Source: Terriglobia bacterium (lineage in GTDB: Bacteria; Acidobacteriota; Terriglobia; Bryobacterales; Bryobacteraceae). From it: DNA of 42,150 nt. The translations under genes and the position numbers were made by a program. Positions 1 through 42,150 of the stretch are shown here, one piece after another (position 1 is the first letter of the stretch; every line of letters begins with the position of its first letter). The DNA is taken from positions 1 through 42,150 of the forward strand of contig JAJPIT010000056.1 in assembly GCA_021324615.1 (NCBI GenBank), written 5' to 3'. Below the pieces are notes generated by a model that saw only the letters and a list, made by a program, of their open reading frames with translations, did not search any database and was not told the origin of the DNA.

Positions 1-107
1 AGCGTCTTGGTGATCGCCGCAGTCAGCGTGGTCTTGCCGTGATCAATATGCCCGATCGTCCCCACATTCACGTGCGGCTTGCTGCGATCAAATTTTTCCT
101 TCGCCAT
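1..107 (-). CDS. tuf: Elongation factor Tu, N-terminal fragment
   Basis: EF-Tu carries aminoacyl-tRNA to the ribosome as a GTP complex. Only the first 35 or so codons are inside the window; the gene continues past position 1. The start is the ATG at 107-105, and the product opens [20 protein letters not shown] and continues with the P-loop [12 protein letters not shown], which is diagnostic for EF-Tu. It lies 17 nt downstream of the fusA stop on the same strand, so it is the fourth gene of a classic str operon (rpsL-rpsG-fusA-tuf). The GGAG that could serve as ribosome-binding site overlaps the end of fusA. Whether the rest of the gene is intact cannot be seen. Confidence 0.95.
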
Positions 108-124
108 GGTGGTTGTTTTCTCTC

Positions 125-2215
125 CTAACTTGCTACCTTGCCCTGAGCCCGGTTGGTAATCTCCTCGGCTACCGACTTCGGCACTTCCTCGTACTGGCCG
201 AAGTGCATGGTGAACGCGCCGCGCCCCTGCGTGCGCGAGCGAAGCTCCGTCGCGTAGCCGAACATCTCCGATAACGGAACCATCGCCTTGATGATCTGCG
301 TGGAGCCGAGAATCTCGGTCCCCTCCAGGCGCCCGCGCCGCGAGATCAAATCGCCGTTTACGGTGCCCATGTACTCATCCGGCACCACGACCTCAACGCG
401 CATCACCGGCTCGAGCAGAACCGGCTTGGCCTTGCGCGCGGCTTCCTTAAAGCAGATCGAAGCGCAGATCTTGAACGCCATCTCCGACGAGTCGACTTCA
501 TGGTAGGCGCCGTCGAACACCGTCACCTTCACGTCCGACATCGGATAGCCGGCCAGAATTCCGTGCTCGAGCGCCTCGGCCACGCCTTTTTCCACCGCCG
601 GAATGAATTCCTTGGGAATCGCGCCGCCGAAAACCTCGTTGACGAACTCAAACTCGCCGCCAGGCAGCGGCTCCACGCGCAGCTTCACCCGGGCGTACTG
701 GCCCGATCCGCCGGTCTGCTTCTTGTGCGTGTAATCGGCTTCAGCCATCTGCCGGATGGTTTCGCGATAGGCCACCTGCGGCTTGCCAACATTGGCCCCC
801 ACGTTAAACTCGCGCTGCATGCGGTCAACGATGATCTCCAGATGCAGCTCCCCCATGCCGGCCAGAATCGTCTGCCCGGTGTCGGGATCGGTGGAAACCT
901 TGAGCGTCGGATCCTCCTGGGCCAGCTTGTTAATCGCCATGCCCAGCTTTTCCTGATCCTGCTTGGTCTTGGGCTCGATCGCCAGTTGGATCACCGGAGC
1001 CGGAAACTCGATCGATTCGAGCAGAATCGGCGCTTTTTCGTCGCAAATCGTGTCGCCGGTGACCACATTCTTCAACCCCACCGCCGCGCAGATGTCGCCC
1101 GCCAGGATCTCGGTGATCTCCTCGCGCTTGTTGGCGTGCATCTTCACCAGCCGGCCGACGCGCTCCTTGCGCCCCTTGGAAACGTTGTAGATCGTATCCC
1201 CCGCCCCCAGCCGGCCGGAGTAGACCCGCAGGAACGCCAGTTGGCCGACAAACGGATCGGTCATGATCTTGAAAACCAGCGCGGCAAACGGCTCGGCGTC
1301 ATCGGCGCGCCGGACCAGTTTCTCTTCCGGACGATCCACCGCCGCGCCCACCACCGCCGGAATGTCCACCGGCGAGGGCAGATAGTCGACCACCGCGTCG
1401 AGCAGGTTCTGAACACCCTTGTTCTTGAACGCGCTGCCGCAGATCACCGGAAAGATCTTCTGCGCGATGGTGGCCTTGCGGATGCCCGCGCGCAGCTCAT
1501 CCTCGGTAATCGCCTGACCCTCGACGTACTTGGTGAACAGATGATCGTCCGTCTCGGAAACCGCCTCCACCAGCTTGTCGTGATATTCCTTGGCCAGATC
1601 GGCCAAATCTTCCGGAATATCGACGTCGTCATATTTGGCGCCCAGCGTCTCATCGCGCCAGATCCGGGCCTTCATCGTCACCAGATCGACCACGCCCTTG
1701 AACTGATCCTCGGCTCCGACCGGCAACTGAATCGCCACCGGCCGGCACTTGAGACGATCCACAATGGTGTCCACGGCGCGATAAAAATCGGCCCCGACGC
1801 GGTCCATTTTGTTGATGAAGCACAGCCGCGGAACGTGATATTTATCGCCCTGGCGCCACACCGTTTCGGTCTGCGGCTGAACGCCCGCCACCGCGTCAAA
1901 CACCGCCACCGCGCCGTCCAGAACCCGCAGGCTGCGCTCCACCTCCGCCGTAAAATCGACGTGGCCGGGAGTGTCGATGATGTTAATGGTGCAGTCGCGC
2001 CACTGGCAGGTGGTCGCCGCCGAGGTGATGGTGATGCCGCGTTCCTGCTCCTGCTCCATCCAGTCCATGACCGCGGTGCCCTCATGCACCTCCCCGATCT
2101 TGTAGGTGCGGCCGGTGTAATAAAGAATCCGCTCGGTGGTGGTGGTTTTGCCGGCATCGATGTGGGCCATGATGCCGATGTTGCGCATCTTCTCGAGGGC
2201 TACGGTGCGTGGCAT
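125..2215 (-). CDS. fusA: Elongation factor G
   Basis: EF-G is the GTPase that drives ribosomal translocation and, with RRF, ribosome recycling. The 696-residue product is full length. The G domain shows the P-loop AHIDAGKTT (17-25), the switch I segment [10 protein letters not shown] (59-68), DTPGH (81-85) and NKMD (135-138). The domain IV/V region follows, with the Gly-rich [13 protein letters not shown] motif. The start ATG is at 2215-2213, 9 nt after the rpsG stop, and tuf follows after 17 nt, so it is expressed with the str operon. Nothing suggests a specialised recycling-only EF-G2 paralogue; the position argues for the housekeeping copy. Confidence 0.98.
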
Positions 2216-2224
2216 AAGAACTTC

Positions 2225-2695
2225 CTACCAGCGGTAATGCGCGAAAGCGCGGTTGGCTTCCGCCATTCGATGGACGTCATCCTTCTTTTTAATCGCGCCG
2301 CCCCGCAGGTTGGCCGCGTCGTTCAGTTCGTTGGCCAGCTTTTCCGGCATCCCCTTTTCCGGACGCAACCGGGCGTTGCTCAGAATCCAGCGGATCGCCA
2401 GCGATGTGCTGCGGTTCTTGGGCACCTCCACCGGAACCTGATAGTTGGCGCCGCCCACCCGCCGGGTCTTCACCTCCAGCAGCGGCTTGCAGTTTTCGAT
2501 CGCCTTCTTGAACAGCTTCAGCGGATCGTCCTGCGTGCGCTCCCGGATGCGGTCCATCGCCTGATAAAAAATCCGCTGCGAGATCGACTTCTTGCCGTCC
2601 CACATCATCGAGTTGACGAACTTTTCCGCCAGCGTCGAGTTGTACACCGGATCCGGCAGAATTTCGCGCGTTTCAGGTCTGCGTCTGCGAGGCAT
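2225..2695 (-). CDS. rpsG: 30S ribosomal protein S7
   Basis: S7 nucleates assembly of the 30S head and contacts the E-site tRNA. The 156-residue product has the usual length and the conserved opening [20 protein letters not shown], followed by [13 protein letters not shown] and the typical C-terminus with [13 protein letters not shown]. It starts at the ATG at 2695-2693, only 3 nt downstream of the rpsL stop, and is followed by fusA after 9 nt. In many bacteria S7 represses its own operon through a site between rpsL and rpsG. The 3-nt spacing here leaves little room for such a hairpin, so any feedback would have to act elsewhere, for example in the leader upstream of rpsL. Confidence 0.97.
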
Positions 2696-2698
2696 AAA

Positions 2699-3085
2699 TT
2701 ACTTTCCCGCCGGCCCTTTCGGCCGCTTGGCTCCGTACTTGGAACGCCCCTGCTGCCGCCCGGCGACCCCGGCCGTGTCCAGCGTTCCGCGAACGATGTG
2801 ATAGCGCACACCCGGCAGATCCTTGACGCGCCCGCCGCGGATCAGCACAATTGAGTGCTCCTGCAAATTGTGCCCGACTCCGGGAATATAGCAGGTCACT
2901 TCCAGCCCGTTGGTCAAACGCACGCGGGCGATTTTCCGCAGCGCCGAATTCGGCTTCTTCGGCGTGGTGGTCTTGACCTGTGTGCAAACCCCGCGCCGCT
3001 GCGGGCAGCCTTGCAGCGCCGGACTGGCGGTCTTGAAGCGCGTGGGGCGGCGGCCCTTACGCACAAGCTGGTTGAACGTCGGCAC
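2699..3085 (-). CDS. rpsL: 30S ribosomal protein S12
   Basis: S12 lines the decoding centre and is the classical streptomycin target. The reading frame is open further upstream, but the product should begin at the GTG at 3085-3083: this gives [16 protein letters not shown], the family's usual N-terminus, with GAGAGGA as ribosome-binding site just upstream. The result is 128 residues. The decoding loop [13 protein letters not shown] keeps its lysines, and [13 protein letters not shown] keeps the Asp that is methylthiolated in many bacteria, so the wild-type streptomycin-sensitive residues are present. It is the first gene of the str operon. Confidence 0.96.
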
Positions 3086-3300
3086 GAACTTCCTCTCTCG
3101 AAAAACTCGGTTGAATCCACCTGGGCGCGGGCGCGCTGGCCACCAGCCGCGCCACGAACCAAAACTTGCGAAGGTGAAAGGCTTCGGACTAGCCCATGCC
3201 CTTCCGGCGTCAAATCCGGCAAGAGTATCGGGGCCGGCCCCCGGCCGGACCGTCAAAACAAGACGGCGGTAGCGCAGGAGCAGAAGATCACTCGCTAACT
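3086..3300 (-). other. Long untranslated leader of the str operon
   Basis: About 215 nt lie between the predicted transcription start and the rpsL GTG. No convincing gene was seen here on either strand. It contains a self-complementary GC hairpin (GGCCGG and CCGGCC arms, 3-nt loop, 3232-3246) and a GCCGGA direct repeat nearby (around 3203-3220). No T-run follows the hairpin, so it is not an obvious terminator. A ribosomal-protein binding site for feedback control is possible, but this is inference. Confidence 0.4.
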
Positions 3301-3306
3301 CTACCG

Positions 3307-3335
3307 AGAATAGCGAAACTTTAAAATCTTGTCAA
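3307..3335 (-). promoter_or_regulatory. sigma70 promoter of the str operon
   Basis: Read on the minus strand, TTGACA (3335-3330) is followed by a 17-bp spacer and TATTCT (3312-3307). The -35 is perfect and the -10 differs from TATAAT by two bases. Predicted transcription start is near 3300, which gives rpsL a leader of about 215 nt. No other gene on this strand lies between this site and rpsL. Confidence 0.85.
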
Positions 3336-3337
3336 AT

Positions 3338-3368
3338 CCCGCCAGAGCTTGCGGGGCTAAGCGTAGCC
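3338..3368. repeat. Two adjacent small inverted repeats between divergent promoters
   Basis: CCCGC/GCGGG arms (about 3338-3355) are followed at once by GGCTA-AGCG-TAGCC (about 3355-3368). They sit between the str operon promoter, which reads left, and the gene starting at 3419, which reads right. They could be regulator sites or simply small hairpins. No known binding consensus was recognised. Confidence 0.3.
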
Positions 3369-3379
3369 GAGGCGTAAAT

Positions 3380-3409
3380 TTGATCGAAAAAATCCCCCGG
3401 CTGTAATAG
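3380..3409 (+). promoter_or_regulatory. Putative promoter of the small exported protein gene
   Basis: TTGATC (3380-3385), an 18-bp spacer and TAATAG (3404-3409) form a plausible sigma70 promoter. The -10 ends only 9 nt before the ATG at 3419, and there is no clear Shine-Dalgarno sequence. The transcript could therefore be leaderless or nearly so. Confidence 0.45.
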
Positions 3410-3418
3410 AATTGGATC

Positions 3419-3799
3419 ATGGCGCGGCGGCTTGTCCTGTTCGGCTTTGCGGCGATGCTGCTTATCCCCGGCGCTCAGGGCAAGGAGCAGCAGGATCTAC
3501 GGGAACGGGTCCGCGACGGCGTCGAGCGCACCGGTAAAGATCTTCAGGCCGTCGTCCATCCCGAGAAACTGACCCCGGCCGAGCGCGAGCGCCTGGATGC
3601 TGCGCTCAAGGATCTGCGCGAGGTGCGGGAAGCCGTCGGCGGAACCGATTGGCAAGCCAAGCGCGACGTGCTGGAGCGAGCCGTCGAAAACATCGATTAC
3701 CTCAATAAAAACGCGCCGATCGAGGACGGTGACAAGCAGACGCTCGGCATCGACTTGTTTACCCTGCGTTCAATTCTCGATTCCTGGAAAAAACCGTAG
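3419..3799 (+). CDS. Small exported helical protein of unknown function
   Basis: A 126-residue product. Residues 1-21 look like a Sec signal peptide (MARRLVLFGFAAMLLIPGAQG), and the mature part is short, charged and probably all helical. Blocks such as LTPAERERLDAALKDLREVR and the following AVENIDYLNKNAPIEDGDKQ resemble a helical hairpin. No catalytic motif, cysteine pair or known domain was recognised. It stands alone on the plus strand between the str operon (divergent) and the P1 peptidase gene (convergent, 5 nt from its stop). The signal peptide predicts a periplasmic location. The gene call rests on a good promoter-like site, the signal peptide and sensible composition. Confidence 0.75.
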   Translation: MARRLVLFGFAAMLLIPGAQGKEQQDLRERVRDGVERTGKDLQAVVHPEKLTPAERERLDAALKDLREVREAVGGTDWQAKRDVLERAVENIDYLNKNAPIEDGDKQTLGIDLFTLRSILDSWKKP

Positions 3800-3804
3800 C
3801 CTGA

Positions 3805-4764
3805 TTATTTCTTCAGGCCCGGCAGGCCGCCGAGCGACGGCGCCAGCCGCACCGCCCGCAGGATCGATTCCGCCACCGCCTCGGCGGCAGCCACGCCCAA
3901 GGCGTCGACCGCCATCTTCCGCTCCCCCAGCGACAGCGCGATGACGAGATCGCCGTCGGACATGGTGTTGACGGGATCGATGGTCCGCGCCATTCCCAGA
4001 CCGGCCAGTTGAGCGAGTTTGGTGGCCTCCACTTTGCTGAGCGCGGCGTTGGTGGCAACCACCACCAGCGAAGTATTCTGCGGCGCCGGCCGGGGGCGCG
4101 GGGCGGACTTCATCAGCGCCGCCGCGCCGGCGAACTCCATGCTGTCCGGCGATTTCCTGGCTCCCGCCACGATTTCTCCGGTCTTCGGATCGCGCACGTC
4201 GCCCAAAGCGTTCACCGCCGCCAGCGCCGAAACCTTGACGCCGCCGTTCAGTTCCACCGTAAACGAACCGATCCCGGATTTCATGGCGTTCTTCATTCCC
4301 AGAATTTTTCCGACCGTCGCGCCGGTTCCCGCGCCGACGGCGCCTTCGGCAACCGGGCCCGCGGTGGCTGCGGCGCACGCCGATTCGCCCATTTCCCGGG
4401 TTGGCCGCACGCCGGCTTTGCCCATGCCGAAATCGAACAAAATGGCGGCGGGAACGATGGGAATACGCGCATTTCCAAACTTAAATCCGACTCCTTTGTG
4501 TTCCAGAAACCGCCGCACCCCGCTCGCCGCTTCCAGGCCGAAGGCGCTGCGCCCGGCCAGCGACACGGCGTGAATGCGATCGGTAACGTGAAGCGGATTC
4601 AGCACATCCCATTCCTCGGTGCCGGTGGCCGAGCCCCGGATATCGCCGCCGGCGACCGCGCCCGCCTCGCACAGCACCACCGTGCAGCCGGTCAATCCGT
4701 CATAATCGGTAACGTGACCTACCAGGATTCCCTCAATATCGGTCAGGCCTTTCACGGTAATCAC
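3805..4764 (-). CDS. P1 (S58, DmpA-like) family peptidase
   Basis: The family comprises autoprocessed N-terminal-nucleophile aminopeptidases, including DmpA and beta-peptidyl aminopeptidases. The 319-residue product has the family's segments: an early VGHVTD block (15-20), GLEAASGVRRFLE (76-88), GAGTGATVGK (144-153) and the self-cleavage region QNTSLVVVATNAAL (229-242). The precursor is expected to cleave before the hydroxyl residue here, Thr231 or Ser232; in DmpA the nucleophile is the Ser at this place. No signal peptide is seen, so it is probably cytoplasmic. The start is the GTG at 4764-4762, because the overlapping ATG is out of frame and followed by a stop. It diverges from the MlaE gene with 32 bp between starts. 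Substrate unknown. Confidence 0.88.
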   Translation of the reverse strand: MITVKGLTDIEGILVGHVTDYDGLTGCTVVLCEAGAVAGGDIRGSATGTEEWDVLNPLHVTDRIHAVSLAGRSAFGLEAASGVRRFLEHKGVGFKFGNARIPIVPAAILFDFGMGKAGVRPTREMGESACAAATAGPVAEGAVGAGTGATVGKILGMKNAMKSGIGSFTVELNGGVKVSALAAVNALGDVRDPKTGEIVAGARKSPDSMEFAGAAALMKSAPRPRPAPQNTSLVVVATNAALSKVEATKLAQLAGLGMARTIDPVNTMSDGDLVIALSLGERKMAVDALGVAAAEAVAESILRAVRLAPSLGGLPGLKK

Positions 4765-4796
4765 ATGGTAGCATCGTCATCATCGGGGGACCTCGA

Positions 4797-5555
4797 TTGC
4801 TCGACTTCTTAAAGCCGCCAGTCGCCTCCTTTCAAGATTTTGTGGTAATGAGCGGCAGAGCGATGCGGAACGTGTTCCGCAGCCCGCATTACGGAGACGA
4901 CATCCTGATCCAGATGGATGTGATCGGTTTCGGCTCACTGCTGATCGTGATGCTGATCGGCTTGTTCAGCGGACTGATCATGGGCCAGCAGATGGCGCGC
5001 GCCTTGCGCACCTACGGCGCCATCGGCCAGATCGGCTACGTCGTTTCCGTGGCCCTCATCCGCGAACTGGGTCCGGTGCTGGTCGCCCTGCTGGTGGCGG
5101 GAAGAAACGCCAGCGGGATCGCCAGCGAGCTGGGATCGATGAAAGTCACCGAGCAGATCGACGCCATGCGCGCCCTGGGAACCGATCCCATTCAAAAATT
5201 AGTAACGCCGCGCCTGATCGCCACCGCCGTGACGCTGCCGCTTCTGACCATCATCGCCGACTTTCTGGGGCTGGTGGGCGGATACATCATCGCGCATTTC
5301 CAGTTCGCGGTTCCCTTTTCGCAGTACTGGGTGCCGGCCTATCAGAATCTGGCGTACGCCGATGTCGCCGAGGGAACCGTCAAGCCCTTCGCCTTCGCCA
5401 TCATCATCGCGCTGGTCGGATGCTTTTACGGGATGCGGACCACCGGCGGCACGGAGGGCGTCGGCCGGGCCACCACCCGAGCCGTGGTGGTCAGCTCCAT
5501 CTGGATTTTCGTGACCACTTACTTCATCGGCGCGATCTTCATCAACATGCGATGA
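4797..5555 (+). CDS. mlaE: MlaE-type ABC transporter permease (lipid transport)
   Basis: MlaE is the integral membrane subunit of the MCE-type phospholipid transporter that moves lipid between the inner and outer membranes. The 252-residue product has the family length. It contains the conserved interface around RELGPVLVALLVAGRNASG, the EQIDAMRALGTDPI motif that docks the ATPase, and four or five hydrophobic segments (about 45-70, 85-115, 140-175, 190-220, 230-252). The start is a TTG at 4797, supported by a GGGGGA ribosome-binding site just upstream. Its stop overlaps the next start (ATGA, 5552-5555), so it is translationally coupled to the ATPase gene, and the MCE protein follows: MlaE-MlaF-MlaD order. 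The mla symbol is by family analogy; other MCE systems exist. Confidence 0.92.
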   Translation: MLDFLKPPVASFQDFVVMSGRAMRNVFRSPHYGDDILIQMDVIGFGSLLIVMLIGLFSGLIMGQQMARALRTYGAIGQIGYVVSVALIRELGPVLVALLVAGRNASGIASELGSMKVTEQIDAMRALGTDPIQKLVTPRLIATAVTLPLLTIIADFLGLVGGYIIAHFQFAVPFSQYWVPAYQNLAYADVAEGTVKPFAFAIIIALVGCFYGMRTTGGTEGVGRATTRAVVVSSIWIFVTTYFIGAIFINMR

Positions 5556-6364
5556 GCGAACCGGAGATTCTGCGCTTTGAGAACGTGAGTTTGAGGTTCG
5601 AGGACACGCCGGCGCTCGACCAGGTCTCCTTTCGCATGATCCCGGGCGAGACGGTCATCATTTACGGCGCGGCCGGCAGCGGCAAAACGACACTGCTCAA
5701 AACCGCGCTGGGACTGCTGAAGCCGGATTCCGGCCGCATATACGTCTTCGGCGAAGATGTCACCAACTTCACCGAGCCGCAGTGGTTCCCGCTACGGGCG
5801 CGCATGGGCATTCTGTTTCAGGAAGGCGGGCTGTTCGATTCCATGACCATCGCCGAAAACGTCGCCTATCCGCTGCTCAATTCGGTGGCCGCACGCGCCT
5901 CCAACCAACGGGGCGAAGTGGAGGAAAAGGTGCGCCAGGCTCTCCGCTTTGTGGATCTGGAGCAGACGCTCGACAAATTTCCAAGCGAGCTTTCCGGCGG
6001 CATGCGGCGCCGCGTGGGAATCGCGCGCGCCATCGTCACCGAGCCGCGGCTGGTGCTGTACGACTCGCCCACCGCGGGCCTCGATCCGATTACCGCGTAC
6101 ACCATCATCAGCCTGATCCTGAAAGAGCGCGATACGCTCAACGCCTCCGCCCTGCTGGTAACGCATCGTTTTCAGGACGGCCACCTGATGGCCAAATTTC
6201 GCTACAATCCGAGCAGTGGGCAGATTGAGGCGGCCTCGCAAAACGGGGGCAATGCGGCGCGGACCAGGTTCTTCGTCATGAATCAAGGGCGCCTTGTTTT
6301 TGAGGGCAGTCTGGCTGAACTGGCGGCCGCCAAAGATCCCTACGTGAAAAAATTCGCGAAATGA
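5552..6364 (+). CDS. mlaF: MlaF-type ABC transporter ATPase with altered Walker B
   Basis: This is the ATP-binding subunit partnering the MlaE-type permease. The ATG at 5552 overlaps the mlaE stop by 4 nt, giving 270 residues from MSEPEILRFENVSLRF. Seen are Walker A GAAGSGKTT (about 37-45), the signature LSGGMRRRVGIARAI, Walker B RLVLYDSPTAGLDP and the switch histidine in LLVTHRF. The residue after the Walker B Asp, normally the catalytic Glu, is Ser; the codons GAC TCG are unambiguous. After the H-loop there is an extra stretch of about 25 residues (FRYNPSSGQIEAASQNGG and following) before FFVMNQGRLVFEGS. The gene is otherwise intact. It ends 11 nt before the MCE-protein gene. Confidence 0.92.
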   Translation: MSEPEILRFENVSLRFEDTPALDQVSFRMIPGETVIIYGAAGSGKTTLLKTALGLLKPDSGRIYVFGEDVTNFTEPQWFPLRARMGILFQEGGLFDSMTIAENVAYPLLNSVAARASNQRGEVEEKVRQALRFVDLEQTLDKFPSELSGGMRRRVGIARAIVTEPRLVLYDSPTAGLDPITAYTIISLILKERDTLNASALLVTHRFQDGHLMAKFRYNPSSGQIEAASQNGGNAARTRFFVMNQGRLVFEGSLAELAAAKDPYVKKFAK

Positions 6365-6375
6365 ACCGTTAACGG

Positions 6376-7470
6376 ATGCCGCAGCGAACCAGAGCCAAAT
6401 GGGCGGAGTTGCGCGTGGGCCTGATGGCCATCGCCGCTCTTACCCTGCTCGGATATCTCATCTTTCTGCTCACCGGCTCCGGCGGGTTCTGGGAGAGCAC
6501 CTCCAAGGTCTACACCTACCTGGGCGATTCGGGCGATCTTGCGGCGGGCGCCCCGGTGCGGCTGAACGGCATCATCGTAGGCAAGGTCAGCAACGTCGCG
6601 CTCTCCGGCTCCGACAATCCCCAGCGGGTGATTCAGGTCGAGTTGGAGATCAACACGAAGTTCCTCAAGGATATTCCCGTCGACTCGCAGGCGCAGATCG
6701 CGCAGGGCAATCTGCTCGGCACCAAATACATCAACATCACCATGGGCCGCAGCCGGCAAACCATCAAGCCGGGCGCGGAGCTGGCCAGCACCAACGTCGC
6801 CGAGTTCGAAGACGTTGTGCGGCAGAGCTATTCCGCGGTCGCCGCGCTGCAAGGGATTCTCACCAGAGTGGATCAGTTGCTCAACGAGGTGCAGTCCGGG
6901 CAGGGGACCATCGGCAAATTTCTGGTCGACCCGACGCTCTACGACAAGGCCGTGGGCGTGGTGAACGAAGGACAGAAGTTGATCAGCGCACTCAATTCCA
7001 ATCGGGGCACGATTCCGAAGCTGATCAACGACGATACGCTCTACAACGATCTGCGCGGCACGCTGGCGCGCGTCAATACGCTGATGGATGGGATCGAGCA
7101 GGGGCAGGGCACGGTGGGCAGGCTGATGAAGGATCCGGCCGTGTATGACGAGGCGCGCGGCGCCATCGGCGATCTGCGCAAGGCGATCGCGGGGGTCCAG
7201 CGGACCATCGACGCCATCAATTCAGGCAAGGGAACCATCGGGGCGCTGGTGAACAACGGCGATCTGCATGATGAACTGAGCGCGTCCTTGCAGCGGATGA
7301 ACACGCTGCTCGATAAGATCAACAGCGGCCAGGGCACCATCGGGCTGCTGCTGAACGATCCCTCGCTTTATCAATCGCTCAACGGCGCCACCGACGAGCT
7401 GCACGGGCTGCTTCAGGATTTCCGCGCCAACCCGAAAAAATTCCTGCATATTAAATTGGGATTGTTCTAG
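6376..7470 (+). CDS. mlaD: MlaD/MCE-domain lipid transport protein with five C-terminal repeats
   Basis: MCE proteins form hexameric rings or tubes that carry lipids across the periplasm. The 364-residue product has a short cytoplasmic N-terminus, one membrane segment (about 14-33), and an MCE domain (about 44-135) with LAAGAPVRLNGIIVGKV and IAQGNLLGTKYINIT. The C-terminal half (about 165-345) holds five diverged repeats centred on GT at 177, 211, 246, 286 and 320. Each reads roughly GQGTIG-hhhxDPxLYDxL, with a spacing of 34-40 residues, joined by amphipathic helices. E. coli MlaD is about half this length and lacks such repeats. The start is the ATG at 6376, 11 nt after the ATPase stop. It is anchored in the inner membrane and projects into the periplasm. 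Confidence 0.9.
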   Translation: MPQRTRAKWAELRVGLMAIAALTLLGYLIFLLTGSGGFWESTSKVYTYLGDSGDLAAGAPVRLNGIIVGKVSNVALSGSDNPQRVIQVELEINTKFLKDIPVDSQAQIAQGNLLGTKYINITMGRSRQTIKPGAELASTNVAEFEDVVRQSYSAVAALQGILTRVDQLLNEVQSGQGTIGKFLVDPTLYDKAVGVVNEGQKLISALNSNRGTIPKLINDDTLYNDLRGTLARVNTLMDGIEQGQGTVGRLMKDPAVYDEARGAIGDLRKAIAGVQRTIDAINSGKGTIGALVNNGDLHDELSASLQRMNTLLDKINSGQGTIGLLLNDPSLYQSLNGATDELHGLLQDFRANPKKFLHIKLGLF

Positions 7471-7507
7471 TGTCCCGGTCGAGGAGCGAAGCTAGGGCTG
7501 CATTTCC

Positions 7508-8287
7508 ATGCGTAAACTGGTGGTGAACGCCGACGACTTCGGCTTCACGAGCGACGTGAACGAAGGCATCGTCGAGGCGCACCGCCGGGGCATTCTCACC
7601 GCGGCCACGATCATGGCCACCGGGGCCGCTTTCGACGGCGCGGTGCGGCTGGCCAAGGAAAATCCCACGCTCGATATCGGCTGCCACCTGGTGCTGGTGG
7701 GATCGCCGGGGCTGCCGGATTCGATCGCCGGGCTGGTGCTGTCCCTGGGCCGGATCGGGATTTACCAGGAACTCTCCGCGCAGGTCCGCAAGATCATCGG
7801 CGCGGGCCTGCGGCCCACGCATCTGGACACCCACAAACACACGCATCTGCTTCCGCCGGTGCTGGACGCGGTGGCGCGCATCTCACAGGAATATTCGATC
7901 CCCTGGGTGCGCCGGCCGTTCGACTTTCCGCTACAGGCGGGCGGCATCGGATGGAAGCGGCGCGCCGTGAGCCGGGCGCTGGGCGGAGCCCGCGCGCGAT
8001 TCGCCCGCGTGCTGGCGCGGCGCGGCTGCCGGTCCACCGATCACTTCGCGGGGTTTCAAATGACCGGCAACTATAATGCAGCGGAGCTCGCGGCCCTGAT
8101 CCGCGCGCTGCCGCAAGGCGTGACGGAGTTTATGTGCCACCCCGGATTCTGCACCGCCGAGTTGCGCGCGGCCCGCACCCGGCTCAAGGAAAGCCGCGAG
8201 CGGGAGCTGCGGGCGCTGACCTCGCCCGAGGTTCGCGCCGCTCTGGCTGAAGCAGGCGTGGAGCTGGCCAGCTATCGCGAGCTTTGA
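7508..8287 (+). CDS. hpnK: ChbG/HpnK-type polysaccharide deacetylase (YdjC family)
   Basis: YdjC-family enzymes are metal-dependent deacetylases of N-acetylated sugars. HpnK is the branch linked to hopanoid biosynthesis. The 259-residue product opens RKLVVNADDFGFTSDVNEGI, closely like HpnK. The expected metal and catalytic residues are present: Asp10 in the ADDFG motif, His60 in IGCHLVL and the THLDTHKHTH cluster (104-113). A C-terminal MCHPG block is also there. No signal peptide is seen, so it is probably cytoplasmic. It lies 37 nt after mlaD on the same strand; a link between the two through envelope lipids is suggestive only. The 3' end overlaps the convergent tetR gene by 16 bp. No squalene-hopene cyclase or other hpn gene is in the window, so the symbol is tentative. 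Confidence 0.8.
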   Translation: MRKLVVNADDFGFTSDVNEGIVEAHRRGILTAATIMATGAAFDGAVRLAKENPTLDIGCHLVLVGSPGLPDSIAGLVLSLGRIGIYQELSAQVRKIIGAGLRPTHLDTHKHTHLLPPVLDAVARISQEYSIPWVRRPFDFPLQAGGIGWKRRAVSRALGGARARFARVLARRGCRSTDHFAGFQMTGNYNAAELAALIRALPQGVTEFMCHPGFCTAELRAARTRLKESRERELRALTSPEVRAALAEAGVELASYREL

Positions 8288-8895
8288 TCGGCGTGAATCC
8301 CCTCCAGGGCCTGCGCGATCACGGTATCGATGACGCGGTCCGGATCGATCCAGGGGAAGCGCGGCTTGGCGATCAGCAGAGAAGTGATCCCGTGAATTGT
8401 CGCCCACAAGGCCCGCGCGCTGGCCTCCAGATCGCTCACCTGAATCCGCCCCTGCCGCTGGCATTCCCGGAGCACCCCGCGCAAATGATCGAATGCCTTC
8501 TCCCCGGCGGCGTGGGCGCGCGGGCAGCGCTCGGGATCGTCGAACGGCTGCGGCATCATGAAGGAGATCTGATAGGAGTTCGGATGCTTCCGTCCGAATT
8601 CAATATAAGCGCGAAGACCCGCGCGCAGCCGTTCCACCGGATCGGCAATCGTCTGATCCAATTCGGCTTGCTTGCGGATCAGGCGGGCCAGCGTTTCCTC
8701 GCACAGGCAGTCGAGCAGATCGGCTTTATCCTGAAAATAAAGATAGATGGTGGTCGGCGAGTACTCGATCTTCTCGGCGATCTTGCGCATGGAGACGTTC
8801 TCGAAGCCCTCGCGCACGAACAGGTCGCGAGCCGCCTCAAGAATCTCCTGGCGAAGTTCCTTTTTCTCGCGGAGTCGACGTTCCTGCACGCCCAT
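8272..8895 (-). CDS. TetR/AcrR-family transcriptional regulator
   Basis: The 207-residue product has a standard TetR N-terminal DNA-binding domain: LRQEILEAARDLFVREGFEN (14-33), then MRKIAEKIEYSPTTIYLYF with the helix-turn-helix and the canonical TTIYLYF recognition end. The C-terminal ligand domain (about 75-205) includes a FGRKHPNSYQISFMMP segment found in TetR_C_33-like members. The start is the ATG at 8895, just downstream of a plausible promoter. The 3' end overlaps hpnK by 16 bp on the other strand. Its effector and targets cannot be told from sequence. Self-regulation is plausible because a palindrome lies upstream. It is the last gene of the long minus-strand run. Confidence 0.9.
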   Translation of the reverse strand: MGVQERRLREKKELRQEILEAARDLFVREGFENVSMRKIAEKIEYSPTTIYLYFQDKADLLDCLCEETLARLIRKQAELDQTIADPVERLRAGLRAYIEFGRKHPNSYQISFMMPQPFDDPERCPRAHAAGEKAFDHLRGVLRECQRQGRIQVSDLEASARALWATIHGITSLLIAKPRFPWIDPDRVIDTVIAQALEGIHADQSSR

Positions 8896-8908
8896 GGATC
8901 ACGCGCCA

Positions 8909-8937
8909 ACTCTAGCGTAGCCTAACCGGCTTGCCAA
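8909..8937 (-). promoter_or_regulatory. Putative promoter of the tetR gene
   Basis: On the minus strand, TTGGCA (8937-8932), a 17-bp spacer and TAGAGT (8914-8909) form a sigma70-like promoter. The -35 has one mismatch and the -10 two. The predicted start of transcription is about 8 nt before the ATG at 8895, implying a very short leader. Confidence 0.5.
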
Positions 8938-8960
8938 GGGCCAGTCCGGTCTTGTGCCGC

Positions 8961-8973
8961 TGCCAAATTGGCA
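8961..8973. repeat. 13-bp palindrome TGCCA-AAT-TGGCA upstream of tetR
   Basis: Perfect 5-bp arms separated by 3 bp, located 24 bp upstream of the predicted tetR -35 and 18 bp past the stop of the 8991-9902 gene. The arms share TTGGCA with the -35 hexamer. This would suit an operator for the adjacent TetR protein, but the small size makes chance occurrence possible. Confidence 0.3.
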
Positions 8974-8990
8974 TGGACCGCGAGCCCGCA

Positions 8991-9902
8991 TTATTTCTGC
9001 ACCGTCTCCACCTCCACATGCACGTTGTAGGTGTAGGTGACCGCATGGATGTTGATCAACCGCGCGCCTGACTCAGCGGAAACGCGCGAGTCGCAGCCGT
9101 TGGGACGGGAGTGATCGTCGGCGCGGCCGAAGGTGCGGAACGCGGCCGCCGCCAGCGTCCTCTGATACCAGTCAATCACCGTGGCGCAGGTATCGTTGGT
9201 CGGAAATTGAAAACGGATGATGGTTCCGTTCGAGGACTGCTGGACACCCGACAGCTCCGGAGTTGCACCCGGATAGATCGGGGCCCAATCGGGAATACGC
9301 GGCTGCGCGCGTCCGGTGAGCGTCTCTGGAGCGGCGCCGTGATTCCGCTCCACCGCGTTGAGGTGGATGATATTCATCACCTTCTCCGTGTCGCCTTGCG
9401 GGAGAGCGCGCTGGTACCAATTCACCCTGAGCGTGCGATGGCGATCGGGGGAATCCGCCGACACCTGCCCCGCGTTTCCGTTTGCCGCATCCGGCGAATT
9501 GTCGTCGTAGTCGCAGGCCCTTGAAGTCTGGACATCCCGGCCGCCATAAAGAAAACCAAGGCTGCGGAGCGTGTCCAGATACCAGAAGATGGCGGTGTTG
9601 CACGAGGCTTTGGTGGAGTAATCGGCGGCGTAGTAAATCTCCGAAGGCGTGCGCGTGATGGTCACGTCAGAAGCGAGAATGCTGCCCGGATAGATCGGCA
9701 CCCAATCGGGCATTTTCGTCTTTACGGAGGCGGGCTTTTCCGGCTCGACCGTGGGCGCATCGCCGCCAAGCGTATCGGAGCCGCGGTGCAGCGCGGCATA
9801 AAGGATCGCCAGAACCGCGGCGGCGCCAATGAGGAGCAGCGGCCCATTGCGTTTCCCCCGGCCAATCGGCGCCGCCGGCGGGGGTGGAGGGGGGTACGGC
9901 AT
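8991..9902 (-). CDS. Membrane-anchored protein with a duplicated domain, function unknown
   Basis: A 303-residue product. It starts with a Pro-rich cytoplasmic tip (MPYPPPPPPAAPIGRGKR), has one membrane segment (about 20-41), a low-complexity linker, and then two copies of an extracytoplasmic domain. Copy 1 begins PDWVPIYPGS (about 65-75) and ends CNTAIFWYLDTLRSLGF; copy 2 begins PDWAPIYPGA (about 205-215) and ends CATVIDWYQRTLAAAAF. Each copy therefore holds a W-x-P-I-YPG start, a cysteine and a C-x3-I-x-WY helix. A further cysteine in each copy (ACDYDD; GCDSRV) could form a disulphide with it. The family is not recognised. On the same strand as its neighbours; 95 bp separates it from tetR downstream. 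Confidence 0.8.
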   Translation of the reverse strand: MPYPPPPPPAAPIGRGKRNGPLLLIGAAAVLAILYAALHRGSDTLGGDAPTVEPEKPASVKTKMPDWVPIYPGSILASDVTITRTPSEIYYAADYSTKASCNTAIFWYLDTLRSLGFLYGGRDVQTSRACDYDDNSPDAANGNAGQVSADSPDRHRTLRVNWYQRALPQGDTEKVMNIIHLNAVERNHGAAPETLTGRAQPRIPDWAPIYPGATPELSGVQQSSNGTIIRFQFPTNDTCATVIDWYQRTLAAAAFRTFGRADDHSRPNGCDSRVSAESGARLINIHAVTYTYNVHVEVETVQK

Positions 9903-9956
9903 GAGGCCAATATATCCGAATCCAGAGCAGGAGATGGACGCCGGCTGCCGGAAAGA

Positions 9957-10817
9957 TTAGCCGGCCTTTCGCGGGCGCAGCCCTTCGAGCAGCAGGCCGG
10001 CGATCTGGCGGCCGTGATCGTAGGCTTCTTCATATACGGCGCGGCGCTCCTCGCGCGTGAAGCCGTAGCCGAGGCGGTAGAGGCGCTCCAGGGACAGGCC
10101 CGCGGCGTAGGTCCCGGCGTAGGCAATGGCCGCCTTGGGGATGAGGCCGCCGCCGAAGGGGATTTTGCCCACCAGCTCCCGGGCCAGCGCGCGCCATCCG
10201 AAAGCCCCGGCGACCAGGGAGGCGATCTCCGACTTCTGCTCGCGGAAACCGACGTCGCGGTCGCTTGCCGCGGCCAGATGAAACGCCATGCGGATCTGAT
10301 TCATGGTGAGGAACGCCGCGTCCGAGCCGAATTCGCCGACCGCCCAGCCGATGGAGAGGAAACTCGGAAGCACGTCGGGCAGGGCGGTGGCCAGGCAAAA
10401 CAGCGCGTTCTCCTTGGCGATGGCGCGGATGATCTGATGGGAGGCCTGCTTGCGGAACGGATAAAAATTGCGGGCCAGCGGAAGCGCCAGATCCTGGCGC
10501 GCGCGGAGAATGCGGCGCACGCAGGCATCGGGGGACTCGGGATCGAAAGAAAAGGCTTCGCGCGGGCGCAGCAGCGAGGATTCATAGATTTGCACCGGGC
10601 ATCCGGAGGCGCCGCCGCGCACCAGCAGGCGGACCGCGCGGGCGCGCCGCTCGGCGGAAAAATGGGGCGGCGCGAAGTAGGTTTCCATCCGCCCCAGCGA
10701 CTCCTCGGAAGCCGCAACCAGGCCGATGCAGACCGGCTGCCGCGCCCGCTCGCGGATCTCGGCCGGATTCAGCGTCGACAGCGCGCGCTTGACTTCGCGG
10801 AGCACGGTTAAGGCCAT
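9957..10817 (-). CDS. DUF697-like (YcjF-type) hypothetical protein
   Basis: The likely start is the ATG at 10817-10815, giving 286 residues beginning MALTVLREVKRALSTLNPAE; an upstream in-frame extension would run far into the preceding gene. The C-terminal third has two hydrophobic stretches, including FGGGLIPKAAIAYAGTYAAG followed by LERLYRLGYGFTREERR. This resembles the end of DUF697 proteins, which usually accompany or are fused to small GTPases. The middle (about 80-180) is helical and mentions no known motif. It overlaps the upstream gene's stop by 10 nt, so the two are probably co-translated. No GTPase partner is nearby. The DUF697 assignment is by eye and moderate; the gene itself is secure. 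Confidence 0.7.
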   Translation of the reverse strand: MALTVLREVKRALSTLNPAEIRERARQPVCIGLVAASEESLGRMETYFAPPHFSAERRARAVRLLVRGGASGCPVQIYESSLLRPREAFSFDPESPDACVRRILRARQDLALPLARNFYPFRKQASHQIIRAIAKENALFCLATALPDVLPSFLSIGWAVGEFGSDAAFLTMNQIRMAFHLAAASDRDVGFREQKSEIASLVAGAFGWRALARELVGKIPFGGGLIPKAAIAYAGTYAAGLSLERLYRLGYGFTREERRAVYEEAYDHGRQIAGLLLEGLRPRKAG

Positions 10818-12259
10818 GGCGAAACGGGTGCGCGAAACATCACCCGCGGTTCCTTCCTCCATTCTAGCGCCACGCCGAAGCGTTCCGCCTCGATCCGCGG
10901 CGAAAAGTATCGCAGAACGGCCTCGTTTGCCGGATGCCAGGCCAGAGCCGGCGCGACCAGCAGGAGCTTCGGCGGGCGCCGGGAAAGCGCCAGACCCGGA
11001 AAATAGCCGCGGTCGGGGAAGTCGCCGCGGTCCAGGTGCCAGGCCACCCGCATCCAATAGTCGAGCGCTTGCAGCGGCAGGTGAATGTTTTCATCGGCCT
11101 TGATTTCGATGATGGCCAGGCGGCCGTGGCGGTCGGCGGCCAGCAGATCGAACACGCTGCGGCTGCCCGCGGCGAACTGCGGCAGTTGGGAGTAGACCGG
11201 AGCAGGCAGCAGATCGGCGTCGAACCGCTGGAGATGGGCGCGCACCTGCGACTCCAGCCAGGACTCCGGCTGGCGGAGATACAGGGGGTTCAAACGATCG
11301 GCCGCGTCGGGATGGCGCATGCGGGCCAGCCCGGCGGCCAGACGCGCGACTTCCTCGATCGATGCGGCGCGCTCCCTATGATCGATGCCGCAGAAAATTT
11401 CGCGCCCGGTGACGCGGGCGAATTCCAGGCCGCGGACGGCGAGATGGATCGAGCCGTCCGGGCGATCGCGGAACTCGACGCCGCCGATCGCGGCGATCAA
11501 TTCCAGCCCGCGCGGGACGGCGGCGCGCCGGAGCGGCTCGATCCGGGTGTCGAAATTGGTGTAGTCGGCCGGATCGACGGCGTCCTCCTCGCCTTGATGA
11601 TGGACAAAGACGAGGAAGCGCGCGGCGTCCGGGTTGAGATGGCGGACGCGGTGGCAGGTGACCGCCTGCGCCGCGGCAGGGACAAAAATCGCCAGGCCCT
11701 CCACGCGATGTTTAAGGTCGCGGCGGCGGAGGTAATCGAGCCAGATCAGGCCGAAGCTAAGCGCGCCCTCGGGGGCGGGCGCATCCTCGGCGGCGCCGAT
11801 GGCGGCCAGGGCGGAGCCTCCGCGGCGCAGCAGGGCGCGCGGATAGCTGGGAGAGAGGCTGTGCTGGAGATCGGCTTCGGTGGACAGCTCCACGATGCGC
11901 CAGCCCGGGAAGTGGCGGTGGAGGGAGCGGCGGAACAGCTCGCGGTACTTCAGGCGCGCGCCGCGGCGGGCGGCGTCCTGATTGGCGGGATCTTCCAGAT
12001 CGAGCAGCGTGAGGCGGCCGGGCTTAACGCCGAAGCGCTCCACTTCAAGCTCCAGGCGGCCGCGCTTTTCCAGATGAATGGCGCGCACGCGGCGGACCAG
12101 GTTCTTCTTTTCATTCCAGCACTCCAGCGTCACGATGCCGCCGCGCGTGGTGAGCAGAAACGAATCGGGCGCGACGGCCATGGGATCGTCGCCGGGCTCA
12201 AACAACACCGGCCGCCGGCTCGACTGGAGAAATTTTTCGACCGCTTCGGCGATCCGCAC
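10808..12259 (-). CDS. Hypothetical protein with C-terminal PD-(D/E)XK-like nuclease fold
   Basis: The 483-residue product starts at a GTG (12259-12257), MRIAEAVEKFLQSS. The first 150 residues look like a mixed alpha/beta domain with DDPMAVAPDSFLLTTRGGIV. The C-terminal part (about 350-470) has SRSVFDLLAADRHGRLAIIE followed directly by IKADEN: an Asp, a spaced strand, and E-x-K, the arrangement of PD-(D/E)XK enzymes (Asp in FDLL, Glu and Lys in IEIK). This is followed by LQALDYWMRVAWH, a helix often found after the core. It could be a nuclease or an inactive homologue used for DNA binding. It is not next to a recognisable restriction or defence gene. It overlaps the DUF697-like gene by 10 nt. 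Confidence 0.75.
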   Translation of the reverse strand: MRIAEAVEKFLQSSRRPVLFEPGDDPMAVAPDSFLLTTRGGIVTLECWNEKKNLVRRVRAIHLEKRGRLELEVERFGVKPGRLTLLDLEDPANQDAARRGARLKYRELFRRSLHRHFPGWRIVELSTEADLQHSLSPSYPRALLRRGGSALAAIGAAEDAPAPEGALSFGLIWLDYLRRRDLKHRVEGLAIFVPAAAQAVTCHRVRHLNPDAARFLVFVHHQGEEDAVDPADYTNFDTRIEPLRRAAVPRGLELIAAIGGVEFRDRPDGSIHLAVRGLEFARVTGREIFCGIDHRERAASIEEVARLAAGLARMRHPDAADRLNPLYLRQPESWLESQVRAHLQRFDADLLPAPVYSQLPQFAAGSRSVFDLLAADRHGRLAIIEIKADENIHLPLQALDYWMRVAWHLDRGDFPDRGYFPGLALSRRPPKLLLVAPALAWHPANEAVLRYFSPRIEAERFGVALEWRKEPRVMFRAPVSPWP

Positions 12260-12332
12260 CTGAGGATAGAGTGCGGGCCGGAGAAATTTTTCTCACCCGG
12301 CCGGAAGGGCGGGACGGCTCCTGCCTGGAATT

Positions 12333-12680
12333 TCAGCTCCGCGCCCGGACGGCGGGGTCAAAGCCGCCGGAGGGTGGGGCTTGCGCGGCGCGCTTGGATC
12401 TCACCGCCTCCAGGTACTCCGACAGCTTGAGCGGCAAGCGCGCGCCCTTTTCCATGTGCCGCTGCACGGCCTTTTGATAGCGGCGCAGGGTTTCACGCTT
12501 GGAGGATTCGCGCAGGCTACAGCTTTCAATATCCAGGAGCAACTCGATCTCCCACGGCCGGAAGGTGTTGCGGTGCATGTTGCCGCGAAGCAGCTCCTGG
12601 ATCAGGCGGTTGAACTGCGCCAAAACCGCTTCGCTGTCTGGCAACGAATCGTGCATAGGTTTGGAACCGGGACGCTCCAC
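12333..12680 (-). CDS. Small conserved-looking helical protein, function unknown
   Basis: The frame from the GTG at 12680 codes for 115 residues. An ATG at 12656 (MHDSLPDSEAVLAQFNRLIQ) gives 107 residues and is the more natural start; neither has a clear ribosome-binding site. The core has HRNTFRPWEIELLLDIESC followed by SLRESSKRETLRRYQKAVQR and a charged helix, and it is rich in Leu, Glu and Arg. I believe similar short proteins recur in Acidobacteriota genomes, but no function is known to me. No signal peptide or metal motif. It lies in the co-directional run between the SirB1-like gene and the PD-(D/E)XK-like gene. Confidence 0.65.
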   Translation of the reverse strand: MERPGSKPMHDSLPDSEAVLAQFNRLIQELLRGNMHRNTFRPWEIELLLDIESCSLRESSKRETLRRYQKAVQRHMEKGARLPLKLSEYLEAVRSKRAAQAPPSGGFDPAVRARS

Positions 12681-12719
12681 GCATATCTATCGTCCCAATC
12701 GCTTCGAATCTTAGCATAT

Positions 12720-13541
12720 TCAGTTGAGGCGGGCGAGCCACTGGTGAATGGCGGCGAGCTGGCGGCGGATTTCCTCCTGATCGGCGGCCTCCGGCTCCAG
12801 CGACAGATATTTTTCCAGATCCCGGCGGGCCTCCTGGTAGCGGCGCAGCTCCACCAGCAGCATGCCGCGGAGTTTGTGCAGGCCGGCGATGCCCGGCGTG
12901 CCGACGCCGCCGCCGAGCAGCAGCAGATCCAGCGTCGCCACCGCCCGCGTCCAATCGCTCCGCCGCATGTATCCGCGGTGCAGATTCTGGATCATGCGGC
13001 GCACGATGTCGCGCTTGGAAACGCGCTGCAACAGCGCCGGATCGGCCACCCGCGAGCCGGCCAGCATGAAGCATTCCCGCGCGGTTACGGTGCGGCCCCC
13101 GTGGAACGGATCGATATAGGCGGCGTAGTTGCCGTCGTCGAACTCGATGACGAAGTGGCGCGGCAGGCCGATGCCGAAGACAGGCATGCGGAGCCGCCGG
13201 GCGATTTCCATGTACATTACCGAGAGCGTGACCGGAATGCCTTTGCGCCGCTCCAGCACCTGATTGAGGCAACTGTTCAGCGGATCGTAATAATCCTCTT
13301 CATTGCCGTGAAAGCCGAGCTCGTCGAACAGATAGCGCTGCGCGGTTTCGACAAAGTCGCGGCCGTCGTTGAAATTTCGCAGCCGGTCGCCCAGCCGGGA
13401 GGCGAGTTCGTTCAGGCGGTCCATGGCGGGCTGCGCATCCAGATCCGGAAACTGGATGCGGGCCAGATCGAGCGCGGCCAGATCGAGGCGAATCTCGGTT
13501 CCGTTCGCTTCGGCCAGAATCTGCCGTAAATACTCCACCAT
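12720..13541 (-). CDS. SirB1-family protein (transglutaminase-like core plus TPR)
   Basis: The 273-residue product matches the SirB1 family: DYYDPLNSCLNQVLERRKGI, then PVTLSVMYMEIARRLRMPVF, then GIGLPRHFVIEF, a degenerate transglutaminase-like core with the His of PRHF (the Cys of NSCLN occupies the nucleophile-like place). The C-terminal about 90 residues contain TPR-like helices (RYQEARRDLEKYLSLEPEA). The biochemical role of the family is not settled. The start ATG is at 13541, and the upstream sequence CACAAT lies only a few bases from it, so a leaderless transcript is possible. No signal peptide; cytoplasmic. Confidence 0.88.
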   Translation of the reverse strand: MVEYLRQILAEANGTEIRLDLAALDLARIQFPDLDAQPAMDRLNELASRLGDRLRNFNDGRDFVETAQRYLFDELGFHGNEEDYYDPLNSCLNQVLERRKGIPVTLSVMYMEIARRLRMPVFGIGLPRHFVIEFDDGNYAAYIDPFHGGRTVTARECFMLAGSRVADPALLQRVSKRDIVRRMIQNLHRGYMRRSDWTRAVATLDLLLLGGGVGTPGIAGLHKLRGMLLVELRRYQEARRDLEKYLSLEPEAADQEEIRRQLAAIHQWLARLN

Positions 13542-13631
13542 TCCTATTGTGGCGGATTCCCGGCGGGGCCGGCCAATACCGTCGCCGCTGGCGCGGTTGA
13601 GTTTCCCGGGCCGTCCGCGGCGGCCTGCGCG

Positions 13632-13958
13632 TTACTTCTTCATCCAATCGCGACGGGGCGGGGAAAAAACCTCGAACGCGATGGCGTCTTCCAGCGCTTC
13701 GGCGGAATGGGGCACGTGCGCGGGAATATGCAGCGATTCGCCGGTATTGAGAATGATTTCCTTGCCCTCGAGCAGAAAACGCACGCGCCCGGCGTGGACC
13801 GTGGTGATCTGCTCATTGGCGTGGCTGTGTTCGGGCACCGCGCCGCCCTTGCGCATCTCGAAGCGGGCGAGCGTCATGGTTTCCGAGTGGATCGCCTGGC
13901 GCGCCAGCAGCGGGCTGAGCTGCTCCTTTTCGACGGTCTCCCAGCGGTATTGTTTCAT
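13632..13958 (-). CDS. Single-domain cupin protein
   Basis: A 108-residue small beta-barrel. Cupin motif 1 is recognisable as PEHSHANEQITTVHAGRVRF (about 41-60), giving His, His, Glu as ligands; motif 2 is LNTGESLHIPAHVPHSAEA, with the last His as the fourth ligand. It could be a metal-binding isomerase, a dioxygenase or a simple sugar-binding cupin; the sequence does not decide. The ATG at 13958 is preceded by GAGG. It lies 15 nt downstream of ugd, so the two are probably co-transcribed; a role in handling UDP-sugars or uronates is possible but unproven. Confidence 0.85.
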   Translation of the reverse strand: MKQYRWETVEKEQLSPLLARQAIHSETMTLARFEMRKGGAVPEHSHANEQITTVHAGRVRFLLEGKEIILNTGESLHIPAHVPHSAEALEDAIAFEVFSPPRRDWMKK

Positions 13959-13973
13959 GGCGGAATCCTCGCT

Positions 13974-15338
13974 TCAGCAAGCCATCCCTAAGTACTTTAA
14001 CCCGGCGCGGGCGATCCGCGCGCGATCGAGAACCAGGCGGCCGTCCAGCACAATTTTGTTGCGCATCGATCCGGCCAGCGCGTCCCAATCAAGCTCCCGG
14101 TACTGCGGCCATTCGGTGACCAGAACGACGGCGTCGGCGTCCCGCGCGACCTCTTCGGCCGATTCGCAGCAAACCACCTTCAGCTCCGGATGCTCGGCGC
14201 GGAAGCGATCCATGGCCACCGGGTCGTGAGCCTTGACGCGCGCGCCGCGCTCGATCAGCTTGCAGGCGATTTCGATGGCGGGAGCTTCGCGGAGATCGTC
14301 GGTGTTGGGTTTGAAGGCCAGGCCCAGCAGGCCGATGGTCCGGCCCTTGAGGATGCGCAATTCCCCCAGCAGCTTGTCGATCACGCGTTCACGCTGGCGG
14401 CGGTTCACCTCGCGCGCGGCGCTGACGATGGGCATCTCCAGGCCATATTCCTCCGCCGTCGACAGCAGCGCGGCCGTATCCTTTCCAAAGCACGACCCGC
14501 CCCAGCCGATGCCCGATTGCAGGAATCGCGTGCCGATGCGCGCGTCCAGCCCGATGCCCTTGGCGATCTGCGCGATGTCGGCGCCGACCTTTTCGGAAAG
14601 CAGGCCGATTTCATTGATGTAGCTGATCTTCAGCGCCAGAAACGCATTGGCCGCGTACTTGATCAGTTCGGCCGAGGCCAGATCGGTGGAGATGAGCGGG
14701 ACGGCGCCCAGACCCTCCGGCCGCGGCAGGTAGGGCGGCGCTTGAAAGGTTTGATCCAGAATCGGGCGGTAGAGGGTGTAGAGCACTTCGGCGGTCTGTT
14801 CCTCCTCGGTGCCGATCACCACGCGGTCCGGATAAAGACTGTCGTGCAGCGCGCTGCCCTCGCGCAGGAACTCCGGATTGGAGGCGACGGCGAAGCTGGC
14901 TCCCGCTTTCTGCCCGTTGCGCGCCTCGAAGGCTTCGCGCACCAGCGAGCCCACCCAGTTGCCGCTGCCGATCGGCACCGTGGATTTGTTCACCACCACC
15001 GTGAAGCCCCCGGCCAGATATTCGCCGATGCCGCGCGCAGCCGCCTGCAGATACCGCAGATCGGGCGCGCCGTTGGCGCCGGGAGGCGTCCCGACGGCGA
15101 TGAACACGACCTGCGCGCCAGGGATGGCCTGATCGTACCGCGTGGTGAACTTCAGATTGCAGCGCGCCTGCTCGATGAGTTCAGCCAGGTGGGGTTCATA
15201 AAAGGGAACTTCCCCGGAGGCGAGCATCGCGATTTTCTTTTCGTCCGCGTCGGCGCAGGTGACCTTGTGGCCGAGGAAGGCCAGGCAAACTCCCGTCGTC
15301 AAACCGACGTAGCCCGTCCCCAGAATGGAAACATTCAC
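13974..15338 (-). CDS. ugd: UDP-glucose 6-dehydrogenase
   Basis: The enzyme oxidises UDP-glucose twice with NAD+ to UDP-glucuronate, a precursor of capsule, exopolysaccharide and lipid-A sugar modifications. The 454-residue product starts at the GTG at 15338 (MNVSILGTGYVGLTTG), the natural Rossmann start; the open frame continues upstream but only into the preceding gene. It carries the dinucleotide motif GTGYVGL (7-13), the substrate segment NPEFLREGSALHD (154-166) and the catalytic Cys283 in GWGGSCFGKD. The C-terminal Rossmann domain has GLLGLAFKPNTDDLREAP. The gene starts 5 nt after the ATP-grasp gene stop and is followed by the cupin gene 15 nt on. Confidence 0.95.
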   Translation of the reverse strand: MNVSILGTGYVGLTTGVCLAFLGHKVTCADADEKKIAMLASGEVPFYEPHLAELIEQARCNLKFTTRYDQAIPGAQVVFIAVGTPPGANGAPDLRYLQAAARGIGEYLAGGFTVVVNKSTVPIGSGNWVGSLVREAFEARNGQKAGASFAVASNPEFLREGSALHDSLYPDRVVIGTEEEQTAEVLYTLYRPILDQTFQAPPYLPRPEGLGAVPLISTDLASAELIKYAANAFLALKISYINEIGLLSEKVGADIAQIAKGIGLDARIGTRFLQSGIGWGGSCFGKDTAALLSTAEEYGLEMPIVSAAREVNRRQRERVIDKLLGELRILKGRTIGLLGLAFKPNTDDLREAPAIEIACKLIERGARVKAHDPVAMDRFRAEHPELKVVCCESAEEVARDADAVVLVTEWPQYRELDWDALAGSMRNKIVLDGRLVLDRARIARAGLKYLGMAC

Positions 15339-15343
15339 GTTTC

Positions 15344-16537
15344 TTATCTTACGACAGGCAGCACCGGCGACAATACGAAGCGCAGCCGCGAATGCGCCTG
15401 CCGGAGCGCCTGTTCGGCCTCCCGCGGAGTGGAGGCGCGCGCGAAGATAAATCCGGGATAGCTGGCGCCTTCCGGCAGCGGAAGCAGATGCTGTCCTTCC
15501 TTGGCGGTGATGACGACGTCTTCGATTCCGGCGACGCCGCGCGCGGCCTCGATCCCCTCGGCGCGAACAAAAACTCCCTCGCCCGGAACCGGGATCATCA
15601 TCACGCCGTGCGCGCCTCCGGCGAGCCTGCACCGCCACACGTCCTCTCCGGCGGCGTGCAGCAGGATGGCCTGTTCCAGAGTGACGCCGTTTTCAAAGCG
15701 AATCGCGCGGGCGCACAAGCCGCCGATGGGACGCGCGGCCATCTCCAACATCCACACGCCGCGATCGTTGACGCGCATCTCGGCATGGACCGGCCCATCG
15801 GTGAGCCCGAGCGCGGCGGCGGCGCGGCCCGCGGCATCGAAGATCGCGTCCTGAATCCGCGGGCTCTCGCGCGAGGGGGTCACGTAGATGGTTTCCTCAA
15901 AAAATGGGCCGTCGAGAGGGTCCGGTTTGTCGAACAGCGCGAAGACTTTCAGGCGTCCGGCGGTGAGAATGCCTTCGAGCGCGAATTCGCGGCCGGGAAT
16001 GAACTCCTCGACCAGGATGGATTTTTCATTTTCGCGCCCGGCGATCTTGCGGATCCGCTCGCGCGCGGCGAGAAATTCGGCGATGTTGCCGGCTCGGATC
16101 ACGCCGCGACTGGCCGAGAGCGCCAGCGGCTTGAGGACGCACGGAAATTGCCGGGGAGGCTCGTCCAGGTGAAATTCGGGCACGGGGAGATTCGCGGCTT
16201 GCAGGCGCCGGCGGAAGAGAAGCTTGTTTCCGGCGGCCGCCACCGCGCCGGGCGGGCTGAATCGCAAGCCGATCGCCTGCGCGATTTCCGACGCGGCCCG
16301 CGCCGGCCGGTCCCCCACGGCGGCGATCCCATGGAACGGCCCGCGCCGGCGGATTTCTTCGAGCGCGGCCAGCGGCTCATCGAAGCGGACGGCAATGGCA
16401 TCGTCGCCCCAGGGGTCTTCGAGCACGTGGCAGCGGTCGCTCGCCAGAACCACACCCCAGGCCAGCGACCGGGCGGCCTCGGCAAACGCCCGGATCTGAT
16501 AGCCGGTGGTGGAGGCGACCAGCAGGATCCGCTTCAC
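15344..16537 (-). CDS. ATP-grasp carboxylate-amine ligase
   Basis: ATP-grasp ligases activate a carboxylate as acyl phosphate and join it to an amine or thiol. The 397-residue product has an N-terminal pre-grasp domain (KRILLVASTTGYQIRAFAEA), a grasp core with FPCVLKPLALSASRGVIRA (about 130-148), ILVEEFIPGREFALEG and MLEMAARPIGG, and a C-terminal GYPGF-like lobe (PGFIFARASTPREAEQALR) typical of L-amino-acid ligase relatives. No signal peptide, so cytoplasmic. It lies between the zinc-ribbon gene (3 nt) and ugd (5 nt), which suggests co-translation. The substrates cannot be read from the sequence. Confidence 0.88.
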   Translation of the reverse strand: MKRILLVASTTGYQIRAFAEAARSLAWGVVLASDRCHVLEDPWGDDAIAVRFDEPLAALEEIRRRGPFHGIAAVGDRPARAASEIAQAIGLRFSPPGAVAAAGNKLLFRRRLQAANLPVPEFHLDEPPRQFPCVLKPLALSASRGVIRAGNIAEFLAARERIRKIAGRENEKSILVEEFIPGREFALEGILTAGRLKVFALFDKPDPLDGPFFEETIYVTPSRESPRIQDAIFDAAGRAAAALGLTDGPVHAEMRVNDRGVWMLEMAARPIGGLCARAIRFENGVTLEQAILLHAAGEDVWRCRLAGGAHGVMMIPVPGEGVFVRAEGIEAARGVAGIEDVVITAKEGQHLLPLPEGASYPGFIFARASTPREAEQALRQAHSRLRFVLSPVLPVVR

Positions 16538-16540
16538 GAA

Positions 16541-16819
16541 TTAAATAAACGCCATGGTTTTGATGCCGGAAACATCAAAACGTTTCCGGCATCTGACGTT
16601 TTTGCACATCACTTTGTCGTCGGCCAGCACCATGTAGCTGGCGAATTTGGCAAAGCGGGCGCGATCGCGCTCGTCGGCCCCGCGCGGGAGCTGGTCCACT
16701 TTCTTGCGGACGATCCAGCGCAGTTCGTAGGTTTCCACCGTCCGGCAAAACGGGCAATTCAGCGTCGCCGGCCTGGTGGTGGGCGACTCGCGGTAGAACG
16801 CTCTTTCTTCCAGAGGCAT
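16541..16819 (-). CDS. Small zinc-ribbon protein, function unknown
   Basis: A 92-residue product with two Cys pairs: CPFC (22-25) and CKNVRC (72-77), spaced like a zinc ribbon. Between them lies a conserved-looking basic segment (ETYELRWIVRKKVDQLPRG). The C-terminus reads RFDVSGIKTMAFI. It is cytoplasmic. It is the first gene of a run whose next members are the ATP-grasp ligase and ugd, each only a few bases away. It starts 36 bp from the divergent gene at 16856. Zinc binding is predicted only. Confidence 0.75.
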   Translation of the reverse strand: MPLEERAFYRESPTTRPATLNCPFCRTVETYELRWIVRKKVDQLPRGADERDRARFAKFASYMVLADDKVMCKNVRCRKRFDVSGIKTMAFI

Positions 16820-16855
16820 GGCGCGGCCCCATCCATCTTACATCGTGCATAAACT

Positions 16856-19219
16856 GTGGATATGTTCTCGCCGATCTCGCGCCTGCTGGCGGCCTCGCTT
16901 GCGCCCTGTTCCGCGTGGGTGGCCTGCGCCGCTCCGGGCGGCTGCCTGGGCAGCGCGGCGGTCACCAGCTTCCGGCTTTCGGTCCGGCCCGGCGGAAACA
17001 ACAGCCCGGATTGGATTCCGATCCGCGAGGTGAACAATCTCGGCAGCGGGTTCCGCCTGGCGTATCAGCCGATCGAGCTGCCGCCGAACCTGGGCAAGGA
17101 CGCCAAGCTCGCGCTGGTGATGATCCCCAAGGCACGGGACGGGCAGCTCACGGTGCTGGAGCCGCGGCTGGCGGCAAGCTCCACCGAATGGACCTCGCCT
17201 TTTGCCGCAAGCATTGTCCTGGTGGTGTTCGCGCCTCAGGGTCTGGATGAAAAGCGGCTGACCAATCTGGTGACGCGCGACGACAACATGGCGGCGGCGC
17301 TGGCCGATTACGCGGATCAGACGGCGGAGCTCGAATCGGCGCTTCAGCTCGCGCGCGAACTGGAGGATCAGGCCGATGAGGACGCCTCCCGGCCGCCGCG
17401 CCCGATGACGCCCGCCGATCAGGCCGTGCTGGCGCTGGTGCGCGCGCTGAATCCCGCCGTTTCCAGCTACGATCCGCTGGGACTGGGCCGGCGCGCGGGT
17501 CCGGCCACGCTGACCGGCAAGGGAATGGAGGCGTTTTTCGAAAACGCCGGCGGACTTTTTCCCGGCGGCGGCGCCCTGCCGATGGTCAAGCAATGGCTGA
17601 TGCCCGATACCGAGTTTCGCAGCGTGTACGCGATTCCGGCCGAATCCGACGGCATGACGCTGTGCGCCCAGCTCACGCCGCGCCGGGGAAACACCAAAAT
17701 CGCCTACATGTGGGCTTACCGCCTGATCAATGCGGCGGCGCCGCCCGCCGCCATCGGAGGCGAAACGCACGTGCCCATCGGCATGCGCGTCGAGGTGCCG
17801 CTCAAGCTTGAAAAAGCGGCGGACTGGCGGCTGATCGATCATGTTTACGATTGGACGCTCACCGGCGCGGCGCCCCAGCCGCCGATCCATGTGGCGGTGC
17901 GCGGCATCGCGGAGGATCGCGCGCTGCGCATCGATTTGCGGAATTTCCCCGGCGCTCCCGGCGAATATTCGATTGAGGGCCGCTGGGATTGGACGGCGTA
18001 CAAAGTCGCGGGCGCCTTCGCGGTGCATCGTTTCGACGATTTAAAGCTCGCCCAGTTGACGCCGGAATCGCGCGATAAGCTGATCGCGGGCAGCGGGCCG
18101 GTGGACGTCGAGCTGAGCGGCTGCGATTTTTGGTTCATCGAACGCGCGGCGCTGCACCGGCCGGAAAGCGCGCGGCAGATTCCGCTCGATTTGCCGGCGC
18201 ATCCGGCGCGGAACCTGCGGCTGGAGATCGATACCGATGAATTGCACGTGGGACCTTATTTGCTGGCGCTGGCCCGCATCGACGGCGCCACCGCGGAGAT
18301 TCCGCTGCGCCTGCTGCCGCCCAATCCGACGCTGGAGCGCGCGCGGGCCCACGTCGGGGATCGCGAGCAGACCGTGACTTTCCGCGGCACCGCGCTCGAC
18401 CGCTTGCAGTCGCTTTCCTCCGAAGGCGCCGATATCGCGCTGGCGCCGGCGTCCGGTTCGCTGGAGCGCGAAGCGACGGTGCGCCTGCATCCCAATGTAA
18501 AACCGGGCGACGCGTTGGCCCTGGCGGCCAAGGTGGACGGGCTTGCCGGACTGCTGAGATTTCCCGGCGCGCTGCAAATCGCCGGCGCGCGGCCGAAAAT
18601 TCTCGAAGCTAAGGCGTCGCTGCCGGCCGATCCGCCGATCCCCCCGCGGGAGGGCGAAATTCCGGCGGGATCGTGGGCCAGCTTCGCCATCAAGATCGAA
18701 CCCGCCGCGGCGCAGCCGGTCCTGACGCTGGAATGCGCCGAACCGGCGCGAACCGTGCAGGCGGCCCGGCTGCGCGCCGGGGAAAGACAAAACTCGGCCG
18801 AACTGGTTTCCGCCGGCGGCGGCGCGCTCTTCTTATCGCTCGACGCCGGATCGGTGGGCCGTTCCGGATGCACGCTGACCGCCGTCATCGAAACCGAGGC
18901 CTTGGGCAAATCGGATCCGTTCACGCTGGGCAAAGTGGTGCGCCTGCCGCGCATCGAAAGCTTCGCGCTCACCGACGAAAGATCGGGCGACGGCTTCATC
19001 GGCTCGCTAAAGGGATTCGACCTGGAGACCATCGAAAAAACCGGCTGGGACGCGCGCACGGGCGTCGCCGTGCCGGATCTGCCGCGCCCGCTGGCGGGGG
19101 AAGGCGCGCGCCAGTCGCTGCGCATCGTGATGCCGTGGCCGGCGCCGAGCCCCAAGGCTCCGCTGTTTATCTTCCTGCGCGGGGAAACCGAGGGAAGAGC
19201 CACCAAGGTGACGCAATAA
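16856..19219 (+). CDS. Large exported protein of unknown function
   Basis: The 787-residue frame begins at a GTG (16856), or better at the in-frame ATG at 16862 (MFSPISRLLAASLAPCSAWV), which gives a cleaner signal peptide. Cysteines occur near the N-terminus (VACAAPGGCLG), but no exact lipobox is clear. The mature protein is rich in Ala, Pro, Leu and Gly and seems to be built of beta-sandwich-like segments in the C-terminal half (for example PGDALALAAKVDGLAGLLRF). A short helical stretch lies around 150-190. No catalytic motif was recognised. Location is probably periplasmic or outer-surface. It reads away from the zinc-ribbon gene, with 36 bp between the starts. Confidence 0.75.
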   Translation: MDMFSPISRLLAASLAPCSAWVACAAPGGCLGSAAVTSFRLSVRPGGNNSPDWIPIREVNNLGSGFRLAYQPIELPPNLGKDAKLALVMIPKARDGQLTVLEPRLAASSTEWTSPFAASIVLVVFAPQGLDEKRLTNLVTRDDNMAAALADYADQTAELESALQLARELEDQADEDASRPPRPMTPADQAVLALVRALNPAVSSYDPLGLGRRAGPATLTGKGMEAFFENAGGLFPGGGALPMVKQWLMPDTEFRSVYAIPAESDGMTLCAQLTPRRGNTKIAYMWAYRLINAAAPPAAIGGETHVPIGMRVEVPLKLEKAADWRLIDHVYDWTLTGAAPQPPIHVAVRGIAEDRALRIDLRNFPGAPGEYSIEGRWDWTAYKVAGAFAVHRFDDLKLAQLTPESRDKLIAGSGPVDVELSGCDFWFIERAALHRPESARQIPLDLPAHPARNLRLEIDTDELHVGPYLLALARIDGATAEIPLRLLPPNPTLERARAHVGDREQTVTFRGTALDRLQSLSSEGADIALAPASGSLEREATVRLHPNVKPGDALALAAKVDGLAGLLRFPGALQIAGARPKILEAKASLPADPPIPPREGEIPAGSWASFAIKIEPAAAQPVLTLECAEPARTVQAARLRAGERQNSAELVSAGGGALFLSLDAGSVGRSGCTLTAVIETEALGKSDPFTLGKVVRLPRIESFALTDERSGDGFIGSLKGFDLETIEKTGWDARTGVAVPDLPRPLAGEGARQSLRIVMPWPAPSPKAPLFIFLRGETEGRATKVTQ

Positions 19220-19254
19220 GCATGCGGCCGGCCTGCGCCGCCGGGATTTGAGCC

Positions 19255-19602
19255 ATGCAGCCCGCGGAGTTCGATCGGATCGTCGAGCGGGCCCTGCGCC
19301 GCATCCCGGCGCGGTTCCGCAAACGCCTGGAAAACGTCGCCATCGTGGTGGAGCAGGAGCCGCCGCGGCCCGGCCTGCTCGGCTTATATCAGGGCGTGCC
19401 GCTGACCGGGCGCAGCGTGAGCGATTCCTTCCGCATGCCCGACAAAATCACCATCTTCCAGGGGCCGCACGAGCGCGCGGCGCGCGATCTCGCCCAGCTC
19501 GAGCAAATGGTGGCCGATACCGTCTGGCACGAAATCGCCCACTATTTCGGAATGAATGAGGCTCGCGTGCGCCGCGCCGAGCGGAGGCGCGGCCTCCGAT
19601 GA
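19255..19602 (+). CDS. Zincin_1-family metallopeptidase-like protein
   Basis: The 115-residue product has the short zincin layout: N-terminal helices (FDRIVERALRRIPARFRKRL, 6-25), beta strands with VEQEPP, and the zinc site HEIAH in WHEIAHYFGMNE (92-96). The family (PF06262-like) is widespread but mostly uncharacterised, and the third ligand is not certain. No signal peptide; cytoplasmic. The start is the ATG at 19255, 35 nt after the previous stop. Its stop overlaps the start of the ThiE/TenI-like gene by 4 nt (ATGA), so these are coupled. Actual proteolytic activity is inferred from the motif only. Confidence 0.85.
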   Translation: MQPAEFDRIVERALRRIPARFRKRLENVAIVVEQEPPRPGLLGLYQGVPLTGRSVSDSFRMPDKITIFQGPHERAARDLAQLEQMVADTVWHEIAHYFGMNEARVRRAERRRGLR

Positions 19603-20114
19603 TCACCTGCGCGATCACCGACCGGCGCCTGCGCGCGCTCTCAAGCGGCGCCGATTGGCTGCAAATCCGCGATAAGGCGCTCCCGGCGCGCGAGCTGCTG
19701 GAAGTGGTCAGGACCGCGATGCGTTGCCGGCCGAAGGTGATCGTCAATACCCGCATGGATGTCGCGCTCGCCGCGGGCGCGGCGGGATTGCATCTGCCCG
19801 CCGGATCGATTCCGCCCGCGCGCTGGCGGCCCATCGCGCCGCCGGATTTTCTGATCGGCGTCTCCTGCCACAGCGTGGATGAGGTGCGCGCCGCCGAAGC
19901 CGAGGGCGCCGATTATGTCTTTTTTGGGCCGGTTTTTGCGCCGCTTTCGAAAGCGTCGCCGCTTCCGCCGCGCGGGCTGGATGCGCTCGCCGAAGCGGCG
20001 CGGGCGGTGAGAATTCCGGTGCTCGCCCTCGGCGGGATCACGCGCGACAACGCGGCCGCTTGCGCCGCCGCCGGCGCCGCGGGCATCGCCGGCATCTCCC
20101 TTTTCGAGACTTGA
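19599..20114 (+). CDS. thiE: Thiamine phosphate synthase/TenI-like protein
   Basis: The ThiE fold joins the pyrimidine and thiazole phosphates to thiamine phosphate; the related TenI is a thiazole tautomerase. The 171-residue product is a short TIM barrel, below the usual 200-220 residues of ThiE. It has AITDRRL (5-11), LQIRDKALPARELLE, GLHLPAGSIPP, IGVSCHSVDEV, YVFFGPVFAPLSK and LALGGITRDN. The lack of the longer N-terminal part suggests a TenI-type or minimal enzyme; by sequence I cannot choose. It overlaps the metallopeptidase gene by 4 nt. thiL lies about 4 kb further on the same strand, which supports a thiamine role. Confidence 0.8.
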   Translation: MITCAITDRRLRALSSGADWLQIRDKALPARELLEVVRTAMRCRPKVIVNTRMDVALAAGAAGLHLPAGSIPPARWRPIAPPDFLIGVSCHSVDEVRAAEAEGADYVFFGPVFAPLSKASPLPPRGLDALAEAARAVRIPVLALGGITRDNAAACAAAGAAGIAGISLFET

Positions 20115-20128
20115 TAAAATCTGTAACC

Positions 20129-21037
20129 GTGAGCGGCGCCGCCTTGAAACAGGCGTATTCGAGGGAAGAAGCGCTTCGTCTGGCCGGCATTTCCGAGCGC
20201 CAACTGTCCAGTTGGGAGCGCCAAAAGCTGCTCGAACCGGCGGCCCAGTACGGATTCCGCGAGCTGCTGGCGCTGCAAACCCTGGTAAAACTGCGCAGGA
20301 GCCGCGTGGCGCCCGCGCAGATCCGCGCCGCACTCGATGCGCTGCGAAAAACACTGCGCGACGTCGGCGATCCGCTGACCCAGCTCAAACTTTTCGCCGA
20401 TGGCAAGAAGATCCGCGTGGAGATTGACGGCGGGGCGATGGACGCCATGTCCGGCCAGCTTCTGCTGAATTTCGGCGCGAACGATCTCAAGCGCCTGGTG
20501 CAGCTTCCGAACAAGGACGGCGCCGCGGTCGAGCGCGACCGGCGCTTTACGGCCGAACGCTGGTTCCAGCGCGGCCTCGATCTGGAGCAGTCCGGCGCGC
20601 CGGCCGAGGAGATCATCGAAGCGTACCGCAAGGCGGTGGAGCTCGACGAGAAATCGGCGGGCGCGCTGGTCAATCTCGGCACCATTTACTTCAACGCGCG
20701 CCAATTTGCCGAAGCCGAAAGGTATTACCTTCGGGCGCTCGACGCCGACCCGGACTACGCGCTGGCGCACTTCGATCTGGCGAATCTGTACGACGAGCGC
20801 GGCGACCGCAGCCGGGCGCTGAAGCATTACGAAGCCGCGCTGCGCATTGCGCCGAACTACGCCGACGCGCACTACAACATCGCGCTGCTGTATCAGGGAC
20901 AGAACCAGCCGATGAAGGCCGTCCGCCACTGGACCGCTTATTTAAAGCTCGATCCGTCCAGCCACTGGTCGGCGATCGCCCGGCGCGAGCTGGCCAAACT
21001 GCGGCAGGCGGCCGTGGTCCAGGGCAGTGGCAAATAG
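20129..21037 (+). CDS. MerR-type HTH domain fused to TPR repeats
   Basis: The probable start is the GTG at 20129 (MSGAALKQAYSREEALRLAG), giving 302 residues; the open frame reaches back into thiE, and a TTG at 20111 is possible. Residues about 8-70 form a MerR-like winged helix (SREEALRLAGISERQLSSWE, then the wing and LLALQTLVKLRRSRV). A linker with GGAMDAMSGQLLLNF leads to four TPRs (about 145-285), such as ALVNLGTIYFNARQFAEAER and AHYNIALLYQGQNQPMKAVR. A TAAAAT box just before the GTG could be a -10. The combination suggests a DNA-binding sensor whose TPR part binds protein. DUF2760 and Hsp70-like genes follow on the same strand, 35 nt away. Confidence 0.82.
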   Translation: MSGAALKQAYSREEALRLAGISERQLSSWERQKLLEPAAQYGFRELLALQTLVKLRRSRVAPAQIRAALDALRKTLRDVGDPLTQLKLFADGKKIRVEIDGGAMDAMSGQLLLNFGANDLKRLVQLPNKDGAAVERDRRFTAERWFQRGLDLEQSGAPAEEIIEAYRKAVELDEKSAGALVNLGTIYFNARQFAEAERYYLRALDADPDYALAHFDLANLYDERGDRSRALKHYEAALRIAPNYADAHYNIALLYQGQNQPMKAVRHWTAYLKLDPSSHWSAIARRELAKLRQAAVVQGSGK

Positions 21038-21072
21038 CCGCAACCCGATAAAATAAAAACCGAGGATGCTTC

Positions 21073-21573
21073 TTGAATAGAATTGCTCTGGCCTTTCGCA
21101 GTTTTTTTTCGATCCTGTTCCGGGGCTCGCTGGCCGCCGATATCGCCCAGGCTTTTGGATACGTCAAAGCCGCGCCGGTTCGGGTCGCGCCCGCACCGCG
21201 GCAGCCCGGTCCGGCTGAGGGCGCGGTGCAGATACTGGCCATTTTGCAGCGCGACTCGCGCCTGATCGATTTTCTGATGGAGGATATCTCCGGCTACTCC
21301 GACGAACAGGTCGGAGCCGCCGTGCGCGACGTGCAGCAGCAGGCCCGCAAATCGCTGGAGCGCTATCTGCAACTGACTCCGGTGATCGACGGCGTGGAAG
21401 GAACCTACATCAAGGCCGACACCGCGGACGTGAAGCTGATCGGCAACGTTCCGGCCAACGGCAAGGCTCCCGGCGGCCTGTTGCGCCACAAGGGATGGCG
21501 CGCGGCGAAGGTGGATCTGCCCGCCACGCCGGAAGGCAACCTGCTCGCGCCGGCGGAGATCGAAGTCGAGTGA
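21073..21573 (+). CDS. DUF2760 protein associated with Hsp70-like partner
   Basis: The 166-residue product begins at a TTG (21073) behind GAGG at a spacing of 7 (21062-21065). The ATG between them opens a five-codon minigene (ATG CTT CTT GAA TAG) in another frame. The N-terminus MNRIALAFRSFFSILFRGSL is followed by a Pro/Ala-rich linker and the DUF2760 core with AVQILAILQRDSRLIDFLME, DISGYSDEQVGAAVRDVQ and GWRAAKVDLP near the end. The DUF2760 family is known to sit beside Hsp70-like genes; function unknown. Its stop overlaps the next start by 4 nt (GTGA at 21570-21573), so it is translationally coupled to the Hsp70-like gene. Confidence 0.85.
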   Translation: MNRIALAFRSFFSILFRGSLAADIAQAFGYVKAAPVRVAPAPRQPGPAEGAVQILAILQRDSRLIDFLMEDISGYSDEQVGAAVRDVQQQARKSLERYLQLTPVIDGVEGTYIKADTADVKLIGNVPANGKAPGGLLRHKGWRAAKVDLPATPEGNLLAPAEIEVE

Positions 21574-24209
21574 ACCTGGGAATCGATCTCGGCACCACCA
21601 ACTCCGCGCTGGCGTATATCGACCCCCAGGAGGCGGCCGGGGCCGATTATCCCACCATCCGGGTCCTCGAAATCCCGCAGTACGTCGCGCCGGGGCGCAT
21701 CGAACCGCGCCGCACGCTGCCGTCGTTCCTGTATCTGGGCGATCAGGAGTATGTGGGGGTCTTCGCGCGCGAGCAGGGCGCGCTGGTTCCCACCAAAAGC
21801 GTCCATTCGGCCAAGAGCTGGCTGTCCAATCCCGAGGCCGACCGCACGGCGAAGATCCTGCCCTGGGACGCGCAGGAGGGCGGGCGCGTTCTGTCGCCGG
21901 TCGAGGTTTCGACGCGCATTCTGAACCATCTGGCCGAGGCTTGGACCGCACAGCATCACTCGCCCATCGCCGCGCACCATGTTGTGCTGACGGTCCCGGC
22001 CAGCTTCGATGAAGAGGCGCGCGAGCTGACGGTGATGGCCGCGCGCGAGGCGGGAATCGAAAATCTCACTCTGCTTGAAGAGCCGGCCGCCGCGTTTTAT
22101 TCCTGGATCGCCAACGATCTGGCGCGATCGCGGAAAAATCTGTTCGACGGACAGACCGTGCTGGTCTGCGACGTCGGCGGCGGCACCAGCGATTTCACCC
22201 TGATCCGCGTCTCGCGCGAAAACGACCGCATCGATTTCACGCGCACCGCGGTCGGCAAGCATCTGCTGCTGGGCGGCGACAATCTGGATTTGACGCTGGC
22301 CTGGCTGGCGGAAGCCAAGCTCGGCAAATCGCTCTCCATCCGCCAGCGCAGCGGGCTGCGGCGGCAGTGCGCCTCGGCCAAGGAGCGGCTTCTTTCCGAT
22401 CCCCATCTGAAAAGCGTCGAAGTCACCGTGCTCGGCGGCGGATCGGCGCTGGTGGGCGGAACGCTGCGCACGGAGATCCTGCGCCAGGAGGTTCTGGAGC
22501 TCGCGCTGGAAGGTTTTCTTCCCGTGTGCGCGCCGGACGACAAACCCAAGGAGGAAGAGAAAAGCGTGTTTCGCGAGCTGGGCCTGCCCTACGTCGCCGA
22601 TCCCGCGATCACCCGCCACCTCGCCGCGTTTCTTTCAGGCGCCGGCGACGCCAAGCCCGACGCGATTCTCTTCAACGGCGGATTCTTCATCCCCGAAATT
22701 CTGCGCCAGCGCGTGGCCGATGTGATGGAGCATTGGTACGGCCATCGGCCGGTGATCTTGGAAAACCGCGATCTGGATCTGGCCGTTTCCGTGGGCGCCG
22801 CGTACTACTCCTATGTCCGCGCCACGGGCGCGGGATTGCTGGTGCGCGGCGGGCTGCCCCGATCGTATTTCATCGGCGTGGCCGGCGATTCAGGCGCGCT
22901 GCGCACGATGTGCCTGGTTCCGCGCGGCGCCGAGGAAGGCTCCACGGTCGAGCTCGATCCGGGGAATTTGCAACTGATCGCCAACCGGCCGGTGTCGTTT
23001 CGCTTGTACAGCTCCCGCCACCGCGACGGGGACCGTCCCGGCGACATCGTCGAGTTTCCGCCGGAGGCGCCCGACGGCGAGCCGCACTTGCACGCGCCCC
23101 TCAACGCCGTTCTGCGCTTCGGAAAATCGGGCGAGCGCCGCGTTCCGGTGAAGCTCGGCGCGCGCCTGACCGAGGTCGGCACGCTGGAGATCTGGGCCGA
23201 TTCGAAGGAAACCGATCATCGCTGGCGGTTGCAGTTCGAACTGCGCAAGGCCGTTACGCAGGCGCCGCCGCGCCCGGCCGCCGTGGTCAGCGAGGAAGCT
23301 CTCTCGCAAGCCGAAGCGCTGATTCCCGCAGCTTTCGTTGAAACCAGGATCGAGCCGGCGCAACTGCCCGCGCGGCTCGAACAGGCGCTCGGCCTGGGAC
23401 GCAACTCCTGGCCGGTGGCGGCGATTCGCAAGCTCGCCGATCGCATGCTGGAGGTCGCCGACGGCCGCAAGCGCAGTCCCGCGCACGAGCTGCGCTGGTT
23501 GAATCTGTGCGGCTTCTGCCTGCGTCCCGGCTTCGGTTTCCCCGGCGACGATTTCCGCATCGAGCTGGCGCGCCGCGTCTACGCCGGCGGCCTGCAATTC
23601 GCCAATCAGGTGCAGAACGAGATCGAATGGTGGATCTTCTGGGGGCGCGTGGCGGGCGGGTTGAACCGCAACCAGCAGACCGACATTTTTCAGCGTCTTT
23701 CCCCCACGCTTCTGCCGCGCTCGCAGAAGCGCCCGCGCGTCAATCCCAGCCTGCTGCGGGAAATGTGGCGCACCGCGGCGAGCCTGGAATTGCTCCCGAT
23801 TCAAACCAAAACGCAGCTCGGCGATGAGCTGGTGGCGAAAATTAAAAAAGGCGATTTCGTCGAAACCGGCCTGTGGTGCCTGGCGCGCCTCGGCGCGCGC
23901 AAGCTTTTCTACGGACCCATCAATCAGGTGGTGCCGGCATCCACGGCGGCGCGCTGGATCGACGCCATCATCAAACTGGAGCACGCCGAAGACGCCGTGG
24001 CCGCCCTGGCGCGCCGCACCGGCGACGCCGCGCGGGATCTGCCTCCGGCGGCCCTCGATCTGGTGCGCCGCGCCTTTCCCGGTCTTGATCTGGAAGCCGA
24101 ACCGCGGGATCCGCTGGCCGCCATGGGCAAGGTGTTCGGCGAGGAGCTTCCGGCCGGCCTCATCCTGGAATCGGACGGCGCCAGCTTGCAGCCCGCGCAG
24201 GGTTTATAG
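21570..24209 (+). CDS. Large Hsp70-like protein with C-terminal extension (DUF3731-type)
   Basis: The product has 879 residues, much longer than DnaK (about 640). It starts at the GTG at 21570 (MNLGIDLGTTNSALAYIDPQ). The nucleotide-binding domain runs to about 420. Phosphate-1 is IDLGTTNS (5-12) and phosphate-2 is VCDVGGGTSDFTLI (199-212). The adenosine-binding loop resembles ILFNGGFFIP (366-375) instead of the usual GGSTRIP. The region about 420-620 is beta-rich; the final about 260 residues are helical, with WWIFWGRVAGGLNRNQQTDI, a DUF3731-like region. It lacks a DnaK EEVD-like tail and no dnaJ or grpE lies near. It is coupled to DUF2760 by a 4-nt overlap. Probably a cytosolic ATPase acting with DUF2760; its client is unknown. 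Confidence 0.88.
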   Translation: MNLGIDLGTTNSALAYIDPQEAAGADYPTIRVLEIPQYVAPGRIEPRRTLPSFLYLGDQEYVGVFAREQGALVPTKSVHSAKSWLSNPEADRTAKILPWDAQEGGRVLSPVEVSTRILNHLAEAWTAQHHSPIAAHHVVLTVPASFDEEARELTVMAAREAGIENLTLLEEPAAAFYSWIANDLARSRKNLFDGQTVLVCDVGGGTSDFTLIRVSRENDRIDFTRTAVGKHLLLGGDNLDLTLAWLAEAKLGKSLSIRQRSGLRRQCASAKERLLSDPHLKSVEVTVLGGGSALVGGTLRTEILRQEVLELALEGFLPVCAPDDKPKEEEKSVFRELGLPYVADPAITRHLAAFLSGAGDAKPDAILFNGGFFIPEILRQRVADVMEHWYGHRPVILENRDLDLAVSVGAAYYSYVRATGAGLLVRGGLPRSYFIGVAGDSGALRTMCLVPRGAEEGSTVELDPGNLQLIANRPVSFRLYSSRHRDGDRPGDIVEFPPEAPDGEPHLHAPLNAVLRFGKSGERRVPVKLGARLTEVGTLEIWADSKETDHRWRLQFELRKAVTQAPPRPAAVVSEEALSQAEALIPAAFVETRIEPAQLPARLEQALGLGRNSWPVAAIRKLADRMLEVADGRKRSPAHELRWLNLCGFCLRPGFGFPGDDFRIELARRVYAGGLQFANQVQNEIEWWIFWGRVAGGLNRNQQTDIFQRLSPTLLPRSQKRPRVNPSLLREMWRTAASLELLPIQTKTQLGDELVAKIKKGDFVETGLWCLARLGARKLFYGPINQVVPASTAARWIDAIIKLEHAEDAVAALARRTGDAARDLPPAALDLVRRAFPGLDLEAEPRDPLAAMGKVFGEELPAGLILESDGASLQPAQGL

Positions 24210-24221
24210 CCGGGCTCGGTT

Positions 24222-25055
24222 GTGAACGAACGGGAGCTGATCGAACGCATCCGCAGCAGCGCCGGCCGCACGCCGCTGGTGCTCGGCATTGGCGACGATT
24301 GCGCCATTTTCCGGCCGCGCGCCGGCGAGGATCTTCTGTTCACCACCGATCAGATGATCGAAGGCGCGCACTTCACCCGGTCCCTGCCGGCCGAGGCGGC
24401 CGGTGAGCGCGCGCTGGCGCGGAGTTTGAGCGACATCGCCGCGATGGGCGGCGAGCCGCGCTTGTGCACCGTCGCACTCGCGGTCCCCGGAAACCAGGCG
24501 CGATGGATCGAGAGGTTTTTCACCGGCCTGTTGCGGCTGGCCAAGCGGACCGGCACCGCGCTCGCCGGCGGCGATCTGGCGCGTTCGGAAAAAATTTATT
24601 GCGACGTGATGGTCTGCGGCGCGGTTCCGCGAGGCCAGGCTCTGCGGCGCGACGGCGCGCGTCCCGGCGACGCCATCTTCGTCTCCGGCCGCCTGGGAAA
24701 ATCCTGGACGCGGCCGATCCGGCCCCGGCTGGCGCTCGGCGTCGCGCTGCGCGGTCGCGCGACGTCGTGCATCGATTTAAGCGACGGCCTGTCGCTCGAT
24801 CTGCACCGGCTCTGCGCCGCTTCCGGCGCCGCCGCCGAGATCAACCGCGTTCCGGTGGCCCCGCAATCCACCCTTGAGCGCGCGCTCCACGGCGGCGAGG
24901 ACTACGAGCTGCTCTTCACGCTGCCGCCCCATGGCATGCCGCCGCGCGGGAGCTGGCGCATCGGAACCATCGTGCGCGGCGCGCCCGGCGCGGTGAACTT
25001 CCACGGGCGCCCCCTGCCGCCGCGCGGCTACGATCACTTCACCCGGCGCCCCTGA
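24222..25055 (+). CDS. thiL: Thiamine-monophosphate kinase
   Basis: ThiL phosphorylates thiamine monophosphate to thiamine diphosphate. The 277-residue product is about 50 residues shorter than usual, mainly in the C-terminal domain, where loops are trimmed; the ends look natural. Motifs are LGIGDDCAIFRPRAGED (metal-binding Asp pair), FTTDQMIEGAHFT, DIAAMGGEPRLCTVALAVPG, ALAGGDLARS, CIDLSDGLSLDLHRLC and ALHGGEDYELLFTLP. The GTG start at 24222 lies 12 nt after the Hsp70-like stop. Its last 22 bp overlap the end of the convergent maf gene. Co-transcription with the chaperone module is likely, but a functional link is not evident. Confidence 0.9.
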   Translation: MNERELIERIRSSAGRTPLVLGIGDDCAIFRPRAGEDLLFTTDQMIEGAHFTRSLPAEAAGERALARSLSDIAAMGGEPRLCTVALAVPGNQARWIERFFTGLLRLAKRTGTALAGGDLARSEKIYCDVMVCGAVPRGQALRRDGARPGDAIFVSGRLGKSWTRPIRPRLALGVALRGRATSCIDLSDGLSLDLHRLCAASGAAAEINRVPVAPQSTLERALHGGEDYELLFTLPPHGMPPRGSWRIGTIVRGAPGAVNFHGRPLPPRGYDHFTRRP

Positions 25056-25603
25056 AGCTCCTTCCACCGGCGGTAGAAAAGCGCTAGCGGCAGGCCCATG
25101 ACGTTGAAGTAATCTCCCTCGATGCGATCGATGAATTTCGACGCCAGCCCCTGGATCGCGTACGCCCCGGCTTTATCCAGCGGCTCGCCGCTGGCGGCAT
25201 AATCCTCAATTTCGGCGTCGCTCAACGCCGTGAAGTGAACCCGCGTCACCGCGCGATCGGCCAGGGCGCCGCCGGCGTGGCGCAGGCAGATCCCGGTCAG
25301 AACCACGTGCGTCCGCCCGGAAAGCAACCGCAGCATCGCCCGCGCCTCCGCGGCGTCCGCCGGCTTTTCCAGCACGCGTCCGCCGGCGGTCACAATGGTA
25401 TCCGCCCCGAGCACGATCTCATCGCGCTGTTCCCAGGCAGCTTCGGCCTTTTCCCGCGCCAGCCGCATCGCGTACTGTTCCGGCGGCTCGCCGGCGCCGC
25501 GCCGTTCTTCCACCGGCCGGGAGCGGACCGTAAACCGGAATCCCGCAATGGTCAACAACTCGCGCCGCCGCGGCGAGGCGGACGCCAGAACCAGTTCAGG
25601 CAC
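25034..25603 (-). CDS. maf: Maf-like nucleotide pyrophosphatase
   Basis: Maf proteins hydrolyse non-canonical or modified nucleoside triphosphates (dTTP/UTP or m7GTP types). I place the start at the GTG at 25603 (MPELVLASASPRRRELL), giving 189 residues; the open frame extends upstream but without family similarity. Seen are ASASPRRREL near the N-terminus, the glutamate/arginine segment AMRLAREKAEAA, EIVLGADTIVTAGGRVLEKP and YAIQGLASKFIDRIEGDYFN followed by VMGLPLALF. The IQGLASKFIDRIEGDYFNVMGLP region fits the YhdE (dTTP/UTP) branch, but that is a tentative call. The end overlaps thiL by 22 bp, tail to tail. Confidence 0.9.
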   Translation of the reverse strand: MPELVLASASPRRRELLTIAGFRFTVRSRPVEERRGAGEPPEQYAMRLAREKAEAAWEQRDEIVLGADTIVTAGGRVLEKPADAAEARAMLRLLSGRTHVVLTGICLRHAGGALADRAVTRVHFTALSDAEIEDYAASGEPLDKAGAYAIQGLASKFIDRIEGDYFNVMGLPLALFYRRWKELQGRRVK

Positions 25604-25710
25604 CTCCGCATCATACAATTCCGCAACCGGCGCGGGCTGCCGCGCCGGTCCTTCCTTGCGGCCGGCAAGATTCGTGGCTTTGCATTCATCCCGCCGGACC
25701 TGCCGCGTGC

Positions 25711-25716
25711 TACAAT
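25711..25716 (+). promoter_or_regulatory. -10 box (TACAAT) upstream of the dciA-like operon
   Basis: TACAAT lies in the 135-bp divergent gap between maf and the dciA-like gene, 22 bp before its ATG at 25739. No good -35 is found at 16-18 bp, so the site is uncertain. The rest of the gap holds no other evident feature. Confidence 0.35.
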
Positions 25717-25738
25717 CGTGCTTTCCCCCGGCACCACC

Positions 25739-26119
25739 ATGGAACGCGCCGGCCGTCTCATCGCCAAACTGAAACTTCCGCCCGAGGTGGCCGATCCCGA
25801 ATCCCGCGCCCGCGCCGCCTGGAACGTCGCCGCGGGCAAAAAAATCGGCGCGCACACGCTCGCCGCCGCGCTGGTCCGCGATACCCTGGTGGTCGAAGTG
25901 GAGGATATCGTCTGGCAGCGCCAGCTCGCCTCGCTCGAGCATTTTTTGCTGCGCAATCTGGCGGACGTCCTGGGCGAGCCTCTGGTCCACAGGATCGATT
26001 TCCGCCCGATGCCGCGGCGGCGCGCGCCGCGCCGCGCCGAATCCGCGCGGCCGTCCGGCGAAACCGTGCCGGATCCGGTGCTCGATCTGGTCTACCGGCA
26101 GAAGAAACTTCACGCGTGA
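25739..26119 (+). CDS. DciA-like (DUF721) protein
   Basis: DciA-type proteins load the replicative helicase DnaB in many bacteria that lack DnaC; the DUF721 domain is the core. The 126-residue product starts at the ATG at 25739 (MERAGRLIAKLKLPPEVADP). The DUF721 fold is visible as ARAAWNVAAGKKIGAHTLAA, then LVRDTLVVEVEDIVWQRQLA and FLLRNLADVLGEPLVHRIDF. A basic Pro/Arg-rich tail follows (about 90-126). Cytoplasmic. Its stop overlaps the gatC start (GTGA, 26116-26119), so it belongs to the gatCA operon. The helicase-loading role is from the family, not shown here. Confidence 0.75.
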   Translation: MERAGRLIAKLKLPPEVADPESRARAAWNVAAGKKIGAHTLAAALVRDTLVVEVEDIVWQRQLASLEHFLLRNLADVLGEPLVHRIDFRPMPRRRAPRRAESARPSGETVPDPVLDLVYRQKKLHA

Positions 26120-26412
26120 AACTCACGGAAGAGCAAATCCGCAACGTCGCCGATCTGGCCAACCTGGCGCTCACCGAGGCCGAAATCGTGCGCATGAAGC
26201 GCGATCTGGAAGACATTTTGACCTACATCGACAAGCTCAATGAGCTGGACACCTCCGGCGTCGAGCCGATGGCGCAGGTCCTTTTCTCGGCCGGAACGGC
26301 AGCCCTTCGCGAGGACCAGGAACGGCCGCCGCTGGGCGCCCGGGCCGCGCTCGAAAACGCGCCCGCCGCCGGCGCCGGATATTTCAAGGTGCCCAAAGTG
26401 ATCGAGCGATGA
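26116..26412 (+). CDS. gatC: Aspartyl/glutamyl-tRNA amidotransferase subunit C
   Basis: GatC is the small stabilising subunit of the GatCAB amidotransferase, which converts Glu-tRNA(Gln) or Asp-tRNA(Asn) to the amidated form. The 98-residue product has the expected size and N-terminal helices (LTEEQIRNVADLANLALTEA, 3-22), EDILTYIDKLNELDTSGVEP and a C-terminal tail ending FKVPKVIER. The GTG start at 26116 and the gatA start (ATGA, 26409-26412) are both joined by 4-nt overlaps. It is cytoplasmic. gatB is not in the window. Confidence 0.95.
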   Translation: MKLTEEQIRNVADLANLALTEAEIVRMKRDLEDILTYIDKLNELDTSGVEPMAQVLFSAGTAALREDQERPPLGARAALENAPAAGAGYFKVPKVIER

Positions 26413-27842
26413 ACCTCGGCGAACTGTCGGTCGCGTCGATTCGCGCGGATCTGCTGGCCGGAAAATATTCCGCGCGCGAGCTCGCCGTGCAAGCCCTGGC
26501 CCACGCGCAGCGGGAAAACCCGAAGACCAACGCCTATCTGACCTTTTCGCCGGAGCGCGCGCTGGCCGCGGCGCAGGAAGTGGACCGCAAGATCGCCGCT
26601 GGCGAAGATCCAGGCCCGCTGGCCGGCGTGCCCATCGCGGTCAAGGACGTCATCGTGACGCGGGGCGTGCGCACCACCTGCGGATCCAAGCTGCTGGAGC
26701 ACTATATTCCTCCCTACGACGCCACCGCGATCGAGCGTATCGAGAAAGCCGGCGGCGTCATTATCGGAAAGACGAACTGCGACGAATTCGCCATGGGATC
26801 CTCGAATGAAAACTCGGCCTTCGGCCCGGTGCGCAATCCCGTCGCGCCGGACCGCGTGCCCGGCGGATCGAGCGGCGGATCGGCGGCGGCCGTCGCACAG
26901 GGCACCGCCGTGCTCGCGCTCGGCTCCGATACCGGCGGATCCATCCGGCAGCCCGCTTCGTTTTGCGGCATTACCGGCGTCACGCCGACGTACGGGCGCG
27001 TTTCGCGGTACGGATTGACGGCCTTCGCCAGCTCCCTCGATCACATCGGCCCGCTGGCGAAATCGGTGCGCGATTGCGCGGCGCTGCTCCAGGTGATCGC
27101 CGGCCGCGATGAAATGGACGCCACCAGCGCGTTCGTTCCCGTGCCGGATTATACGGCCGCGCTCGGCGGCGGCATCCGCGGCATGAAAATCGGCCTGCCG
27201 CGCGAATTTTTCGAAAATCTGGAAAGCGAAACCGGCGATCTGATCCACGCCGCCGTGGATGTTCTCAAGAAACTCGGCTGCGAACTGCGCGAAATCCGCC
27301 TGCCGCACACGCCCTACGCGGTCGCGGCGTACTACATTATCGCCACCGCCGAAGCCAGCTCCAACCTGGCCCGCTATGACGGTGTGCGCTACACCCGGCG
27401 CGCCGAATCCGCGCGGACCCTTCCGGAGATGTACCGGCTCACGCGCGATGAAGGATTCGGGGCCGAATGCAAGCGCCGCATCATGCTTGGAACCTACGTG
27501 TTGAGCGCCGGCTATTACGACGCCTATTACCTGAAGGCCCAAAAAGTCCGGAGCTTGATCGCGCGCGATTACGCCGAGGCCTTCGAGCAGGTGGACGCCA
27601 TCGCCGGCCCGGTCTCGCCGTTCCCCGCCTTCCGGCTGGGCGAAAAGGTGGACGACCCGGTGGCCATGTATCTTTCCGATATTTTCACCCTTACCGGCGA
27701 TCTGGCCGGCGTCCCTTGCATGAGCGTGCCGTGCGGGGCAACCCGCCTCGGTTTGCCGGTCGGACTACAGATTCTCACGCGCCACTTCGACGAAATTTCA
27801 ATGTTTCGTGTTGCGGACGCTTACCAACGTGCATCTAATTGA
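26409..27842 (+). CDS. gatA: Aspartyl/glutamyl-tRNA amidotransferase subunit A
   Basis: GatA is the glutaminase subunit that supplies ammonia to GatB. The 477-residue product is a full-length amidase-signature enzyme. The catalytic triad is in place: Lys in [11 protein letters not shown], the cis-Ser in [13 protein letters not shown] and the nucleophile Ser in [16 protein letters not shown]. The remaining parts ([20 protein letters not shown], then [11 protein letters not shown]) follow the family. It begins 4 nt inside gatC. It ends with RASN at 27842, 19 nt before sodA, whose strong ribosome-binding site lies between the two genes. Glutamine-dependent transamidation in this organism is implied. 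Confidence 0.97.
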
Positions 27843-27850
27843 GCAAATCA

Positions 27851-27858
27851 AAGGAGAA
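27851..27858 (+). promoter_or_regulatory. Strong ribosome-binding site of sodA
   Basis: AAAGGAGA lies a few bases before the ATG at 27862 and decides that start over the upstream in-frame one (27808), which overlaps gatA. Confidence 0.75.
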
Positions 27859-27861
27859 AAT

Positions 27862-28479
27862 ATGGCGTTTACCGTACCTGCATTGCCTTATGGATTTGAC
27901 GCGCTGGAGCCGTATATTGACGCGAAAACCATGGAAATTCATCATGACAAGCACCATGGAGCCTATGTGGCGAATCTGAACAAGGCGCTCGAATCCGCGC
28001 CGCAGCTTCAGGGCAAGACGCTTGAGGAATTGCTCGCCAACAACTGCGCGATCGTGCCGGAATCGATCCGCACCGCGGTCCGCAACAACGCCGGCGGCCA
28101 CGCCAATCACACCATGTTCTGGACCATCATGGGCCCGCACAAGGGCGGCAATCCGGTGGGCAATCTGGCCCGCGCCATCCACGGATCCTTCGGGAGTTTC
28201 GACGCGTTCAAGGAAAAATTCGCCGCCGCGGCCGCCGGCAGATTCGGATCCGGCTGGGCGTGGCTGGTGAAAAACGGCGACCAGCTCGAAATCACATCGA
28301 CCGCCAACCAGGACTCGCTGCTGATGGAGGGAAAATTCGCCGTCATCGGCCTCGATGTCTGGGAGCACGCCTATTATCTGAAGTATCAGAACCGGCGTCC
28401 CGAGTATATTGCGGCCTGGTGGAACGTGGTCGACTGGGAAGCGGCCGAGAACCGGTTCAACCTGGGCAAGGGCGTGTAG
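27862..28479 (+). CDS. sodA: Superoxide dismutase, Mn-type residues
   Basis: It converts superoxide to hydrogen peroxide and oxygen. The 205-residue product has the Fe/Mn fold: [20 protein letters not shown], then His27 in EIHHDKHH, and the metal ligands His83 ([10 protein letters not shown]), Asp165 and His169 ([13 protein letters not shown]). Gly79 and Gln150 (TANQD), where Fe enzymes usually have other residues and the Gln elsewhere, suggest manganese. The lack of a signal peptide places it in the cytoplasm. It follows gatA after 19 nt and may share its transcript; a promoter inside gatA is possible. A GC hairpin follows the stop. Metal choice by motif alone is not fully reliable. Confidence 0.95.
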
Positions 28480-28486
28480 CTCGCCC

Positions 28487-28504
28487 GCCGGAATTTTTTC
28501 CGGC
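28487..28504 (+). terminator. Hairpin after sodA, possible terminator
   Basis: GCCGGAA-TTTT-TTCCGGC forms a perfect 7-bp stem 7 bp after the sodA stop. No T-run follows it on the plus strand, so it would be a weak intrinsic terminator. It could instead protect the mRNA end. The dcd gene converges from the other side. Confidence 0.45.
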
Positions 28505-28579
28505 TCCCACGTTCCCGCCGGCCGGTTTGCCCGGGCGGCAATAGCGCCGGGGCTGGCCGAAGGCGTCCGGAGAGATCCT

Positions 28580-29158
28580 CTATTTCGGCCGGCTCGTTTC
28601 GCTGGCCAGCCTGCTGGCCAGCGGACGATCCTGGCCCGCGTATTTGTTCCCCGCCTTCTTGCGGTACGGCACCGCCACCGGCGTGGAAAGCTGCTCAAAC
28701 GTAAACGAACAGATCCGCATGCCCGGGTACAGCGCCACCGGCATCCGGCCAAGGTTGCTCAACTCCAGTGTCGCCTTGCCGGACCAACCCGGATCGAACA
28801 GGCCTGCGGTCCCATGCACGATGATGCCGATTCTTCCCAGACTCGAGCGCCCCTCCAGCCGTCCGAGCACATCGTCGTCCAGCTCCAGCGTCTCTTGCGT
28901 GATCGCCAGCGCGAATTCGTGCGGCTGAAGAATGAACGGCTCCTCCGGCGGCACGGTGATGGTCCGCATCAGGTCCTGAATCGCGGTGCGGTCCCGGAGG
29001 TCGATAAAGGGATGCCGGCTGTGCTCAAACACGCTGAATTCGTTGCCCAGGCGGAAATCCACCGAGCAGCTTCCGAGCTGCTCCGGGGGCAGCTCCGGCG
29101 TGATCCGGATCTTGCCCTGCTCGATGTAACGCCGGATGTCGATGTCGGAAAGAACCAT
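28580..29158 (-). CDS. dcd: dCTP deaminase, possibly bifunctional (dCTP to dUMP)
   Basis: Dcd deaminates dCTP to dUTP; a bifunctional form also hydrolyses dUTP to dUMP. The 192-residue product starts at the ATG at 29158 (MVLSDIDIRRYIEQGK). It carries CSVDFRLGNEF, the GRSSLGRIGIIVHGTAGLFD active-site block (Glu in LEGRSS, then the His/Thr/Ala segment), WSGKATLELSNLG, MRICSFTFEQLSTP and KYAGQ near the end. The TAG-x-FD form, instead of E. coli's TAHRID, is closer to the bifunctional enzyme of mycobacteria. It is cytoplasmic, and no thyA is near. The start is 48 bp from the divergent pgm gene. Confidence 0.9.
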   Translation of the reverse strand: MVLSDIDIRRYIEQGKIRITPELPPEQLGSCSVDFRLGNEFSVFEHSRHPFIDLRDRTAIQDLMRTITVPPEEPFILQPHEFALAITQETLELDDDVLGRLEGRSSLGRIGIIVHGTAGLFDPGWSGKATLELSNLGRMPVALYPGMRICSFTFEQLSTPVAVPYRKKAGNKYAGQDRPLASRLASETSRPK

Positions 29159-29206
29159 AGTTTTTGAGATTAGCAGTATTGGCGGCATTCGATACGATGG
29201 AATCGC

Positions 29207-30835
29207 ATGCCCGTCGATCCCCGCGCAGGCGAGCCCGCCCAGGCCCGCGACCTCGTAAATATCCCGCGGCTGGTCACCGCCTATTTCGCCGAGCGCCCCC
29301 AGCGCCCGGTTGTGTTCGGAACCTCCGGACATCGCGGTTCACCGCTGGAGGGCGCCTTTAACGAATGGCACATCCTGGCGATCACCCAGGCCATCTGCGA
29401 ATATCGCCGGCAAAACGGGGTCGGCGGTCCGCTGTACCTCGGATTCGATACTCACGCTCTATCCGAGGCGGCGTTCGCCAGCGCCCTGGAAGTCCTGGCG
29501 GCAAACGAAGTGGAGGTTCGCATCGCGCCCGGCGGCGAGTACACGCCGACGCCCGCCATCTCGCACGCAATCCTGGCGCACAACCGCGGGCGCCAGGCGA
29601 ATCCCGCCGACGGCATCGTCATCACGCCTTCGCATAATCCGCCGGAGGATGGGGGGTTCAAATACAACCCTCCCCACGGCGGCCCCGCCGATAGCAAGAC
29701 GACGGGTTTCATCCAATGCCGCGCGAATGAAATTCTCAAATGCGAGCTGGCCGGCGTCCGGCGCGTCCCGTTCGCGCGCGCCCGGAAATCGCCCACCACG
29801 AAGGAGCACGATTTTATCGCCCAATACACCGGCGGCCTGCGCGAGGTGATCGACATGGATGCGATCCGCGGCGTGAATTTCGGCGTCGATCCGCTGGGCG
29901 GCGCGGGCGTGCATTACTGGGGGCCGATCGCCGAAAAATACGGGCTCAAAATGACTGTGGTCAACGACAGCGTCGATCCGTCGTTCCGCTTCATGACCCT
30001 CGATTGGGACGGCCGCATCCGCATGGACCCGTCCTCGCCCTTCGCCATGCGCGCGCTGGTGGCGATGAAGGATAAATTCGACGTGGCCGCCGCCTGCGAC
30101 ACCGATCACGACCGCCACGGGATCGTGACGCGCCGCGGCCTGATGCCGCCCAATCATTATCTGGCGGTGTGCGTCGATTATCTGTATCGCAACCGTCCGG
30201 GCTGGAACGCGTCCGCCGCCGCCGGCAAGACCGTCGTTTCCAGCAGCATGATCGACCGTGTCGCCGCCGGACTCGGACGCAAGCTGTTCGAAGTTCCGGT
30301 GGGATTTAAATTTTTCGTCGAGGGCCTGCTCTCGGGATCGATTGCGTTCGGCGGCGAGGAAAGCGCCGGCGCGTCATTTCTCGATCGCCGCGGCGCGCCG
30401 TGGAGCACGGATAAAGACGGAATCATCGCCGCGCTGCTCGCCGCCGAGATCACCGCGCGCGCGGGCAGGGATCCGGCGGATTATTATGAGTCGCTGTGTG
30501 AAAAATACGGCGCGCCGGTTTATGAGCGGATCGATGCTCCGGCGAATGCGGCCGAGCGCGAGGCGCTGGCGAAATTGTCGCCATCCGACATCACGGTGAA
30601 AGACCTGGCCGGAGAAAAGATCCAGCGGATCCTCACCCATGCGCCCGGCGATGGAAACCCGATCGGCGGCGTGAAGGTGATTGCGGAAACCGGCTGGTTC
30701 GCGGCGCGGCCTTCGGGCACGGAAGATATATATAAAATCTATGCCGAAAGTTTCCGCGGCGCGGATCACCTGAAAGAGATTCAGAGCCAGGCGCGCGACA
30801 TCGTCGCGAAAATTTTCGGCAGGCGCGCCGGCTAA
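29207..30835 (+). CDS. pgm: Phosphoglucomutase, alpha-D-glucose phosphate-specific
   Basis: Pgm interconverts glucose-1-phosphate and glucose-6-phosphate, feeding UDP-glucose and glycogen synthesis. The 542-residue product fits the Pgm type (about 545). It opens [20 protein letters not shown] and has [20 protein letters not shown], the phospho-serine loop [20 protein letters not shown] (Ser142), the metal loop [18 protein letters not shown] and the phosphate-binding [16 protein letters not shown]. The ATG at 29207 lacks a strong ribosome-binding site. Its stop overlaps the copA stop by 4 bp, tail to tail. It could supply UDP-glucose for the ugd reaction further left, but they are not in one operon. 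Confidence 0.96.
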
Positions 30836-32904
30836 ACCGCGATCCGGCGCAGCCGCAGGCTGTTGAGCACCACCGTGAGCGAACTCGCCGCCATCGCCGC
30901 GCTGGCGATCACCGGGTTCAAAAATCCGAGCGCCGCGGCGGGAATCGCGACCACGTTATAGCCGAAGGCCCAGAACAGGTTCTGCCGCATGACCCTCGAA
31001 GCCGCGCGCGAGAGCCGGATGGCGCGCGCGATGCCCGCCAGATCCGGCCGCAACAGAGTCACGTCGCCGGCATCGATGGCGATCCCTGTTCCCGAGCCCA
31101 TCGCGAATCCGGCATCGGCTTGAGCCAGCGCCGGCGCGTCGTTAATTCCATCGCCCGCCATCGCCACCACTCGGCCTTCCGCTTTGAGCCGCTTGATCTC
31201 CGTGACCTTTCCCTCCGGCAAGACGCCGGCCACCACGCGCTCGATTCCAACCACGCCCGCCACCGCTTGGGCCGCCTCCGGCCGATCGCCGGTGAGCAAA
31301 ACGCATTCGAGGCCGAGCTGCCGGAATTCCCGCACCGCTTCTTTCGCTCCCGCGCGGATCGGATCGCTCACTGCAAACTCGCCGGCGGGGGCGCCGTCGA
31401 TCGAGACCACGATCCCGCCGCTGCCGCCTCCCGCCACACGCACGCGTCTGCCTTCAACCACCGCCTCGACGCCCTGGCCGGCGATGGCCAGAAACTCCGA
31501 CGGCTCCGGCGCGTCGATGCCGCGCGAGGCGGCGTATTCCAGGATGCTGCGCGCCAGGGGATGCTCGCTGCGCCGTTCCGCTCCGGCCGCCAGGCGCAGC
31601 GCGTCCTCGCCGATGCGCGCCTCAACCACGCGCGGCCGGCCCTCCGTCACGGTGCCGGTCTTATCGAGAACCAGGGTATCGATCCGCCGCAGTTTCTCGA
31701 GCACCTCGCCGCCCTTGATCAGCAATCCGAGCTTTGCCGCCCGGCCCGTGGCGACCATCACGGCGGCCGGCACGGCCAACCCCATCGCGCAGGGACAGGC
31801 GATGATCAGGACCGAAATGGCCGTGGCGGCCGCCTTGGCCGGCGCCGCTCCGGCAAGGATCCATGCGGCGAACGTCGCCAGCGCCAGCAACACCACCGCC
31901 GGAACGAAAATGCCGCTGATCCGGTCCGCGAGCCGCTGCGTCGGCGCGCGCGAGGCCTGCGCCTGGCGCATCAACTCGACGATTCGCGCCAGCATGCTCG
32001 ATTCGCCGAGCGAGGTGGCGCGATAACGAAAGCTGCCGGTGGTGTTCACCGTTCCGCCGATCACGGCATCGCCCGCGCGTTTTTCCACCGGCATCGGCTC
32101 GCCGGTGACCATGGACTCATCGACGTAGCTGGACCCGTCGGCGATCTCCCCGTCGACGGGAATTTTTTCCCCGGGCCGCACCACGATCAGATCGCCGCGA
32201 ACCACGGCGGCCACCGGCACGTCCATTTCACGGCCATCCCGCGACACACGCGCCACCGCGGGCTGCAACTGGACCAGCTCCCGCAGCGCGCTGGTGGTCT
32301 GCCGCCGGGCCCGGGCTTCGAGCGCGCGGCCGCTGACGATGAACGCGAGAATCCAGACCGCGGATTCGTAATAGACATCGCTGACGTGAAAAGCCGCCGG
32401 CGCAAACGTCGCCGCCAGCGAATACACAAACGCCGCGCCTGTGCCCAGCGCAACCAGCGTGTTCATGTCCGCCGATGCGTGCCGCGCCGCGCTCCAGGCG
32501 GCGGCGTAGATGCGCCCGCCCGCCCAGATCATCACAAAGAGCGCGATCGCCAGCAAAACGTAGCGCGCCGGCGCGGTGTGCAGCATCGAAAGCGCCATCG
32601 AAGCCACGCCCAGCGCCAGACTCACGATCGCCTTGCGCGCCAGCTCCCGCGCTTCCCTGTGTTGTTCAGCTTCGCGATCGGCGCCGGATTTTTCCATCTC
32701 GGCGCCGTAGCCGCTGTCGCGGATGGCTTGCAGCAGCGTGTCCAGCCGCGTGCTGGACGGATCGAACGCCACCCGCGCTTCCGCCGTCATCAGGTTGACC
32801 GTGGCTTGCTTGACGCCGGGGGTCTGTTCGAGCGCGCGCCGAACATGCGCCTGGCACGCCGCGCAGCTCATTCCCTCGACGTGGATATTTACGGTCTCGG
32901 TCAT
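30832..32904 (-). CDS. copA: Copper-translocating P-type ATPase (CopA-like)
   Basis: A P1B-1 ATPase that exports Cu(I) from the cytoplasm. The start is the ATG at 32904 ([20 protein letters not shown]), giving 690 residues; the open frame goes further upstream but overlaps copZ. It has one heavy-metal domain with GMSCAAC (11-17), eight membrane helices, the CPC ion motif in [14 protein letters not shown], the phosphorylation site [11 protein letters not shown], the SEHPLA motif, [14 protein letters not shown] and a C-terminal [20 protein letters not shown] followed by MAASS. All fit Cu+ export, not Zn/Cd. The ATG overlaps the copZ stop (ATGA). Confidence 0.95.
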
Positions 32905-33089
32905 GCCCGGGGCTGAAAGCCGGCCTGGCGAATCGCCTCCACCGCCTCCGATTCGCGGCCGGCCGGAACCGAAACGTCGGCGTATCCGACCTGCACGTCC
33001 TCGACGGTCACGCCGGGAGTTTTCTCCAGTGCGTTTCGGACGCGGCGCACGCACGCCTCGCAGTGCATTCCCTCGATTTGAATCCGCAT
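32901..33089 (-). CDS. copZ: Copper chaperone-like heavy-metal-associated domain protein
   Basis: A 62-residue stand-alone HMA domain that likely carries Cu(I) to CopA. It starts [20 protein letters not shown] with the metal site GMHCEAC (Cys10 and Cys13). The remaining segment has a typical ferredoxin-like fold ([20 protein letters not shown]). Its stop overlaps the copA start by 4 nt and its start is 1 nt from the htpX stop, so all three are coupled. The gene is close to the lower size limit, but the motif makes it certain. Confidence 0.9.
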
Positions 33090-33090
33090 C

Positions 33091-33951
33091 TTACTTCACC
33101 GGCGCGTAGCGCATGGCTTCCAGACGCTCGATCCGCTCCTCGGTGGAGGGATGGGTGGAGAACAGCTTCATTAATCCGCCGCGGCCAAAGGGATTCAGAA
33201 TGAACAGGTGCGCGGTCGAAGGCGAAGCATCCGTCATGGGATCGCGCGCGACGCCGGCTTCGAGTTTGCGCAGCGCCGAGATCAATCCGTCGGGCGAATG
33301 GGTGTACTTGGCCGAGGCCGCATCCGCGCTGAATTCGCGCGTGCGGGAAATCGCCATCTGGATCAGCAGCGCCGCCAGCGGCGCGACGATCATCATCAGC
33401 AAACCGGCCCAGGCGCTGCCGCGGTCCTCCTCGTCCTCCCCGCGAGGACCAAACCAGAACGCCATGCGCGCCAAAAACGTCAGCGCCGAGGCCAGAGTGG
33501 CGGCCACCGAGCTGATCAGAATGTCGCGATGCAGCACATGGCCGAGCTCATGCGCGACCACACCTTCCAGCTCCCGGTCGTTCATCAGGCGTAAAATCCC
33601 GGCGGTAAACGCGACCGAGGCGTGATTCGGATTGCGGCCGGTGGCGAAGGCGTTCGGCGAATCCTCGGGAATCAGCCACAGCTTCGGCATCGGCAGGCCC
33701 ATGTTCCGGGTGAGATTATAAACCAGCGGATAAACGCGGGCATAAACGTCGGCGTTTTGCTCCGGCGTCACTGGCTGCGCATTGTAGCTCATCAAGGCGA
33801 GGCGCTCGGAGAAAAAATAGCTGAAAAAGTTCATGGCCACCGCCATCGCCAGCCCCCATTCGAGGCCGGTGCGCCCGCCCAGCATCTCCCCGGCAAAAAG
33901 CAGCAATCCGCTGAGCACGCCGAGCAAAAGAACGGTTTTTACGGCGTTCAT
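33091..33951 (-). CDS. htpX: HtpX-type membrane zinc metalloprotease
   Basis: HtpX is an inner-membrane M48 protease for damaged membrane proteins. The 286-residue product has two N-terminal membrane helices (about 4-22 and 30-48), FFSERLALMSYNAQPVT, the zinc site HELGH (134-138) and the third ligand Glu in ISRTREFSADAASA (about 207-209). It ends STHPSTEERIERLEAMRYAP. The start ATG at 33951 is supported by GGAG 5 nt upstream. It is followed at once by copZ and copA, so copper export and membrane protein quality control appear to be co-expressed. A TAAGAT box (33973-33968) upstream may be a -10, but no matching -35 is visible. Confidence 0.95.
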   Translation of the reverse strand: MNAVKTVLLLGVLSGLLLFAGEMLGGRTGLEWGLAMAVAMNFFSYFFSERLALMSYNAQPVTPEQNADVYARVYPLVYNLTRNMGLPMPKLWLIPEDSPNAFATGRNPNHASVAFTAGILRLMNDRELEGVVAHELGHVLHRDILISSVAATLASALTFLARMAFWFGPRGEDEEDRGSAWAGLLMMIVAPLAALLIQMAISRTREFSADAASAKYTHSPDGLISALRKLEAGVARDPMTDASPSTAHLFILNPFGRGGLMKLFSTHPSTEERIERLEAMRYAPVK

Positions 33952-33979
33952 GTGGTCTCCTCTTCCAATCTTACAGACG

Positions 33980-34009
33980 AAAAAAGGGGACGGCGGATTC
34001 TCCGTCCCC
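33980..34009 (-). terminator. Intrinsic terminator after hsp20
   Basis: On the minus strand GGGGACGG (34009-34002) and CCGTCCCC (33993-33986) pair with an 8-nt loop and are followed by six T residues (33985-33980). This is a textbook rho-independent terminator 20 bp past the hsp20 stop and before htpX. Confidence 0.9.
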
Positions 34010-34029
34010 AAAAAGCCATCGCCTCCCGC

Positions 34030-34470
34030 TCAGTTGCCGCTGAACTGCACCTTGATCTGGCGCGGCTTGGCCACTTCCTTTTTGGGCAGCGTGACGGTCA
34101 GCACGCCGTTTCTATAATCGGCTTTGACGTTTTCCGGATCGACCGTATCCGGCAGCGAGAAGACCCGCTCAAAGGTGCCGTAGGACCGCTCCACGCGATG
34201 CCAGCCGCCGCTGCCATCCTTGGAATCCTCGAACTTCCGCTCGCCGCGGAGCATGAGCGTTCCATTTTCCATACGGACATCGATGTCCTTCATGTCGACA
34301 TCGGGGATATCGGCCTTAAGAATCAACTCGTTCTCGGTCTCTTTGATATCCACCGGCGGCACCCAGGGTCGGGCCCCCGGCTCGGAAAACAGACGGGTGA
34401 CCGTGTCCTGGAAGAGGCGGAGGCCAGGGCTATCGAACTCCGGGAGTTGAGGGTATTTGATCACAGCCAT
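34030..34470 (-). CDS. Hsp20/alpha-crystallin small heat-shock protein
   Basis: ATP-independent holdase that prevents aggregation of unfolded proteins. The 146-residue product has the alpha-crystallin domain from about 40 (WVPPVDIKETENELILKADI) to the C-terminus (GVLTVTLPKK). The end, QIKVQF, supplies an I-x-V type tail motif used for oligomer assembly. The ATG at 34470 has an AGGAGGA ribosome-binding site. It is preceded by its own strong promoter and followed by an intrinsic terminator, so it is a monocistronic unit. Cytoplasmic. Confidence 0.96.
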   Translation of the reverse strand: MAVIKYPQLPEFDSPGLRLFQDTVTRLFSEPGARPWVPPVDIKETENELILKADIPDVDMKDIDVRMENGTLMLRGERKFEDSKDGSGGWHRVERSYGTFERVFSLPDTVDPENVKADYRNGVLTVTLPKKEVAKPRQIKVQFSGN

Positions 34471-34510
34471 TTTCGCGTTTCCTCCTGTTGGTTTATATAA
34501 TCACAATGTC

Positions 34511-34539
34511 ATAATAAAATATGCGCACTATGTTGTCAA
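34511..34539 (-). promoter_or_regulatory. sigma70 promoter of hsp20
   Basis: On the minus strand TTGACA (34539-34534), a 17-bp spacer and TATTAT (34516-34511) form an almost perfect promoter. The transcription start is expected near 34504, giving a leader of about 34 nt. The region is AT-rich, unlike the rest of the window. Confidence 0.85.
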
Positions 34540-34544
34540 GTATT

Positions 34545-34563
34545 TTGTGCAATTAACACACAA
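34545..34563. promoter_or_regulatory. Inverted repeat TTGTG-N9-CACAA upstream of hsp20 promoter
   Basis: TTGTG (34545-34549) and CACAA (34559-34563) are separated by 9 bp and lie 5 bp upstream of the -35 box. The N9 spacing recalls CIRCE operators, but the arms (TTGTG rather than TTAGCACTC) do not match that consensus. It could be an activator or repressor site for heat or stress control. Not identified. Confidence 0.5.
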
Positions 34564-34585
34564 GTATCGCATCCTCCCAAAAGCA

Positions 34586-34619
34586 AAAGAGCTCGCGCGC
34601 GCGGGGCGGCGAGCTCTTT
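34586..34619 (-). terminator. Intrinsic terminator after the secreted cupin gene
   Basis: On the minus strand AAAGAGCTCGC (34619-34609) and GCGAGCTCTTT (34596-34586) form an 11-bp perfect stem with a 12-nt loop. It is followed by a T-rich tail (TTTT, GC, TTTT), and lies 17 bp after the stop at 34636. Confidence 0.85.
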
Positions 34620-34635
34620 GGTTTATCTAAGTCTT

Positions 34636-35187
34636 TTATTTTGCGCCGTATCCGGCGGGCAGCACCTTGTGCGGGTCGACCCGGATCACCAGGTACACGA
34701 TCTGCGGGCTGGAGATTTCGCTGAACCAGTGCGGCGTATTGGGCGGAATGATCACAACGTCTCCCGGACCCACTTTGCGGCTGACACCGTTATCGATGGC
34801 TCCGCCGGCGGTGCTGGGACCATTCAGCACCTTCACCACCTGGCTGGTCTCGGGCACCTCACGCGGGTTTTCAATCGTGCCGCCGGTTACCAGAACGCCA
34901 TTGCCTTCGATGAAGTGATAGACTTCGGTGATCTGGCTGTGCTCGATCCCATTGGGCGTCTGTTTGCCCTCGGTCCTGGCGCGGTGGACCACACCGACCC
35001 CGACGTTGTATTCACCGTTGATGCTCACCACGCGGATGGCCTGATCGCTGACCGCGGCCGAGGCAGTCTTCTTCACGGTCGCCTGGACTTCGGCGTTGGT
35101 GACGTCGGTTGCCTGGCCGCGCGGCTCGTGCGGCGCCTGCGCCCACCCGGCTCCCATGGCGAAAATCAGCAAAAACGCGCGTTTCAT
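34636..35187 (-). CDS. Secreted cupin-domain protein
   Basis: A 183-residue product with a signal peptide (MKRAFLLIFAMGAGWAQA, 1-18). The cupin core holds EVYHFIEGNGVLVTGGTI and the second motif KVGPGDVVIIPPNTPHWFSE. The first motif has His at YHF, the second His at TPHWF; the usual other ligands are partly replaced, so metal binding is uncertain. It is probably periplasmic. It is expressed together with the beta-propeller gene (14 nt upstream of it, same strand) and terminated at 34586-34619. The function is unknown. Confidence 0.85.
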   Translation of the reverse strand: MKRAFLLIFAMGAGWAQAPHEPRGQATDVTNAEVQATVKKTASAAVSDQAIRVVSINGEYNVGVGVVHRARTEGKQTPNGIEHSQITEVYHFIEGNGVLVTGGTIENPREVPETSQVVKVLNGPSTAGGAIDNGVSRKVGPGDVVIIPPNTPHWFSEISSPQIVYLVIRVDPHKVLPAGYGAK

Positions 35188-35201
35188 ATTACAGTTTCGT
35201 A

Positions 35202-36548
35202 TTACAGCGGGCTCTTGGCCGTCTTCGGCCAGAGCACGCCCTGGTCGAGCTTGTTCACCGGACCCACGCCTTTATACACGAACTTCTGAACGCGCTGGCC
35301 GCGGTAGGTCTCCGTGGTGAAGATATTGCCCTTGGAATCGGTCGCGATGCTGTGCACCGCGTAGAACTCGCCCGGCTGGCGCCCGCCGTCGCCGAAGCTG
35401 GTGATGACGTCCAGCGAATCGCGGTCGAGGATATGGACCTTTTCGTTGGTGCCGTCGGCCAGGTAGATGTATTTCTGCTGGGGATCCTTAGAGAAGGCGA
35501 TGTCCCAGGTGGAACCGTCGCCTAGGGTGTTTTTATAGAGGATTTTCTCCTTCACAAAAGTCCCGTCGGTCTTGAACACCTGGATGCGGTCGTTGGGGCG
35601 GTCGCAGACGTAGAGGAGGCCGTCGTTGGAGAGCGCGACGCAGTGGACCGGCGTGCGGAACTGCTGCGCGGGCGGCTCATTGGGATCGTACGGCTTGGGC
35701 GGGAAGCCGAAATAGGCGTCGTCCGGCTTGTGGCCGTAGGCGCCCCAGTAGCGCTTGAACTGGCCGGAATCGGCGTCGAAGACGATGACCCGCCGGTTGC
35801 CGTAGCCGTCGGCGACATACACCTCGTTGGTCTTGGGATCCACCAGGATCTTGGCCGGCAGGCCCAGGTTGCTGGTATCGTTGCTGCCCCGGCTCTGTCC
35901 GGCCTTGCCGATCTGCATCAGGAACTTGCCGTCCTGGGTGAACTTCATGATCATGCTGTCGTGATAAAGCGGCGGATCGCCCGGGCCGCGCCGCCCGCCG
36001 CCTTTTTGATCGCCCGCCTTGCCGGCGCCGCCGCGGGCCGCGAAGCCGGCCTCATCGGGCGGCAGGTTCTTGCGCGGGCCGTTGCCCCCGATCCAGACAT
36101 TGCCCTTGTAATCGACCGTGATGCCGTGGTTTTGCGCCGGCCAGACGTAGCCGTCGCCGTCCTCGCCGCCCCAGCTCTTGAGCAGATTTCCTTCCTCGTC
36201 GAACTCCAGCACCGGAGGCGCCGGAGCGCAACACTCCGACTCCACTACTCCGCGCCGCCGTTTGGCGCCGGGAGGATTGGGCGCCGCGTAATCTTCCATC
36301 GCCTCCAGGCTGCCCTGCCGGTGAATGATCCAGATATGATCCTGCGCGTCGACGGAAACGCCGATCACGTTGCCCATCACCCAATGGTTGGGCAGCGGCT
36401 TGGGCCACATCGGATCGACTTCAAAGCGCGGCGCCTGGATTCCGCCGGCGGCGCTCACCGTCGAGCGGCGATCAAGCAGCGTGGTTCCCACTCCGAGTGC
36501 CACCAGCACGGCGCCGAACGCGGCGCCAATTCGGAGATTGCGATTCAT
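35202..36548 (-). CDS. Secreted NHL-like beta-propeller protein
   Basis: The start is the ATG at 36548 with GGGAGGAAG ahead, giving 448 residues. The N-terminus (MNRNLRIGAAFGAVLVALGV) is a signal peptide or anchor. The rest contains repeated propeller blades of the NHL type: NHGITVDYKGNVWIGG, ILVDPKTNEVYVADGYGNRR, VHCVALSNDGLLYVCDRPND and HSIATDSKGNIFTTETYRGQ. Blade ends such as DRIQVFKTDG fit. A short Gly/Arg-rich insertion (GGAGKAGDQKGGGRRGPG) interrupts it. Two adjacent Cys (SECCAP) are present. It may bind or modify an unknown ligand outside the cytoplasm. It is divergent from the HupE-like gene with 43 bp between starts. Confidence 0.85.
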   Translation of the reverse strand: MNRNLRIGAAFGAVLVALGVGTTLLDRRSTVSAAGGIQAPRFEVDPMWPKPLPNHWVMGNVIGVSVDAQDHIWIIHRQGSLEAMEDYAAPNPPGAKRRRGVVESECCAPAPPVLEFDEEGNLLKSWGGEDGDGYVWPAQNHGITVDYKGNVWIGGNGPRKNLPPDEAGFAARGGAGKAGDQKGGGRRGPGDPPLYHDSMIMKFTQDGKFLMQIGKAGQSRGSNDTSNLGLPAKILVDPKTNEVYVADGYGNRRVIVFDADSGQFKRYWGAYGHKPDDAYFGFPPKPYDPNEPPAQQFRTPVHCVALSNDGLLYVCDRPNDRIQVFKTDGTFVKEKILYKNTLGDGSTWDIAFSKDPQQKYIYLADGTNEKVHILDRDSLDVITSFGDGGRQPGEFYAVHSIATDSKGNIFTTETYRGQRVQKFVYKGVGPVNKLDQGVLWPKTAKSPL

Positions 36549-36591
36549 ACTTCCTCCCTCACGTTTCTCTGCACGCGTTATTCTACAAACA

Positions 36592-37959
36592 ATGGCAGCA
36601 ATTATATCCCATTCTTGGCGGCGCATCCAGTGGACGGCGGCGGCGCTGTTTCTGGCCGGCCTGGCGCGGGCCCACGATATCCCCAGCGACGTCGCGGTGC
36701 AGATGTTCGTCAAACCCGATCCGGGCGTGTTGCACGTGCTGGTGCGGGTGCCGCTGGTGGCCATGCGCGACATCAATTTTCCGGAGCGGCCCGACGGCTA
36801 CCTCGATCTGGCCCGCACCCCCCCGCTGCTTGCCGGCGCGGCGAAGTTGTGGATCTCGGATTTTCTCGATTTTTACGAGAACGGAACGCCGCTGGCCAAG
36901 CGCCCCGCCATCGCGGCCACGCAGCTTTCTCTGCTCTCGGACCGCTCGTTTTCCTCCTATGAGCAGGCCCTGGCTCATCTGCACGGCCCGCTTCCGCCGG
37001 AATCGACCGACGTGGTCTGGAACCAGACGTTGATGGACGTGCAGTTCGACTATCCGATTCACGACCCGAACGCGCGATTCTCAATCGATCCGAAACTCGC
37101 GCGCCTGGGCCTGCGCGTGGTCACCGGGCTGCGATTCCTGACGCCTTCCGGCGCGGTGCGGGCCTTCGAATTTATCGGCGATCCGGGAATGGTGCATCTC
37201 GATCCGCGCTGGTATCAGGCCGCCAGCCGGTTCGTGGTGATGGGATTCGAGCACATTCTGGACGGCACCGATCATCTGCTGTTCCTGTTTTGCCTGGTGA
37301 TTCCGTTCCGGAAATTCCGCGCGCTGCTTCCGATCGTGACCGCCTTCACCGTGGCGCACTCCATTACGCTGATTGCCTCGGCCTACAATCTGGCGCCCGA
37401 CGCCTTGTGGTTTCCGCCGCTGGTTGAAACCGGCATCGCGGCCTCCATCGTCTACATGGCGCTGGAAAACATCGCGGGCCACAGCACGGTCCATCGCCGC
37501 TGGATCATCGCCTTCTGCTTCGGGCTGGTGCACGGCTTCGGCTTCTCCTTCGCGCTGCGGGAAACCATGCAGTTCGCCGGATCGCACATGCTGGCGTCGC
37601 TGTTGTCCTTCAATATCGGAGTCGAGCTGGGGCAGTTGCTGGTCCTGGCCCTGATGATTCCCGCGCTGGAGCTGTTTTTCCGCTACGCGGTCGCCGAGCG
37701 GATGGGCACCATCATTTTGTCGGCGCTGGTGGCCCACACCGGCTGGCACTGGATGATGGACCGCTGGGATACCTTCCGGAAATTCCCCCTCCAGGCGCCG
37801 GAATGGACGCCGGCCTTTCTGGCGACACTGCTGCATTGGGCGATGGCGATTGTGGCGATTGCCGCAGCGCTGTGGCTGGTTTCCACGCTGGCGGCGCGGC
37901 GCCGCGCCGGTGAGCCGCGGCGGGAGAGTTCGGCTGCGGCGCAAGCCGCGATAGAATAG
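36592..37959 (+). CDS. HupE/UreJ-like membrane protein with N-terminal exported domain
   Basis: HupE/UreJ proteins are membrane permeases, in some cases for nickel or cobalt. The 455-residue product has a signal peptide (ending LAGLARAHD), an extracytoplasmic domain (about 25-215), and a C-terminal membrane domain with about seven helices. Its conserved histidines are in VVMGFEHILDGTDHLLFLFC, TAFTVAHSITL and FGLVHGFGFSFAL, matching the HupE_UreJ_2 family. The ATG at 36592 is 43 bp from the divergent propeller gene. No hydrogenase or urease gene is in the window, so the metal role is not supported by context. Confidence 0.85.
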   Translation: MAAIISHSWRRIQWTAAALFLAGLARAHDIPSDVAVQMFVKPDPGVLHVLVRVPLVAMRDINFPERPDGYLDLARTPPLLAGAAKLWISDFLDFYENGTPLAKRPAIAATQLSLLSDRSFSSYEQALAHLHGPLPPESTDVVWNQTLMDVQFDYPIHDPNARFSIDPKLARLGLRVVTGLRFLTPSGAVRAFEFIGDPGMVHLDPRWYQAASRFVVMGFEHILDGTDHLLFLFCLVIPFRKFRALLPIVTAFTVAHSITLIASAYNLAPDALWFPPLVETGIAASIVYMALENIAGHSTVHRRWIIAFCFGLVHGFGFSFALRETMQFAGSHMLASLLSFNIGVELGQLLVLALMIPALELFFRYAVAERMGTIILSALVAHTGWHWMMDRWDTFRKFPLQAPEWTPAFLATLLHWAMAIVAIAAALWLVSTLAARRRAGEPRRESSAAAQAAIE

Positions 37960-37964
37960 CTCTC

Positions 37965-38513
37965 ATGAACTATTACGGAGCTAAGGAACTTGCGGCAAGC
38001 TTTCGGACCGTCCGCAAAAACACGATCACGATTGCCGAAGAGATCGACGAAAAGCACTACGGCTTTCGCGCCACGCCGCAAACCCGCAGCATCGCCGAAA
38101 CGCTGCTGCACATCACGCTGGCGCCGCGAATTCAGGAGCACATCCAGGGCAAGAAGCTGGCAACGCTGGAAGGCTTCAACTTCGCCGAACTTTTCCTGCC
38201 GATGGTGGAAGCCGAGAAAAGGCCGCACAGCAAGGCTCAGATCCTGGACGGGCTGAAGGAGCAGGGGGAGCGTTTCGCGCGTTTCCTGGAGGGGCTCACC
38301 GACGAGTTTCTGGGCGAGCGAGTCGCGATGCCCGCCGGAGCAACGCCGGCCTCCAAGACGCGGTTCGAAATGCTGCTGGGCGTCAAGGAGCACGAAATGC
38401 ATCACCGGGGCCAGCTCATGCTGCTTGAGCGAATGGTGGGCGTGGTGCCGCATCTGACCCGCCAGATGGAAGCCCGCATGGCGGAGATGTTGAAGCAGAA
38501 GGCCGGCGCCTAG
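37965..38513 (+). CDS. DinB-family protein
   Basis: DinB/YfiT proteins are four-helix bundles with a three-His metal site; many are enzymes or bacillithiol-dependent S-transferases. The 182-residue product has RSIAETLLHITLAPRIQEHI (His49), and EHEMHHRGQLMLLERMVG carries the other two His. The helices span about 8-30, 45-65, 100-120 and 138-160. No signal peptide, so it is cytoplasmic. It starts 5 nt after the HupE-like stop and is probably co-transcribed with it. No specific partner was recognised. Confidence 0.85.
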   Translation: MNYYGAKELAASFRTVRKNTITIAEEIDEKHYGFRATPQTRSIAETLLHITLAPRIQEHIQGKKLATLEGFNFAELFLPMVEAEKRPHSKAQILDGLKEQGERFARFLEGLTDEFLGERVAMPAGATPASKTRFEMLLGVKEHEMHHRGQLMLLERMVGVVPHLTRQMEARMAEMLKQKAGA

Positions 38514-38533
38514 CGCTTCGGCGCGCAACGGGG

Positions 38534-38549
38534 GCGGATTTTCATCCGC
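38534..38549 (+). terminator. Small hairpin between convergent genes
   Basis: GCGGAT-TTTC-ATCCGC forms a 6-bp perfect stem 20 bp past the DinB-family stop. A second weak pairing, GGGAAA with TTTCCC, lies further on (about 38579-38605) just before the convergent gene. Neither has a T-run of good quality. Termination in this 99-bp gap is plausible, not proven. Confidence 0.35.
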
Positions 38550-38612
38550 GCCAGGCCCTGCCGCTGCCGGAGCGGAGTGGGAAACCCCGGCTGGAGGAAT
38601 TTCCCCCTCTTT

Positions 38613-39398
38613 CTAAAGATCCCAGATGGGTCCGATCGCGAAAAAAATCTCGATGGCGTGGTGTGTTCCCGCGCCTATACCCATCCGCCGCAGAAAACCG
38701 GCGCGGCGTTCCGCAGGACGGCCGCCGCGGCCGTAATCGTCCGCGTAAAGGTAGTTGGTCCAGGAGAATCGGATCAGATGAGCGCGGTAGGTCATTCTCA
38801 CGTCATAGCCGGCGCTGGCCAGCCCCGCGGGATTCGGCGGAAAGGCGCCGGTGTACTCGCCCGATTGCGCAAGAAACTGATAGCCGAGCCGCAGTTTATT
38901 GCCGCGGATGGACGCAATGTCGTGCTCTATGTAGGGAGAGGCAAAGGGATGCCATCCCTGCCCGAAGGAGTGTTCGGCCCGGATCGCCTGTTGCAGGTTC
39001 GAAGTGGAAAACGGCGTTTGCGTTCCGGCCGGGATCACCGCGCCGCTCAACGTATATAATCCGCCGGCGGATAAATCCGCGCCCACGCTGATGCGCCGCA
39101 GCGGGCCGGGCAAGACCACCGCCGGACTGGCGAAAACCATCAGTCCCGGAGCTGCTCCGCTTCCGCCATAGGCGAGCTGGCGGCCGCCGTTCAGGGTCAC
39201 CGCCGTTTGATAATCGTAGCGCACCCACGGCACGACGCTGACGCCCAAGCCCAGCGTCAACCGCAGGCGCGTGTCCGCCGGCTGACGCGGAGGCTTGACC
39301 AGTTCGGGGCGGCGGCCGGCGCCCGGATCGCTTTGTCCGGCGATCGGCGCGGCGCAGACGGCTGCCAGCACGGCGATGACAACGGTCGGCCGGTGCAC
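38613..39398 (-). CDS. Probable outer-membrane beta-barrel protein
   Basis: A 261-residue product that starts at a GTG (39398, MHRPTVVIAVLAAVCAAPIA) with a signal peptide cleaved near IAGQ. The mature part is rich in alternating hydrophobic and polar residues with aromatic girdles: RLRLTLGLGVSVVPWVRYDY, RISVGADLSAGGLYTLSG, NKLRLGYQFLAQSGEYTG and RAHLIRFSWTNYLYADDYGR. The last strand ends FFAIGPIWDL, without the usual Phe. This suggests an 8- to 10-stranded barrel. The AT-rich region just upstream (39402-39413) contains a perfect palindrome and probable promoter elements. Function unknown; not clearly OmpA-like. Confidence 0.75.
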   Translation of the reverse strand: MHRPTVVIAVLAAVCAAPIAGQSDPGAGRRPELVKPPRQPADTRLRLTLGLGVSVVPWVRYDYQTAVTLNGGRQLAYGGSGAAPGLMVFASPAVVLPGPLRRISVGADLSAGGLYTLSGAVIPAGTQTPFSTSNLQQAIRAEHSFGQGWHPFASPYIEHDIASIRGNKLRLGYQFLAQSGEYTGAFPPNPAGLASAGYDVRMTYRAHLIRFSWTNYLYADDYGRGGRPAERRAGFLRRMGIGAGTHHAIEIFFAIGPIWDL

Positions 39399-39401
39399 TT
39401 A

Positions 39402-39413
39402 AATATTAATATT
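39402..39413. promoter_or_regulatory. AT-rich palindrome AATATTAATATT in divergent gap
   Basis: A perfect 12-bp palindrome 4 bp before the GTG of the barrel gene (39398, minus). It lies in a TA-rich island within very GC-rich DNA and divides the barrel gene from the plus-strand gene at 39497. It might provide -10 elements in both directions. It could also be a binding site. Confidence 0.35.
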
Positions 39414-39496
39414 ATTAGACGGCCGGGCGCCGGCGCCGTTCCAGGAGTTCACACGAGGTAGCCGAAACGCCGGGGCCGGCCGAAAGTCTATACCCT

Positions 39497-40804
39497 ATGA
39501 TGCAGGTGGCGGACCTACGCTGGGGGCTGGCGGCGCTGGCGCTGGCGCCTGCCTTCGCCCAGAACCGATGCGCCTGTCCGGACGGCCGCGTGTTTTCGTT
39601 GGGCGCCGCCCTGTTCGGCCAAAACAGCAGCCGGGTGATCGTGGCCGGCTTCCAACCGCAGCTTTCCGCCTCCCCGATCGTTCCCCGCTGCTCCGCCATT
39701 GAGGCGCTGGGGCAAACCGTCGAGCTTCGCCGCTCCGCCGGCGGCGTCTATCTTCAACGCGTAAACCGCAAGCGCGGCGTGATTCGCGACGTTTGCCAGA
39801 CGCAGATTCGCTTCATTTCCCCCGCCCGGTCCTACGATTTTTTCGCCGACGACGGCAATGCCGTGACGCTCGATGGCGCGGCGCCGGCGGAGGCGCCGCT
39901 TGCTCCCGCCGATGCGCCGGAAGATCTCTCGCCGGACCTGACCGGCCAGGATCTGCTGCAATTTGATTCGCGCGCGCGCCCCTTCGATCCCAGTGCGTCC
40001 GGCTTCGATCAGGAAGACCTGAAGGAAACCGCATACGTGATCGTGCGCAAACGCGTAAAGGCGAGCGTCTACAGTGACAGCGGAACAGCGGCGGGAGAAA
40101 CCAGCGTCGGCGCCGGCACGCTGGGCCGGATCGCCAGGCGCGCCGGCAGCCGTTCCGAACCGCTGTGGGCGGTCGATCTGTTTCCGGATTCGGCGCCCGC
40201 GCCCTTCTGGCGGACGCTGGCCGCCTCGCTCCGCCGCGCCAATCCCGCCGCGGATCGCGTGATCCTCGCCTCCAGTCAACTGGTGGAGATTAATCATTTC
40301 CTCGACCGTTATCACATCGAAACCACGCGCTTTGCCGATTCGCGCCGCACCGCCCACACCGGCACGATGGATCTGCCCGCGATCTTTGCCCCGCCCAAGC
40401 TGCCGCTTGAGGAGAATCTCGCCGAGGCGCGCGCCTCAGGAGCGCCGGCGCGCATCCAAGCCGAGCTTGCGCGGTTCGCGCTGGTTCCCAAAGTTCCGGA
40501 AAACGGGCTGGTGATTCTGGAGGAGTCCGGCCAGGCGCCGCGCGCCAATCTGCTGCGCCGGCAGTGCTTCGTCGAAACCCACGCCGCCGGGGAACGGCTT
40601 CGGGTGACCAGCGCCGACGTGAAGATTTTCCGCCCGCGCGCGGCGGCCGCGGCGGATTACTACGCGGTCGACCTGGACCTTTCGCTGCGCTCGGCGGCCA
40701 ACCCGGCCCGCGTGGTCTGCCGCTTTCCATTCGAAGCCATCGACGTTTCGCTGGTCGACCGGGCGCGGCGGATTCTCTCGGCGAAATTTACCATCGAGCC
40801 ATGA
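39497..40804 (+). CDS. Exported protein of unknown function, first of a tandem pair
   Basis: A 435-residue product with a signal peptide (MMQVADLRWGLAALALAPAF, cleavage near AQN) and CACPDG directly after it. The middle shows YDFFADDGNAVTLDG and an Asp/Pro/Ala-rich linker (PLAPADAPEDLSPDLTG). Then ETAYVIVRKRVKASVYS and FWRTLAASLRRANPAADRVI precede a C-terminal part with beta strands and VEINHFLDRY. The C-terminal two thirds resemble the next gene's product (TAYVIVRKRVKASVYS against TAWVLARRRIRGYYVG). It is probably periplasmic or surface-exposed. Its stop overlaps the next start (ATGA, 40801-40804). Confidence 0.75.
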   Translation: MMQVADLRWGLAALALAPAFAQNRCACPDGRVFSLGAALFGQNSSRVIVAGFQPQLSASPIVPRCSAIEALGQTVELRRSAGGVYLQRVNRKRGVIRDVCQTQIRFISPARSYDFFADDGNAVTLDGAAPAEAPLAPADAPEDLSPDLTGQDLLQFDSRARPFDPSASGFDQEDLKETAYVIVRKRVKASVYSDSGTAAGETSVGAGTLGRIARRAGSRSEPLWAVDLFPDSAPAPFWRTLAASLRRANPAADRVILASSQLVEINHFLDRYHIETTRFADSRRTAHTGTMDLPAIFAPPKLPLEENLAEARASGAPARIQAELARFALVPKVPENGLVILEESGQAPRANLLRRQCFVETHAAGERLRVTSADVKIFRPRAAAAADYYAVDLDLSLRSAANPARVVCRFPFEAIDVSLVDRARRILSAKFTIEP

Positions 40805-41634
40805 AAGCCGTCCTGCTGATCTGCACCACCGCCGCACTGGCCTGGGCCGGCTGCACCTGCGGAACGCGCCAGCAAGTGGAGCCCGGCATGGTCCGCTATG
40901 AGAGGAACAGCGACCGCCAGACCATCCTCCGCACCGAGTCGCAGCCCGGTTCGAACCGCTGCGCCGCGCTGTGGACCGGCTCCACGGAGATCAAACCCGC
41001 CGGCACCCCCTATCGTTTTCACCTGGAGCGGATCACGCTGCCTCCGCGGCGCATCGAGACCTGCGGCGGGTTCGTCCGGCGCGATCAAAGCTACGAATTC
41101 GTCTTCGACGCCGATTCTACTTCCATCCGGGAAATCCGCCCCGCCGCCGGATCCGCGGCGGACCCGCGCGGCGAGTCGAATCGCAACCTCTGGAGCGCAA
41201 TCGCCGCCCCGGAGCGCAAGCGCGACGGCGCGGCCCCGCCCATCGATCCCACGCGCGAGCTGAACCGCACCGCCTGGGTCCTGGCGCGGCGCCGGATCCG
41301 CGGATATTACGTCGGCCGCATCGACGACCCCGGCCAGAATGAAAAGCTCGTCGCGCTCAAAAAGTCGCGCGTCATCGAGGCCGGGCAGATCGGGCAGGTG
41401 GAGGCGGTCGGCGAACATTCGGTCATCGTCCGCTTCTACCAGGGCAGCCGGGCGGAGGCCTTCGGAGCGGCCCGCGACGCGCTGCGGCGCTGGTACGCCA
41501 ACCTCGGCGGCCCATACGCGGAGGTCAAGGACGATCTTTTCACCGCAATTCGCGCCGAAATCCTCGAAGTGGATATCGGCGATGTCATCGAAGTCAACGA
41601 CTATCTCGATCAGAAAAAAGCCGACCGGACGTGA
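40801..41634 (+). CDS. Exported protein, second of a tandem paralogous pair
   Basis: The ATG at 40801 gives 277 residues. A signal peptide (MKAVLLICTTAALAWAG) is followed by CTCGTR, a Cys pair like the CACPDG of the previous protein. Blocks shared with the neighbour include NRTAWVLARRRIRGYYVGRI, the helix FGAARDALRRWYANLGG and ILEVDIGDVIEVNDYLDQ. No catalytic motif was recognised. Extracytoplasmic. It is coupled to the preceding gene by a 4-nt overlap, and its stop lies 3 nt before the VWA gene, so all three probably form one operon. Confidence 0.75.
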   Translation: MKAVLLICTTAALAWAGCTCGTRQQVEPGMVRYERNSDRQTILRTESQPGSNRCAALWTGSTEIKPAGTPYRFHLERITLPPRRIETCGGFVRRDQSYEFVFDADSTSIREIRPAAGSAADPRGESNRNLWSAIAAPERKRDGAAPPIDPTRELNRTAWVLARRRIRGYYVGRIDDPGQNEKLVALKKSRVIEAGQIGQVEAVGEHSVIVRFYQGSRAEAFGAARDALRRWYANLGGPYAEVKDDLFTAIRAEILEVDIGDVIEVNDYLDQKKADRT

Positions 41635-41637
41635 ACG

Positions 41638-42150
41638 ATGCTGCGCGTGATGTTTCTCCTTCCGATGGTTCTTTGCGCGCAGGACGCCGTCTTTCAATCC
41701 AACGTGCGCGAGGTTTCCGTGCTGTTTCGCGCCGTGGGTCGCGGCAACCAGCCGATTTCGGGGATCACGGCGAGCGAAGTGCGCGTTGAGGATGAGGGCG
41801 TCGCGCGGCCGATCCGCAGTTTCCGCGGCGACGTCGCGCACGCTCAGGTGGTGGTCCTGGTGGACGTCAGCGGCAGTATGGCGGCCGTCTTCGAGCCGCT
41901 CGAAGCGGCGCTTGAGAATTTCGCCGATCTGGTGTCCGGGGATTACAATCACGAGCCGGGCGACGTCCTGCTGACTCTGATCCCGTTCAGCACCAGCGCG
42001 ACGGTGCTGGTGGACCGCACCTCCAACACCGCGGAGTTTAAGGAAGCCGCGCGCCGCCTCCGGCCGGGGGGCACCACCGCGCTGGTCGACTCCGTTCTGG
42101 CCACGGTGGAAAACGCCTTCGACAGCCGTCCCGTCGCGCGCCCGCGCCGG
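41638..42150 (+). CDS. VWA-domain exported protein, truncated by the window edge
   Basis: The first 171 codons are inside the window. The N-terminus has a short signal (MLRVMFLLPMVLCAQ) and the characteristic FQSNVREVSVLFRAVGRG, then a beta domain (SGITASEVRVEDEGVARPIR). The von Willebrand factor A domain begins near 70 with the MIDAS motif DVSGS (76-80, in VVLVDVSGSMA). The second MIDAS Thr is likely in GGTTALVDSV. Such proteins are common in Acidobacteriota, where function is unknown. It follows the paralogue pair after 3 nt. The C-terminal part lies outside. Confidence 0.88.
   Translation, partial: MLRVMFLLPMVLCAQDAVFQSNVREVSVLFRAVGRGNQPISGITASEVRVEDEGVARPIRSFRGDVAHAQVVVLVDVSGSMAAVFEPLEAALENFADLVSGDYNHEPGDVLLTLIPFSTSATVLVDRTSNTAEFKEAARRLRPGGTTALVDSVLATVENAFDSRPVARPRR

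Follow-up and report, generated by a model that had tools for sequence, protein, structure and literature searches.

Gene organization at the locus

The window analyzed here is a 42,150-nucleotide stretch of a Terriglobia bacterium genome (assembly GCA_021324615.1, contig JAJPIT010000056.1, positions 1–42,150). Within it, three consecutive genes encode a 302-residue protein with a MerR-like helix-turn-helix (HTH) and tetratricopeptide repeats (TPRs), a DUF2760 protein, and an 879-residue Hsp70 bearing a DUF3731 domain. The first is termed HTH-TPR below (MerR-TPR in the initial annotation) and the third HspB; HspA denotes a second Hsp70. The features of the locus are:

19599–20114, + strand: thiE/tenI-like gene (Pfam TMP-TENI, 149.8 bits), 5′ of HTH-TPR
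20113–20120, + strand: promoter-like element GATAAAAT, ending 8 nt 5′ of the HTH-TPR start codon; also reads as TGATAAAAT, of the extended −10 type
20129–21037, + strand: HTH-TPR, 302 aa (MerR-like HTH, conserved middle part, TPRs); judged to lie outside the module
21047–21054, + strand: promoter-like element GATAAAAT, ending 18 nt 5′ of the DUF2760 start codon
21073–21573, + strand: DUF2760 protein (PF10816), 166 aa, TTG start
21570–24209, + strand: HspB, 879 aa, GTG start (Hsp70 nucleotide-binding domain, substrate-binding beta sandwich, DUF3731)
22863–23231, + strand: HspB substrate-binding beta sandwich, ~residues 432–554 (AF2 model and Foldseek)
23292–24074, + strand: predicted armadillo/HEAT-like helical solenoid of HspB, ~residues 575–835, at the Hsp70 lid position
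24222–25055, + strand: thiL-like gene (Pfam AIRS, 86.3 bits), commonly 3′ of HspB

Gene calls and Pfam matches confirmed the three genes and the domains first ascribed to them, and homologues at ~51–94% identity support the coding reading, so that this set of open reading frames is not due to chance. The DUF2760 protein (114.9 bits) and the DUF3731 domain of HspB (222.7 bits, residues 636–866), a domain left unnamed in the initial annotation, both exceed their curated Pfam cut-offs by a wide margin. For HTH-TPR, the MerR_1 match at residues 10–71 scores 23.4 bits against a cut-off of 21.6 and thus only barely passes; several TPRs follow at approximately residues 178–282 (TPR_1, 78.8 bits). The spacing is operon-like, with 35 nt between HTH-TPR and DUF2760 and −4 nt between DUF2760 and HspB, where the stop codon of the former and the GTG start of the latter share the four nucleotides GTGA, as had been described. 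The flanking thiE/tenI-like gene, which falls below the NCBIfam thiE cut-off (115.4 versus 145.1 bits), is the upstream neighbor of HTH-TPR within the host genus, and a thiL-like gene lies 3′ of HspB at 32 of the best 80 of 553 DUF2760 loci.

DUF2760, HspA and HspB form a conserved unit

Linkage was queried in two surveys: i) 100 host-family genomes, with one best match counted per genome, and ii) the best 80 of 553 loci, selected by DUF2760 itself. DUF3731 was detected in 95 of the 100 genomes and DUF2760 in 97. Of the 93 genomes possessing both DUF2760 and HspB, 83 have them on a single contig, and in all 83 they share a strand and are no more than 8 kb apart; in the other ten they lie on different contigs, some of which may reflect broken assemblies. 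At all 80 loci, DUF2760 lies −4 to 101 nt 5′ of an Hsp70 gene. The earlier proposal that DUF2760 and the Hsp70 form one unit is supported. The surveys share part of their material (for example, L104 is apparently a contig of G187, and L094 of G290) and cannot count as independent of each other. In the genome survey, G251 (DUF3731 in two parts) and G280 and G300 (no strong HTH-TPR match) were treated as missing; a second DUF3731 fragment in G276, a below-cut-off second DUF2760 match in G300 and the weaker of two DUF2760 pieces in G289 were excluded; and G297, with a truncated HspB at its contig end, was counted as lacking DUF3731. Locus genes were called with a simple codon-model caller; its HspA calls were wrong in L073 and L083, and in L066 it detected just one gene. 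Arrangements were counted with tblastn.

The conserved unit is DUF2760–HspA–HspB. This order is present on Bradyrhizobium and Comamonadaceae plasmids, on a Caballeronia plasmid, as judged by our gene calls and a match to DUF3731, and in L195 and L196, which are Acidobacteriota genomes from a different family; in L194, a third such genome, the contig ends within the gene that follows HspA. Within the host family, locus L120 (Bryobacterales bacterium F-183) has the order DUF2760–HspA–HspB–thiL, and its HTH-TPR lies elsewhere. A little-studied second Hsp70 set is thus widespread in the host family and also carried on proteobacterial plasmids. The window locus has DUF2760 directly 5′ of an Hsp70 gene with a C-terminal DUF3731, and no HspA between them. 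The HspA of the host genome, 63–69% identical to other host-family HspAs, resides on another contig (G000:C22:774-2450), which makes the window locus a variant of the module. Of 24 genomes with this two-gene form, 11 have HspA at another site, and 13, which are draft genomes, gave no HspA match. HspA terminates shortly past its beta domain and lacks a helical lid; the six catalytic positions (Asp, Lys, Glu, Asp, Thr, Asp) are retained in 49/49 HspA sequences, and a DVLLLD-type linker occurs in none of the 49. The partner missing from the unit as first proposed is HspA, not MerR-TPR, and the proposed unit is corrected accordingly.

Our literature search, with limited coverage of subscription journals, found no publication naming DUF2760 or DUF3731. 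A link to defence was considered for a Thiodictyon plasmid carrying DUF2760–HspA amid annotated anti-phage genes; it was dropped after PADLOC returned weak partial matches for four of the six proteins queried and none for DUF2760.

HspB retains Hsp70 catalytic residues without the DnaK linker and lid

HspB possesses an Hsp70 nucleotide-binding domain (Pfam HSP70, 74.7 bits, residues 3–281) in which the same six catalytic positions are retained in 56/56 HspB sequences, and a beta sandwich with 12 strands in the AF2 model that Foldseek matched to the substrate-binding domains of BiP and DnaK (E 1.3e-4 to ~1e-3, prob 1.00). These three elements are shared with canonical DnaK, which in addition has a DVLLLD-type linker, a GGxTRxP motif and a helical lid, all absent from HspB. 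The linker, present in the host genome's own DnaK, was found in 0/56 HspB sequences. The adenosine loop reads FNGGFFIP in the window HspB versus VGGSTRIP in the same genome's DnaK; the changed loop flagged by the initial annotation is real, and with at least 51 of the 56 HspB sequences carrying NGGFF(I/M)P it is a family trait. HspB has lost the DnaK linker and lid and has kept the catalytic residues. It falls below the cut-off of the NCBIfam DnaK equivalog (78 versus 822.55 bits), and its top NCBIfam match, to the model for the specialized Hsp70 HscA, lies far under its own (97.4 versus 620 bits).

The lid position of HspB is predicted to be occupied by an armadillo-like helical solenoid. The model places it at approximately residues 575–835 and Pfam places DUF3731 (PF12531, ‘DNA-K related protein’) at 636–866; no PDB sequence match to the solenoid was found at E up to 1. 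The accompanying DUF2760 protein (AF2 mean pLDDT 85) has a predicted hydrophobic N-terminal helix at residues 3–17, by which it might conceivably dock the chaperone at the membrane.

The missing linker and lid, the altered adenine motif and the HscA match would be consistent with HspB acting as a regulator or assembly ATPase, its solenoid gripping one partner, with no role as a folding chaperone. We regard this as possible but doubtful, given the retained beta sandwich, with its matches to BiP and DnaK, and the six retained catalytic residues. A second alternative draws on the eukaryotic exchange factors HspBP1, Sil1 and Fes1, whose armadillo solenoids of ~260 residues act on Hsp70 (available text of PMC4753570). 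The predicted HspB solenoid may resemble these; in HspB, however, it is fused to the Hsp70 itself. Here an armadillo-type exchange or lid domain would be built into the Hsp70, HspA and HspB would cycle without J-protein and GrpE, and DUF2760 would serve as adaptor. This reading is unlikely; if true, it would represent the first non-GrpE exchange principle for a bacterial Hsp70, judged by the available text of a 2015 review in which GrpE is the only known type of bacterial exchange factor (PMC4753570). Hsp110, with its C-terminal helical bundle and a long insertion within the beta domain, offers a possible parallel for a paired Hsp70, by analogy only.

HTH-TPR is probably an older, independent neighbor

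The initial annotation had counted MerR-TPR as the third member of the unit and had called for a survey of relatives for conserved adjacency of the three genes. In that survey, less than 600 bp separates HTH-TPR from DUF2760 in 19 of the 95 host-family genomes that have both. Among the best 80 of 553 loci, 75 include 1 kb or more of upstream sequence, and HTH-TPR adjoins DUF2760 at 22 of these. HTH-TPR itself is far more widespread: a strong match was detected in 118/120 genomes of the host order, including all 20 outside the host family, in none of which DUF2760 or DUF3731 was found, and its N-terminal profile was detected in 19/19 class-mates outside the host genus in a phylum sample, again with DUF2760 in none. 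The match starts at residue 82 in G316 and at residue 155, at a contig end, in G308, so that the HTH part is not visible there. Of the proposed three-gene unit, the association of DUF2760 with the Hsp70, apart from dnaJ and grpE, stands; the membership of MerR-TPR does not.

The adjacency is nonetheless well beyond expectation for scattered genes. Its 19 genomes are spread over 11 of 38 genera, from which it is probably ancestral to the host family. Mapped on the HspB tree, the link decays almost at random (12 changes versus 14.6 in shuffles, with 34 of 500 shuffles as low), and adjacent and separate genomes intermix within close clades, the host genus included. We judge HTH-TPR to be an older independent neighbor, usually located elsewhere, and not a built-in switch.

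Two precedents for MerR-type proteins in chaperone control bear on this judgment. CbpM, a MerR-like inhibitor of the CbpA J-domain, binds that domain with a MerR-like fold devoid of DNA-binding residues (available text of PMC4063869), and HTH-TPR could by analogy bind a protein partner, possibly an Hsp70, instead of DNA. Its MerR_1 match is weak, and its HTH is ~6 residues shorter than that of GlnR at the presumed wing, as such a role would allow. Against this, a Trp-Glu pair in the recognition-helix region is near-invariant (W24, E25, alignment A4), and HTH-TPR occurs in genomes that yielded neither HspA nor HspB. Unlike CbpM, HTH-TPR contains TPRs and shows no link to a chaperone gene; no J-protein gene lies beside it, DnaJ matches being absent from the window's contig. 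A CbpM-like role is thus distinctly unlikely.

The second precedent is HspR, a feedback repressor in which a MerR-type gene sits near an Hsp70 gene, as in the window, and for which coupling to DnaK is documented in the available text of PMC2687793. Correspondingly, MerR-TPR would sense the Hsp70 or its clients through the TPRs and switch the DUF2760–Hsp70 genes, a reading that the operon-like spacing, the probably ancestral adjacency and the weak matches of the HTH profile to the MerR-family proteins GlnR (E 0.0086) and CarH (E 0.059) would favor, as would the GATAAAAT copies and the extended −10 pattern given below. HTH-TPR differs from HspR in possessing TPRs and a weak MerR match, and no HspR match was present among the 25 of 33 NCBIfam matches listed for it. 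The upstream regions were queried for shared elements. GATAAAAT is present in three copies in the window versus 0.27 expected, and precedes both genes. Beyond the window this holds solely for its closest relative, which appears twice among the loci (L075 and L094), and GATAAAAT was rejected as a common operator. An extended −10 pattern precedes 30 of 51 HTH-TPR genes and 25 of 92 DUF2760 genes; TATCCT, however, lies 5′ of 49 of 92 DUF2760 genes and 0 of 51 HTH-TPR genes. Nothing firm on shared regulation emerged from a search for a HAIR-type operator, which returned no site in the window with up to three mismatches (0.49 expected by chance), or from a sigma-70 scan, which returned one promoter-like site at 21027–21054 (0.9 expected). 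Docking of an EEVD terminus by the TPRs was rejected as an anchor between HTH-TPR and HspB because none of 56 HspB sequences ends in EEVD. Together with the retention of HTH-TPR in genomes that lack the module and the near-random loss of adjacency, these observations render the switch quite improbable. That HTH-TPR is functionally joined to the module solely in the 19 adjacent genomes of 11 genera is likewise hardly probable, with both arrangements mixed in close clades and TATCCT preceding DUF2760 in either (8/21 adjacent, 32/47 separate).

A model for the DUF2760–HspA–HspB module

On balance, we consider it probable that the window carries a reduced DUF2760–HspA–HspB module that has lost its middle gene, HspA, to another contig, that HTH-TPR is independent of it, and that HspB is a peptide chaperone with DUF2760 as cofactor. 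HspB, together with HspA where present, would bind and release peptide clients by ATP hydrolysis, in a cycle that has no dedicated J-protein or GrpE. The solenoid would serve as lid or regulator; packed against the clamp or the nucleotide domain, it may stand in for the lid and perhaps for GrpE. DUF2760 would be a dedicated cofactor that possibly recruits the chaperone to the membrane through its hydrophobic helix. With a predicted armadillo-like solenoid at the lid position, HspB renders the GrpE-only view of bacterial nucleotide exchange directly testable.

Canonical DnaK works with DnaJ and GrpE, and HspB has neither gene beside it. In agreement with the initial annotation, which had seen neither gene adjacent, no J-protein or GrpE gene was detected on the window's contig; the DnaJ and GrpE matches sit on contigs C113, C25 and C46. 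The host genome's own DnaK likewise lies away from the window locus. The chaperone-linked MerR gene of this genome looks to be the one behind dnaK–dnaJ on C113, an HspR-like gene that scores 103.9 bits, just short of the cut-off of 105.

Gene content of the window locus

The three genes grouped by the initial annotation into a chaperone module are present as it described them, and have these coordinates and Pfam domains:

21073–21573, + strand: DUF2760 gene (gene calls; Pfam DUF2760, 114.9 bits)
20129–21037, + strand: HTH-TPR gene (gene calls; Pfam MerR_1 at 23.4 bits, marginal against the cut-off of 21.6, and strong TPRs)
21570–24209, + strand: Hsp70 gene, HspB (Pfam Hsp70 nucleotide domain, 74.7 bits; C-terminal DUF3731, 222.7 bits)

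According to the window gene calls, GTGA is shared by the DUF2760 and Hsp70 genes. The gaps running from the thiE-like gene through HTH-TPR, DUF2760 and Hsp70 to the thiL-like gene are 14, 35, −4 and 12 nt, and the stretch is thus packed operon-like. The claim that neither dnaJ nor grpE is adjacent also holds; there is no DnaJ or GrpE match on the contig. Two regions of this neighborhood carry no Pfam name: i) the conserved middle part between the HTH and the TPRs (20384–20476, residues ~86–116; relatives' consensus KMEAxSGQLLLDF), and ii) a 787-aa protein (16856–19219) upstream of a zincin-like gene, kept in close relatives L050 and L075 and without a match at E up to 1.

DUF2760, HspA and HspB form the conserved unit

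DUF2760 and HspB lie on the same strand and at most 8 kb apart in 83 of the 93 genomes holding both, which bears out the earlier proposal that DUF2760 and Hsp70 belong together. The two genes are on different contigs in the remaining 10; at least in G294 and G295 this looks like real separation, because in them no short contig ends close to either gene. In most relatives a second Hsp70, HspA, lies between the DUF2760 and DUF3731 matches and sets them ~3.5–3.8 kb apart, as opposed to 1.9–2.0 kb in a short form. Among the best 80 of 553 DUF2760 loci, for which named relatives were mostly Bryobacteraceae, Bryobacterales, Terriglobia or Acidobacteria, the gene next after DUF2760 is HspA in 57 and HspB in 23. 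The family covered by the genome surveys is probably Bryobacteraceae. The real conserved unit is DUF2760-HspA-HspB. This order recurs on Bradyrhizobium and Comamonadaceae plasmids (from annotation, with DUF3731 located by tblastn). Our own gene calls also give it for a Caballeronia plasmid and for L195 and L196, two genomes from a different family of Acidobacteriota; in a third such genome, L194, the contig ends within the gene that follows HspA. HspA was found elsewhere in 11 of the 24 short-form genomes and not found in 13, these being drafts. The HspA of the window's genome (C22, 774–2450; 558 aa) is 63–69% identical to those of the family.

The linkage of the module is conserved, and its ATPase residues and beta clamp are kept while the lid and linker are replaced. 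The module would bind clients in an ATP-driven manner with neither a J-protein nor a GrpE dedicated to it, the predicted DUF3731 solenoid possibly acting as lid or exchange regulator and DUF2760 as a cofactor. Published accounts of HspR (PMC2687793), CbpM (PMC4063869) and exchange factors (PMC4753570) served for comparison; a search of literature that excludes most subscription journals returned no paper for DUF2760, DUF3731, PF10816, PF12531 or 'DNA-K related protein'.

On a Candidatus Thiodictyon plasmid (NZ_CP020372.1; L091, 8698–11216), DUF2760-HspA stands without an annotated HspB in its vicinity; its surroundings include annotated anti-phage genes, plus genes for a VapC toxin and a TIR-domain protein. 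In G254 of genus g137 (L077, 9053–10649), two small genes, PIN-domain (VapC-type)-like by eye, separate HspA from HspB.

HTH-TPR is distributed independently of the module

The initial annotation proposed HTH-TPR as the third member of the unit; the distribution does not bear this out. Of 120 genomes from the order, 118 have a strong HTH-TPR match (E ≤ 5e-50), among them all 20 from outside the family, in which neither DUF2760 nor DUF3731 was found. Across a 199-genome phylum sample, its N-terminal profile matches 49 genomes, including 21/21 of its own class; DUF2760 occurs in six (five over the cut-off), and the window's genus is the only one of the class to have it. HTH-TPR lies <600 bp from DUF2760 in 19 of the 95 family genomes holding both (11 of 38 genera), and in 22 of the 75 loci that extend 1 kb or more upstream among the best 80 of 553; 15 further genomes have it on DUF2760's strand within 15 kb. 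On a tree of 56 HspB rows (adjacent in 17, separate in 37, unknown in 2), the adjacency label requires 12 changes, compared with 14.6 for shuffled labels, and 34 of the 500 shuffles need no more than that, so adjacency decays nearly at random. We read it as an ancestral neighborhood being lost without strong selection for keeping it.

HTH-TPR also has other neighbors, identified by searching one protein per group. Many of the family loci examined have divergent feoA/feoB beside it; in another family of the order, 4/7 loci have a zinc-ribbon-like gene and a HAD hydrolase; and the window's genus has thiE. In two genomes of genus g121 (G207, G316), thiL comes immediately after HTH-TPR and divergent feoB lies on the other side, joined in G316 by feoA; in L126, L150 and L173 the module lies between these same flanking genes. 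The module therefore behaves as a separable cassette. Both g121 genomes keep a divergent DUF2760 (L080 and L081; 67.7 and 70.5 bits), although searches of them found no HspA or HspB.

Upstream elements

An extended −10-like TGnTAnnnT lies near the start codon of 30/51 HTH-TPR genes versus 71/969 other genes; it precedes 25/92 DUF2760 genes and 0/128 Hsp genes. TATCCT, perhaps an unusual promoter type, stands ~20 nt upstream of 49/92 DUF2760 genes (for example in L084, L089 and L150) versus 18/968 other genes, 3/128 Hsp genes and 0/51 HTH-TPR genes; no conserved −35 was seen upstream of it. It is commoner where HTH-TPR is separate from DUF2760 (32/47) than where it is adjacent (8/21). From these patterns, HTH-TPR and DUF2760 appear to have promoters of their own across much of the family. 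Upstream of both genes in the window stands GATAAAAT in place of TATCCT (three copies in the window versus 0.27 expected), as would suit a switch in which the MerR-TPR protein senses Hsp70 or its clients and controls the DUF2760-Hsp70 genes; however, GATAAAAT is kept before both genes only in the window and its nearest relative.

Other chaperone genes of the source genome

The window's genome (3.94 Mb, 127 contigs, 99% complete) encodes elsewhere two DnaJ genes, one further J-domain match and grpE, which may help the module in trans. A second J-domain match and grpE are side by side on contig C25 (20916–21592). On contig C113 (L180, 5605–9148), dnaK-dnaJ is followed by a 126-aa HspR-like MerR gene (103.9 bits; cut-off 105). 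This HspR-like protein behind dnaK-dnaJ is most likely the chaperone-sensing MerR of the genome.
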